A DNA stretch of 64,000 bases from Blastomussa wellsi (taxonomy: Eukaryota > Cnidaria > Anthozoa > Scleractinia > Plerogyridae): contig OX393570.1 of the NCBI GenBank assembly GCA_947652115.1, positions 2,350,366-2,414,365 of the forward strand. The letters run 5' to 3'. The first letter of the stretch is position 1, and each line of letters begins with the position of its first letter. Both the position numbers and the translations under genes were made by a program. The notes under the pieces are model-generated. The model saw nothing but the letters and a program-made list of their open reading frames with translations, searched no databases and was not told the origin of the DNA. Positions 1-64,000 of the stretch are shown one piece after another.

Positions 1-556
1 TCTCCAGAACCTAATGATGGCAAAGATTATGTAGAACTGTCATGCAAATTGGAAGCGGGTGACAGCACGGTGAGTTGCACTTTGCCTTAAAATACACTGT
101 AGGTTTGCTTGTGGAAGTGAGTTTGTCATTTGGTTGACTGAGTTGGCTGTTTTTCAAATGTCTTTGCATTATAAAAGCAATCCAGCAGACATCATGTGAA
201 AGAATGCATGGTCAGCACTATCTTTAGTCTAAAACTAACCCTTGGTACATTTGGAGTCATAATGCAAATTTGGGGGATCCAATTCAATGCCTTCTCCTTC
301 AAGAAAATGTTCCTTTTGTATTCTGCAGAACAAACTGGAAATCTTCCCATCAGACAAGCCTGGCTTCCTTGTAAACTTCTACCCCTATTTTGCGGAAGAA
401 TCTTGGCTTAACCCAATTGCTGCCCTCAAAGTCAATACCTCGTCTGCAGCCGTTATTCTCTGTGATGCCTTAGCCAAGAATATTGAGTTGTCTGAGTCAT
501 ACCGTATGAAACGAGGTGCAACTGGTAGGGCACGTATTGAAATCAAGCAACAATAA
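1..556 (+). CDS. C-terminal two exons of an unidentified conserved-looking protein (partial)
   Basis: Two coding exons are visible: 1-69, ending in a GTGAGT donor, and 329-556, after a TTCTGCAG acceptor. The join is phase 0 and gives 98 residues ending at TAA 554-556. The first exon reads SPEPNDGKDYVELSCK and onward. The second contains FPSDKPGFLVNFYPYFAEES and ends in a basic tail, RMKRGATGRARIEIKQQ. The part seen has no signal peptide or membrane segment and looks like a globular cytosolic C-terminus. The gene enters from the left edge, so its start is unseen. I do not recognise the family. A canonical AATAAA lies about 820 bases downstream, consistent with a real 3' end. Confidence 0.65.
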
Positions 557-1373
557 TGATGTCACGCAACTGTGAATTGTGAGATACAGAAACTGATTGT
601 CTTGAACTTTGTGCTTACTGGTATACAGTGATTTTCTTTTAATTTCCTTTTTAACTTGGTATGCTTTCATGCCAGATTTATCACAAACCATCAGTTTACT
701 CTTGTTAGCAAGCAGCCAGAATGATATTATGCAGTAAAACTGCTGTGAATTGTGAGTTACAGAAACTGATTGCTGATTACAGTGATTCTATTTTAATTTT
801 GTTTTAACGTGGTATGTTTTCGTGCCATGTTTATCACAAACTATCAATTTATTTTGGTTTTAAAATTATTTTTTGAGGTTTAAAACAAATACTCTCTCTG
901 TGGGTTAAAGGACAAAATTAAGATGCTTTTCTTTTTTGGAGATTTTTTTAATCAATTTACATGCATATTATTTTCAGGGTACTGACACAGTATGTTCTCA
1001 GAGTGCATTTCTAGGCTTTGAGTGTGTCTGCATTTTGTATCTCATTCAGATATCTGCATCCATTTATATTAATTAGTAATTTCACTTCTTGTGTGGCACC
1101 TTTTCAAAAATTTGTGGACCACTACATGTAAGTAATAAGGAGAAAAGGAATTTGTTGATTTCTTCTGCAAGAATTTTTTTGCTGTACAAGTAAGTCAGAC
1201 TCTTTTCATGGCTCCTATTTGCAGCATTTAATTATTTTTTTTAATATCATGAAGTTTAATTAAGTTAAACTACTACTTTTGCCTACGTCCTTGAAGCTTG
1301 ATGAATTTAATGCATTGTTTTTCTTTTAAACATCACTGGTTTTGTCTTGTTACAGTATGTATCATTTTTGACC

Positions 1374-1379
1374 AATAAA
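1374..1379 (+). terminator. Likely polyadenylation signal of the left-edge gene
   Basis: AATAAA in a T-rich context, followed within about 50 bases by TG-rich sequence. It would give a 3' UTR of roughly 840 bases for the gene whose stop codon is at 554-556. Confidence 0.4.
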
Positions 1380-2764
1380 ATGTTTGCGGTAACATTGCAA
1401 AACTAACAGTGTTTTTGGTGTGATTCAATCTTTCACGAGGTATCAGTTTTCGAACTTTGTTGCCCCACTTTGATGAAAGTCTTCTAGGAAAATATTATTG
1501 CAACAGAGAGGAGAAAATTTAACAAGTTTGGAACAAAGTTTCGCCCAAGAGTCGCTTAACACAAAGCCAGACATACCTTTGATGTTTCAAAAGTATATCT
1601 ATGCTCTAAATTTGTCTCGCTTCAAGGATGGATGGAAACATAGTAGTATTGTCTTTTTAAACTGGGTAAAAAAATTCAACAAGATAGAATTTGTTAATTT
1701 TTATTGAGACTTGATGTAAACATTATTCATGCACTCGTAACTTTCAAATTTAAGGGAGTTTGTTCTGTAATAATCCTTGATTAGAAGTTCTGCTTATAGT
1801 AATAATTGAAAGCAACTTTGTTTTTCACCAGTGAACCAAGTGATAGGGCATTTTGCAATTTTTCTCCTTTCACATTAGGCCTTTTGTAGGACCAGTTCAC
1901 ATTTGCATGAAAAAGGGTGTCAGTTAATGCTTTGTCAACTTGAAGTGAGACAGGGTTAAATTTGAATCAGATCTCTGTGTTCAGTGTCTGTGACCCTTGT
2001 TGAGCTGACACCTTTTTGTTATCTGACATGTGCCTTTTTAGGGCTCTTGTTGGAAAAAACTAGATTTGATTGACTGTAAACATTATTTTGTCGAAACTTC
2101 ATTTTTAGAGCAGTGAAATTATATTGACCTCTTGTCTGGGCTGTTTTTCTGTAGACGTTTTTGGGTGTATCATTCAAACAAGCCTACTTATATTTCTTGT
2201 AAAATGGCTAAGGAGAACAGTGTCAAGTTTTTGATTTCTGTGGGAGTTAAAGCTTTGTTTCAAGAGTAAAATATTTGGGACTGGTCCACAATATAGCAAA
2301 TCATTTTAATGATAATTATTATTAGTTTGATAAAATAGTAGTCAACTTGAAGAACAACTCAGTAATACTGATTATGACCACGGTAAATGTTGCACCTCAG
2401 CGGCCGTTACGGTATATAAACCCTTAATAGATGCTAATCCTGATATAAAAAGAAACTCATCCTAAATACTAGGTTGATACTTCTTATGTTATTGCTGAAC
2501 TCCCAATCAAGCCATCCCCTAGAACTATACATTTGTAATTCATAAATGTTTGTTCCTTGGCTTTGAGTACCCCATATAGTAGTTCTGGTCTTGATGTAAG
2601 GTTGCCGTTGGTTTTCGGGACGATTGTTTTACCGATGTATTTTTTTCTGCAATGTTATTCTCTGTGATATTTACATTATGGCCTTGATGGCTTTTTTGTG
2701 CAGGGTCTTATTAAAACTATTTACTTACTGGCTGCTGATGTTTTTCTTTTTTTTTTCCTTGAGT

Positions 2765-2965
2765 GTAATGGCAAGGGTGGATAATGCTATCCGGCAGGGC
2801 TCAGTTGTTCAAAGGGTGAATCACTGGGTAGATCTATATCATTGTCCTGATGATAATTTCTGGTAAAACGAACTATGCTATCTACAGGGTAGTGTCCAGT
2901 GAATACCATTACCCATCCTTGTGGCAACCAGGCTGCGGCTGGTTAATTGTCATTCAGTGGGTATG
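2765..2965. repeat. Degraded palindromic MITE-like element
   Basis: The left part contains a core of the type CAGTTGTTCAAAGGGTG followed by short inverted segments (GTGGATAATGCTATCC, ACTGGGTAGAT, then GTAGTGTCCAGTGAATACC). This style of self-complementary element, built on variants of TATCCACTGGATA, is common in cnidarian genomes as I recall. The ends are too decayed to call terminal repeats or a target duplication. Confidence 0.35.
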
Positions 2966-3782
2966 TTGAAAAAACCAAATTTTCCATCCACTTGATAGCG
3001 GAACTCCAGTGCGCCAGCAGAGCACCATGGGTTCGGGTGTAGAGCTCATTGAGGTGTCGTCTTTTAAAGCTGACTGCTGACTTATCGGATTGCAGGCTCA
3101 ATTGTGGAGCTCTGCTTTTTGGCTTAACTAAAATCTACATACCAGAGATTTATCTGGCCAACAGATAAGATAAGATAACTTTATTTATGCATGGTATTTC
3201 CATCAGCTTATTTAGAAGTATGTATGGTAATCAACTAACTACCTATCTTCCTAGCTACAAAAAAGGTATAAAATAATGTCCTGTCTGGAATTTTTCTGAG
3301 GGCTTAGAGCCTACACCTGTTAACTCAACACACCCTGCCACATCCACCGGAACCAGATTAATTTAGATGCATTGATGCATGCATTTAACATAACTAAATT
3401 GTTAGAGGCTCATTTCTGAAACATTCAGAATAATTGTGAAACATTAGGAAAAGTTTATTTTCCGTCTTTTTATTAATTTACTAAGCAATTCCAGAAAGAA
3501 AAATACAAATCTTTAAGAACAAATCATTTATTCGTTCCTGTTCAATCTCAACCGCTTGAATCAACAGTCGATACCTTGGAAGTCTAGAACAAAAAAGCAC
3601 AAAAAGTAACAAACAAGCAAGCAACTAAAATGGACCAAAATGAAACATTTTATTGTGGTAATAAAGCTTATAAAATATCAAAAACAGAGTTGCACACCTA
3701 TTGCATGCAATGTTAGTTATTGCTTCGAAACAAATTTCGCGTTTTCTTTTTCATGTTTCCCGAGAGAGTTATCTTCATTCTC

Positions 3783-3982
3783 CTGCCTCATCCCCAGCCG
3801 TCGATGACGCGTCGATCCTTGGTCGTGTGCGATGCGCTTTGTGTTATGGGATTGATAAAGCACGGTTCGCTTGGCGTTGTGGAAGTGGAACTGATGCGAA
3901 CTGACTCCCTAACCACTAACACCCGCGCTCTCTGATTTCCCGCCTTAAGCCCTTGACCGACCGACACCTGGGGACGAGACAG
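3783..3982. repeat. Non-autonomous DNA transposon, CTGCCTCATCCCCAGG family
   Basis: The left end CTGCCTCATCCCCAG is matched by the right end CCTGGGGACGAGACAG in inverted orientation. The same termini flank elements at 8946-9066 and 23292-23449. The flanks are only loosely alike (TTCATTCTC and TTCTTTTGC), so any target duplication here is decayed. Confidence 0.55.
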
Positions 3983-4147
3983 TTCTTTTGCCGCTATCGC
4001 ACAAAATTCTGCTAATCGAGTAACAAAACAAAACTATTTGTTCCCCTAAACTCAAAAATGTTTCTGACACATTCTTATAGATTTTTGTCATAATTTGGGA
4101 TCAATTTTTGCGTACAGGCCGTAAACAGTTTTCGCCATATCAGAAAT

Positions 4148-6089
4148 TCATAATAAGGGAAGCGCTCGTTTTGCAGACTTTCCTTCAATCACGTGCCCAT
4201 CACGTGCTCTGTAACATTTTCCATCTTTGCACACTGGGTAATCCGCAGGACAGCAGTAGGTAGGTACCGCGGGCGGCGGTGGGCAACAGATCGTGTATTG
4301 CTGTGAACAGCATTTGTTGTGCTCACAGCAAGTTGCCTTTGGAAAAGGACAACACAGTTGTTCATCGAAGGTTTTGCTTTTAAACGTCAAGGAACCTGAA
4401 AAAGAATGCCAAAGATTCACTGAATGAGGTCATTAAAGTCTGCGATCGAGCCCAGTGGACTATCAGGGCGTTTTCCTACCCCCACACCACCCTGACTAAA
4501 CTTGTCCTTTATTCACGAGCTAAGTTGGTTGGGTTGACGACAATAATTCAAGGAAGTAGACCGCTTTTCGGATGAAAAGAGAAAAGATCTGAGAAGAAGA
4601 ACGTGCTGCGTTTCACCTGCTTACCTTCTCGATACTTTCAGTTTCGCTGAGTTAGCCGTTTCTTCATACACGGTTAATTTCTGGACAGTGCCATTGAGCT
4701 TTACGTAAAGCTGAGAAACATTAGGTACGTACTTGGCGACAAGTCGCTCGGTGTGTACTGCGTCCAATACAAGTTTTTTCGACCGCAAAGCGCAGCGAAA
4801 AATGTTACCGTGCCCACGAGAAGTGGAGGGGGGTGAGGGGGATGGGGGAGGGTGATTTTGAAAAAAAAAAACATTTTCTGCAAGCGCTTGTCAGAAAAAT
4901 CAAAAATTGAATGCAGCAGAAATGGAGGAAAAACATTCTTGCACGGCTCTAAGACAGAAAAAAGGGGAAAGAAGGGGAAAAATTATCCTGCAGAGCATTG
5001 GGAAGGGGAAAAATATCCTGCCCACCAGGTTTCTAGAAATCATCCACCTCCCCCCCATCCCCCGCCCAAAAAGAAGTAAAATGACGACTTGTCGAGTGAA
5101 AAACACTAAATGACAAAACAAACAATTGAGCTGTTTTCTTTTCCAAGACCTGAGTAACAACTTCCGTTAATTCGTCGACACCCATTTAGTGCTTTACTGT
5201 CCGCCAGATACTGATTTCTTTTGAGGTTTTTGAATTGTTTTATGATATCCTCCATCCCTATATAGTTAGCTTTATCTGGAATTGCTCGACAGTAGTGCAC
5301 ATATACAGAAGTTGATCATTCTTATGACAATGACGGAAGTATAAAACTGAAAGTATAAAGACGGAAGTATAAAACCGAAAGAGCTCTGAATGTCGTCTTC
5401 AATTTTCCTCAGTTTTATGAGATCTCACCTTTGCAGCAAGTCTGTTGTGCATCACTACCACAGCAGGCTGACGCCTGCGAGTCACAGGCTTGAGGATATG
5501 GTTGGGAGCAGCCACAGCCCGCTCTGACGATGTTAGCGTCTTCCATACACCGAGAGGTGGCTTGCTGACACCACAGGGAAACCGTCAGGTCATCACCGGC
5601 TGCCTTCCAGTATTGCAATGTTAGCAGCTTTGCAAATGTTGTAAACTGAGCAAATCGAGAACCGCCAAAAGTAAACGACATGTCGACCATCACGTTCTGC
5701 ACTTGACAGCAAAGACTGTCGAAGGTTGATATTACTTTCCGGGCGTCTTCGATGGCCGTCTTCAAGCTGATATCCAACAGGTCTTCGATCTGCCCCTCGG
5801 TAAGGCATGGCACAGAGGAGCAATTACAAGGAACGTTCCACTTGGTCACAGGACCGCTCACAAACTTGTCGTAGTCGGCTCCAATCGACTCGAACACGTC
5901 AGGTGCGCCTTTGTTCTGCATGTTGTAACCAACACCAATGGTCTTGATACCCTTCGTGTCGAGATAAACGCAGGGCTTTTTGCCTTCATGCCTTATGATC
6001 ATTGGTTTTGGATCGCATTGTTCAGCTCGGAAACCTTGCAATAAGGTAAACAAAGATAGCGATAGTAAAATCATCTTTGTCAACTCCAT
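4148..6089 (-). CDS. Secreted T4-type (GH24) lysozyme fused to a granulin-like domain
   Basis: Two exons, 6089-5429 and 4395-4148, joined at a phase-1 intron (AAAG|GTGAGA donor, TTTTTCAG acceptor), encode 302 residues. Residues 1-22 are a signal peptide (MELTKMILLSLSLFTLLQG). The GH24 fold begins at Cys25. The phage T4 lysozyme triad is present with exact spacing: Glu35 in IIRHEG, Asp44 in YLDTKG and Thr50 in KTIGVGY (E, +9, +15). It should therefore cleave peptidoglycan outside the cell or in phagosomes. From about residue 195 the protein becomes Cys-rich and reads CCPFPKATCCEHNKCC at 235-250, the granulin hallmark, with further pairs at 257-258 and 268-269. An in-frame ATG 17 codons upstream is possible. 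I chose Met1 because it aligns with the start of the neighbouring paralogue. The gene is divergent from 7227-12594. Confidence 0.88.
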
Positions 6090-7226
6090 GTTTTCGCGTT
6101 TGAAACCTTCCGGAAGTTTGACTGACCCTGTAAAGTTCATAGAGTTTTATGGTGAAGCCTATTTCCTTATGCCGCCTCGTTATCACGCATCACGTGCCAA
6201 AACATGTGACACTCGCGCCTCTTTCGCATTGTTTGTTGCAATGTCATAATGGTAATTCGGCCTAGTGTGAAGTTTTCTTGTAATTTCATAAAGAATAAAA
6301 ATACACAGAGAGACAAAAAGCTCTTTTTACTCAGCTTCCGTTCTCAATCAATTCATTCAGTAGATCCCTTCCCGTGATAAAAAAAAAACATAGACACGCA
6401 ATGCGTGCAAGTGCTATTTTTTGGGAGTTTGGTGACAGAGAAGAAAAACTTGAATCAGCGGCCGATTACTTGGCATGATAGCGAAATAACTTTTCGATAT
6501 CATTCAAATGTTACGTTTCGTGGTTAAAAAATCGTACGCGCGCTAGTTTCAATAACATCTTAATAAACTATACATCAGAAGAATTGAAAGCTTGATAATT
6601 GGAGTTAACGACAAAAAACATAGTTTAACCCATATTCTCCTGGAGAGTTTTGCAAAAAAATGAAAATTGGGTTGTTCATCAAATATGATAACTTTCGTTT
6701 TTCGGAGAAAAATTAACGCATTTCTTTGACAATGAATGTCTCACACTGACTCACCTTTCATCAAATTTTGATGAAAGTATAACAACAGTTCAGACAATTC
6801 CGTCACAGTTTGTATGTTTATGCTGGGCGCGGCGTAAGAAAAAACTTATTTACAGATCTATCGGAAGAAACAAGTTGTGCTTTCTCATGCGTGATTGAAA
6901 AGTATCTTCGTGAGAGTTTGCTCAAGTGGCGCGATTTAATGCAGATGTGTTTAATAATAATCTGTTAACGAGGTGAGAAGGGAATAACACTTCATTTCTT
7001 TTTTCAAGAAGGATTGATCTTAACTGATTTTAGAATAGATGACTATTGAATTCCCAATAACCACGCGCGAGTGGTGCCAAAGTCACGCTTGAAATGACAT
7101 GACATTTGGAGAGCCATTTGAATTTTAGCGCGAGACAGCCATGTGCAAATTGAATCTTGTCGCTTTCCGAAAGCGATCGGGTTGCTTTCAGTTTCATTTG
7201 TGAAATATGGCTACGTTAGGATGATT
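6090..7226. promoter_or_regulatory. Shared divergent intergenic region between the two lysozyme-family genes
   Basis: About 1.1 kb separates the two start codons, so both 5' regions must lie here. The sequence is AT-rich and no TATA box can be assigned with confidence. A short upstream ORF (7141-7203) precedes the plus-strand start. Close head-to-head spacing makes shared control plausible but is not proof of it. Confidence 0.35.
7141..7203 (+). other. Upstream ORF ahead of the lysozyme-like receptor gene
   Basis: ATG at 7141 opens a 20-codon frame closing at TGA 7201-7203, 23 bases before the presumed main start at 7227 and out of frame with it. If it lies in the mature 5' leader it could lower translation of the main ORF. 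No transcript evidence is available. Confidence 0.3.
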
Positions 7227-10200
7227 ATGGAGTCGATCGGGAAAGTTTTGGCATCCTTTTTGCTGTTCCAGGCGTTCACATCTGTAACTTGCCGACTGTG
7301 CGATTTTTCCATTGAAAGCTCCGCGTCCAGTTGGGTTCGAAAGCCTTGTGCGTTTTTCTTCAGCCACAAACCTGAAACTAAATACATTGGATTTGAATTC
7401 CGATTACGAGATGACACGGCGGCGAAACGGGCTTTTGAAGTCGTGCAAGCGAATTTTAACGAGTTCTTTCACAGTCCTTTGACGCTTTGGAACCATAGCT
7501 GTGATTGTACTGAAGTACCATGTTTGAACGACGGACAATTGAACAAGTTGTTTGCTATCAGCATGGAGCAAGCCCGTCAAGAAGCGAGGTTGAGTTTTCC
7601 ATTTATTTCTACAGTATGTTGTTTTTTACAGCAAGCTTTGGAGGAAATCTTTTATCGGTTAGGTGGAAAGCAAGTCGCAACGTTAGCAAAAATCACTTTG
7701 AAAGAAATTAACATGCAGAAATGGACAACATGTTTGATTGATGGACTTCGACAAACGGAATGGTGTGAATCGTTCAGAGCGAAATGTGAGGCTCTCGTGC
7801 AACGCATCTCGAAAGGATGCGAAGGAAAAACAAGGGAGGAAAGAGATATTGATGAAATAAATAGCACAATGTGTGGCCTGTCTTCATGCGACCACGGTAA
7901 GAGCCAATTATTCAAATAGCTTATCGTTTCATTCAATGTTTGCATAGTGTTTTCAACAGGTAGCTGGCGGTGCCCGCATAAGGATTGCTCGGAAATGCCT
8001 TTTTGACGGGAAAACTATCGAAGTATTTTTTTACATTCATGCGGTATTTATTTTTACCATGACTAAAATTGATGAAATATCTTTAAAAGAAGCGAAGCTA
8101 AGCCGGAATATCCGATGATTTAGTTCACTGTAGTTTACGTTAATATGCTTGTACGTACTTTTTTCGAGCTTTTTTCGGGGATGTCGGTTTCATATATATG
8201 TCCTGAACGTGAAATTATAGGTGCGGAAAATTCTTCTTTAAACCTTTCAGTTTATCGCTCCTCTTCCAAAAGAGTTTAACCTTTATAGGGAAGGCGAGTT
8301 AATTAAATGTTTATCTGGAGGGCAATTAATGTTAATAAATGCATATATATTTGCTTTTTCATTTTCATTCGTGATGTAAAGTGAAAGATATTTGTGCATT
8401 TCCAAAAGCATAGCTAATTGTGACTTCACCGAAAGCGTTTTAAAACTACGGGAATCGCGTGCAAAAGGAAAAGCTTGATTTGCCCGTGTTACTGAAGCAT
8501 TAAATTTTTTAATAACCTCCATAAAGCTAAGCAGCAACAAAATGAAACAAAACACAAAAGCCTGCCTTGCAATAAGGACAAATTAATTACATGTCTGTCG
8601 ATATATTCGATTGCTTGCGTCAAAAGGCAACCGCGGAAGCATATAGGCCGACGACGTTTATTCAGGTTTATTTTCTAATAACGGAGGATGTTGCATCACA
8701 TGTTATTTTTTAACCTGTGGCAGATATGTTATGGTCATCTAAAATGTAAATTACTCACAATTGATATTACAGTACTGTTTTGGTGTGGTCTTGTTCGCCA
8801 TGTGCGAAATAGCGCAACAATTAAAGCTAATTAAGAAATAGCTAATTCCCGCTGAATGTGTAAAAGCCTGTTATATTTATAACTTTGGAGGCATATATTA
8901 AAATGACAATCCGATATCACAAAAACCTGTCTTGTAGGCCTAAACCTGCCACCTGCCTCGTACCCAGGCGCCTCAAAGTCACGCAAAAGGCCATGGGAAG
9001 GCTCAACGAATCTTTGGGCGCCGGCATCATAAGTGGTTCTCAAGGACGCGCCTGTGTACGAGGCAGGGCCTAAACTTAACTACCCGTCAAACTTTTCGCT
9101 TGCTTTCGTGCATGATTTAGTCCCCGCCTTTCCTGATACTCGGTCCAGTCTGCCTTGCCTTAGGCCAAATTTGGTCAGAGAGTTCGTTGTCGTCTTGACG
9201 ATGATTCAAAGGAAGATACGAGGAGCTTGAAATAAATTCTGCACCACAAAAGTGGCGGTATTCCAGTGTGATTTTGTTGGAGAATACAGCGCTTACCACT
9301 AATCAGAAATGACAGGCCAGACTGTTCCATTCATGAAGAGAATTCCGTTATTAATCAGAACTGTTCGGTCAAATCAGTCAATTAAGAAACTGTATTCACC
9401 CCTGTGATGAAATTTTGATAAAAATCAACCAGGAAAACTCTCAAAAGAAAGCCCTATTTATATTAAAATATAACGATCTGGCCGGCCAGTCCCGATTAAT
9501 GGTAAGCGTTCGTCCTAAAAGACCTTGTGCCTTTGAACGCGCGTGAATTCTCGCGAGGGTCACATGCAAGCAAATCTGTGCTTCGCGATTGCGCCTCGCG
9601 TCGGGCATAGACGTCATCAGTTGTATCAGGGCGAGAGAAAAACATAAATTGTTTTGCAGTCTACATGCGTGCATGAATATTGACAAGCATGCCTCTAAAA
9701 GGTTTCAATAAATAATTCCATGGTCCCGAATAACTAACAACATAATTTATGTTGCAGATATTCGATCAGTCTCTCCGACACCACTGAAGAAAGTAAAAGA
9801 AGCATCACATCTTAGAGTACAAGACTTGATGAGCACATCAGCGCAACGCTTTGCAGCTTCAAGATCGACAACGCTTGTAAGCAGCGTAAACCTTAGTGAA
9901 AACAAGTCAGTGATGGTGCCATTAACGGCAAGTAATGCTGGATCAGAAAGTTCTGTTCGTGTGCTAACCTCGAGTTTTAGCATTGGAACCGCATTGACGC
10001 CCGCTCTCACTCCTTTCCCGGCCATTTCATGGAGCACAGCACTGTCTGCGTCATCTTTCATATCTACTTACACGACGCCTACTTTAGGTTCGATGAAGGC
10101 TGTATCTTTAGGAGACACGATATTTTCCAAAACGCGCGCCCGTTCCTTAGACGCTTTCTCTAAGTCCACTAAATCATCTTGGAATTCCACTCAGAACTAT

Positions 10201-12594
10201 TTCAAAGGGAAAGCGACTGAAACTTTTATCGCTTCTCCTGGTCAGACAAACACAGCGCCCTTTCAAGCCACTTTTTCTCAGGGCAAGGTGTACCTATTAA
10301 CCCTTTCTACAGTATCAGACACTGCTAACTTGTCTCAGCATTTCTCCACAAAAACTTTCGCAGTTGCACGAAGTACCGTTAAGGGATATTTGGCGACGAA
10401 CCTTTCTACACCAAACACGCAATTAATAACAAATTCGCCAGTACTTAGAACAAAAGCACTGAGTTATCGCGCATCGATGAAAATATCGAGCGCTATAACT
10501 ACACTAAGATATCAAGCCACCGACATGGCACAATCACCGCCAGTTAAATCAAGTTTTGAGTTAAGAACTTCAGCGCGCGGTGTCAGATTGGCAAATTTCA
10601 CGTCGGGCAAGACAATATCCATGGCAACCCATGTAGCTCAGAATAACGCTTCTTCGAAGGCAACCAACTCTGCTCTTCAAATGAGCAAATCTTACGTGTC
10701 AACTTCACAACAGACCTCTCGCCCTTTAGAAGACGAAACGCTATCACTGTCTGTCATAACGGCATCAAATTTCCCACGGCTGTCAAAGAGCTCATCAGCA
10801 ATGAATTCGACTTTAGGAGAAAGGCTTAGTGAACAGCGAAGAAGTGAATCTATACTGGGCATTACCGTTGCTTCTGCGGCGACACTCATATCACGTTCTT
10901 CACACCCTAATACGGCGGGGAACACAACAAACATCCTACACCACCCACCCTTCAGCAAAGGCAATAATTCTGATGTATTGACGACATCTTCACTACTGTT
11001 ATCCAAATCAAGAAAGGAATTTAAGATATCTTTTTCGTCTCCAATGCAGAGAATACCGTTTTCATTGACACCTTCTTCGTCCTACTCCTTCTCCTCAAAC
11101 ACCAACTCCATCGTCATCACTACCTCCTCATCTTTCTTCGCCATCAACTACTCCTTCTCTTCCATCCCCTCGTCGTCGTCGTCATCAAAAGGATCCCCAT
11201 TTTCGCTACATTTTCAACCATCCTCATTGTCGTCGCTATTTTCGTCATTATCCATATTGACTCTGTCATCATCATCATCATCATCGTCGTCATCATCATC
11301 ATCATCATCATCATCACCTCTACTACCAACACTGTCATCGTCGTCGTCGTTATCATTCTTAACAACAACAGTGGCAGTTATTGGTCCACCAGCAACACCA
11401 AAACCCTCCTCTTCTTTGCCATCATCCTCGCCCTTGTCACTACAATGGCCGTCAACAGATTCTTCACTTTCACCAACCATAGGGTCATTACCAACATTAA
11501 TGAAAACAAAGCCAACATCGTCATCACCTTCACTACCGACCATCACAGAATCCAAACTTTCACTCGCGCCAACACTAATGCGCGTGTCTTCACGCTTATC
11601 CGCGCTTCCGAATCTAACTTTGAGCACGAAAACTCCACTTATTCCTGAAAGCACGAAACACTATTCTTTATGGCTAACATCGTCGGGGACAACATCATCT
11701 TCCATTGTACGAGAAACACTCAACAATTTGTCTTACGTTCGAACAATAGCTTCTTCATCCAGCATCCTTCACACATTGGAATCGTCGACTTCACGGTCAA
11801 GCACAGAATCACCAGTAGTTAGTGAAACGTTTCTGGTCAAGTTCAAAGCTAACTGTAGCATTATAACAGACATGAATGATTTCAAATTTAATTTTATAGC
11901 CACACTGACATATCTGCTACGGATCCCAAGGACTGACGTCATAGTCCATGACGTAACCTGTGGTTCGGTGGCTGTTCTTTTCATGATTAAAAGTACGCAT
12001 GGAAGAAACTTAACAAGCGAACTTTGGGCAGCGATAAAGAACGAATCATTTGTATTGACGTACAATGGATCAGAATTTAGAGCGTTTGAACTGAAAGAGA
12101 TCTTGAAACCACCCGTGACTTTTACAGGTTCCCCTATGTATCCCTCGACGCCATCAGAAACTTCCAAGCACGAGACGAAAAAGATCGTTTTTATAATATT
12201 CGTGTTTATTGGTTCAGTGTTCGGAGCCTTGTTTATATTTTTATTAGTAGTCTTTTTGGCTAGGTTTTCCGGCTGTTGCCGAAAGGCTGGGAAATTGCGC
12301 GTGCGCAGAAGAGGTCGTTTGCGTCCACCTTTTGAATCCGAGTTGAAACGGTTTGCAGTACGTGCAAGCTTCTACGAAGGGGTGAATTACTACGGAGATA
12401 TCTCTCAATTGGAGGAAAACAAGAAAGATGTCGTACTGGGTGACGACGATGTTGAGGAGGATTTATCTGAAATTCATCCAGTTGATACGAACGCTTATTT
12501 GTTAAGTCATAATCACACAGAGTCCAACAAACTCGAGGAACGCAATTTTGTTTTTGATGACGATGACTCGTGCTCAAGTGTACTATTTTACTAA
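7227..12594 (+). CDS. Catalytically dead lysozyme-like domain on a mucin-like, single-pass membrane protein
   Basis: Exons 7227-7896 and 9758-12594 join at a phase-1 intron (CACG|GTAAGAG, TTGCAG acceptor), giving 1168 residues. Residues 1-22 are a signal peptide. Residues 23 to about 200 match the neighbouring GH24 lysozyme (CDCTEVPCLNDGQLNKLF against CNCSSVPCLTEGQIEDLL). The catalytic Glu, Asp and Thr positions now hold Trp36, Phe45 or Ser46, and Tyr53. Residues about 225-910 are Ser/Thr-rich and free of Cys, with a poly-Ser run near 727-750, so heavy O-glycosylation is expected. Residues about 912-1015 form a compact module with VTCGSVAVLFMI, resembling SEA-like juxtamembrane domains. A transmembrane helix spans 1033-1059. 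The 109-residue tail is basic near the membrane, then acidic, with Tyr1096, 1101, 1102, 1137 and 1168. It is probably a surface binding or sensing protein rather than an enzyme. Start 7221 is an alternative. Confidence 0.8.
8946..9066. repeat. Mutator-like MITE with a perfect 9-bp target duplication
   Basis: The inverted ends CTGCCTCGTACCCAGGCGC (8953 onward) and their near-perfect complement ending at 9066 define a 121-bp element. GGCCTAAAC occurs at 8937-8945 and again at 9067-9075, a perfect 9-bp flanking duplication. It sits in the single intron of the lysozyme-like receptor gene. Confidence 0.75.
11254..11355 (+). repeat. Coding TCA/TCG trinucleotide microsatellite (poly-Ser)
   Basis: A run of TCA and TCG triplets, in frame as serine, lies inside the mucin-like part of the receptor gene. 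The triplet period keeps the frame open, so length changes would alter stalk length without breaking the protein. Confidence 0.8.
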
Positions 12595-12767
12595 CATGTC
12601 TAAGATGTCAACATTTAATACTCCGTTATGCGCGGAAAAAGCGAGAGACACCTTTGTATAAGATTTAGTTTCAAAAGGTACGCATGTCAATTTCGTCGAT
12701 TTTGCGCTTTTGCGTCCAAGACTTACATAAGCTTGGAAATTGATTGGGAATATATTCTGTTCAGAAC

Positions 12768-12988
12768 CAGGAGCCCATGAGAAGGAGCCTCCATCTCCCA
12801 TACTGACCATCTGAGTCAACCCTGTCCCGTATCTTTCTATTTTTAGAAGCATTTCCCACTGTGGTTTTCGCGGGTGTTTTTGTAATAGCCAATCATGTGA
12901 GAGCTCACTGTTCTGAAGATAAAAAGATACGGGACAGGGTTGACTCAAGGGCAAAGTGCGAATGGAGGCTCCTTCTCATGGGCTCCTG
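12768..12988. repeat. Fold-back MITE with 26-bp perfect inverted ends and 7-bp target duplication
   Basis: 12768-12793 is the exact reverse complement of 12963-12988 (it begins CAGGAGCCCATGAGAAGG). A second inverted pair lies inside it at about 12812-12835 and 12924-12947. TCAGAAC flanks both sides (12761-12767 and 12989-12995). The 221-bp element codes for nothing. Confidence 0.85.
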
Positions 12989-13291
12989 TCAGAACTCAAA
13001 TATTTTATCAACAAATTTTTAGAAACATTTATCAACGAAGTAAACATAATTCTCCCATATAACCTAAGTCTGATTTGTTCCATGATTATGTTTCAAATTG
13101 TTGTCAACAAAAAGTACAATTGCCTGTAACAACCATACGATGATAAGACGGAATGGCCTGCACTTCAACCACTTTTTATGCAAAAAGTTTCATCTTTTAA
13201 GTCTTTGTCGAGCCAAATGCAATTGCTCTGTCTTATCGGAGCTTATCCCTCTGGTGGGAAGCTAGTACACTGCAGAATAAACCCGTAGAGT

Positions 13292-13670
13292 TCAATTTGC
13301 CGGCACCCATTTTACTCCAGGGGCTACCCCTGGATGGAGACTGCAGTTGGGAGAACAAGTACCAGTTGATGACGTAATCCCGTCATGCACCGAGACAGGA
13401 CTGAGCCCGCGATGTTCGTCCCTGAAGCTGCTAACAAACATGAGGGTGTCAATGGGGTTCAAGGACCAGCTCGGACCAGACACAATTATTACAATGCTGT
13501 CCTTGTGAGTGAAAATAGCCCAAGTAAACAGTGCATTTGGCGTTCCACGTTCTACAGATCACCCACAAATATCCATTTATACACCTGGGCGAAGAGAGGT
13601 ACTCGAGAATGAAGTGTCTTTCCCAAGAACACAACGATCTATAGGTCACGTGACCGGAATGAGAAATCAC
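13292..13670 (-). repeat. Rearranged fragments of the tRNA-derived SINE family
   Basis: Blocks such as GCCGGCACCCATTTTACTCC and ATTTATACACCTGGGCGAAG match the body of the fuller copy at 55230-55517, but in scrambled order. The tRNA-like head is not complete here. Confidence 0.5.
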
Positions 13671-14444
13671 ACGGATAAAACCTGATTTCAGAAATCAAAG
13701 AGAAAAATTTTGGAAATCAAAAACTCACTCGGGACGTCAAAAATAAAACAAAATAAATCAAGCAGGTTTTATGGAGCCCTCTAAGTGCCATCCAAAATTA
13801 CACTTTTAATTTCATTTATTCGCGACTTTTTTGGCGACTTTATTCGCGACTTTTTTCGTTCCACACACTGCGGGCGCAGACAACCAAATCAGAAAAATCG
13901 AAATTTTATTTGAGAAATGAAAAATAGCACAACATAATCCGAAGCGATTTTTTTAAGTCAAAGCAGAAACCTAAACAAATTAAAATCAATATTTGCAGTA
14001 ATAAGGAAACAAGGCAAGAATCACAATATACAAAAATTTATTGATACTCCTCGAACACCGAAGTCTACTCCTCCATATGTTGGGTGGGGGCAACATACAC
14101 TTGAGTTTGGTTCGCACGGGTAAGCGCGCTGGAGTCTGAAAATCAAAATGGTGGCTGAAACTGCTGGTTTAATATGAAGGGCGGGCGCGGGCTGGAAAAT
14201 CAAAAAGGCTTAATATATCCCCCGGGAGAGTTCCGGTGTTAACACTGGGATATTTCAGCTGAAAATAGGGCTTAATTTTAAATTAAATCAATACATGAGT
14301 TTGGACACGATTCGTGATGTGTTCCAGGTTCTGCATTGTTTCCACCTGTCCATATCCCAAGAAACGACGTGTATAACTGGGACATAACAATCACCATATA
14401 TGAAGTATATTCCCCAAAAGAGGGAAGATGGCGACCCGGTCTAC

Positions 14445-17400
14445 ATGGCGGGCCAACAACTAGACAGCAACTTTTTGATCTTTTTACCCCAGGTTTTCAC
14501 TAATGATCCTGTTTCAGACATAGAGCTAGGCTCGAGAAATTCATGCTACGCTGGAGAGCGTCTGTGCTTTTTTCTGATTGCCCAGTTTCGAGGAAAGAAT
14601 CGGACCGATGCAAATTTGCAAACATGGCAAAAACGCCTGCTGCGTGTGTGCACCTCTGTGAGTGTGAGTAGCATCGATTTGATGAGCAGAAAAGATGATG
14701 CCCATGCAGGCGGATTTATCACCTGTTGGCCTATCAGCTCTTCTAAAGTGCAGGGAAAAGATGGTGATTTGAGAAAGAAGGTAAGCTGATGAACTGATTT
14801 TTCCTAAAAGATCTGCTGTTTATAGGCAAGAATACGTAACAGATCTTTATACAATCTGCATTCTTATTTCCCATGGTTATGACTACCGATCCTGTGTGAA
14901 GGATGGCGTGAAAAAATTGTATGCTGGAAATTTATTTAATATAGTACGTGTTCTCCAGAAATTCTGCACAATACGTGTTATGCAGAAATTCTGCATAATA
15001 TTGCTGTTGTGAGAAACGAGAAGCAGGTCCAGGTTTTTTAACAGTGACAAAAACGTCAAATCTTTCCACTGGATTGTGATCTAAAGAGTGGATAGTATTG
15101 CTCTATTCTCCCAGAGGAGAATTGTCAACTGTGGAGTGGCCAGGTACTAAATATATCACACTCACAAAATTGATTTAGCACCAGGCTTTGTTATTAATTC
15201 AGAAGAAAAACTTAGCCAGATATTGAAAAGGTTTTAAAAAGTTCTCAAATGGACACTTGTGTTAATCGGTGATATTGAACAGCTATTAGCTTTCATATGC
15301 AAAAAAAGCCTGCCTTGTAGCCATGTATTGGTAGAGTCATGCGACACTCCTAAAGAGCTGTGATGGTCTAATACATTGACAAGTACACATACCCAGGTTC
15401 CTTGTCTATCATTTCTGAGAAGGGTGGCAATTAAGAAAACTGATTTTGTTTATGTTTGTCTTCTGTAACCCTGTTTTAAGGGACACTGATATAAAGTGTG
15501 AAGCTCTCATGGTACTACATGAATTCATTCAAATATCGACTTAATGATGAATACCTATCCATTGGACAAAAGTTTTCCCAGTCAACACCCAGAAACTTAG
15601 AAAGAAAATTTCCGAGTCACAAGGAGGGTTGAATCTCCACAAAAACAAGAACAGCTGCTCCCCAAAATCCTATTGATTATGTTTCGGCCTATTGGCAGTT
15701 TTCTGTTAGCCTTCTGTTGGCCAGCAGATGAGTGACAGTCATCTGAGAGTTGTCTGGTGGATTTTGGCTTAAGCAAAAGCCAGCTGCTGAACAACTGTGA
15801 TTTACTGACAGATGGTCAACAATTGCACGAGTAAACTATTTTGAGTTGAGAATATAGGTTATTTTCATTTAATTACAGCCATGTACAGTTCAATTTTATC
15901 CTTAGTTTCAATTTTTTTCAATCCAGTTTATTTAACCTAGGTTTTGACCTAGGAGATGGCAGGGGTAAAGAGATCATGTAGGTTGGGAGGGGGGGGGGGG
16001 GGGTGGAGAAGGAAGGTTGTAGGGGAGGGGTGGATGATTTTTTTATAGGTAAAAATAAAATGTAAACTAGGTTAAAAAAAATTCCTAGCTAAAAAAGGAA
16101 TGAAAAAAATTAAACAAAGGATAAAATTGAACCACAGCATATACAAATTTCCTTTCAAGGGTCAGAAATTAACTGATATTAATTTTATTTAGCATACACT
16201 CACTCACTCATCCTGATCATACTGTCTGGCACAAAGGGTGGCATCAAGATTCATCCATTTTTACTTGAACTCTGTCACAGACAGATGGTGCTTTTGGAAC
16301 TTTTGTTCTATTGATTTCTTAACAGCATCTCAGTTTATCAGACTGAATAATTTACATATATTATACAGGCACACAAAATACAAAACTGTGCCTTGCTATT
16401 TTCCTAAGTTTTCTTCAACTATCAGTAGTTTAGAAATCAAATTACCAAAATTATATTACACTGGATTAATTTTGTACCTTTATTGCACACTTGATATTAA
16501 AATTACAACCAAAACAGACTGTTTTTGTCATTTCTATCACACCAAAACTGTAGCTTGAATTGTGAATTCCTAACAGTATTTCTTATTAAAAAAACTTTCT
16601 CTGGTTAAAAAGATTAAAAACATGAGCTTTCGGCTATCAGTCTATAGCCTTTGACGAATATAGGTGTAAGCGTGCGAATGGAAATATATACGAAGAAGGG
16701 TGTGAATAAAATTAATACAAAAGAGGTAAAAAGAGCTAAATTTGTACTTAATTTTTTCGCGTCCTTCGTATATATTTCCATTTGCACGCTTACTCCCTCA
16801 TTCGTCAAAGGCTATAGACTGATAGCCGAAACCTTATGTTATTGATCTTTTTAACCAGAGAACATTTTTAATATGTCTTATCGTGGTTACAGCTCTAGTT
16901 TTACAAGGTAACATTTCTCTTTTTTTCCATTTAATGCAGATCGAGCCAAAAATTACAACTCGTGGAGACATCATTTACCCTTTGAATGTTCTCCTTGACT
17001 CGGTGCCTGCTTTGACCAGGAGAATGCGTCTGTCAGTGAACGTCTGGACACCGGAGCTAAATGTCTCCAGTGAAACAGACGCTCTTCACAATATTGACTT
17101 TAAAAATTATTTGGTTGACCATGATCCTGAAGATCTTATAGAGGAATCAAAGAATGCATGGCGATGTATCGGTAAGCTTAGTTAAGAAAAAATTTTGCAG
17201 TTGATTTAATTCTTATTCTTATTGTTTTCATCCATCAACTTTCTCAGTTAAAGAAATTTGGATTTTTATGTCCATTTTTTAAGATATGCAGTGACAAAGT
17301 TCAATCAATATTGCTTTTAAAAGTTGCACTTTATAACTGTGACGATCATTTTATTATTTCACTTGACTTCCATAGCTAGTCCACATATGATATATGATTT

Positions 17401-19247
17401 ACATCATTCAATCCCTATATTCAGTGTAACATTAGTTCGCTAACAATATTGATCTGCTTCGGATCCCAACAAGTTGTAACGGAGAAGTCATGGTTTTAAA
17501 TTCTTTTCTAAGCCAGACTTTTTTCTGGTCAAAATTGTATAATTTTCATGACTACAACAATCACTTTTTTTTCAATGGCTGTATACTGTCTTTTTTAGTA
17601 CAATAAAATTCCTGAACTGTTGCTTGATTTGCAGTTAATGCTACTCTCCCTGTGATCACCCCTCCAACACTCCGCTGCAGGTACTTTCAAGTGGCTGGCA
17701 AACATTTTCTCTGCATTGAAGGTATAGTTTGTAAAGTGCACTGTACTATTGGGAAGCGAAAAGTTAAATTTGTTACTTAGTTATAAACTGGGGTAATTGT
17801 GAATAACTGCTTCTCCAAAAAACTTCCCGGTTGTCTGTCCGCCGACAGTTGGCCATTTGTTGGTCAACTTTCGCGGCCTACAAATGGCCAACAGGTTTTG
17901 GGAACAGTCAGTTGGAAACATTGCACTATTTGGCAACCAAATATCTGTTTTGGAAGACTTTTGTAACTTGTTGGTAGTCTGTTGGTAACCTGTCAGTAAC
18001 CTGTCAACCGACAGTTGACTGACAGTCGACCAACAGTTGGTCTAAGAGAGCTGTTCTTTACTTAAACTCACTATTCAAGTAACATTAATTTGTATCCAAT
18101 TATGTTCTCAACTTTTGTTTTTATATTAAGCTTTAAGTATTTTATGGTTATGTAATGCCATATGGGATACTAGTCCATCATAGGGTTACTTCCCGCATTG
18201 CATTCATTGGAACTCATTTATACACCTGGGTTGAGAGAGAGGCACTATGACAGTAAATTAATAATTATTGTCTTGACCAAGAGCACAACACAGTGATCCA
18301 GGACTCAAACCATACAGCTCATTTTGGAATCCAGGCTCTTACTAACCAAATAGGTCACAATGCCACCCATTCACAGAGTACATGTATGACAGATAAGTCA
18401 ATATATGTGGGCAGGGCAAGAAAAGGATATTATAGGAATATAAATTAATTATCTTTTTAAAAGGTTTTGGCACAACTCTGTATTTTTTTTCTTTCACTGC
18501 AGTTATCAATATTTTGGGTAAATCAGTTAATCTAAATGAAGTTGATGTGCACACTAGTTCTGATGTTGCTGTGGAAAATGTGAAGAACATGATTGACAAT
18601 CAGGTTCATGTGAAACAAGAATCAAAACCAAGGTAAGTAATAACTTATCTTATTCTCAAATTTCATTTGCAATTCATTATATAGCAAAACCAAGACACAC
18701 TCTCCATTTTTTATGATGTACAATTATTAGAATATTATTAAAAGCTATTACAGTTGTACTTTACAAGGAACCGGTTGATAAATACATGTATATGATAGAT
18801 GGAAAATTTTCAGCTCAGTGAATAAATGATAAAGATGAAATGATCAGTAATGACATGAATATGGGACAAAGAAAAAAATTGTGAGTCCCCGGCAGGATTA
18901 GAAGCCATGACCTCACAGATTAATTAACGGTTGGACGCTCCAACCAACTAAGCTACGATAACTTTTCGTGAGCTAAGACTATTTACTAGCTAGGTTCATA
19001 TATGACACACGTAATCTGGGAGTGGGAGGTCATGGGTTCGAATCCTGTCAGTGACTCAGAATTTGTTCTTTGTCCCATGCTTGTGTCATAATTTACTGAT
19101 CATTTCATCTTTATCCAGGAACCTTTTGAATGGTAAAATTATACAACGACAAAGGGCTAACGCTTGAAACGGCAACACTCGAATCTCTTTACGGTGGCCA
19201 ATTTACATTATCAACCCAGTTGATAAAACCAAATTATATTGTTATAG

Positions 19248-19292
<45 letters not shown>

Positions 19293-22200
19293 CTATTCAC
19301 CTAGTATATAGATAGAACATTATTTTTATTATAACTGTTTTACTTCTACAGGTTTTCCTGTTTAGATGTTTTCCCAGTCACAGCCAGTGAAAAGTTATCA
19401 AGGAAGCAACCAATTCTTCTTAGGCCATGGGAGCACTATGCTCTTCTGTTTAGAATCATCTATCATGAAAACCAGATGACTTTCAACAAGGTATTCATCA
19501 AGTGTCTAAATAATCTTTAAACGGTAGAACTGTGTCATGCATGTTTATGCCCATCCTCACTCAACAGAGACTGATTTCAAGCTTCATTGTGACATGATCA
19601 CTCAGGTTTATGTTACAAGTAACTCTGTTGTTCAGGGATGTAGCTAAGGGCTGGCTACCGGCTAATTTCACCGGCTGAAAGAGAACTTATCACCGGCTTA
19701 AATTTCACTAGAAAACAAAGACTCAAAGAAATTTTGCAGGTGCAATGGTCAGAAAAGCCGGCTGAGTTTGTTTGTAATTTCTTAGGTACATCCCTGCCAT
19801 TATTTTATTTTATATTGAAATTTTATTTTTTCTCAATTTGTAGCAGTTGGAAGTGACACTTAAAGGATCCTTAACTTGGGATGTTGAAACACTGAAGGAT
19901 CGGTATCAAGCAATTATCACCACTTACAGGTAGTTAATTAATGGAATACAGCAATTCTAGGAGTTTTCACATCTCTGAAACTCCTGGGCAAACTCTCTGC
20001 ATTTTCTTGGCAAGAGAGCTACTCAGTGACACTCATATCAGTTTTTTTCTTGGTTTGCTTTCCTTCTCAACAGTCTCCCTGTTTTTGTTGTAAGACGGTC
20101 TTCCGTGAGTGTCAGGGCAAGCTGTCAATCAAGTGTCAGAAAAGGAAAAAGGTATAATTCTGTTTTGATGATACACATTAAGGAGCATGATATGTATGCA
20201 ACTAAACCATCGTCAGATTGCAAAATTAAAGACCCATATTTCACCCTCGCCTGCTGTTGAGTCTCCAGAAGCTTAGTGGTTAGAGCATTCGATTAGACCA
20301 TGGAGGGTTGTGGGTTCAAATGCCATCTGGGACCCAGATTTTTTCCAAGTTTCCTTTGTATACTATTTTTACACTGCATTTAGTGTAGAGAGGAGTACAG
20401 TTCTACATGATGTATGCATTTGAAGTGCTGCTCTGCAATACCATTATTTTGTAAAGAATGGGTATTAATAAGGGATAAACCATTAAAATAGATGAGCTCA
20501 GGGAATGGTGCATGAATATCCCTGGCTAACCCTGCACATCTACTCTGCTGCTGAATAGTATTTTACTATTTTACACTAATATTAAGCTCAGTTATTGCAG
20601 GCCTGCAATATTGCCAGGATGCTAAAATCTTTTTGTGCTGTGATTGATTTTTCATTTCATTTAGAAACCTGTTTCTGCACTTCTTGCATTTTGAAAGAAA
20701 AAAATGTCAAAAATTTTTGAAAAACGTATTGTCTACAGTGGTTTCATCCATGAAATAACTCTTTAAATTTTCTTATACATGTACATTCTCGTCCCCATAG
20801 CCCTTTTCGTTTCCCTTCCGTTTAAGATTTCTTTGTTCTCAACAGCCAATAAAAAAATTCGAATTTTTTGGAAAATCGTATGTCCTCAGAGTCCTTCGTT
20901 TTTCGTGCCAAGGCCCTGCCGGCTAAGAGAAAGGAGTGTTTGTAGATTTCAGGTGAAATATACAGTCACAAACACAGACCAAGATGACGGAAATGTGTCT
21001 CTAGTCTGGAATCCAGTTAATAATGATGCAACAAGAACACATGATGATGTTTCTTTTGCTGAGCAGTCTGTGGTATGCCTGCAGCCAAACATGAGAATAG
21101 GGTAAGCACGGAACTTTTATTAATTTATGATCTTTCAGTGCATCTATGCAAACTGAACCAGACCAATTGGAAAAAAAGTTGATCAATCAAAATGTTCATA
21201 ATTTAGTTAAAACAATGGATGGCATATTTTTCATAAAGAGACTGACGTTAAAGAGCCCCAGTACTGAAACTTTTGCATATAAACAATAACAAAGGTATGG
21301 CTGGACATCTAGACAACAGCTCTACAATACTGTAAATTTGGCAAAGGATCGAAACTATTAACCAACAAAGGAATTTCGACATTTCCTTAGAGGTCCGTAT
21401 CTTCTGAACTTTGTTGAGTTTTCAAATTTTGCCATTGGTTCATTTACAAAACATGTCAACATCCTTTGTTCTTGATTGGTTAATTTTGTACCAAGTGGCC
21501 TGATTCAAGTAGTCACACTTGAAATAACATTCTATAATTTAAGATTCTTGACAAATCATATCAGCCTTTGTAGAAAGTCCTAGAGCTAAGTTATAGCTGT
21601 TGGTTAGATATTAATTTTGTTGGTTTGTTAGTAACTTGTACACCTGCATGTAATTACAGTTATACCATTATTGTTACAGGGGCTGCCCATCTGGGTCTTC
21701 AGTAACAGTAAATGTAGAGTTCTTAGCAGTGCAAGAAGGCCTACATGAGGTATGCATTCCTATGGATCTCTCTTGCACACACTCTTCCAAAAATTAATGC
21801 CTTTTAAGGCCTGTTTACATGGAGGTGGGGGACCCTGGGTAGGTGAGGTAACCCACCTAAGTGGGGTCGAAAAAAACTTGCATTTACATGCAATTTACTG
21901 ACCCCGGGGTGGCATGGTAAACTTTCTCAAGTCCGGCTGTGTGGTCTCCAAGCATGTAAACACGCAAATTGAAATGGTGAGCGAACGACGCATTTAATGC
22001 TTTTCTACTTTCACTAACGGCTCTTGCTTCAATATTTCAGTGCTGTAGCATCTTACTATCACTTGTAATTTGCATTTAGCACGCTTTCACATGTAACGTG
22101 AGCCGACCCCGGGTAGGTGGGTTACATATGAAAGATGTGTTCAAGTTGTTGCTCTCTTTTGCTTTTACTTTACTGCTAGGGCAGATTCAAATATTCACGT

Positions 22201-22355
22201 TTTTTCTTTAGGTTGGTAAATTTATGAAGTGTAAATGGCACAGTGAGTCAGCAGATGAGAGGGATATCCCTGGAAGGCCATCAAAAATTCAGGACACTTC
22301 TGGGTTCTCAACAGTGTCACATTCATGCCAAGTTTTTGTGACAGGTGTTAGGTAG
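14445..22355 (+). CDS. TRAPPC14: TRAPPC14 (MAP11/C7orf43), trafficking protein particle complex subunit
   Basis: Ten exons join in consistent phase to give 485 residues: 14445-14780, 16940-17171, 17635-17721, 18503-18632, 19352-19490, 19844-19929, 20074-20151, 20946-21101, 21680-21749 and 22212-22355 (TAG). Recognition rests on family landmarks I recall from the human protein: PPTLRCRYFQVAGKHF (exon 3), YSLPVFVVRRSS across exons 6-7, KRFQVKYTV across exons 7-8, and VGKFMKCKW with a Ser-rich end in exon 10. The family acts with the TRAPP II tethering complex in vesicle traffic and ciliogenesis in vertebrates. It is shorter than the human protein (about 580), mostly from shorter N-terminal and C-terminal linkers. 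I chose Met 14445 (MAGQQLDSNF) over the in-frame ATG at 14400 because it fits the family N-terminus better. The gene converges on LAMTOR4. Confidence 0.85.
15884..16138. repeat. Intronic inverted-repeat element with central G-run
   Basis: The left arm GTTCAATTTTATCCTTAG onward recurs inverted on the right (GGATAAAATTGAAC near 16120-16130), with further pairing around AACCTAGGTT and AACTAGGTT. The loop contains about fifteen consecutive G at 15988-16002. It lies in TRAPPC14 intron 1. Confidence 0.6.
16597..16862. repeat. Long fold-back element in TRAPPC14 intron 1
   Basis: TTCTCTGGTTAAAAAGAT at the left is matched inverted at the right end (16844-16862). The arms of roughly 100 bases continue through TCGTCAAAGGCTATAGACTG and a TATATATTTCCATT core. 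Short ORFs on both strands here simply mirror the palindrome. If transcribed within the intron it would form a long hairpin. Confidence 0.75.
17820..18050. repeat. Low-complexity TTGG/CCAA-rich intronic block
   Basis: Repeated short words such as CAACAGTTGG, GTTGGTAACCTGT and GACAGTTG occur in both orientations in TRAPPC14 intron 3. There is no clear terminal repeat or coding content. Confidence 0.3.
18160..18366 (-). repeat. tRNA-derived SINE copy (intronic)
   Basis: Read on the minus strand it starts with a tRNA-like head (GTGACCTATTTGGTTAGTAAG, then GGTTTGAGTCCTGG). It continues into the shared body with CCCAGGTGTATAAATGAG. It matches the fuller copy at 55230-55517. Confidence 0.65.
18831..19112. 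repeat. Fold-back element made of two opposed tRNA-like heads
   Basis: AAGATGAAATGATCAGTAAT on the left recurs inverted on the right, ending near 19112, followed inward by GGGACAAAG and TTTGTCCC. Inside, each arm carries a tRNA-type B box (GTCATGGCTTCTAATCC on the minus strand, GTCATGGGTTCGAATCC on the plus strand), and the minus arm keeps an A-box-like TAGCTTAGTTGG. It looks like two SINEs joined head to head. It lies in TRAPPC14 intron 4. Confidence 0.65.
19130..19310 (+). mobile_element. Decayed Penelope/retrozyme-type repeat with hammerhead-like core
   Basis: It shares AAAGGGCTAACGCTTGAAAC, CTCTTTACGGTGGCCAATTT, CCACCGACGCAGCACCACAG and the terminal ACCCCCTCTATTC with copies at 43.4-44.3 kb. 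The ribozyme-like core is more mutated here. It sits in TRAPPC14 intron 4. Confidence 0.55.
19633..19796. repeat. 164-bp MITE with CAGGGATGTAGCTAAG ends
   Basis: The 16-base left end is matched, with one mismatch, by the reverse complement of CTTAGGTACATCCCTG at 19781-19796. The interior is rich in ACCGGCT. It is intronic in TRAPPC14 (intron 5). Confidence 0.7.
20265..20345 (+). repeat. tRNA-like SINE head fragment
   Basis: AAGCTTAGTGGTTAGAGCA resembles an A box and GTGGGTTCAAATGCC a B box, about 30 bases apart as in a tRNA. No clean acceptor stem forms, so it is read as a tRNA-derived repeat, not a functional tRNA. It lies in TRAPPC14 intron 7. Confidence 0.45.
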
Positions 22356-24436
22356 TGGCTGGCATGGCATTAAAATATAGTCGTTGTCATCATCATCACA
22401 GTTCCATTTCCCTATAGGGAAATAGGGCCTTATTATATTTTAGATTCTTATTATTTATTAGATATAATATATTGTGGAATTCATTTAAAAAATGCAGTGG
22501 AAACCTGATTTGTCAATCTCCAGTGGAAATGAATACCTGCTTCAGAAATCGGGGTCAAGTTTTGATGTTCAACACCGTCAGTCCAGGTTGTCGGTAGTTT
22601 TGAGAAATCAAGGGTTTGAGAAATCAGGATATTCCGTTGCATTTACAAGATAGGAAGCAGAGTTAACACACACATTTACATAAGCTGTTTAAATCAGGGG
22701 CCCAAAAGGGTTTTGCTCAGAGATAGTATAACAATGAATGAATAATCTGTCAAATGCTGTTTTTTTACTAGCCATCTGTTAAATTGTAAGCTGAGTGTGA
22801 ACAAATAGGTCTCTCTCTCTTTAATAGGGTGATTTAATGAATTAAGACAATATGCTTAGAACTTAACCTCCTAATTGCAAAATAGTCGAAAAATAAAATG
22901 AAAAGCAAGATGTATAATTCTGAATTATAATGTCAAAGTTGTGAACTGTGGGATATAATAAAATGCATACAGTCATGAATTATTTATTTGAAGGATCATT
23001 ATTACACTAATGCTAGTTAAAGGGTAATTATGCAATTAATTGTTGTATATACAGAACTATAGTGAGCTTGCAAATGTTAGAAGATTAAAAGTTATTATTT
23101 TATTCTCATTCTTCTTTTCATAGAATTTAAAACTGGCCTAGTTTTTATAAATGAGAAGCAATCACATCTCTTATCTTTTCTTTATTCAACATTTTTAACT
23201 TTGGACATGACACCGCAATTTTTAAAGTGGCTGAAACATTTAATTTGAAACAGCAGAAATACCAAAACCCAACACATTGTTACTTGCCAAGCTGCCTCAT
23301 CCCCAGGCATCGCTCCCTGGTTTTCCTGGCCGCACTTTGTTTTGGGATCGACTTTACACAGTTCGTGTGGGACAACTTAACCATCAATCCCCGCACTCCT
23401 GTTTTCCTGCCCTACCATCTTGACAGACTGGCCCCTAGGGACGAGGCAGCTGGCCAAGATTGTTGGCTATTATTGCAAGTTTTTTTATGGATCTATGCAA
23501 ACTCCATTTACAAAAATGCAGGATAAGAGCTTACATAGGCATTTGTATGGGTCATGTTATTTGCAAAAATACTACAGTGAGGTGATAAATAAATAAATGT
23601 CCAATTCTTCAGTGAGAGAACTGCAATTATATTATATTTTGGGGAATTATAATTGTTTTTTGAAGATTTAAGACCATGAGAGTGCATTCAAGTGTAGATA
23701 TTTCAGAAGTGGGTAATTGGAATTAGTAAGGGCCCTGCTAAAATGACTGTTTTCAGTGATTTGGTTTGAGTAGCCCCAAAGTCCAACCCAGCAGGGCCAA
23801 AATAATTCCACTGGGAATTCAACTGATCAGAAATAACATTATAGTGATGCAGGAAAACACCACAAATCTATAAGATATTACTTTGCTAATAATAATTGAA
23901 TACTCTATAGGACCTTTAATTTGCAAATTAAGTTTGAAAGAGGGTGCAGTCCTAATGTCGATTAAAAAGACTTTGGTCTGGAAGTGTGTAAAATTGGCAG
24001 AAATTTTCTGAAATTTCATATTTATATCATATTATGTAAAACCATATTGTAACAGAATATACTATTGTCAAGAGACAAAATATTTTCAGAAATTAATGTA
24101 CTGATATTGGGAATAAAATATTTAAATTGAAACTCAAGGTTGTATGTATTTTGTTTGGTTTACATAAGTGCTTTTGAACACTCTCAGAACTGAACTTTCA
24201 GAGTGTGAAAGATCATACCCTGTTCAAAATGAAATACCCACTTTAAAAAACCATACTCTGTCCAAAAATAAGGATGTATACCCCTTTTATCACCTCTACA
24301 CTTTCTGGTAGACCTATGTCGCCAGGCCCATGAGCAAGTCTGTTGTGTCAAGTGTATACCCCAGGCAATTGTCCTTGGCTAATAAACCATTAAGCTACTC
24401 CAATGCTCAGATTCACAATATAGACAGAAAATATTC
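22356..24436. other. Convergent intergenic region, TRAPPC14 3' side to LAMTOR4 3' side
   Basis: AT-rich, presumably carrying the TRAPPC14 3' UTR. Apart from the transposon at 23292-23449 I see no gene. Confidence 0.45.
23292..23449. repeat. Mutator-like MITE, same family as 8946-9066
   Basis: The ends CTGCCTCATCCCCAGG and CCTAGGGACGAGGCAG are inverted. It is flanked by CTTGCCAAG (23283-23291) and CTGGCCAAG (23450-23458), a 9-bp duplication with one mismatch. Confidence 0.7.
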
Positions 24437-24442
24437 TTTATT
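24437..24442 (-). terminator. Likely polyadenylation signal of LAMTOR4
   Basis: AATAAA on the minus strand, about 520 bases past the LAMTOR4 stop. If used, the transcript also includes the downstream ORF at 24574-24900. Confidence 0.45.
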
Positions 24443-24573
24443 CAAACAACTGACAAAATTTCAAGCAAGAAATATCATTTTGTAGAATGTGATCAGTGTT
24501 AAATAATTTGGCTACTTGCAGTCTCCTGCTCCGAAGTCAGTGGGGATGAACATGAAAACGGTTAAAGTGCATG

Positions 24574-24900
24574 TTACACGAGTGGGAAGCTGCCAGTTAA
24601 TTGTAGCATGGCAACAAAGACGAGTGACATTAGGCTGTGAGCTACGAGAAGCATGGTAGCCAAAGAATAACAGGTGCCACACTTCTCATGGCTCACAGCT
24701 TTGCCACTTGTGGAACACGCTCTTTCACTATTTCTGCATTCATCCCAACAGACTTCAGAGCCATTGCCAACTACAGTGTAACACGGGGAAACAACAACAT
24801 CTTTAATCATTAAATTTTGGTCAGTAGAACTTTCAGTTTCCAAGTCAGTCTGCTCCACCTTATTAGTCAAGCCACATCTTGATTTATTTGCTGGATCCAT
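24574..24900 (-). CDS. Small membrane-anchored ORF in the LAMTOR4 3' region, unknown
   Basis: A 108-residue ORF starts 59 bases after the LAMTOR4 stop codon on the same strand. It begins MDPANKSRCGLTNKVEQTD and has seven cysteines. It ends in a hydrophobic stretch (ATMLLVAHSLMSLVFVAMLQ) that could be a C-terminal membrane anchor. Codon use looks ordinary and there is no obvious repeat content. I do not recognise the family. Either it is a non-functional ORF inside the LAMTOR4 3' UTR, or it is a second small protein from the same or an overlapping transcript. No acceptor at its 5' side is strong enough to decide. Confidence 0.35.
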   Translation of the reverse strand: MDPANKSRCGLTNKVEQTDLETESSTDQNLMIKDVVVSPCYTVVGNGSEVCWDECRNSERACSTSGKAVSHEKCGTCYSLATMLLVAHSLMSLVFVAMLQLTGSFPLV

Positions 24901-24959
24901 CCTGAGGCAGCCTGTGGATTTTCTTGGCTTATTAATAATTTTTTCTAGTAATTTACTTT

Positions 24960-26825
24960 CTATTCACTCTCCTGTTTCAAAGGTCTCTTGACAACATATA
25001 TTTTTTGATTAGATACTGTTGCCATCAAGGTGAAGTCTCTATAATAAACTGCAATAAGAAATACAAAAGATAAAGTTTTAAAATGATCGACTTGGTATCT
25101 TGGGCTCCTTGAGTTCACAAAAAAAAGAGTTTCTCCATTGGTAGCAACTTCTCTGTCTAGTTTCATTTGCAAACACAAGGAGTGTTACGATTGGGAATTT
25201 TGGGTCTACAATTTGGGAAGTATGACGGCCTAAATAGTGCGCAAGACTCCAGATTGGCTGGTCCTGTTTGGAACTGTGGCTGGGGTCACTGTGTACACTT
25301 TTCTCTCACAGTACCTCTCCACCCAGGTGTATAAATGGGTACCGGCAAATTATGCTGGGGGGTAACCCTGCAATGGAATAGCATTCCATCCAGGGGGGAG
25401 TAGAAATAATCTTAGTCACGCAATGCTATAGAAACCGCATAAAACTGACTTTTTAACTTGGCCAATTTAAGGGGTGAAGCAAAAAAAAATAATTTTGTTA
25501 TTTTTCCCCAACATAAAAATACTTCTGGAAGAACTGAACTACGGAATATACACTTTTCTAGCTATTTATCAACTAAAAGCTATCCTTGGTGCCAAGCCTA
25601 CCTGACATTCTCTTAAAGGTCTGTGTTCTATCTCCTGATATTGGTATTTTGGCTGCAGTTTGAAGCATCTTGGTGATGGCTGTTGCAATGTTCTCTTCAT
25701 TTTCAAGTTCACCAGATGACTACAATAAACAAATTACCAAAATAATGTTCAAGTGTGGAAGGCACAGTGGCATAAAGGTTTGTAGTGGACTCCATATCAT
25801 GTGGTCCATGTTCGAGCCGTGATCAGGTAACTACATTGTGTTCCATGCAAGGCAATTTTCTCACAAAATGCCCCTCTCCACCAAGGTGTTGGTATAAATT
25901 GGTCCCAGCAAGTATAATGCTGGGAAGGGGGGGGGGGGGATGTTGAAGCTTTGATTTGGCCGATACATTATCAATTCATCATTTCTGAATCTCCAATAAT
26001 ACACCTTGTTTGCCTTGCCCTGGCCACTAGGCTTAAAAACTGGGATACGTCTGGCTTTGCATTTACAATAATATGAAAAGCAAGCCAGGAAATACGTGAA
26101 ATATGACCAGTAACAGTTAACAAGATCTCTTTGCAAAATATATTAAAAAATCACACTTACAGCAAGCACTGCTCCTTCTGAGTTTAACACAAGGTATCCT
26201 TGGACATCAGGTATCTTGTCTAAGCCATGAGGTAAGGGATTAGCCTAGCAAAACAAAATATACGGAAGAAATATAAGTCACTAGAATTTCACGATGACAG
26301 GGTACACCTTTCCATTGTTTGAAAGAAGCAGCAAGTGACCACTAGCATGACATTAAATTTCCTGAAGAAACCGTTGAGCAGCTTCAAAATGACCAAATAA
26401 ACTGCAATTAGAAATCTAAAGGAAGCTATCATTTGATTTTGTTGGACTCGAACCCGTCAGACAAGAAATTGCAGATTGCGGGTTCGAGTCCCGCCGACGT
26501 GTAATCTTTTACAGCGCAGAGTAAACATCTCTCAGCGATAATCGAATGATAGCAAAAATAGTCACAATAATCGCTCCGTTTCTGCAAGTTGCCATAGCTT
26601 TTATGAAGAGTTTTAATTTATTTTGAACACTGAAGACGTCACAGAAAATTTTTTCTGATCTTCGCCAAACTGAAACATCACAACATCAAAGTATCCCAAG
26701 GTTGTTTTCAAGAGTTACCCATCTAACAACTTAACGAAACTATTTTCCTTTAATCCTCCCGCAAATAAAACATGAAAGTAAAAGACAACTAATAAGAAAT
26801 CATCGAAACGTACCGTACTCACCAT
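24960..26825 (-). CDS. LAMTOR4: LAMTOR4, Ragulator complex subunit
   Basis: Four exons, 26825-26823 (the ATG alone, then GTGAGT), 26244-26161, 25719-25602 and 25048-24960 (TAG), join in phase to give 97 residues, close to the human 99. Landmarks: GLDKIPDVQGYLVLNSEGAV, SGELENEENIATAI, and the roadblock-fold C-terminal strand region TLMATVSNQKIYVVKR. The family is part of the lysosomal Ragulator scaffold that recruits Rag GTPases and supports mTORC1 activation. An initiator exon carrying only ATG is unusual but the splice sites are good. It converges on TRAPPC14, and a tRNA-Arg gene on the other strand starts about 125 bases upstream of the start codon. Confidence 0.9.
25249..25440 (+). repeat. 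tRNA-derived SINE body copy
   Basis: Shared body words CTCTCCACCCAGGTGTATAA, ATGGGTACCGGCA and CATCCAGGGGGGAGTAG match the 55.2-kb and 62.7-kb copies. The head is truncated. It lies in LAMTOR4 intron 3. Confidence 0.6.
25757..25950 (+). repeat. tRNA-derived SINE copy with tRNA-like head
   Basis: It begins GGCACAGTGGCATAAAGG, has a B-box-like GTTCGAGCCG, then the family body CCCCTCTCCACCAAGGTG. A long G-run lies at about 25929-25939. It lies in LAMTOR4 intron 2. Confidence 0.6.
26443..26499. repeat. Inverted pair of tRNA 3' halves in LAMTOR4 intron 1
   Basis: A minus-strand T-arm (26443-26460, CTGACGGGTTCGAGTCC) faces a plus-strand T-arm (26474-26499, GATTGCGGGTTCGAGTCCCG). The second resembles the 3' half of the tRNA-Arg at 26950-27053. 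Confidence 0.6.
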
Positions 26826-26949
26826 TTTGGATATTTTGCAGAAGTCTCGAAATCACGAGATCTTGAACAGCCTTAGTAGCCGCGCCTTTTTGCAGCTATT
26901 GTTTGGGCCCAGCTTCAAATATTAATTTTTTGACGGCAAACTTATGCTC

Positions 26950-27053
26950 GCCTCCGTGGCCTAATGGATAAGGCGTCGGCCTCCTAATCGGAGTGCGAGG
27001 TGAGCACTCGTCAGGCCAGCCGAAGATTGCGGGTTCGAGTCCCGTCGGAGGTG
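26950..27053 (+). tRNA. tRNA-Arg (anticodon CCT) with a 31-nt intron
   Basis: Acceptor stem GCCTCCG pairs with CGGAGGT. D-arm GCC/GGC surrounds TAATGGATAA. Anticodon stem TCGGC/GCCGA carries loop CTCCTA-A, giving anticodon CCT. The T-arm is GCGGG TTCGAGT CCCGT. An intron at 26987-27017 follows position 37, the canonical tRNA intron site, and the mature tRNA would be 73 bases. A T-run terminator begins at about 27055. All stems pair, so this is very likely functional. It is transcribed away from LAMTOR4. Confidence 0.92.
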
Positions 27054-27193
27054 CTTTTTCTTTTTTCTTTTTTTTTCCACCAAGACAATATTGCTCGTTT
27101 GCATTACGTTTTTCGAAGAAAAGCTAGAATGAAATAAAATAAATTTGGATGGATTTCGAATTCGACACGTATGACTTGGATTCGTGAAAGATA

Positions 27194-27385
27194 GAGCTTG
27201 CGGGACTCGAACCCGCATTCTCAAAGTTGCAAATACTGCGGGTTCGAGTCCCAAGGATTTTTTTGTTAAAAATGATGAAGTTGTCATGGGCTCCTGTCGC
27301 AGAAGATTGCGGGTCCGAGTCCTAGGACTTTCTACTCGAAGAACAATCCTGAGATTTCGGCAGAATTACTGCGGGTTCGAATCGC
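27194..27385. repeat. Cluster of tRNA 3'-half copies downstream of tRNA-Arg
   Basis: It holds an inverted pair (minus T-arm 27194-27220, plus T-arm 27233-27252) and two further plus-strand copies (27302-27322, with one change in the B box, and 27366-27385). TAAAATGATGAAGTT follows two of them, near 27276 and 27408, hinting at duplication of a longer unit. None has a 5' half. Confidence 0.65.
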
Positions 27386-27513
27386 GTCCCAAGGGTTTTT
27401 TTTGCTTAAAATGATGAAGTTTCCGCATTTCTTTTTTGCTTTATTTTACACAGGACCCATTTTGATAGCAGTTTTTATAACTGAAATGGTAAATCCTGAA
27501 TAAATGTTATTTA

Positions 27514-27980
27514 AGCAATAGACCACACTTTCTATGGGTTTATAGGGTAATAACCCAAGCGGGATGTTTGGGAAAACACGAGAAAAGAATTTTTCGAGTG
27601 TTCTCCCAAACATCCCAAGTGGGTTTATTACAACTATATAACAATTATTCCATGAGCCCGCGTTGGATATGAAGTGATAAAATAACCAACGAGCGCGTAG
27701 CGCGAGTTGGTTATAATCACTTCATATCCAACAAGGGCGAATGGAATAATTGTTTTAGTAAATTCTCAAACCGGGTTTTGCCGCCGATTTTTATTTCCAC
27801 AATTTTCCAAAGCGTACGGAAAGAGCATACAACTTCCGGTCACAAGCACTATTTTCCATATGACGTAAAACTCCGACTATTGGCTCATAGTCGGAGATTT
27901 TTAGCCAATCAAAAAGCTAGAAATGCAATAGTCGGAGCTGAGAATATACTAAAAACCCATAGAAAGTGTGGTCTATTGCT
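27514..27980. repeat. 467-bp TIR element with nested palindromes
   Basis: AGCAATAGACCACACTTTCT at the left end is the exact complement of the right end, and the perfect inverted match runs to at least 28 bases (27514-27541 and 27953-27980). Inside are two more palindromes: CCAAGCGGGATGTTTGGGA with its inverse near 27605-27630, and GGATATGAAGTGAT with its inverse near 27715-27730. The flanks are too AT-rich to fix a target duplication. Confidence 0.8.
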
Positions 27981-28237
27981 TTTATATAATAATCTATTCA
28001 GAAGACGCGCGATTTTTCCATGGGTTTACCGGCACAAAAAACCGTAACTGATTTACCAATCAGAGCGCGAGCATTGATTTTGTTATTATATAAACATTAT
28101 TTATTTTTTTTATTTATAAATTGGAGATCCCTCCCAAATTTTTTATCTTATATTAGGTTTTCTTCGGAAAACATAATGGAAACTGCAAACAGGTATATCT
28201 TCTTCATGGCGGAAAGAAAAAGAAGAAGGAAAAAAAA

Positions 28238-28355
28238 CACCTCCGACGGGACTCGAACCCGCAATCTTCGAATCATGGAAGATTGCGGGTTCGAGTCCCA
28301 ACGCATTTTTTTCACAAAATCTTTGAATATTTCAGAAGACTGCGGGTTCGAGTCC
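28238..28355. repeat. Second cluster of tRNA-Arg 3'-half copies
   Basis: The minus strand of 28238-28269 reproduces the tRNA-Arg 3' half through the acceptor strand (GTCGGAGGTG) and is followed by a T-run like the true gene. It faces a plus-strand copy at 28278-28299. A third copy lies at 28335-28355. Confidence 0.65.
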
Positions 28356-28359
28356 AATA

Positions 28360-31300
28360 CGCGCGGGTCCACAGTTTTCGCGCCTTTTTGCACAAAGCGG
28401 CCCGCGTCGGCAAGGCGGGAAAACAATCACACTGTTGGTCATGTTGGTCAGTTTTTCGTCGGGGAGGAAGCATTTCGCAAAAAAGTAAAGGCGAATATTC
28501 TCCAAACTACAACTGTACGAATACTCTTTTATTCTCCAATTTAATGAATGGTTTACTCTTCTGTGGATTACAATTGTTTGTATTCCTATTCATTCTCTAG
28601 AAGGAAGGGATGTTTGCCAATGTAAGCTCAAGAAAGCTGATTCCTTATCATGCAAGTAAGCTTATATTCTCAGTTGTTGCTTCTATAAAGTTCTTTTGTC
28701 CTCGTTGCATTTTTTTTACTTGCTCTTCTACTCTTCACAGGAAAGACTTTTTTTTTAAAAAAAAAAGAAAGAGACAAAGGGAGAAGAGTATTTCATCTTC
28801 GCTGTTTCAAGGAATAAAAACGATCTGTCTCTCCGTTCTGACCACAGAAGCAACTGAAGTCAAAGTAAAGCGTTGCGCAGCAAGTGAGATGAACCAAGCG
28901 ACAAAAGAGCGGAGATGGGAATGAGTCAACCGTTTTTGGGCTAAGGTAATTGCAAGCAAACTGTTTTACTCGTTTCATGAAAATCCGATTGGCAATCATT
29001 AGCAGAGTGTTTTTTCATTCAGACAATCACACGGATGAATATAAATAAAAGGTGTTAGATAGCTTTAAAATGGCGCCACGTTGTCAAAAACACTTTCCCG
29101 CCCAAACTTTGCGCGTATATTTTCCCGTCTGTTCTGGGAAAGATTTCACTGGGCAGCTTTATATCAGTTTATATGTGCTTTTCATTACAACTAAATAAAA
29201 CCCATTTGTTGCGCTTTCTTTAATTTCTTTTAAGATATGGACATAGCTTTGTTGGTGGCATTTCTTGTCCAAAAATTTATTTCGCTTGCTCAAGGGGAGT
29301 GAAGGATGGATCAATGGCAAACTTTGTCAGTAGCAAAATTTTCCTATTTTCTCCTTTGTCCTAGAAACAATTGTAAGGAAACAACTGCACAGCATTCTTA
29401 AACCTAATACTGTTGGATTCAACTCTTACCTAATAAATAGGTAATAATGCCTTAACAGCTGAACAGTCAATTGGTGAAAAATAATACATTAAGTACTAAA
29501 AGTTGATATTAATAAGTAAAATTAATAAGTAGTAATCAGTGGTTCTGATTTCTACAGCCATCAACTTCTAGCTGGTGTTACCAGCGTGTTCTAAGGGACA
29601 CAAGGTCAGCAACAAAACTCTTAATGTAAGTGTAACTTCTTTTACATCTACTAGTTAATTCACAAAGTCAGGTTGTTGAAGTCCGAGACAATGTCCGAAA
29701 AATATTGGGAAACCCTCCTGTCAGTTTCAGCAAACATCCTCTATGTAACTGATGTCATATAACAAGATGAAGTTGAAAAGCAGTTGATTGTGGTACCTTT
29801 TATTATTAATTTGTAGATCAAACCAGATCATCCACCACATATCGAGATAGTGACAAATTAATCAGTAAAATTTAAAGGCTTTGAGATGTCAAGATTTCCC
29901 AATTGAGGCTGTGGACTCCTGTGGAGCAGTAAGTGAATTAAAAAATGAAACTACTGATAAATGTACGACCTTAAAACTGGGAAGCCGGAAACATGTTATG
30001 GGTAGATGTATACACAACTTGATAAGGTCATGACATTGTAGATTACTGCCATTTACATTTAACAAAACAAAATAAATTACAAAGCTTGTTTATGCACGGG
30101 AATTGGAAAACTGTGGGAAATAATTATTCACAATGCCAATTGAAGGCTAAAATGTATGAAAATTTTCATGTAAAAGGAGGAAACTTAACACTGTTAACTA
30201 AGTGATCATCAAGAACATCAAGGCACCCTCAGATGATGATTAAATTGAAGTCAAAATGTTTATGGTTTTTTTCCTTTTAAAGTTTAATCATTATTAGAAT
30301 TGCAAATGATTATTTAATTGTGGCTGTTTCCCATTTGCAGGGTTCTCCCACAGGATTTTCCCTAACAAGTGGCACTATCAACTATCTTGGATTTCAGAGA
30401 AAAAACCAGAGTAGATATGGAGAGAAAAACAGGATGCAATTTTACTTAAGGCTTAACAACAAAATGTACCACCAAATGACACTAAAGGAATCAATTCTGA
30501 TTCTCACGTGTACTTTTATTGGTAACGTCTTAGTGAATACTATACTCACTAGATAATAATTTGAAAGTTTATGTTGATACAATGCTAATCATTCCTATTT
30601 TAAGAATGACTTGACACTGCATACATCCTATTCATAAATGGTTGCCACTCTTTTCAATCATGAAAAAGATTATAGTGCATACAGGAAATGTAATTTTGTA
30701 CTTGCAAGTCGTTTAAGCCTTGATTTTGACTTTTATTAGGAGAAATGGTATTCAGTGCCATCAGATCGAAACATTAAATAGATACATGGGATAGAAAGCC
30801 CAGTCAAATGAAAAGTTACAAGGTGGCCATTATGAAATATGGTGTTTGTTGTATGTATTTTGCTCAGTTAGAATACCAGCATCTAAGAAACTGAAATTAA
30901 AACAAAAAATTCAGACCTTTTAGCATGTTAATTGTTTAGATATTAGAATTTGTTTGGCTGATCTGCAAAAGAAAGGGCTTTTATCGACAACGTTATAAAA
31001 AGATGGAAAAATCTCTCCTAAACCCTTAACAACCCACATTGAGTGGCATTTTAAATAATATTTGTTGTGAATATTTTGAATATAGGAAGGTTAAATGAAT
31101 AATTTTTTTTTGAAAACTTTTGGGTCTTGGGGTGGGGTACATAACAAAAATTGGAAAAAAATTGGCAGCACTCGGAAGTAACGCAACATGATTGAACAAA
31201 ATTTGAAGGGCCTGTAGAAAAAGAGTTAAGAAACTAAGTGCATGACTACTATAATAGATAACATTTACATTTTTTTACATTTTACATATATGTGACAATA

Positions 31301-32689
31301 CTTTCTTTTCCACCGCAATGTGACAATTTTTATATTGCAAAGAGGAACTGAGTTCTCTTTTTCAAGCCACTACATGGTAATCACCTAGGACATAAAATAA
31401 TCTTAAGTACCATATGCTCCCACAAGCAGGAATAATAGTCCATTGCAGGTTGTCTAAACTAGCACATTGTTAGATTTGCTTATTTACTTCTGGATTAATA
31501 GTCCGACAAGAACAGAAATATTCATGAATAACGCTGTATTAATTCCCAAACCGAAAAAACTGTTGCATGGATTGGTAAATGCATCTTAATTTAAATCTGG
31601 TGGTGCCAGCCATCTAAAGTGGCTGCAAGCTCTATCAACACAAGAACATCATCCAACCCAAAAATATTTCAGGCCTTATGACCGCCCTCAATTACTGTAA
31701 AAAATCAAAATGCAAGCACACCAAGCAAAGGACATGGCAAGTAATGTAAGTATAAATGAAAAATTAGGTAAAACTCTAAGGCTAAGCTAGTATTATTAAT
31801 TCCTTTGTTCTGTATTCTTATGATTTCTTGCTATACTGAGGAAAATACTAGTAATCTGTGAATGTGTATACCTGTTTATTTTATTTAAATTATTTATTTC
31901 ACCTGGTTAATTAACTATTAATCTATATTTGTTAAATTTGATTGTAAGTTACACAACCCGTCTTGATTAGCTTTGCTATATATTATGGGTTGTGTATTTC
32001 TCTAATTTGTTAAATTTAAACTGAAATAAATAATAATGATGATGAAATGTATTCTACTGATGTACGTATTTTAGGCTATCCCTACATTTTCTGTAAGTAC
32101 CTGAGAAATGGTTGCATCACTCATGTAAACCTTTTCTTTTTTGTAGATGTGAATTAGAGGCTTCCGGAAACCCAGATGGAAGCAGCAATACATGCACTTG
32201 GTGCAGGCAGTGGGCCCAAAGTTGAAAAGTGTAGTCAGACAAGGTCTCCTGCAGTACTTGTGGAAAGCTTAAGTTCATAGGCATAAGACCTTTATACATA
32301 AAATGTCTGGAATGTTCAAAATTGAGTCTATATGTAACATCTGCAAGGACCATGGAATTGCCTATCATCACTTGCGGCGTTTTTATTGCTGCAGGAATAA
32401 TAATTTTTTAACTGTTCGGGGTCCCATTTCCCTAGGTTCAGTCTTGTTGTCGTGGCCGAAACATTGTGCCTTCTAAATAAAGTGGTTTTCAATGGAGTGT
32501 CATACTGGCACCAATCAAAAATAACATTTTTAACACAACATATTTTACAAATCAAAGCAATTCCACACCAGAGGTGCATAAATCAAGATCTTTTAATAAA
32601 CAGAACATAATACACAGTGCAACACATGTCGTACGCCAAGTAAAACTAAAACACTGTTCATGGCACCATTTCTTGATGCCTGAAGAAGT
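28360..32689. other. Gene-poor AT-rich stretch
   Basis: Several ORFs of 60-100 codons exist, but none has a recognisable motif, convincing splice sites or coding-like composition. Around 32117-32371 the minus strand encodes Cys-rich stretches in one frame (CLTTLFNFGPTACTKCMYCC), possibly a decayed zinc-binding domain, too weak to call. Confidence 0.4.
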
Positions 32690-32890
32690 CACTGAGCTGT
32701 CATGCCTTCTCTTCATGTGACGAAGGAGATGACCTCCTTGGTTGGTTTTGTACTGGCACGTGGTACAGAAGAATCTTTTCTCCAGCCACTGAGCTGTCGT
32801 GCCTTCTCTTCATATGGTGAAGGAGATTATCTCCTTGGTTGGTTCTGTACTGGAATGTTGTACAGTGGAAGCCATAAAGCGATGCCATCT
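32690..32890 (-). pseudogene. Broken tandem C2H2 zinc-finger fragment
   Basis: Two 97-bp direct repeats each encode a finger of the form FxCTTCQYKTNQGxxLLxHMKRRHDSS on the minus strand. The first lacks its second cysteine (FHCTTFQYRTNQGD), and the second is in another frame. A 97-bp period is not a multiple of three, so no single frame reads both. No start or splice context is visible. Confidence 0.55.
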
Positions 32891-33142
32891 ATCCAGCAAT
32901 GGAAATGCCTTGCCATCCCCTATTGAAGAAATGGCAAAAATGCCACCAAAGAGTTACTTACACATGTAATGTACGTTATCTTCCTCCCATTTCATAAAAA
33001 AAAACATTTTTCACTAATACTTTTCGTCGATTTTTATTTTTTAATTGGCATATATGAATTTTCAACTTGCATGGGGCTAAACATTGGTTTGTAACAGCGT
33101 AGGTGATTAACGTGCAGGTGATCAAGTTCGTCATTACTTACA

Positions 33143-33325
33143 TTACAATTCTGCATCACTGTCTATGCCCAACACATCAAGGATATGTTCATAGTCCTCC
33201 TTGAAGAATGGCTGCTTTGGCAAGAGTTGTTCATCGCCAATGGCCTTCCTGAGGAACTTTGTAATAGTTGATCCCAACTGGGCATACATTTTACCAGGAC
33301 TGGTATGATCAACGTTACTTATTCC
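33143..33325 (-). CDS. Putative C-terminal exon of an unidentified gene
   Basis: A TTTTTAG acceptor opens a 60-codon frame, GISNVDHTSPGKMYAQLG through FLRKAIGDEQLLPKQPFF to ILDVLGIDSDAEL and a stop at 33145-33143. It looks coding (acidic end, helical spacing) but I do not recognise it. It could be the last exon of the broken gene at 35.5-37.2 kb on the same strand. Linking them is an inference only. Confidence 0.4.
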   Translation of the reverse strand, partial: GISNVDHTSPGKMYAQLGSTITKFLRKAIGDEQLLPKQPFFKEDYEHILDVLGIDSDAEL

Positions 33326-33967
33326 CTAAAAATAAGCATTGGATCATTGATGTTACAAAATTTACATGCCTGCAAAATAAAAGTCGGACAATGGCCTACC
33401 AAAATTTGAAAATGTCAGATGAAATCCCACTGTGGTTGGACAGAATATCTGGACATCTTTATGTATTTCAATTCAAACTCCAATGTTTTGCACTATCAAG
33501 CAGTACTGTAATATTATTGCTGACAGCTGTAATTATCACTTCCTTTAAACTTTATTTTTATTTGACCAAATGTAATTAGACAGTTGAGATTTGCATTGTA
33601 AAGCGTGGGAGAACATCTTATTATTCTCACGCTATAGCTTCAACAGTGTTGTAAGAGTAAAAAGGTGAAAATTAATATTACTGTGTCTAAAATGAAAGCA
33701 GAGAAACAAATTGTCAACTAGGCAGTAATCTTTATTACACTGTTATTTATAGATCTTAGACAGCACATCCATGTAGTATAGTTTACATACTGGTTATTGT
33801 TTACCATAGGTGTGACAAAAACACACTAAACAAAGCACTTGAAGTCCTATTTATCTTTATAATATAGCTTCTTGAATATTAAATTCACCTTCAGATGTTA
33901 TATCAAGGGCACACACTTTTTGGAAAATGCACCAAGCACAAGAAATGTCTACAATTAAGAAAAAAAT

Positions 33968-34258
33968 TATGACTTCTCATTCCGGATTGTAAACTTTCCT
34001 CATATGGACAGCAACATCCCAGCCAATCCGGCCTATGGTGTTTACATATCTCAATTGGTGCGATATGCTAGAATTTGCTCATCCAAATTGGACTTTATAG
34101 ACAGGCTTCGTAGTCTTTCTTCACGTCTTCATCACCAAGGCTTCAACACTACTGCGCTTCTCAAATCGTTTAATAACTTCTTCAAGCGCCACGGTGAAAT
34201 CAATTGTGTTAAATATGACATTACACTTCGGGAATTGAGATCAGCGGTTTGTGATTGA
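33968..34258 (+). mobile_element. Retroelement fragment: reverse-transcriptase C-terminal region
   Basis: The frame reads DFSFRIVNFPHMDSNIPANP then AYGVYISQLVRYARICSS and GFNTTALLKSFNNFFKRHGE. PAYGVYISQLVRY followed by a helical stretch and FxxFFxRH is, as I recall, typical of the region after the RT domain in cnidarian retroelements. The RT core is absent and the ORF ends at 34256-34258, so this is a truncated relic. Confidence 0.6.
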
Positions 34259-35504
34259 GAACCAACAACGTATCCTTTGCTTGTTTGTAATTGTTACTTC
34301 GTCTTTGTAACTCTAATTCATTTATACGCGCTGCTTCCGGGTTCTTCATTTGGATTTGAAGGCGCGCGCGCGTATTTTCATAGGTGGTGCACGTGTTCGA
34401 TTTATTTAGTTGACATGTATGCTTAGTTCGCAATGGTTTAACGGTTTAATTTATTTTTCGTTGTTTTCCTTATTACGTTTTCTTGTCAGTAACTGTGCTC
34501 ACATTGTGGGTGGCTCCACCTGAAATGTTCTGCAATTGGTATAGGATTTAATGGAGCCGAAACCAATTGTGGAATTACAAGCATTTTAGGCATCCTACTG
34601 ATGAACGGTTATGGCAATTAGATATTTATTACAGGAGCCAACATTGAGATTGTGGTCTGTCGCCTTTGAATTGAAATGTTACTAACTGTCCCAGCGCTTA
34701 GTGTCTCCAAATATAGTTTTTTGGCCCTCTCAAGTTGATTTGTTGCATCGCCAAGGTTTTGTTCAAATCTTACTGACAGGAATCACTTTTGTGGCATGGC
34801 ACTGAAGAAATCCCCTTCAGGAATAATAGCTGTAACGAAGTTGGTGAAGGTAAGTTATTTATGCCTAATGATATGTCCCCAACTGCTTTGAAGTGTATTA
34901 AACGTCAATTACTGTCTTAGCCAGGGTTTGTATATAAGGTGAAACAAACCTGAAAAAGGCAGTAAAGAAAAGGAAAAATCATACGGTAGTGTTATATTCA
35001 GACCTTTGCTCATTGCAAGCCTCTGAATATAACTTCTGTTTTTTTATCACAAAAGGTAGATGGTTGTTTTCATTTGTGGTTTGCTTACCGATCTGTAGCT
35101 GCTATGGGATAGCTGTACTTCATCAAAGCCTGCTTCGAGATGCTTTTCTTCACGGCTTTTGACATACTGCTGATGTCAAAACACTTATGAAAAAATACCA
35201 GGGAGTAGCCAAAAACATTAGTCATAAGTTCAACGTCCCCTTCTGGCCAAAAATGTCACCAATGAGTTACTTGCACACAATTTACATAGCACTTTGCACA
35301 TATATTTTTCCCTTCCCATTTTATTAATTACGTACTTGCGGTAGAGGAAAAATCCCATGGTAGGGAATTGCCTGTTTCTGTGTGTCTGGAGATGGGGAAT
35401 ACACCGCCAAATAAGGAAAAAATGCCAAATGGCCGAGGCATGCCCGGACGGGAGGGGGATTTTAAATTCAAACCACGCATCACTGGGAGAGGATGACCCC
35501 GGAC

Positions 35505-38037
35505 TGGACCACCATAGGATTGTCACCCTCTATGTCCTAGTACCTTGACAAATCCAATTTTTGGCTGTCCCATCTTTCTTTTTTTATGGCCCACATGTGC
35601 CACGTGTTTTTGGCAGTCTTCTGCACTGGTGTGGATGACTGCGCATCCCCTGAAAGGGCATTTAAAACTTCCAGGGAACACATCCCCTTCAGGAGGAATC
35701 CACCTTTACCTTGTGTCAAGGTGGTCATCGGGAAGAACAAAAGCATTCTCGGCCCACTTCTGAAGCTCTGCTTCCACATTTAGTCTGCGACTTGACTCCT
35801 GAAATGAAATCAAGACAGGAGCGACGTTTTACTTTAACTCCAAATAACATGATACACTTTTCATGTGATTGACTAGCTTTGAATTGTTGTGGTTTGCAAG
35901 ATGAGCCTAAATTAAATTGTCATGTTTTTCTCAGGTTTTATTGCCATAGTTTTCTGCAGTTAAATGGTATGAGCATTGCTATGCAATGCATTGTTACATC
36001 AGGAAAACATACTTTTTTGAAAACTTACACTCTTTGAAGGACCTGGTGGAAGTTTTCTTCTTTCCTCATACTGTTCCTTGTTTTTAAGTTTACAAAACCT
36101 TTCCGTTGCTACCTTCTTGGCTTTTGCAAGTTTCTTGGCATCTACAGGATCTTCCGCTGTTAATTGCAAAGGAATAAGCAATACTCGTGTCATATCTTTG
36201 CAATACTCGTAGTAGATACAGTCACCCAACAAAAACAAACACTTTTACAGTTCAAGGAAGTGCTACATTTTTCCTGTATGTTGAGGAATTTATATAAAAT
36301 TCTTCCATAGTGCGGGTTGTACAGACCAGCTACAACTACTGGTATGTTCTCAAGTCTTAGAAAAAACAATTAAGACACATTTTGCATTGTACCCACATAG
36401 TGTTATGTATCAAAAAAGAAGTCACTTTCTCTTATCTGGACTGGTTAATATGCAAATTTTAGATAGCAATCTGATAAAGTTGATACAAATTTTTGATAAC
36501 AACTTGATATTAATAACTCTATGATATTGCTTATGATCCCAGACAAGTGCCACATCTTAGTTAATTTGTTTTTCGAGGAAAAAGCTGAAACTGTCTTGTT
36601 AATACATATTGCAAAACATACCTTGCACCCTTTTCATCCCAGCATCCTCTGTTAGAAACCTTTGGAATTCTTCGGGGAATCTTTCCAGAGCATCCTGCTC
36701 TGTTTTGGTGTTTTTTTGCGGTGGTGTGAGGCGATAATTATATGCCGACTTTATCCTCTTCAGCCTTTCTTCGCGGTCTTCCTGGTCTCTTAGCCCTTAT
36801 AGGAAAAGTAAAGATTGCATGAAATATCAAATGAATATTCCTCCCATCGGACAAACTGTTTGTTATGATATTCTGGAGAGTTACTCAAGATAAGACGTGA
36901 ACTACATGTGCTCCATGTTATGTTGTTGTCTTATCCTTGTGCTTGTGCTGCCTTGCATCAGCACCAACGACTGTTTTCAATGTTAATGACAATTTATTTG
37001 ATTTACCTGGTATAAGCAACCCACATGTGTCACTGTATTCTTCGATTATTCTTTAAATGTACAAGTGCACCACAGCTGATTTCTCAGCCCATCCCCCAAG
37101 TCTCTTCAGTTGGTCAATTTGGTCCATATTGAACCGGCCACCATTTTCAAGGGCATGGGTTAAAATAAAGCGGGTAGCAAATCCCTAAAATAGGAAAAAT
37201 GCCTTCAGCTTTGTGACATGTAACAAGTCTCAAGCAAATCGAGCAATGAAAAGGAAAAAAAGAGGACTTGGATGACATTAACTTCTCAATTTAGTACTGT
37301 AAGTACACCTCTTACATGGTAAAGCTCTCACTGCATTTTCTGTAACTACTTTTCAAAAAAGATAATGCTGTTACTCATATAATTTTCTTCCTTGCAGATA
37401 TGGAGTCAATAGAGGACTCTTTGTAAAAAGACAATTTGGGGATCGGTAACTTATAACACTTTATCATGGTGAAATGTAGTACCAATTACTCTCTTGAAAA
37501 TATAATAAAATGACCACTAAACGTAACAGCTTTCCCCAGGTGTGCATTTCCAGACCACACCTGGGAGAGCTTCATGTCTTGCAGCTATTTTATGTGTCAA
37601 GCAAGGGAGGAACTTAGTAAACAATAATCATAATTTTACTTTTTTTAACAAGGGAAGTAATAATAAGTAACCAGTGCTAATTTAAAAAAGAGGAAAATTT
37701 GTCAAAAATGCCCATTACGATGTTATATATTCTGTCATTCATTTTCTTTAAAATAGTATTACCATAATTGTTATTTTAATTGTAACTCAAGCAAACAAAA
37801 TAAACCTTCATTATTATGAACCTCTTCATTATATATCCTGCCTAAAGAAGGGCAATGTAGAACAACTTTATGTCTAAAGACAAAAGCAATGGATTTGCAA
37901 TTTGGATATGCATTTTGCATGCCAGACTTGCAAGAGATGCAAATGTCTTACATCCACTGTACATGTCAAAGCGAAGAGAAAGCTCAGCATTTGAAAATAA
38001 TAAAAACAATCATAAATTCCTCTTTTTCACTGGAGAG
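35505..38037. repeat. Left copy of a recent tandem segmental duplication (A-C-B)
   Basis: Block A (35505-36219) is nearly identical to 38041-38757 and block B (37136-38037) to 38758-39693. The intervening block C (36220-37135, about 916 bp) exists only in this copy. The two copies abut (38037/38041). Very few base differences are seen by eye, so the event looks recent. Confidence 0.85.
35530..37184 (-). pseudogene. Remains of a multi-exon gene with a tyrosine-recombinase-like exon
   Basis: Minus-strand exon-like pieces: 37184-37007, 36795-36622, about 36230-36029 and about 35800-35550. The first reads GFATRFILTHALENGGRF then LKRLGGWAEKSAVVHLYI, like the C-terminal end of a tyrosine recombinase, with Trp in the His/Trp position and Tyr ten residues on. 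It then meets an in-frame TAA before the frame resumes (RIIEEYSDTCGLLIPG). It joins the second in phase (LRDQEDREERLKRIKSAYNY). A later piece carries a C2H2-like segment (FKCPFRGCAVIHTSAEDC) preceded by an in-frame TAA, present in both duplicate copies. The stops suggest a pseudogene. Crypton-type origin is possible but unproven. Confidence 0.4.
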
Positions 38038-38040
38038 TTA

Positions 38041-39693
38041 TGGACCACCATAGGATTGTCACCCTCTATGTCCTAGTACCTTGACAAATCCAATTTTTGG
38101 CTGTCCCATCTTTCTTTTTTTTATGGCCCAAATGTGCCACGTGTTTTTGGCAGTCTTCTGCACTGGTGTGGATGACTGCACATCCCCTGAAGGGGCATTT
38201 AAAACTTCCAGGGAACACATCCCCTTCAGGAGGAATCCACCTTTACCTTGTGTCAAGGTGGTCATCGGGAAGAACAAAAGCATTCTCGGCCCACTTCTGA
38301 AGCTCTGCTTCCACATTTAGTCTGCAACTTGACTCCTGAAATGAAATCAAGACAGGAGCGACGTTTTACTTTAACTCCAAATAACATGATACACTTTTCA
38401 TGTGATTGACTAGCTTTGAATTGTTGTGGTTTGCAAGATGAGCCTAAATTAAATTGTCATGTTTTTCTCAGGTTTTATTGCCATAGTTTTCTGCAGTTAA
38501 ATGGTATGAGCATTGCATTAGCAATGCATTGTCACATCAGGAAAACATACTTTTTTGAAAACTTACACTCTTTGAAGGACCTGGTGGAAGTTTTCTTCTT
38601 TCCTCATGCTGTTCCTTGTTTTCAAGTTTACAAAACCTTTCCGTTGCTACCTTCTTGGCTTTTGCAAGTTTCTTGGCATCTACAGGATCTTCCGCTGTTA
38701 ATTGCAAAGGAATTAGCAATACTCGTGTCATATCTTTGCAATACTCGTAGTAGATACGGCCACCATTTTCAAGGGCATGCGTTAAAACGAAGCGGGTAGC
38801 AAATCCCTAAAATAGGAAAAATGCCTTCAGCTTTGTGACATGTAACAAGTCTCAAGCAAATCGAGCAATGAAAAGGAAAAAAAGAGGACTTGGATGACAT
38901 TAACTTCTCAATTTAGTACTGTAAGTACACCTCTTACATGGTAAAGCTCTCACTGCATTTTCTGTAACTACTTTTCAAAAAAGATAATCCTGTTACTCAT
39001 ACAATTTTCTTCCTTGCAGATATATATGGAGTCAATAGAGGACTCTTTGAAAAAAAAAGACAATTTGGGGATCGGCAACTTATAACACTTTATCATGGTG
39101 AAATGTACTACCAATTACTCTCTTGAAAATATAATAAAATGACCACTAAACGTAACAGCTTTTCCCAGGTGTGCATTTCCAGATCACACCTGGGAGAGCT
39201 TCATGTATTGCAGCTATTTAATCTGTCAAGCAAGGGAGGAACTTAGTAAACAATAATCATAATTTTATTTTTTTTAACACGGGAAGTACGTTTAAATGTT
39301 TTTTTTTATAAAATAAGCTTAAGTAATCAGTGCTAATTTAAAAAAGAGGAAAATTTGTCAAAAATGCCCATTACGATGTTATATATTCTGTCATTCATTT
39401 TCTTTAAAATAGTATTACCATAATTGTTATTTTAATTGTAACTCAAGCAAACAAAATAAACCTTCATTATTATGAACCTCTTCATTATATATCCTGCCTA
39501 AAGAAGGGCAATGTAGAACAACTTTATGTCTAAAGACAAAAGCAATGGATTTGCAATTTGGATATGCATTTTGCATGCCAGACTTGCAAGAGATGCAAAT
39601 GTCTTACATCCACTGTACATGTCAAAGCGAAGAGAAAGCTCAGCATTTGAAAATAATAAAAACAATCATAAATTCCTCTTTTTCACTGGAGAG
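38041..39693. repeat. Right copy of the tandem duplication (A'-B'), internal 0.9 kb missing
   Basis: A' and B' are joined directly at 38757/38758, so the segment matching 36220-37135 is absent. The B' start falls inside the recombinase-like exon, truncating it. B' also has about 33 extra bases near 39290-39325. Confidence 0.85.
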
Positions 39694-42600
39694 GTATGCT
39701 TAAATATTTTTCTAAAAAAATTAGGTGAATGGTGTTAAAGGACTGCAAAAAGGAAAACTTTGCCAGAAACCCCCATTATGATGCCATATGTACTGTCATT
39801 TTGCTGTCTTGAAAATAGAAATAATTGCTTTAATTGTAATTTCATTTTAATAACCATTAACCCACATGCCTGTACAGATTATTCATCATCCTAGGAAATG
39901 AGAATCCTGCCTCTGACAAAGCAATGTTGAAGGCCTTGTTGTAAAAAAAGTGAGGAAAAAATCTGCATTTGAAATTGATTATTAATCCTAATTTCCTTTT
40001 TCATTTGTGTGGACACCATTGGAGTTTTAAAATTATTAGTCAAGAGTATTGAATGGGTAAAGTAAGAAATGCTACTAGCTAATTTTATTTTTGTTGCAAT
40101 TCATCCGTAAAATAATAATTATTATCAATTAGCTTCACACCTATATGCATATAATTCCTGTACATCTATCTATCTATGCATATTTCCTTCTGACTGTTGT
40201 TAATGCAGGGAGAGGAAAAATTGTATTTCCCTTGCTTAATATACACATGCATATTCCTCTTCAATCATTGTTGAACTTTAAAATCAGCATAATGGAGTAG
40301 ATATATGACAGTGTTTTCTGAAAAGAGTTTGACTGCCATAACAGGAAGAGTTGCCTGTCATCTGGGTTGATTTAACAGCACAATAAAAGCTTTGCAATTA
40401 AGCAACAGACTTGTTGGTGTTAAAATTTTGAATGGTTTATTTTTAGTAAGTTTATTTTCTTCATTTTTATGCACACAGACAAGTGTGCTTAAAATGGGAA
40501 AAACAAGATAATCTAACAATGGCTAGATCAAAAGCACATCTTTTAAATTGTATGTTCTGGCTGCATTATATTTCCAAAGTACATGTCAATCGTCATTACC
40601 TTCTTCCATAGATTACTTGAGCACTATCTTGTTCCTTATGCCAGTACACCAGGCAGATATATGTGAAAAAAAGTGTAATTTTGAAATTTGAAAATTTTCT
40701 TTTTACAAAATTTCACTGGTTTGGTCACTTGTTTGAACTCAATATTTTCCCTTTAGTAGAAACAATTACAATCAAATTGTTGGGTGAATCTAGCATCTAG
40801 CTAGCAGACAACTAGCCTCCTATACATATACTCTTTGGGCTCATTATGGGGGGGGGGGGGGGATTGTATGGTGGTCCTAAAAGACTTCTGCATAGGAGGC
40901 TAGCAGACAACCTGCAAGACTTATAACTATGAATTATCCTTAAAAATAAAAAAAAAAACTTCAAGCATTGCATTGGTTGGAAAAAATGCCATCTGCTTTG
41001 AGTTGATAAAGTTAAAATGCTCATTTTGTCACGAGTGTAAGAAAAGAGCTGAGTCCCCTACAGGATTTGAAGTTGCTACACCTGCCTATTGGCATCACTT
41101 AGTTCAAAATCAACAAAATATTTGCCATCTGTTCCATTTAATTCCAAAACTCTGATTAACCATACTTGATTTAGTACTTGCTAGGGAAGCAATTACTTTC
41201 CATGAAATGAGTATCAGTAGTGGCTTGAATAAAACTTCTATAAAAATGAAAAATCATTTCTGTACTAGAGAAATAAAATATTTACATGGTTAAGAATGAC
41301 AAGTATTGAAAACATTATATTTTCCATTTGGTGGCATCAGTAAAAATGCAGAGTCTTAATTGTAAATTTTCGATTTCTGAATTTCATTAATTTTCTGTTA
41401 AATTTGGGACTTAAAAACCAGGGGTTTCATTACGTTTTACGTAGGAGGTCAGTAGGGTTTTTTCAGAAAGTAAGTAGGGAAGACGAAAACAGTCGGGCAA
41501 AGTCATGGCTAAGTCTCGTTTACAGCTGGTCAATTTGCCTGGCACTTAGGCTACGTTACGTGAATGCATTTTCCAATCAACACGGTTTCAACCGCATCGA
41601 AAATAACACAGTTTCAACCGCATCATAAACGACACGGAGTGTTTTCCAAAGCGTTTTGGATAACCAAGCGCTGCCTTCCATGCGAATTTCACCATGTTTA
41701 CTATTTGAGAGCCGGCCAATTTCACGCTAATTGGCAATCGTTTTCAAATCGATGCGGTTTCTCCATTTCAGCCGTTTACATGAGAAATTAAACCGTATCA
41801 TTTTGAAAACGCTCCACTTTTGACAGTGTTTCCAAAACTACCCAGTTTCAATTAAGCGCCGTGTAAACAAAAGGCGTAAAAGCATCGAAAGCGATGCGGT
41901 TACAAATGAAACCGCATTCGTGTAAACACAGCCTTAATGAACCCCCTGGAGAACTACATAAAAGCGGTGTACTTACAGCATTAAGAATAATTTATCCCAC
42001 TGGTTTAATTTGAAAAGTTTGGAAATATCATGTTAATAGTTTCAATTTACTGAGAATTAAATTTTGTTGTACAAATCAAGTCTTGTTGTGGTGACATTGA
42101 TTGACTGAAAGAATGGCTGACTGACTAACCGACTATCAGGCCACCTGTCTGTCTGTCTAAATGGATTGACAGGCTGAAAGAGGCTACTTTCAGTTTAAGT
42201 AAAATAACCTTATGGCTTCCCTTAACATTGATAGGTGCATAATCTGAGCTAAGGCAAAAATAAATATTGACTACCCCCAAGTGAAACTTATTTTTTCTCC
42301 TGGACCAAGCAGAGCAGAGTAAAGCATTGAGGGTGCAGACAGAAACCAAAACAGCACTTTTCTGTGGGGACAGTCATACTTAGCTTCTTAACACTAAAAT
42401 CCTGGTGAATAACTCAGGCTTATAAGATCCCCTGGTTATTGATTAGTCCTCAACACTATACTCCTCGATGTCCAGAAATGTCCTTTATGGCTATGGTGCT
42501 ACTATCTGCCAAAGTTCCCCTACAAATCCCTAATGAAGTTACATAAACAGGGGTGTATACCAAAGGGAGTTTTAGTTACTGGGTATAATGCACCTATCAA

Positions 42601-42701
42601 TGCTTTACTGCAGAAGTCAGCGACTCTGGAGAATAATGATCTCCCCATCAATTCCAAACGCCTTTTGTAACAAGGCAATTGCATGCATATGTTGGGGAGT
42701 A
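39694..42701. other. Gene-poor stretch
   Basis: AT-rich with a G-run at about 40849-40862 and the MITE at 41546-41937. The ORFs of 60-75 codons here show no support as genes. Confidence 0.45.
41546..41937. repeat. MITE with TTAGGCT...AGCCTTAA ends
   Basis: Left TTAGGCTACGTTACGTGAAT and right ATTCGTGTAAACACAGCCTTAA are imperfect inverted repeats, continued by ACGGTTTCAACCGCATCG and GCGATGCGGTTACAAATG. The interior holds many GCATCG/CGATGC words. Confidence 0.6.
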
Positions 42702-43140
42702 TCATTTTCTTTTTGTGAAAACTTTTCGCCTTTCGGCGAACTCGACAAGAACCTGGAACAAAACAGTCCCACATCAAAAACTACACAGATCTTTGACGCT
42801 AGCTATGTCAAAACTCGTGTATGTAGAGCATTTGACTGAAATCATACCGTACCAGGAAGCAATTTTCTTATATGAGGTTCTGTGTGAATATTTCTCCCAA
42901 AATCCAAAAAAAACACTTGGTGTTATAAAATTAACTTCAAGATAGATAACTCATGAGCGATAAAAAGGACAATTTCTTGCTCCAAAAGCAACGAAATAAC
43001 CACTCACCTTACGCTCGATCAGCCATTGCTCACGAAATGCCGGACCCTTCAATTCCAGGCCCTCTCCACTTTCCAAAATGGACCGTTCGACCTCCAGAAC
43101 CTCTCTCCTCCACAGAGGCTGAGGGTATTCTTTTCGGGTA
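42702..43140 (-). CDS. Possible small gene, two exon candidates (weak)
   Basis: The minus strand shows an open segment WRREVLEVERSILESGEGLE followed by GPAFREQWLIERK and an AAG|GTGAGT donor at 43008. A TTTGTTCCAG acceptor at 42752 would continue in phase 0 as VLVEFAERRKVFTKRK and stop. The product would be a charged helical C-terminus. No upstream ATG is in frame before the open stretch ends, and I do not recognise the protein. An alternative is a chance ORF. Confidence 0.25.
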
Positions 43141-43160
43141 GGGAGAATCCGCTGAGCGAT

Positions 43161-43209
43161 GTGAGTGCAGGCGCGTGGCTGAAGGAATCGACTTTGCGCC
43201 TGCACTCAC
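43161..43209. repeat. Perfect 14-bp stem hairpin
   Basis: GTGAGTGCAGGCGC (43161-43174) and its exact complement (43196-43209) flank a 21-base loop. There is no T-run after it. Confidence 0.6.
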
Positions 43210-43435
43210 CTCGCACAGCGGATAACGAACGTTCGAACCTCTACGGTGGAGAGAGCCCCAGAACCCAATCCTGGCCAAACCATTGATAGCTGCATAATAA
43301 AGTTTGTCTACTTTGCACAGTGTGCATTTAGTAAGCTTTTGACTTCTAAAACGCACGATTTGCTGAAACTGCGGGCAGAAAGGGGAGAGAGGCAAGCAGA
43401 ATCTTTTGGCGTTTAAAGCTTAGCAAACCAACAGC

Positions 43436-43520
43436 CCGATAGAGGGGGTAAGTTTCAAAAGAAACTGTGGTGCTGCGTCGGTGGGAAGTATTGAAAAGGT
43501 AAACTGGCCACCGGAAAGAG
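43436..43520 (-). mobile_element. Penelope/retrozyme-type repeat fragment, inverted
   Basis: The minus strand carries the family words GGTGGCCAGTTTACC, CCACCGACGCAGCACCACAG and ACCCCCTCTATC. It lacks the hammerhead-like core. Confidence 0.55.
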
Positions 43521-43599
43521 GTTCATGCAGTTAAAAAATATAAATGTATCCCTATATACCGTAATATTCAGCGCTAGCTTGGTGGACCTTACCCAGCGA

Positions 43600-43735
43600 T
43601 TTCCGAATCAAGACGTGGAAGCTCCGACGAAGGGCTAACGCTCGAAACGTCAGTTCTTGAATCTCTTTACGGTGGCCAATTGACATTATCAACCCAGCTG
43701 ATAAAACCAAATTATATTACTAAAAACTAAACTAA
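43600..43735 (+). mobile_element. Penelope/retrozyme-type repeat with hammerhead-like core
   Basis: The core is CCGACGA at 43624-43630, then stem II GGGC-TAAC-GCTC, GAAA at 43644-43647, and CGTC at 43648-43651. This matches the hammerhead layout CUGANGA, stem II, GAAA, short stem III, UH, except for U4 changed to C. The family sequence CTCTTTACGGTGGCCAATTG follows and stops at ATTATATT. Confidence 0.55.
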
Positions 43736-44114
43736 AACCATCACTCCCTGGGCTGGGAGACAAATACTGTTTCAACTGCGTTTTGTTAGTTTTGTTCGAA
43801 GTATCTTCCGCGCAAAAGCGGGAACCTTATTTCTTTTCAAGTCCCTTTTAACAAAATAAATGTGGTGGATAAGTAACATGTAATCTAACATGTAATTTTC
43901 AAAAGGGATTAAAAAATAGAGGTGAAAGCGGCTTGTCAAATTTTCGCTTGTGCGCATGCACCAAAGTAAAATCTTCATGAAACTCTACAATCTCGTACCT
44001 CGAGTCTTCGTTCCTTACTGCGCAGGCTTGACGAAACAAGCGACTCTCGAAGGTTCCGTTACAGGATCGATTTTGATTGGTTTTGAAAACAATAAAAATG
44101 GCCGGAAGTAAAAT

Positions 44115-44233
44115 ACCATGTAGTTTTCGTTCCGACGAAGGGCTAACGCTCGAAACGTCAGTTCTTGAATCTCTTTACGGTGGCCAATTGACATTATCAA
44201 CCCAGTTGATAAAACCAAATTATATTGTTATAC

Positions 44234-44278
<45 letters not shown>

Positions 44279-44285
44279 CTATTCT
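44115..44285 (+). mobile_element. Penelope/retrozyme-type repeat, most complete copy
   Basis: It has the same hammerhead-like core at 44132-44160, followed by CTCTTTACGGTGGCCAATTG, CAGTTGATAAAACC, CCACCGACGCAGCACCACAG and the end ACCCCCTCTATTC that recurs in the 19.1-kb copy. Confidence 0.6.
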
Positions 44286-44510
44286 TTTGAGAAGTAGGAT
44301 GCGCATTTCAACCGGAAGTCCGATAGTTTCGGACTTCAAATCGGATCTTTCCAGGGTCGTTCGTTTCCCGATCGACCCTGGGTACGAGGGTGGAAACTCT
44401 AGTTTCAGGTAGAAAAGTGTTTTATTGGCTGATTGGATATACGTAGCTGAAATAGAAGACGCTCAGTTTCGTTTTTTTTTTTAATTTTCCATGCATTTGT
44501 CTGTAAATAT

Positions 44511-44665
44511 TAGACCAATTCCGATATATTAAATTCTAACATGGTACCGAGGCTTAGGGGAATAAAACAAAAGAAATTATTTATTCATCCCTAAGCCTCG
44601 ATGCAAAATCTTTTGTTTTATTCCCATAAGCCTCGGCGATATATTAATATATCGGAATTGGTCTA
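44511..44665. repeat. Tc1/mariner-like MITE, 155 bp
   Basis: TAGACCAATTCCGATATATT at the left is the inverse of the right end AATATATCGGAATTGGTCTA. TA stands at both outer edges, as expected for a TA target site. The interior carries a second palindrome, CCGAGGCTTAGGG and CCCTAAGCCTCG. Confidence 0.75.
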
Positions 44666-47416
44666 TTTGGGTGCCGCGGCGGGAAAAAATTAAAACTTGG
44701 TGAATACAATCTTTTCTGCCTAGTATTTTAACGTAATGATTCATAAATATTGCAATCTTCAATTTTTAAAAAAGTTATTTCCCATCAGATTCCCATACAA
44801 ACACTGTAATTTCTGACCGCTTTGCCTACCCGTCAAGAGGGCGTCGAAAACCGTGATAAGGCCAATTGAAAATAAGTACTCTTGGTTGTCCGTACATCTA
44901 TCCCACTCCATTGCCAAAGAGTGACAAGAATCGTTCCACAAAACGAAATAAATAACAACAAACTCGTGAATGGATACACATTATTTTATTGGTGATTAAT
45001 AGTTAATGATACACAGCTATTACAATTACAAACTTGCTGTTGGCCAACATTACAACGTCGGCTTACAGTCAAACTATTTTGGCGTCAAACAGATCAATAG
45101 AACGTACGAGAGCGTTAATTACATTGCCTTGTGTTCTTTTAGCTGACAGGTCCGTATAAAGGTGTCAATTTGAACCCGACAAGGTATGCGAGCGAAATAA
45201 TTTCGCGTTCAATAATGATTTAAAAGATATTTTGACTGATAACCCCCTTCCGAACCTATTCTAACAACTTATTCACGTACTGGAAGATAACCAACTACCC
45301 CGTTTGATGCGGGCTCTGTCGCACTTGGTTTGCATTTCTTGCATTTGGAATCCCTCGGGATAAAAATAACCTCGATATTTTTCACTAAATGACGTTTTAG
45401 ATCATTCAATTTAGTTTTTACATCTTAATGTGCGTTTTTCTAATCTGGAAAATCTCATCAACACAGAGCAAAATGCGAACGAAACAATTATAAGCTTTGC
45501 AAACCAAGCTGGAGAGAGCTCGCATAAGACAGAATGTTGGCGACCTTTGATGGGTAAAGAGTATGTTACGACCTTACAAAGTTTGACGCTTTTATGGAAA
45601 CTATACATAACAAAACATTCAACGATGGAATAATAAATATATTTTTTCCTCTGTTTTACAGCATTTACTCATAAACTCATTTTTCATTTCTCGTTAACAT
45701 TTTATACAAAATTAATAACATTTGAAATTTCTCATCATCTCGTGTCTCAACACTTCACTGTACAACAGCTGAGCTGGTGACCTGACCACTCAGAAGAAGT
45801 TCAACACTTTACAAAGCTTCACTGACACAGTAAAAAGTCTAAAAACATTTATATCTTGGCGCTTTCAAGTCTCCACTCTACCGCCATTGTTTTCCTGTAA
45901 ACGAGAAAGAGTCGACCCGAAAAATTCCGCGTTGATGGCGTAACTCTACAGAGATCCGTGATTGGTTGTTGCCTGGTTACGAATTTTCGCACGCGAGTAA
46001 CAACCAATGGGAAACAGGTAAAAGGGTCTTTCAAGAGCTTTGTTATTAATGAGGATTTTTTCGGGACGAGTCTCAAAAGGCTCCGTCGTGGGGACGAATA
46101 GAAAAAGTTGAATTCGATTGTCCGAAAACCTGATCTAACAACAATTTACTTAAATACTGTGGGGGCAGGCTTTTCTAGTTTCAACGGTTTATACAGAAAC
46201 ATTGGAGGAAACGTTGCGCAGTTCAAGATTTGTAGACATTTCAGGGCAGTAAAACTATTCTTTGAACTTTAAACAGAACCGATACAAACCTCAAATAACA
46301 TTTCATTTAAATACATGACTCAGTAATATTGTCGAAAATTGAAATGCAAATGAAATGTAATTGAAGAAAGCTTATAATTTAATTATTTCCAGAATTTTAA
46401 GTCAAAATGATATTCTATAAAATCACCTCTTGTATATACTCAGAAACTACTTTATTTTTCCTCAGTATAAATTAAATGAAGGTAGTTTATTCGGGCCTCC
46501 AACTTAAATCGATTTTTACCAAAAAATTCCCCATCCAGTATAAAGCAAAGATACCAACGAACGCTAAATTCTCACATGGCTAAGACCTCAGTATTTCAAA
46601 TGAATAAACTTTGAAGTCTTAGCACCTTTTTTCAGCCTGTTAGTCAGTATTTCTTAGAGTGCTAGTTGTAAGAGTTTTATATTAAATATGAAAGAAATTA
46701 CTTTCGACCGTTTGCCTATTACCATTTTTACCGAGGTTGACTTTGTGTTGACATTTTTGAAAAGGATTTAGATGTTGGTCACTTTTTATGCTAAACGATT
46801 TCGAAGGACGCAGTCTGAGTGAAATTTACAGAAATGAACAATTCCTTGAACTAAATAACACATCAGCGGAAATGGTTTTGACTTGATGAAATGACATATA
46901 ATACAAAAAAAATATAATAATGGAAAATTTTCTTTACTCTTTTACTTCCTTTGGCCGTCTTGAAGACTAATATGTCAACGCGCATTTTTAGAACAAGCAA
47001 AGCATTACTGAAGTTAAGCTCAAAGCATGAAAACTGTCTATTAGTAGAAACTGTACCTTTCTCCTCCTTCCAGATATAAATACATGGTTACACCAATTGC
47101 AAGAAACTTTAGAAGCTCTTTAGGAACTTCTAAGGGTATTATTAATTACATCTAATCAGTTGAAAGCTGATTTCAACCGAAATCTACGAACAAAGAACAC
47201 TGTCTTTTGTTTTTACACTGTTGATATAAATCTTGCGCACTATTAAACTTTATATATCTTAAATCTATATCATATTATTTAATTCCATCTGTAGGAAATG
47301 ATTTTAGTTACTGTCGTCCCATACATTGCGGGTAAATTTGGTGAATAACCTTTTAACAAAACCATCTGCGAATGATAAATTACAAGTCTCTTAACTAAAC
47401 TCGTGAATATACTACT
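44666..47416. other. Gene-poor AT-rich stretch
   Basis: No supported gene. Short ORFs (for example on the minus strand at 45849-46076) lack motifs or splice context. The right edge abuts the probable 3' UTR of the diacylglycerol kinase. Confidence 0.45.
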
Positions 47417-47422
47417 TTTATT
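47417..47422 (-). terminator. Likely polyadenylation signal of the diacylglycerol kinase gene
   Basis: AATAAA on the minus strand, about 265 bases beyond the stop codon at 47687-47689. Confidence 0.45.
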
Positions 47423-47686
47423 CTCTTCTGCTTGTCACGCCCATTTTCTGGACCTGATTGCATGACGCACGTCACGTCATCTTTTCAGAAGCGATCGTGT
47501 GACAAAAAACTGGGACCAGAAGTCGCCCCTATCACGTCAGTCTGCTACAAGGGGACTAGTTAAGTTATAACTTAACTAAATAGCAACGTGTTTTCTCTAG
47601 GCTGTGTGACCAGTAATTCAATTTGTCAGTTCGTTTGGTTTCTAAAGCACGCTTATAGGTCTTAGAGTTTGAATAATCGCATACTT

Positions 47687-50600
47687 TCAGTGACTGTCTT
47701 CTTTGTCGATTGCCCTTTTGAGTCGTCCTGCCCTCTCTTCAGCTTTCGCTGTTCGTTCAATCCTCTCCGCTGATTTCGGTGACACTCCTCCGCACAGAGC
47801 TTTGATGCCATGAAGAATGCGCTTCACGTGACCAACTTTCGTCACACCCAGTTCCTAATAAGGCAATACAAACCACGTCATAAGTACGAAGGTACCACGA
47901 GGGAACAAATGCCTCCCTCTACGCATTCATTTCTTCTCCCAGTTTGAATCACAGTCTACGCCTACATTAAGCTGGATAAATTCAAAATTTGCGGCGTTTT
48001 CGAATGTTTTCTGTTCACACTATAATTTTCAAATTGTTTCACCGTCCATACTGAACCGTTGTCTCACCAGACACAACGCCCGCGTTAATTTTCCCGTTGT
48101 GACATCAGCGTTCTCAAATAGTTTCGTTAACGTCATCCACACTAACACCTATCCGGTGTTTTCAAATTTACCACTCTGGAGAGCCTTTTGAAAAACGTTC
48201 ATGAAGATAAAAACGTCTGTTTGTTCACCCTAAAAGCTTTACTGGTATTAACTGCAATACTAGCTGGTTGAAATTGCAATCAATTTGAGGACCTAGCCTT
48301 TCACAGCTTTACCTTCAAATCCGGTCTGTCTAGATTTAACAGTTCAGGACCCCGGATGTCATGCCTCACAAACTGTTCCTTGTATTCTGTTAGTCCCAGG
48401 CTCTCGAGCCAGTTCCCGACTTCCTCAACTCCCCAGAACTTAATCATACGGCCTTGGGAAAAACAAAAGTCACTGAGTTACGACTGCGTTTTCTACAACA
48501 ATTTTTGGATGCGTGTCGTAAAACTAAAGCCAAAGTAATCATATACTGGCCAATCACAACACAATAGATGTAGCCGGTGTGAAGCGCGGGAAAACGTTCG
48601 CAAGCGAGTCACAATTGGTTTTGGTTTACTTCTCTGATTGGTTCAGAAAGTGGCGCGAGATTTTTTAACCAATCACTACGCGTTTTGGTGCAAAACCAAA
48701 ACAAGCTAGGCAAGGTTATCCATATTCAGGGTTGCCACTTATCATAAACTAAATAGTTCCCTGACTTTTCACTGACCTTTGAACAATTTTCCCTGACCTT
48801 AGATTAGATAAATAAAATTAAAGAAACAACAGAAACCACTGGCCAAAAATACTGCTTCTGCACATGCCACTCGAACAGTATCAAAATCAATCGTGTTCCA
48901 CCATGTTTTGCTGAAAGGAAATAAAATTTCCTGACTTTTCACTGACTTTACCAAACATCGAACATTTTCCCTGACTTTTAAAAAATTCCCTGACTTTTCC
49001 CTGACCTTGAAAAATTATTGTTTTTCCCGGACTTTTCCCTGACCGTGGCAACCCTGATATTGTAATCCACTTCTATTCTCGCTATCGTTAGTCATCCTCA
49101 CTTCCTAATGGGCTAATATATTTGCTAGGCACTGCTCTACAAAATCAATCCATTACTGCTGGGTTTCCTTTTCATGTAGTAGGTTTTTTGGGTCGTCTTA
49201 AAGTCCTGCTAAAAAAAAACAACAATTTCACTGCTGTTTCTCACCTGAAGGGGCTGACCCAACTTTCGTCATTTCTGGTTTCTTGGATCTTAGAAACCCA
49301 GACAACCTAAACTTGCTTCTTCCTTTGCCTGAGGATTGCCTTTCAACCTGAAATTCATTTCCACACGGCTATTACTACAATAGAAGGGGTAAGTTTCGAT
49401 AAGTTTCTAAAGAAACTGTAGTGCTGCGTCGGTGGGAAGTATAACAAAATAATTTGGTTTTATCTTGCAAGACCAATTTCTGTTTACAACGTCGTAACAT
49501 ACATGAAGTTTACAGTTAATTAACCCGTCACCCCGTTTCGTCAAGCAAAAATTGACACCCTCCGAAAGCTTTTATGTTGGCTTACTACCGTTTGGAGGTG
49601 ATAAAAATGTTTAACTTTTTACCTTTCTCTTTTTAGTGTTTTTTACAGGCTACAACCATCAGATGCAACATGTGAACAATAAAATGCTAAATGGCCAAAA
49701 TGAACAACCGAGCGCTGAAGAGTGGCGTTTTCAATGGCGTTTTTCTGAAAATCTACCCATATGAGTATGACCCTACCTCAAATTTCACAAATTAAAACTT
49801 CGCATTAGTTACACACTCATGCAAAATAAAATAAAAATTTGTATGACAGATTTTTCAGAAAATAGGAAAATGTGATATTTTGCCTTTTAAAAAATAGCTC
49901 AAAATCTGTCTTTTTGGCTGTGGACGTGACTCATCCATATAAATAAATTGTGAAAGTTTCATCGTCGGTTGTACGGTAGCCACTACACTTCCCACGAGAA
50001 CCTATGAACTACTAACCTCGTCTTCCGTTAGATTTGTTAAACCGTACGCTTCAACTGTTCTGCTGATAAGTGATTTGACCGTTGAAATGGAGGACCAAAG
50101 GTTCCGCTCCATTTCTGATGCCATCGACTACAAGATGAGACGAAATAGTTAAATTGGTTTAGATACGGTTATTTTACATAGTTAAGTAAATTACAGGTTA
50201 TCTTGCAAATGACTTGTGGTTTAACTTTCAATCCTAGATGAAACGCAAGCAGTACTCTCGTTTACCTTGCTGTACAATGCGGTTCATAAAACCCTAGTGA
50301 CATATAGTTTATTATGCTCTCCATTCAAATGAAAGCTATTGAGCAGTACTTTCATGTGGTACGGTTTATTACGCTGTACAAGGTGGTTCTAACTTTTAAG
50401 TCTGTGGATGAAACCCTAGTGTGTGACCATTGAAATGAAAGCTATTGAGCGGTACTTTCATGTGGTACGGTTTATTATGCTGTACAAGGTGGTTCTAACT
50501 TTTAAGTCTGTGGATAAAACCCTAGTGTGTGACCATTGAAATGAAAGCTACTGAGCAGTACTTTCATGTGGTTCATGCTTTACAATGCTCTAACGTTTAC

Positions 50601-53600
50601 ACATGGATTGCTATTCAGGATATATAACATATAACTGCTTGTGGGGATTATTTACTATCGGAGGCTTAACAGCATGTGATAACTCTAGTTGATACTTACT
50701 GGCACAAGCGACGGCAGGTCAATTTGGAGAAAATATGTAACCGCTTGAACCAAGGCCCTCCCGGTAGTCACAAGATCCGTAATACGTCCTTTACTTGGGG
50801 CCTGGGTATGACAGTAAAACACGCAAACAATGATCGGTGAGACTGATGAAAGATAGCCGTTACTGCTAACTCCAAAATAATGTATTGGCACTATAACGAG
50901 CGAGATACAAAGCTGTTAACACGTAACAGGCACGCAATGATCTTAGATCTAAGGATAAGCTTTCATTCTAACGGGGCCATGAGTGTGCAGTCACAAAATA
51001 TTCAGAAGCGTTGCGTGACAACCCAAGTAACGGCATCGAGTGAGATTTTGCATACGCTTACCTCAGGGATTTTTCCACCGTCAAGGACAAGCTTCTCTAT
51101 TGAGTTTGCAGCAGAGTCCGCTAAACTTAGCAATTCTTGAAGATCATTTTCACACGATTCACATGCGGTCTTAACACTGCAATCAAAATAAAACAATGTT
51201 ACTCATAACGTCTGTGAAAATGGTTGTAATACTTGGTGCAAGTATCTTTCTCTGCCATTTAACGCCGTACGTGTTACGAGTACACGCTGACCTTGAGGCC
51301 GGGCAGCAGCTGACGCAAGCTCTCAATGGTTCACTACCCTTAATTACAGCCTGGTTACATGGCGAATCTCAGCTCGACTTCCGGAACAAATCTTCTTCAA
51401 AAGAACTTTGCGATTATATGACGAGAATTTCATTCTTGGGTGAGAGGCTGAACAACCTCATGAAATCGCATTCAAATTTCAGCCCGGGATGAAATTCGTC
51501 ATAAAATCAGGCAACCTCGTTCCCAGGGTCTCTCTCTCACCGCCCCCTGGGGACGCTCCAGGACACGGGAAGGAGAGGACCCAGGGAACGAGGTTGATAA
51601 TCAGGCCAAAAGAATAATAGAACGGACAACAGATTGCAAAACAATGCCCCTAGCCCCAAAACAGTCGCAATACTTGTACAAGCTTACGAGAGCTCCGCGC
51701 TACACTACGAAATGTGTTTGGAGGGTGAAAAGACATTGTGGAGTTAAAAGATTCGTCCTCACCAGTTGACCAAAATACTCAGACACTGCACAAGTGACGT
51801 CAGCACTTCAGCTTGTACATTCGTGACGCTTGGGCTGATCTTTTCCTGTTGAAGTTCTGTCCATTCTCGCAGCGTTAACTCGAATTCCTGAAAAAAAAAA
51901 AAAAACACGTGTTAGTTAGTTGCGATAGTTTCTCTTCGGTTTCTGTATTTCTTTTCCAGAAAGGACAACATTTCAACTGTGTTTTCCAGTGAGGACACTC
52001 GAACCATGAACTCTTCACTTTTTTGCACAATTTTAGTTTTATCATCCAGTGAGACTTCTTCATCCAGACAAAAGGATTAGCGTTTTTAGTGCCTAATCCT
52101 TTTTGTTTATTAGAAGAACGCTTATTGGATAATCATAAAAATTGCAAAAAAAAAATCATGTGTTCATGGTTTGAGTGTCCTAACTGTAACTGGCCACTGG
52201 TATTTATGAGTTGTCCCGTTCCCCGATTTCAAACAAGGTCTGATGCCAACTTTGTCAGCAGACCATATGGGCTCGGGCGGTTTGTTGGCATATTACAGAC
52301 CTCGTGATGTTACCCTTGACAGTCGTTCCTTTCAAATTTCCAAATAGTCACGTGTATTTGAATAAGTGTTCTTAGATGGATAAAGGAACAACTGTCTAGT
52401 GAATATCACGTGGTCTGTAACAGATCGGGTCACCTGAAAATCAGTTCAACTAATCTACTGAAGTTTCTTAGGAATGCTTTTCGAAAAGGCCAAAAACAAA
52501 TGATTTTAAAGAAAGGAATTCGACTTTTGCCGCTTAAACATGCACCTCTTCAACTTCTGGGGAGACTAGGGCAAGTTATGACGTAGAAACGATGATAGAA
52601 GCAGTTGCCCACATATTGTCAATTAAGAAGATCTCTGGATATTTAGGATGGGATAATTCCACGCCATTGCGAGCGTCTGTGTATACACACAGATCACTAG
52701 ACTGCCTTATTTTATTGGTCGCTCGGTCTATTCATCTTACCCTGTCTCTAACCAACATCTGCGCTCGGTTTTTATGAACAATCTTGATATATCCCGGGGG
52801 TTGCATCCAGGCTTCCCCGTCCACTTGAACGGGTACAGATTCACCAAATATGGAGATTTTCACTGACCGACACTGAAAAATATACGGATCCATTACATGT
52901 TGGTTAAACATAACATGCTGACTAAATTATTGTTGTCGTCCATTTGACAACCGCTGCGCTTGTAAAGAAAACATTTCTAGGTATGTAAAAGTAAGATAAC
53001 CCACGTCGTCCACTTATATCCAGGACTGAACGCAACTGCAAAATTTATAATTTATAATTTTCGTAATTTTCGTAACATTCGCAGTTTCGTCGAGGGCCGT
53101 CCTTGAAGGCCTTTGATATGATGAACTGTATTGACATCTCTTTTCGCGAAATCTGTGAAATTTCTCTATTTTAGTAATTTTCGTAATTGCTTTCAATCCT
53201 GGACATATCTCACTTCGTCACGTGTTACTACCTAAGGACGCTTGCCTGGGAGGCCATTGGCAGCCTTGATGTTATGATCTTACTAACAAACCAAGTCAGT
53301 TAACATCTGCAAGCTTGGTTAAACACTGTTTCAAAGCAATACTTCAGAAATAAAATGAAAAGCGGGATGCGATAAAACTCGAAAAGCGAAACAACAAAAT
53401 TAGGCGAAAAACCGCATCTTAAACCGTGGAAAACAGTTGCGTAAAAAATGAGAAGTTTAACCGGAATAAAGTGCCTTGCATGAAGAGTGATTGGCGTCAA
53501 CTGATTTATACAAACCAAGGGATGGTAAAAATACGTAAAGAATCCAGACACGAGAACTTTACGTGTGGCCATGTGAAATAATTATTGTTATCAGGGGGTT

Positions 53601-56600
53601 TGTGAACGAAACAAACTTACCTGGGCGATCCGATGGTGTTGCATCCCTCCAAACACTTTACACATTCCCTAGTAACCAAAGGAAACAAATCAAATACTGC
53701 TTTCAAAAGAGCGAAAAAGAGCGGTTTTCGCTTCAGTGCAGAAAGTAATTCTGCGTTTACTTTGGTTTTGTATTACTTTGCTTCGTGATTGGTTTAAAAA
53801 TCTCGCGCCACTTTTTTCAACCAATCAGGAGTAAAACTGGATTGTCTCCGTCCTTTGTGATTGGCCAAAGTAATTACTTTGGCTTTGGTTTTGCGTCACT
53901 CAATTAAAACTCCACCTAACGACCATGACAATACAGCTCTTGGCAATAACGAACGCCGCTTCAAGCACCCCCGCCCCCACCCTACCTCAAATCTCAGAGG
54001 AAAACATCCTTCCTAAAATAGACCCTCCCATGATGGAGAAGTCTAATCGACTGCATGTGATATTCTTGTATGCAACAAAAAAACCTTCCGTCACAGTAGA
54101 CCACAGTATCCCGTCCTAACAGAAACGATTTCGACAACGTGTTTCATTTAGTAGAATGTACTCGGGGCTAGCGGAACTGAGCCGAGTTGGAGCGTATACG
54201 CAATAAAAGCACAGTAAGCAGAGTTTCCGTTCGGATATTCCGGTTGGGGATTTCGGACTACCCTTGAAGACTTTCAGTTTATTTTGGAAATTTTCCGTTT
54301 GGGCAAACCAAAACAGAGTTACCATTTACATCCCAACTGAAATTTCGTCTTTCAGCAAATTACACAAGGAGTTTCCTTACCATTTGGCTTGCACCAAGAA
54401 CAGCCACGACTTCCAGGATGTTGTCATCATTTGAAGGCTCTGTGAAACCCTGAAACATTCAACATCAGCATTCAGTTACGAAAGTAAAGGGGCCACAAGC
54501 CACAGCTGGCAATACTTATATGTTGAATAATATCGCTGCGATACCTGCACTGAACTGCAATGCACTGCACCGCAATACAATACACTGCAATGCAAAACTG
54601 TTTTGCTTAAAGCTATTCAAACAGACAAAATAACAACAGGTTCAGCACTAACGTCATCTCTTCCTGTTCCCCAGAAGTTGGCTCCACCCATGTAACTGCA
54701 GAACAAGAGAAAACAGAAACAATGCTAGAGCAGTTTGTAGATGACAGTAAAAAGTAGCTATTTGTTAGCCAGGGGCAGATCCAAGATTTTTCTTCAGAGC
54801 GGGTGCACCACTAAAAAATGGCATAACTGATGAGTGATGTACGCAGAATACTAGTTTTATTAGAAAGCCACAGGTCGCCTCAGGGGAGGGGGGGACCCTG
54901 CACCCTCCCCTAGATCCGCCCCTGTTTACGGTTTTTTTCGCTTGTTAAGCTTTGTACTAGGTTTCTAATACTCATGCAACACACTTTTTCCTCGTGCACA
55001 CGTGAAAAATTGCTTTGCGGTGAAGATTTTCTTAGGTACCTTGTTATGTTTAATACAACAATTCCTTGAAGGCTTGGAAGATTGATTTTGTGTCCGTCAC
55101 ACTGCGAATAAAGCAAAAAATAAAAATTGCTGACAGTGAAATGCACACTATGTCGTCGGGAAATCCGACAAGAATAAAAGAAAATAATTATTATTAATTG
55201 CCCATATTTTAAATGAACGTAAGGTAAGTCTGCAGTCGGGCCTAGTGGCCCATCAGGCCGGAGCTTATCCCTGTATCTGTAGCATGAAGCGACAGAGAGT
55301 ATTTCTACTCCCCCCTGGATGGGATGCTAGTCCATCGCAGGGTTACCCCCCAGCAGTAAATCCGCCGGTACCCATTTATACATCTGGGTGAAGAGAGGCA
55401 CTGCGAGAGTAAAGTGTCTTGCCCAAGAACACAACGCAGTGCCCCGGTTAGAGGCTCGAACCCGGACCGTCCGATCCGGAGTACAGCGCACTAACCATTA
55501 GGCCACTACGTCTCCCTTAAAATGAACGTAATATGGTTAAAAATCTCCACTTGCAGGATGCAGAGTCAGTTAGCTAACTATACGCGTAGCCAAAAAGTTG
55601 AACTCAGAACTATAGAGAACTAGCCTGTGTACAGCTGGCGGTTCAGTTCGGGTAACGCGGGCAAGCGAGCGGCGAAATGCGAAAACAAACGGCAAAATCG
55701 CGAGGGGTTTAGTAGAGAGAAACGATGCTGCCCCTCGCTGCTCGCTCGCGCACGATATCCCCAACTTAAACCACCAGGAACGCAGGCTACAGAGAGCAAC
55801 ACAAAGCTACAGACCAGAACGAGATTTAGGGAACTCCTACCTCCAGTCTCACCCTCTGGTCTAGGTTCTTATAAGTTCTTTGTAGCAGCTCCCGTCCACC
55901 CAGCAAACCGTAATAAAGTAAATTCAGCGCTCGACTCCTACAACAACAGAGAAGAGGCAAAAAACAATGAGAACGCTTCCACTATCAAGCGTGATCAAAA
56001 TCTACATAGCCCTCTAAGCACAACTGGCTTATAGCTCCGGTTTCTGTAGCATGAAGCGGAGGAGTATTGCTGCTGCCCTGGGGACAGGTTACTCCCCATG
56101 GGGGGAGGCTACTCCCCCTGGGAGCAGGTTACTCTCCAGAATTCTGTCAGATTGTCCTAACAATTCGCCAGTACCCGTTTATACTTCTTGGTGGAGAGAG
56201 GCACAGCGAGAGTAAAGTGTCTTTCTCAAGACCGCAACACAATAGGCACAGCGAGAGTAAAGTGCCCTGCTCAAGACCGCAACAAAATAGTCCCGGTGTC
56301 AAGAAGAGAGGTGCTAAATAAAATAAAACTAATAAGCCATTTCCGAGTTGCCTTTTACCTACGAGTCTTGGTGCACAACCTTTCAAATGGAAATGACCTT
56401 GATTCTCAAGACAAGAGACGTGCGAGTAAAACTCATTTTCATATGAAAGGTTGTGTACCGAGACTCGTCTTGAAACAGAGGAAAACAGCATCTCGTAAAG
56501 GGACTATTAACGAGCTGATGCTGTCTAGAGTCGCCAAATCACTAATGTTCATTATAAATTAGTGCAATATTATTTAAAGGAGATGCAAACGATAAGGTAG

Positions 56601-59600
56601 GGGAATATACAGTCAAGCAAATCAAAGCAATATATCTTTTCAAAATGGGACCTGAATTTTTCCGGATGTTCTTCTCTCCTGGTGTGAAAATCCAGCGCAA
56701 TCTTGGCATCCAGTCCGATTCCAAAATAGTTGTTCATTACACATTTTTCCGTGTAACCCTCACTGAAAATCAAATATAAATTCACCATTCAATTTTTAAC
56801 CGCAAAAACATTTTCCTAACAAAATATTAAATACTGAGCGCCATCCTTACACGCTCTCCCCTCCTCTACTGATTTGTGTGATTTTTCCAAGAATTGTAGT
56901 TCAATCGTAATAGTCAGAGTACCGGTTTCGTTCTATAGATTTTAGAGAGTTTTAGCAACGACGACGGCGACGGCAACGAAAACGTGATTTCAAAATGTAA
57001 CTTCTCGTTTCTGTGACGCTTTTCGCAATTATTGAAATCTGTTGGACTTGGAAAATGCTAACGAACTGTCCAGGAACTAAATTACTATGAACGGCGGTAA
57101 CGTAAGGAAAAAGAAAGAAAACTTTGCCGCCATGTGTTCACGTTCTCGAGAAAACATAGAATTTGGTCAATTCGCGTTGTTGTTTTGCAGATGACGGCAA
57201 ATAAATGTACAAAGCTATAAAACGCACGTGCAGAGCGATTGTTTTTGTTCATTAAACTTATTGTTTTGTGGTGTTCTCGTCGCCGTTGCCGTCCTGGTTG
57301 CTAAAACTCCCTTTTAGTTGAGATAAAACGATGTGTTAAATCCAGGCGAATGTACGAAAATGTCCGAACGACCGACCGACCAACTGACCGACCGATGACT
57401 GATAGATGGAACTTACACATCAAACACATTGTTCATCATGGGTGTGGCCGCGGCGCACAGTGCATCAGCATTGGCTAACAGTGCTCGACCAATCAGCGAT
57501 CCCACTAGTCTCTCACTAGGCCTCTCCTTGAGAAACGCCCTCGAGATGATGCAACCGCTGAATTGCACCGTGGGCCTGGCACCAAAAAGCTTCTCATCGA
57601 TTGGCGGTTCAAAGTTGAATGGATGTGCACTGCCTCGGCTGATGCATCGCGGCGACTTGCGCTGCTCTGAGAACCAGCTGAATGGAGTGGGGTCTGGATC
57701 TAGTAATCTGTTATCGGAGGGACCTGGGTCGTACTCTGGATCTTCCAAGGGATCCCCGGGCCTTGCAGCTAAGATATTGCCCTCGTTGTCTGAAATAACA
57801 ACCAAATTAAAGTTTTAACAACTGCAACTTTTTTGAGATGAAGTGATCAACATCAAACTTGAGAAATAAAGATTTTTTAAACAGGAACTCTACATGATTT
57901 GTGTTCCAAGATATTTACTTAAGGCTGTTTTTCCCAAACTGACGCAGAGTTCTGATTCTGCTCATGTCTTCGCTGGAGTCGCAAGCAGCAAGGAAGTGCT
58001 ATGCGTACTAGTAACCACAACAATCTAATTTTTGCTAGATTATATGCGACGCGGTCGGAAGAAAATGGAAACGTTCTGATTCTTCCGAGTCCGATTCCGT
58101 TGATCTTACTAAAATGAGTAGTTCTTCTATAAGAATCCGATTTGGGGTGGATTGAGCAAAACGATATTCTCCAGGGTCTAGCTCCTTGACTAAAAGGCTC
58201 GGGTTGTGGCAGTCGCAATGTGTGCTGCCATACTGTCTGCTACCTGGGTCAAGTTACACAAAAACAAAAGGAATAATTCATGCATTCGATTTCATGGGAA
58301 CAGTCCTTTTGTTTTAATACCAATTGGTTATACAAAATTCAATGCGTTCGTGGTCTGTAAAAACGGGACCTTATGTCATAAGCGCTCTTATGACTGGGCT
58401 TAAGACGAGGACTCCGACGCCGCCGCTAGTGAAAACTACACTTGAGAATGGCATACCTTTTATGGGTTCCAGTTCCTCCTCGATGCGGGCTGTAGAAGTG
58501 GTTACCACTTCCCCGGCTGCTGATGCGGCCACTGTTACAATGGCTTCGGCTAAGGAGCTGGTGGAAGCACTTGTCTGTGCATTCTGCTCATCTACAGCTG
58601 CCAAAAGAAAACCAAACAAGAATGAAAGCATGTTTTATTGGACAGTCACGTTCCTGTAACAGGGACACTTAGAGCGACAAGTATCCGTCTTGTTACGAGA
58701 GCTGTTACATTACCGACCCCGTTGGTTCCACACGGGGAACCCCTCCTAAGAGATATATACAAAGCACCTATTCTTTTCCAAAACCGTTACCACTCCATAC
58801 AGTTATTCACTACTGACAGTTTAGACTCAGGTGTCTTGTGAACGGTCGAAGTTCCAGGTGGGGAGGGTAAGTGCCCCCCTCCCCACCCCTCCTTCCAAAA
58901 AAAAAAAGATGTCCGGTTTGACAGGCATTGGAAACAGCGTTTTTGGTATGTTATGTTATTATATCTCTGGTACATACCTTGTTCCGCATGTTCTATAATC
59001 TGTTTCAATGCCTTTTTCAGACTGTTCGCCCTCGACATAAGAGCTTCTCTGGGAACGAATACTTTTTGCTTTCCGTTTCCATTCCCTGGAATCTCTGGTG
59101 ACACTCCTTCTTTGGAGGGGGTGGGTAGGGCTTCCGATTCTATGCTCAGCGTGTTCAGTAGAAGGTTCAACTTTTCGTTAAGCACTGCGCACTGAAAAAG
59201 AAAGTGTAGAACATATGACAGACAAAGGCTGATTTATTGCGTGTTCACAAGTATAGCCGTCAACAGCGACAGAAGGCTATTGTAAGAAAGCAAAGTTAAT
59301 TACGCACGCCAAAGGTCTTATCCCAACCTTTTGCGCCAAAGAGTCTGGATCATCAGCTTCATTCGGATCAGAGGTGACCGACGCACTTCCAACCTTGGAC
59401 ACGAAATCCTTGACCGTCTCACACAAGACTCTAAGAGGAAAACAAAAAAGCAAGGGTGAATTAAGCTTCAAAAGATCAATTCTTCTTGTACTCCCTCCAC
59501 ACTGATTACTTTTAATTCAGTGGTGAGAATTTGGTGGTTCATCAACAGAATGACGATTCCAGTTTATTTTCCTCACCGGTCTGCTTGACAAAGCATTGAT

Positions 59601-62600
59601 ATTGTAAAAAGAATTAAGATGTTGATCATGGAATCAAACACATGATTCACCACAGCAAGATGCAGTTAGCTTTTAAAAAGTGAAACAAGAGTTAACGGCA
59701 GATGGAAATTGCATATATATACCCATTCTGATGCTTTCAAAACACTTAAAATGTAAAAACCAAACTAATAAAAATTTCTAACTGGTACGGGGGTGATTCC
59801 CAAAGATAAATAAAGAATTTAATCTAAAAAATATTAAGATGCTGCTTATTGAGCACAGTTGAACCTTGCTTTCTCGAACTCTGTTAACCTGAACTCCACT
59901 ATCTCGGGAGTACAATCATTTTCCCCACTTATAGATTTTCAGTCATTTACTGTTGGTTATTTCGAACTATTTATTTTCCTCGTGAATTCAAAGATAACAG
60001 CATTCACCACTTCCTGGTTCTTAAATGTTAAAAACAACTGCAATTCTTTTTACCTTGCTGAAGAAATTACTATAGAGTGATCACTGGAGTTAAGAATTCT
60101 TGTTAGGTGTGTTGCAACATTGTTCTCAAACGTGTCCATCATATCGAATTCATGTCTGTACTGTACAGAATTAAAATAAAAGCACATATGGTGAATAAAC
60201 TTCAGCATAAAGAAACGAAACTAATAAAAAGGATGGTTAAGGATGAAGAAGATTGCAAATGACGGGTTTGAAAAATTTAGGCTAAATTTTTCAAAGTGAA
60301 CAAACCACGGCATAGCTCTGTTAAACTTGCTGTGTCAGGAAATTCACCAAAATGGAGACTTACAGGTGTGTCTAATGTTTCTATTGATGAACTCCTAGAT
60401 GCTGACAAGGGGCGCTCTTCTACCATGATACTCCATCTGTATAAAAAGTGTTCAAATTAACTACACCTTAAAGGGGCAGTCTCACAGAGTTTATCATGAT
60501 TTTTGGTCAGAATTACCTAAATTTAAACTTCTAATGCCTTGTAAATATTCAAATCGTTTCAAAATCACTAATTTTATAACATCAAGTGAATTCAGAACAG
60601 AAGGACGAGGAAAAATATGCTAGTACTGATTTGATATGAGATGTAATGGGAAAACTTGAAAATGTCGGGCCGGCATTTTCAAGTTGGCATCAAGCTCTAT
60701 CTTGACCATCCGCCTGGAAAATCATCTATAAACAGTTTCAATACATTACGATATTCTTTCAAAGGAAATTTCATCATTAGCATGCAGCTTCTATTAACCG
60801 AAAAGCGCCTCTTGGATTTTCGATGTGTTACTAAAAATAGCGTGAGACTGCCCCTTTAAGGAGCAGTTTTAAAAATCATTGTGGCCAAGATAAACGCAGC
60901 TAGTGAACTGAAGTTAAACTTTCACCCACCTATCAAGCACAGCCGCTTTTGCCCTTTCTAGATGCTGAAGAAACTGCGTCACTGCATTGTCATCATCAAA
61001 TGATGTCCCCCACCCTAGAACTCTTGACAGATCGTTTCCAGTTCCAAGTGGCAAAACACCAAGTTGACACTGTGGACAACAGACATACATTAGAACAAAA
61101 TGTCAATCAAGATTCTTCCTTGTTTATCTGCAACATGAAAGATTAGCTAACAGGAAAAAACTGTGTTATGTCTGTCTATATTTGACAATCTTGTAGAAAT
61201 AGCTGGCCATTTGCTGGCTATTTCTTTGAAGGGGTTCATCAATGAAAAACCATTCCCAAATTTTGAGACATTGCCAACTGTTTCACTAAATGTAAATGAT
61301 CATTCACAGAAATTTACTACTGGTCACCCAAAATTTCCACACTTGTGTGTCTGCCGATTGGCACTGATTTGATAGAAAGCAATTTAGCTTAAGAGAAAGT
61401 TACAATATTTCAGCATACATGGACAAATTAGAAAATATCTTGAGTACCACAGAGCAGGATAGGGTTTCCTACAATAATAAATTACCACATGAAAAAAGGC
61501 AGTGAAAAGGGAGCCCGTGTGGACAGGGGGAGGAAGCTAGAATGATGCAAAAGGTGTGTCACAAGACAGGGCTGGCTGGAAAGTGAGAGTGGGGGCCTTA
61601 TGCACAGGTCTCATGGCGTAGAGATAACTACAATTATAAACTCAAGAGCATTCGCACCTGGCTGGATAAGTTCATCTGGTCCACTTCATTCATGACCCAG
61701 CCTACAGAGCCATCGCCCCCACACACCAGAATTCGAAAATGATCAAAGTTTTGAAATAGCTTGAGTCTGTAAACACACAAGACAAAAAATCCTTTTTAAC
61801 AAGCCTTGCTGTTTTTCCCTAGTCAACACACATTATTTTGTTTTGTTTAAAATTCATGACCCATGGTATAATATTTTAATTTAAATCAGCCTCACTAACC
61901 TCATTTAAGTATAAAAATTCTTTTGAATTACCAACTTAAAAACGAGGTTAGTAACACTTATTTAATTTAAAATAAAAATAATTTTACAATGGCAGCCACT
62001 TATGCATAGGTCTGTTCAATATGAGACTCACATTCAACTTTCTCAACATAATAAAATAAAAATTGTACAGCAATCCCCACCCCCATCCCCTAGTGATGTT
62101 GAGGTTAACGTTAACACATTACCAGGGCTGCAAATAATTCTTTTCCAGTGAAAGGACATGTGTTCACCATTTTGATTGGACAAAACAGTAGTGAGGTTGT
62201 ACTTCATTTAACAGAACTCCTCAGTAACATGTTGTCAATGCAAAGAATTGGCATTTATATTGGAAGGCACAAAAAAATGTTCGGACGTTCTGTCCGACAA
62301 CAGTTGAGATTTAATTTGATATTGGTAAATTTTGGTTGGCCATTGTACAATGTTTGACTGTTGTTTGCAGCCCTGCATTAGAGCCGCTAAATGTAATAAT
62401 TATAGTAACAATCCTTACCCTTTGGAAGGGCCTCCTAATGCCAAGTCAAAGACTTGTATTGGATTTAATAATTGTTTAAATCTTCTAACAAATTTAACAC
62501 CCTGGAAAATAAAAATTTGTATGAAAATAAGAATACCAGTTAGTTACTTTTTAGAAAATAATTAATATCAATTTGAAGAAAAAATGTTTTCAAAATCATG

Positions 62601-63779
62601 GTAGCTTATTCATTCTGAGTTGTTTGAGGCATTGAAACCCGTTACGACAGACACATGCTGGCTAAAAGTCTGAAATATGAAATATGAAATTTTAAGGTGG
62701 GTTTGAACAAAACAGTCCAATACTCTGGACTGAAATTTTCCAGGTTCCAGTCACACCCGGGGGCACTACAGTGTGTTCCTTGGCAAGGCACTTTACTCTT
62801 CAAAGTGCCTCTCTCCACCCAGGAGTATAAATGGGTGCCAGTGAATTGTTGAGGCAATCTGACAGAGTGCTGGGGAATAACTTGAGATGGACTAGCATCC
62901 CATCCAGGGGTAGTAGAAATACTCTTAGCCACTTAATGCTACAAAAACTGGAATAAGCTCATTGGCTACTTTGGTCACTGTACGCTACTAATTATTGTCT
63001 TGACTGATTTCTATGAGTGTACTTTTATTTTTCGGTAATAAGTGTATAGTAAGTGTTTTATGTTAAGTTTTCTGTAAACAGTGTGCAATAAACTTGAACC
63101 TGAAGGCTTTAACACTTTTCTTCAATTCACCAATAACAAACCTGATTTTTGCCGCTTTTAGAATTGACAAAGACAAGCATGGGAAGACATCCTTGAGGTC
63201 TGATAGACTGTGAAAACAAAAATAATACTTTCAATTTTTTTCTATGCGTGCTTCAAGTGCAGTGAAATTCTTGATTTCTCCAAACCCTTGAACCTCTCAA
63301 CACTCAAACTTAAAGTTGATTTGCTTTGCTATATCAAACTTGGCAATTTTACACCAATTTCTCAACTCCATTTCCCTTGGAGATTCAAGGAATGATGATT
63401 CCACTGTTAGTAATACTATATATGCTATTTTACTCTATCAATGAGGCTGTTAATGCTTTACTCTTTCAAGAAAGAACAGTAGTTAAGTCACCTCTCTCTT
63501 AACAGACACCTCAGAACAGACACCTGGTGTTGGTCCCTATGCACTGTTTTCAGTCATTTTGCAATTAATAAAATCTAAACTCTCTGTAAGTCTGACATTT
63601 CTCTGGACAGTTGGTGCTGTCCTGATCATAGCTTTGACTGTACCTCTGCTGTAGTAGAGTTTACTTACATTCCAAATGAGGGAGCCAGATGAAGACACTA
63701 CAGAAACAGGGGGTAATGTGAAGAGAGCATTTTCACCGCAGGAACAATTCAGCGACTGAGATCTACAAGTCTGGTGAAC
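47687..63779 (-). CDS. DGKH/DGKD: Type II diacylglycerol kinase, delta/eta class (5' end beyond window)
   Basis: Twenty-five exons chain in phase to 981 residues: 63779-63669, 63207-63142, 62501-62419, 61766-61658, 61069-60930, 60436-60364, 60160-60054, 59430-59328, 59191-58978, 58597-58457, 57789-57417, 56762-56652, 55937-55841, 55101-55040, 54695-54653, 54449-54381, 53668-53621, 52872-52741, 51887-51763, 51176-51062, 50801-50700, 50127-50017, 49347-49245, 48452-48313 and 47854-47687. Order of parts: end of the Cys-rich C1 region, the catalytic domain ([39 protein letters not shown]), an acidic linker with [11 protein letters not shown], the accessory domain ([44 protein letters not shown]), a Ser/Lys-rich linker, and a C-terminal SAM domain ([30 protein letters not shown]). 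It phosphorylates diacylglycerol to phosphatidic acid; the SAM domain oligomerises family members. Delta versus eta cannot be decided for a non-vertebrate. Confidence 0.93.
48490..48720 (-). repeat. Intronic element of the TTTGGCTTTGGTTTTGCG family
   Basis: The minus strand shares TGATTGGTTAAAAAATCTCG, GCGCCACTTTCTGAACC and GATTACTTTGGCTTTAG with the copy at 53735-53915. Confidence 0.5.
48727..49056. repeat. 330-bp MITE with 12-bp inverted ends and 5-bp target duplication
   Basis: CAGGGTTGCCAC (48727-48738) and GTGGCAACCCTG (49045-49056) are perfect inverted ends, flanked by ATATT on both sides (48722-48726 and 49057-49061). The interior repeats TTCCCTGACTTTT and close variants at least five times. 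Confidence 0.85.
49383..49460 (-). mobile_element. Short fragment of the Penelope/retrozyme-type repeat
   Basis: The minus strand carries CCACCGACGCAGCACTACAG then AGAAACTT and ACCCCTTCTATT, the 3' end of the family seen at 44115-44285. It lies in a diacylglycerol kinase intron. Confidence 0.5.
50270..50600. repeat. Minisatellite, 106-bp period
   Basis: ATGAAAGCTATTGAGC starts units at 50329, 50435 and (with one change) 50541. Two units are complete with few differences, and degraded part-units lie on each side. It is intronic in the diacylglycerol kinase gene. Confidence 0.85.
51512..51596. repeat. Short MITE with CAACCTCGTTCCCAGGG ends
   Basis: The ends at 51512-51528 and 51580-51596 are inverted with one mismatch. 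The termini resemble the CTGCCTCGTCCCCAGG family, and AATCAGGC occurs near both flanks. Confidence 0.6.
53735..53915 (+). repeat. Intronic element of the TTTGGCTTTGGTTTTGCG family
   Basis: It contains TGATTGGTTTAAAAATCTCG, GCGCCACTTTTTTCAACC and TAATTACTTTGGCTTTGG, and pairs with the inverted copy at 48490-48720. Confidence 0.5.
55230..55517 (-). repeat. Near full-length tRNA-derived SINE
   Basis: Read on the minus strand it begins GGGAGACGTAGTGGCCTAAT with an A box (TGGCCTAATGGTTAG). A B box (GGGTTCGAGCC) follows about 35 bases on, then a body with CACCCAGATGTATAAATGGG and CATCCAGGGGGGAGTAG. It ends in a short hairpin (GGCCTGATGGGCCACTAGGCC, one base bulged). It is the best reference copy for the family in this window. 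Confidence 0.8.
56023..56290 (-). repeat. SINE copy with an internal 45-bp tandem duplication
   Basis: It has the same body as the 55.2-kb element without the tRNA head. The unit GGCACAGCGAGAGTAAAGTG onward to CGCAACAC/AAAATAG is present twice in a row (about 56199-56288). Confidence 0.65.
56362..56468. repeat. Small fold-back element
   Basis: CGAGTCTTGGTGCACAACCT at the left is matched inverted, with a few changes, by AGGTTGTGTACCGAGACTCG at the right. It is intronic. Confidence 0.5.
56944..57312. repeat. MITE with GAGTTTTAGCAACGACGACG ends
   Basis: Left AGAGAGTTTTAGCAAC and right GTTGCTAAAACTCCCT are inverted. GACGGCGACGG and GTCGCCGTTGCCGTC continue the pairing inward. It lies in the intron between the 57417-57789 and 56652-56762 exons. 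Confidence 0.65.
62700..62965 (+). repeat. tRNA-derived SINE copy, head truncated
   Basis: Body words GCCTCTCTCCACCCAGGAG, TATAAATGGGTGCCAG and CCCATCCAGGGGTAGTAG are in plus orientation. It lies in a diacylglycerol kinase intron. Confidence 0.6.
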
Positions 63780-64000
63780 CTGTGAAGCAATTTAATAACA
63801 GTTACTTTTTAGTTTGCAGAAATGAACAAATTAAAACAACAATTATTTGAGCAACCTAGTCTATCATGTGTTACATTACTTAGTCAGGTTTCCTAGCTAA
63901 CAGATTGCCGACAACTATTTTCTGAAATATAAAATGAATGTGATTCCAGTTCTCAGTCCAATACTATAACTGTACCCCCCCCCCCCCACCCCATTGTCTG

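Follow-up and report, generated by a model that had tools for sequence, protein, structure and literature searches.

The window analysed here, a stretch of 64,000 nucleotides from the stony coral Blastomussa wellsi (contig OX393570.1, positions 2,350,366 to 2,414,365), carries a gene for a mucin-like membrane protein on its forward strand and, head to head beside it, an intact T4-type lysozyme gene. Exon 1 of the mucin gene (7227..7896, +), defined from the sequence and from homologues, encodes a signal peptide (a judgement made by eye) and a pseudo-lysozyme head, and ends at a phase-1 donor with GTAAG directly after it. Exon 2 (9758..12594, +) begins immediately downstream of the acceptor TTGCAG and encodes the stalk, a SEA-like module, a transmembrane helix, the tail and the stop; the phase-1 intron between them (7897..9757, +) is 1861 bases long. 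Joined in phase 1, the two exons form Asp224 and a single frame of 1168 residues that stops at 12594, just as the first-pass annotation had proposed (one base plus two giving Asp224). The order of parts is signal peptide, lysozyme-like head, Ser/Thr/Pro stalk, SEA-like module, one transmembrane helix and tail; the portion from stalk to tail had been claimed earlier and was found in the translation, the SEA-like module being recognized by predicted structure and not by Pfam. Exon 2 holds 944 stop-free codons; 200 base shuffles gave a stop-free run of 186 at most.

The stalk (residues 224-914; 9758..11829, +) comprises 691 residues with no Cys, is 44% Ser/Thr/Pro and contains 13 N-glycosylation sequons. 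It leads into the SEA-like module (11815..12102, +), for which the predicted structure has a SEA fold (pLDDT 86-94 per ten-residue block, model residues 11-100); Pfam gave no SEA match in the window protein or in the exon-2 proteins scanned. Within the module lies Gly959-Ser960 (11962..11967, +), a SEA-type Gly-Ser site that reads CGSVAV in the window and CGS followed by V or I in all 78 exon-2 relatives, which do not amount to 78 species: 73 of the 77 from outside Desmophyllum look like Porites. Alignment A3 combines 16 of these 78 with the window protein. The top hydropathy stretch, also helical in the model, marks the transmembrane helix (about residues 1032-1055; 12181..12252, +), and the cytoplasmic tail (12253..12591, +) ends in SSVLFY, perhaps a motif of the PDZ-type class. 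This C-terminus is near-invariant among the relatives (SSVLFY in 75, SSILFY in two and PSVLFY in one). Signal peptide (by eye), Ser/Thr/Pro stalk, transmembrane helix and tail, the features of a transmembrane mucin, are all present. A role in the skeletal matrix was considered and set aside: the available part of PMC4890752 mentions a mucin4-like matrix protein alone and lysozyme nowhere.

Exon 1 of the neighbouring lysozyme gene (5429..6089, -) encodes Glu, Asp and Thr at the catalytic positions and ends at a phase-1 donor. A probable exon 2 (4148..4395, -), joined by a splice deduced from the sequence, encodes a Cys-rich tail; its Cys pattern invites a granulin-like reading, which found no support in Pfam and was rejected. 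The neighbour matches T4 lysozyme with E 5e-9, and its Glu, Asp and Thr align to the T4 site residues. In both genes the lysozyme exon is followed by a phase-1 intron, and this common gene structure suggests duplication combined with exon shuffling.

Compared by BLASTP, the head and the neighbouring lysozyme are identical at 26% of 210 aligned columns (94 bits, E 3e-28), and a profile of 20 heads matches the neighbour with a probability of 99.4 and E 1.6e-21 (hhalign). The kinship claimed in the first pass is thereby confirmed: judged by these matches, the head and the adjoining intact T4-type lysozyme are paralogues, and the head is homologous to T4-type lysozymes by way of that gene, the head matching the neighbour and the neighbour matching T4. 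The head by itself found no PDB lysozyme in sequence or profile searches, Pfam gave no lysozyme match in any of 20 heads, NCBIfam and PHROGs returned nothing credible, and the head profile matched a phage tail lysozyme weakly (probability 19.9, hhalign). The AlphaFold model of the head is poor (pLDDT 52), and for this reason the head fold rests on homology; the old cleft is not placeable from such a model, so that an aromatic-lined pocket there is something we infer. The poor model lends weak support to the lysozyme link. A tree built without P0017 and P0021 groups the dead heads against a single active branch of very great length and is of little further help.

We take the catalytic site, in T4 numbering, to be Glu11, Asp20 and Thr26. 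The residue facing the Glu is Trp36 (7332..7334, +) by MAFFT and hhalign, and a Ser by BLASTP; Phe45 (7359..7361, +) faces the Asp in all three alignments. The catalytic Glu is thus lost however the head is aligned (MAFFT, hhalign or BLASTP). The Thr position falls within Thr51-Lys52-Tyr53 (7377..7385, +). Loss of the whole triad had been claimed; Glu and Asp are indeed lost in every alignment, but the change of Thr to Tyr appears only in hhalign, which selects Tyr53, and BLASTP and MAFFT select Thr51. Counts across relatives cover 22 heads in the MAFFT alignment, P0017 and P0021 having been excluded as they begin within the domain and are blank at the catalytic positions; alignment A4 has 20 rows, without P0001, P0017, P0018 and P0021. 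The Glu position holds Trp in 19 of the 22 heads, Ser in P0001 and P0009 and Phe in P0020, and the Asp position holds Phe in 20 and Val in two. The Glu-Asp pair required of a GH24 lysozyme is therefore replaced in 22/22, and accordingly we do not class the head as a lysozyme enzyme. Among 202 columns that of the Trp ranks third when scored by relative entropy and shares 49th place when scored by majority fraction; this residue is not indispensable, because two Desmophyllum-type sequences (P0001 and P0009) have Ser and P0020 has Phe. The former active-site segment is conserved to the same degree as the rest of the head and, as far as the alignments reach, the dead head remains conserved across stony-coral relatives. 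The sequences give good support both to the overall order of parts and to the loss of catalytic residues.

GH24/T4-type lysozymes are homologous to the head through the active neighbour, which has all twelve of its conserved cysteines; unlike them, the coral head lacks the catalytic Glu and Asp and is membrane-anchored on a mucin stalk. Bivalves have taken up T4-type (phage-type) lysozymes (PMC5303276), and a term search of the available text of that paper found neither 'coral' nor 'cnidaria'. PMC9080433 reports MUC1-type transmembrane mucins from the anemone Actinia tenebrosa; the word 'lysozyme' is absent from its available main text. Such mucins and the coral protein are alike in signal peptide, Ser/Thr/Pro stalk, SEA module and transmembrane helix; what sets the coral protein apart is its pseudo-lysozyme head together with the furin-type site. 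According to the part of PMC4582122 available, dystroglycan runs from an N-terminal globular part through a furin site, a mucin-like region, a Gly-Ser cleavage region and a transmembrane helix to the tail. The coral protein has the same order of parts, with a lysozyme-derived head as against IG1-S6 in dystroglycan. The layout of the coral protein is dystroglycan- or MUC1-like.

Two gene models bear on whether the exons belong together. The full-length model from Desmophyllum pertusum is joined at the same junction as the window protein, and that from Porites lobata crosses it, so that models from two suborders agree in junction residue and phase. Among the 21 remaining head relatives, the ORF continues with Gly-Lys in 17, Gly-Arg in three and Gly-Thr in one, as expected of a phase-1 GT donor, and an AG-compatible codon is reached in 72 of 77 exon-2 ORFs, the remaining five beginning inside the exon. 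That a degenerate lysozyme and an unrelated mucin are separate genes united only by prediction would draw on weaknesses in the models, that of Desmophyllum being without 39 head residues that ORF P0009, nearly identical elsewhere, contains and that of Porites ending within the stalk; the agreement across suborders, the fit of the junction codons and the conservation of a dead head make this very unlikely. The earlier statement that no protein with this architecture had been described agrees with the literature matches listed, among which there is none, but the Desmophyllum protein is already in databases as an unnamed 'hypothetical protein'; a stony-coral surface mucin with a dead lysozyme head is apparently undescribed. 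Conservation of the old active-site segment might also be read as a sign that the head has stayed a glycoside hydrolase, acting through other residues, an idea to which replacement of Glu by Trp, Ser or Phe and of Asp by Phe or Val in 22/22 leaves hardly any credence.

A furin-type site, R-x-K/R-R, stands at the head-stalk border in 23/23 relatives, its local form in the window being REER (7833..7844, +), and none occurs in exon 1 of the active neighbour. Neither this site nor the Gly-Ser motif was noted in the first-pass annotation, which also overlooked the conserved C-terminus and the common phase-1 intron. The occurrence of the furin-type site would suit a soluble pseudo-lysozyme freed by furin to act as decoy or regulator, for example by soaking up bacterial lysozyme inhibitors or by competing with the active neighbour for substrate, with the stalk-SEA-membrane part acting alone. 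We consider this unlikely: the window site is merely REER, the cleft residues that an inhibitor could read are altered, and of the conserved cysteines ten precede the site and two lie beyond it, all aligning with neighbour cysteines, so that a disulfide may retain the head after cutting. An idea that the ten pair among themselves, with furin necessarily freeing the head, was dropped on account of the two further cysteines, and the decoy was then rated slightly lower. Were furin to free the head, action as a tethered receptor would not hold. In a possible, if less favored, reading the head no longer binds sugar and the lysozyme fold is a stable, disulfide-rich cap for host protein-protein contact on a dystroglycan-like adhesion mucin, serving adhesion between cells, self recognition, or contact with gametes or matrix. 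This leaves the choice of a lysozyme unexplained; moreover, there is no Pfam IG domain in the coral protein or the relatives scanned, and the coral tail has PPFE and no PPxY, the dystrophin-binding tail motif of dystroglycan.

Our preferred reading, to which we give a probability of about one half, is that of a stony-coral transmembrane mucin whose head is a duplicated, T4-type lysozyme-derived pseudoenzyme that binds without cutting, in a protein that is processed twice. A lysozyme gene would have duplicated into head-to-head copies, one of which gained the mucin-SEA-transmembrane exon at the phase-1 intron that follows its lysozyme exon. Processing would involve a furin-type protease at the head-stalk border and self-cleavage at the SEA-like Gly-Ser, after which the head, or head and stalk, could be shed or stay attached. 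The head, its old catalytic positions now conserved aromatics (Trp, Phe and perhaps Tyr), would bind a ligand at the epithelial surface, in all likelihood a glycan from microbes or algae, and the conserved tail with SSVLFY may link the protein to the cell interior, perhaps by a PDZ-type contact. Conservation of a head that is dead suggests a former enzyme recast as a surface recognition or adhesion part; peptidoglycan or microbe binding without cutting may be its role.

PGRPs offer an analogy only, namely that of a phage-type wall enzyme turned host recognition protein, as proposed for the coral head. They differ from lysozymes in fold and chemistry, being amidase- and not muramidase-like. Pfam gave no PGRP match in the window protein or the heads, and the head is kin to a muramidase instead. 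In the part of PMC7308585 available, PGRPs are similar to phage amidases, some members are transmembrane, and the anemone Nematostella reportedly lacks them. That a phage-type lysozyme became a coral-surface receptor for peptidoglycan or symbiont glycans, cut by furin and at the SEA site, in the role that PGRPs have in other animals is a tentative and rather doubtful proposition.

Domain libraries overlook the protein, there being no Pfam lysozyme or SEA match in the dead heads and exon-2 proteins scanned. Corals depend on distinguishing microbes from algal symbionts, and a conserved dead lysozyme on a membrane mucin is a candidate surface recognition protein, common to corals of two suborders and adjoined in this genome by its active sister gene. 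If true, this would make two instances in which animals derived a surface protein from a phage-type wall enzyme.

The pseudo-lysozyme mucin gene comprises two exons on the forward strand: exon 1 (7227–7896), which ends in a donor judged good (G/GTAAG), and exon 2 (9758–12594), with TTGCAG directly 5'. The intron is 1861 bases long and of phase 1, so that the join creates Asp224. This splice, proposed in the first-pass annotation, was confirmed in the sequence, and gene models from Desmophyllum pertusum and Porites lobata cross the same junction. Exon 2 contains 944 open codons, compared to a maximum of 186 in 200 base shuffles. The 1168-residue product consists, in order, of a signal peptide (assigned by eye), a lysozyme-like head, a short linker, a stalk, a SEA-like module, a transmembrane helix and a tail. 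Ten conserved cysteines lie in the head and two more in the linker; the stalk (691 residues) is 44% Ser/Thr/Pro and carries 13 N-glycosylation sequons. The Cys-free Ser/Thr stalk, the SEA-like module and the one membrane helix (at about residues 1032–1055, followed by a tail of ~113 residues) were all described previously and are upheld here.

Three further features of the locus were noted. The reading frame upstream of the start (7122–7226, +) is also open; 12 of 22 head relatives carry in-frame N-terminal extensions of 22–30 residues that are similar to each other, and the window has GTG at about the position where several relatives have ATG. A conserved 5' leader and an alternative start are candidate readings. 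Within the intron is an inverted repeat (9290–9508; 42-base arms, 76% complementary), and a short way 3' of the gene an imperfect palindrome (12768–12988) with arms of 27 bases (100%) and 37 bases (92% complementary), possibly a small mobile element.

A full-length-protein search (178 candidates) returned one full-length relative, OS493_010454 of D. pertusum (955 residues, E 3.6e-55), annotated as a hypothetical protein, which spans the same exon junction (SSCKN-D-IGSV versus SSCDH-D-IRSV) and has the membrane helix and tail of the window protein. This model (P0001) lacks 39 head residues that are present in a near-identical ORF (P0009; otherwise 1 difference in 180 residues), likely a mis-annotated intron. 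The head alone as query found 22 relatives. One is the P. lobata gene model (403 residues), which spans the junction and ends within the stalk; up to 149 of its first 150 stalk residues agree with exon-2 ORFs. In the other 21 the frame continues across the junction with Gly-Lys (17), Gly-Arg (3) or Gly-Thr (1), the pattern expected from a phase-1 GT donor. With the end of exon 2 as query, 78 relatives were recovered, which are not 78 species, since 73 of the 77 from outside Desmophyllum are Porites-like. Of these 77, five start inside the exon; the remaining 72 extend to the junction and read Val-Asp (68), Ala-Asp (2) or Val-Gly (2) there, as expected from a phase-1 AG acceptor. Desmophyllum belongs to the suborder Vacatina and Porites to the suborder Refertina, the two deep lineages within stony corals. 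Judged from these sequences, we conclude that the two-exon pseudo-lysozyme mucin is a conserved protein.

The proposed relationship between the head and the neighbouring T4-type lysozyme holds: the two share 26% identity (94 bits), a profile of 20 heads matches the neighbour with hhalign (probability 99.4, E 1.6e-21), and all 12 conserved cysteines of head and linker align with neighbour cysteines. No library or PDB search identified the head by itself as a lysozyme; the link to known lysozymes is therefore indirect, running via the neighbour. The head comparison covers 24 sequences (the window and 23 relatives), 22 of which include the catalytic region. With MAFFT, the catalytic Glu is replaced in all 22 (Trp 19, Ser 2, Phe 1), as is the Asp (Phe 20, Val 2); in the BLASTP alignment Ser faces the Glu. 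Loss of these two residues, as first claimed, stands, but the claimed change of Thr to Tyr is uncertain: hhalign places a conserved Tyr there, and the MAFFT column has Thr in 14 sequences, Ala in 5, Ile in 2 and Lys in 1. The catalytic region is not decaying: mean majority over the first 40 mature residues is 0.75, compared with 0.73 overall, and relative entropy ranks the Trp column third of 202, although majority fraction puts it at a tied 49th. These alignments characterise the head as a dead lysozyme.

The neighbour (4148–6089, −) lies head to head with the mucin gene, ~1.1 kb away. The gene is intact and may represent a phage-type lysozyme long present in corals; its product, probably secreted, aligns with T4 lysozyme (E 5e-9) such that Glu, Asp and Thr fall on the corresponding positions of the T4 site. 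A second, very Cys-rich exon is probable, its CC pairs presumably resembling granulin; Pfam gave no granulin match there. In both genes the lysozyme domain occupies a single exon ending at a phase-1 intron (coding exon 1 is 661 bases in the neighbour and 670 in the mucin gene). The simplest explanation of this common layout, we infer, would be that a lysozyme gene duplicated in head-to-head orientation, each duplicate having a different downstream exon, a Cys-rich tail in one and a mucin-SEA-membrane exon in the other.

No paper describing a protein of this kind was among the matches listed by the literature searches, three of which covered 12 of 3,326, 12 of 2,585 and 10 of 29 matches. Passages of PMC7563517, PMC4178034 and PMC5909685 report lysozyme or lysozyme-like activity in anemones or corals and name no gene of this kind; by term count, the word "lysozyme" is absent from the main text of PMC4890752 and PMC12960093. 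Dystroglycan has the same order of head, furin-type site, mucin stalk, Gly-Ser module, transmembrane helix and tail; according to passages of PMC4582122, its furin site is considered to release the N-terminal domain, and its alpha/beta site is Gly-Ser. We rejected this identity because Pfam finds no IG domain in the window protein and its tail has no PPxY motif. Minus its head, the protein is a MUC1-like mucin, a transmembrane kind reported in an anemone (in part of PMC9080433).

As for function, the head may be an adhesion cap or a shed decoy. Peptidoglycan recognition proteins, described in a section of PMC7308585 as similar to phage amidases and absent from Nematostella, are the nearest parallel as a recognition idea. 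It is reasonable to regard the window protein as a candidate non-cutting surface recognition protein.
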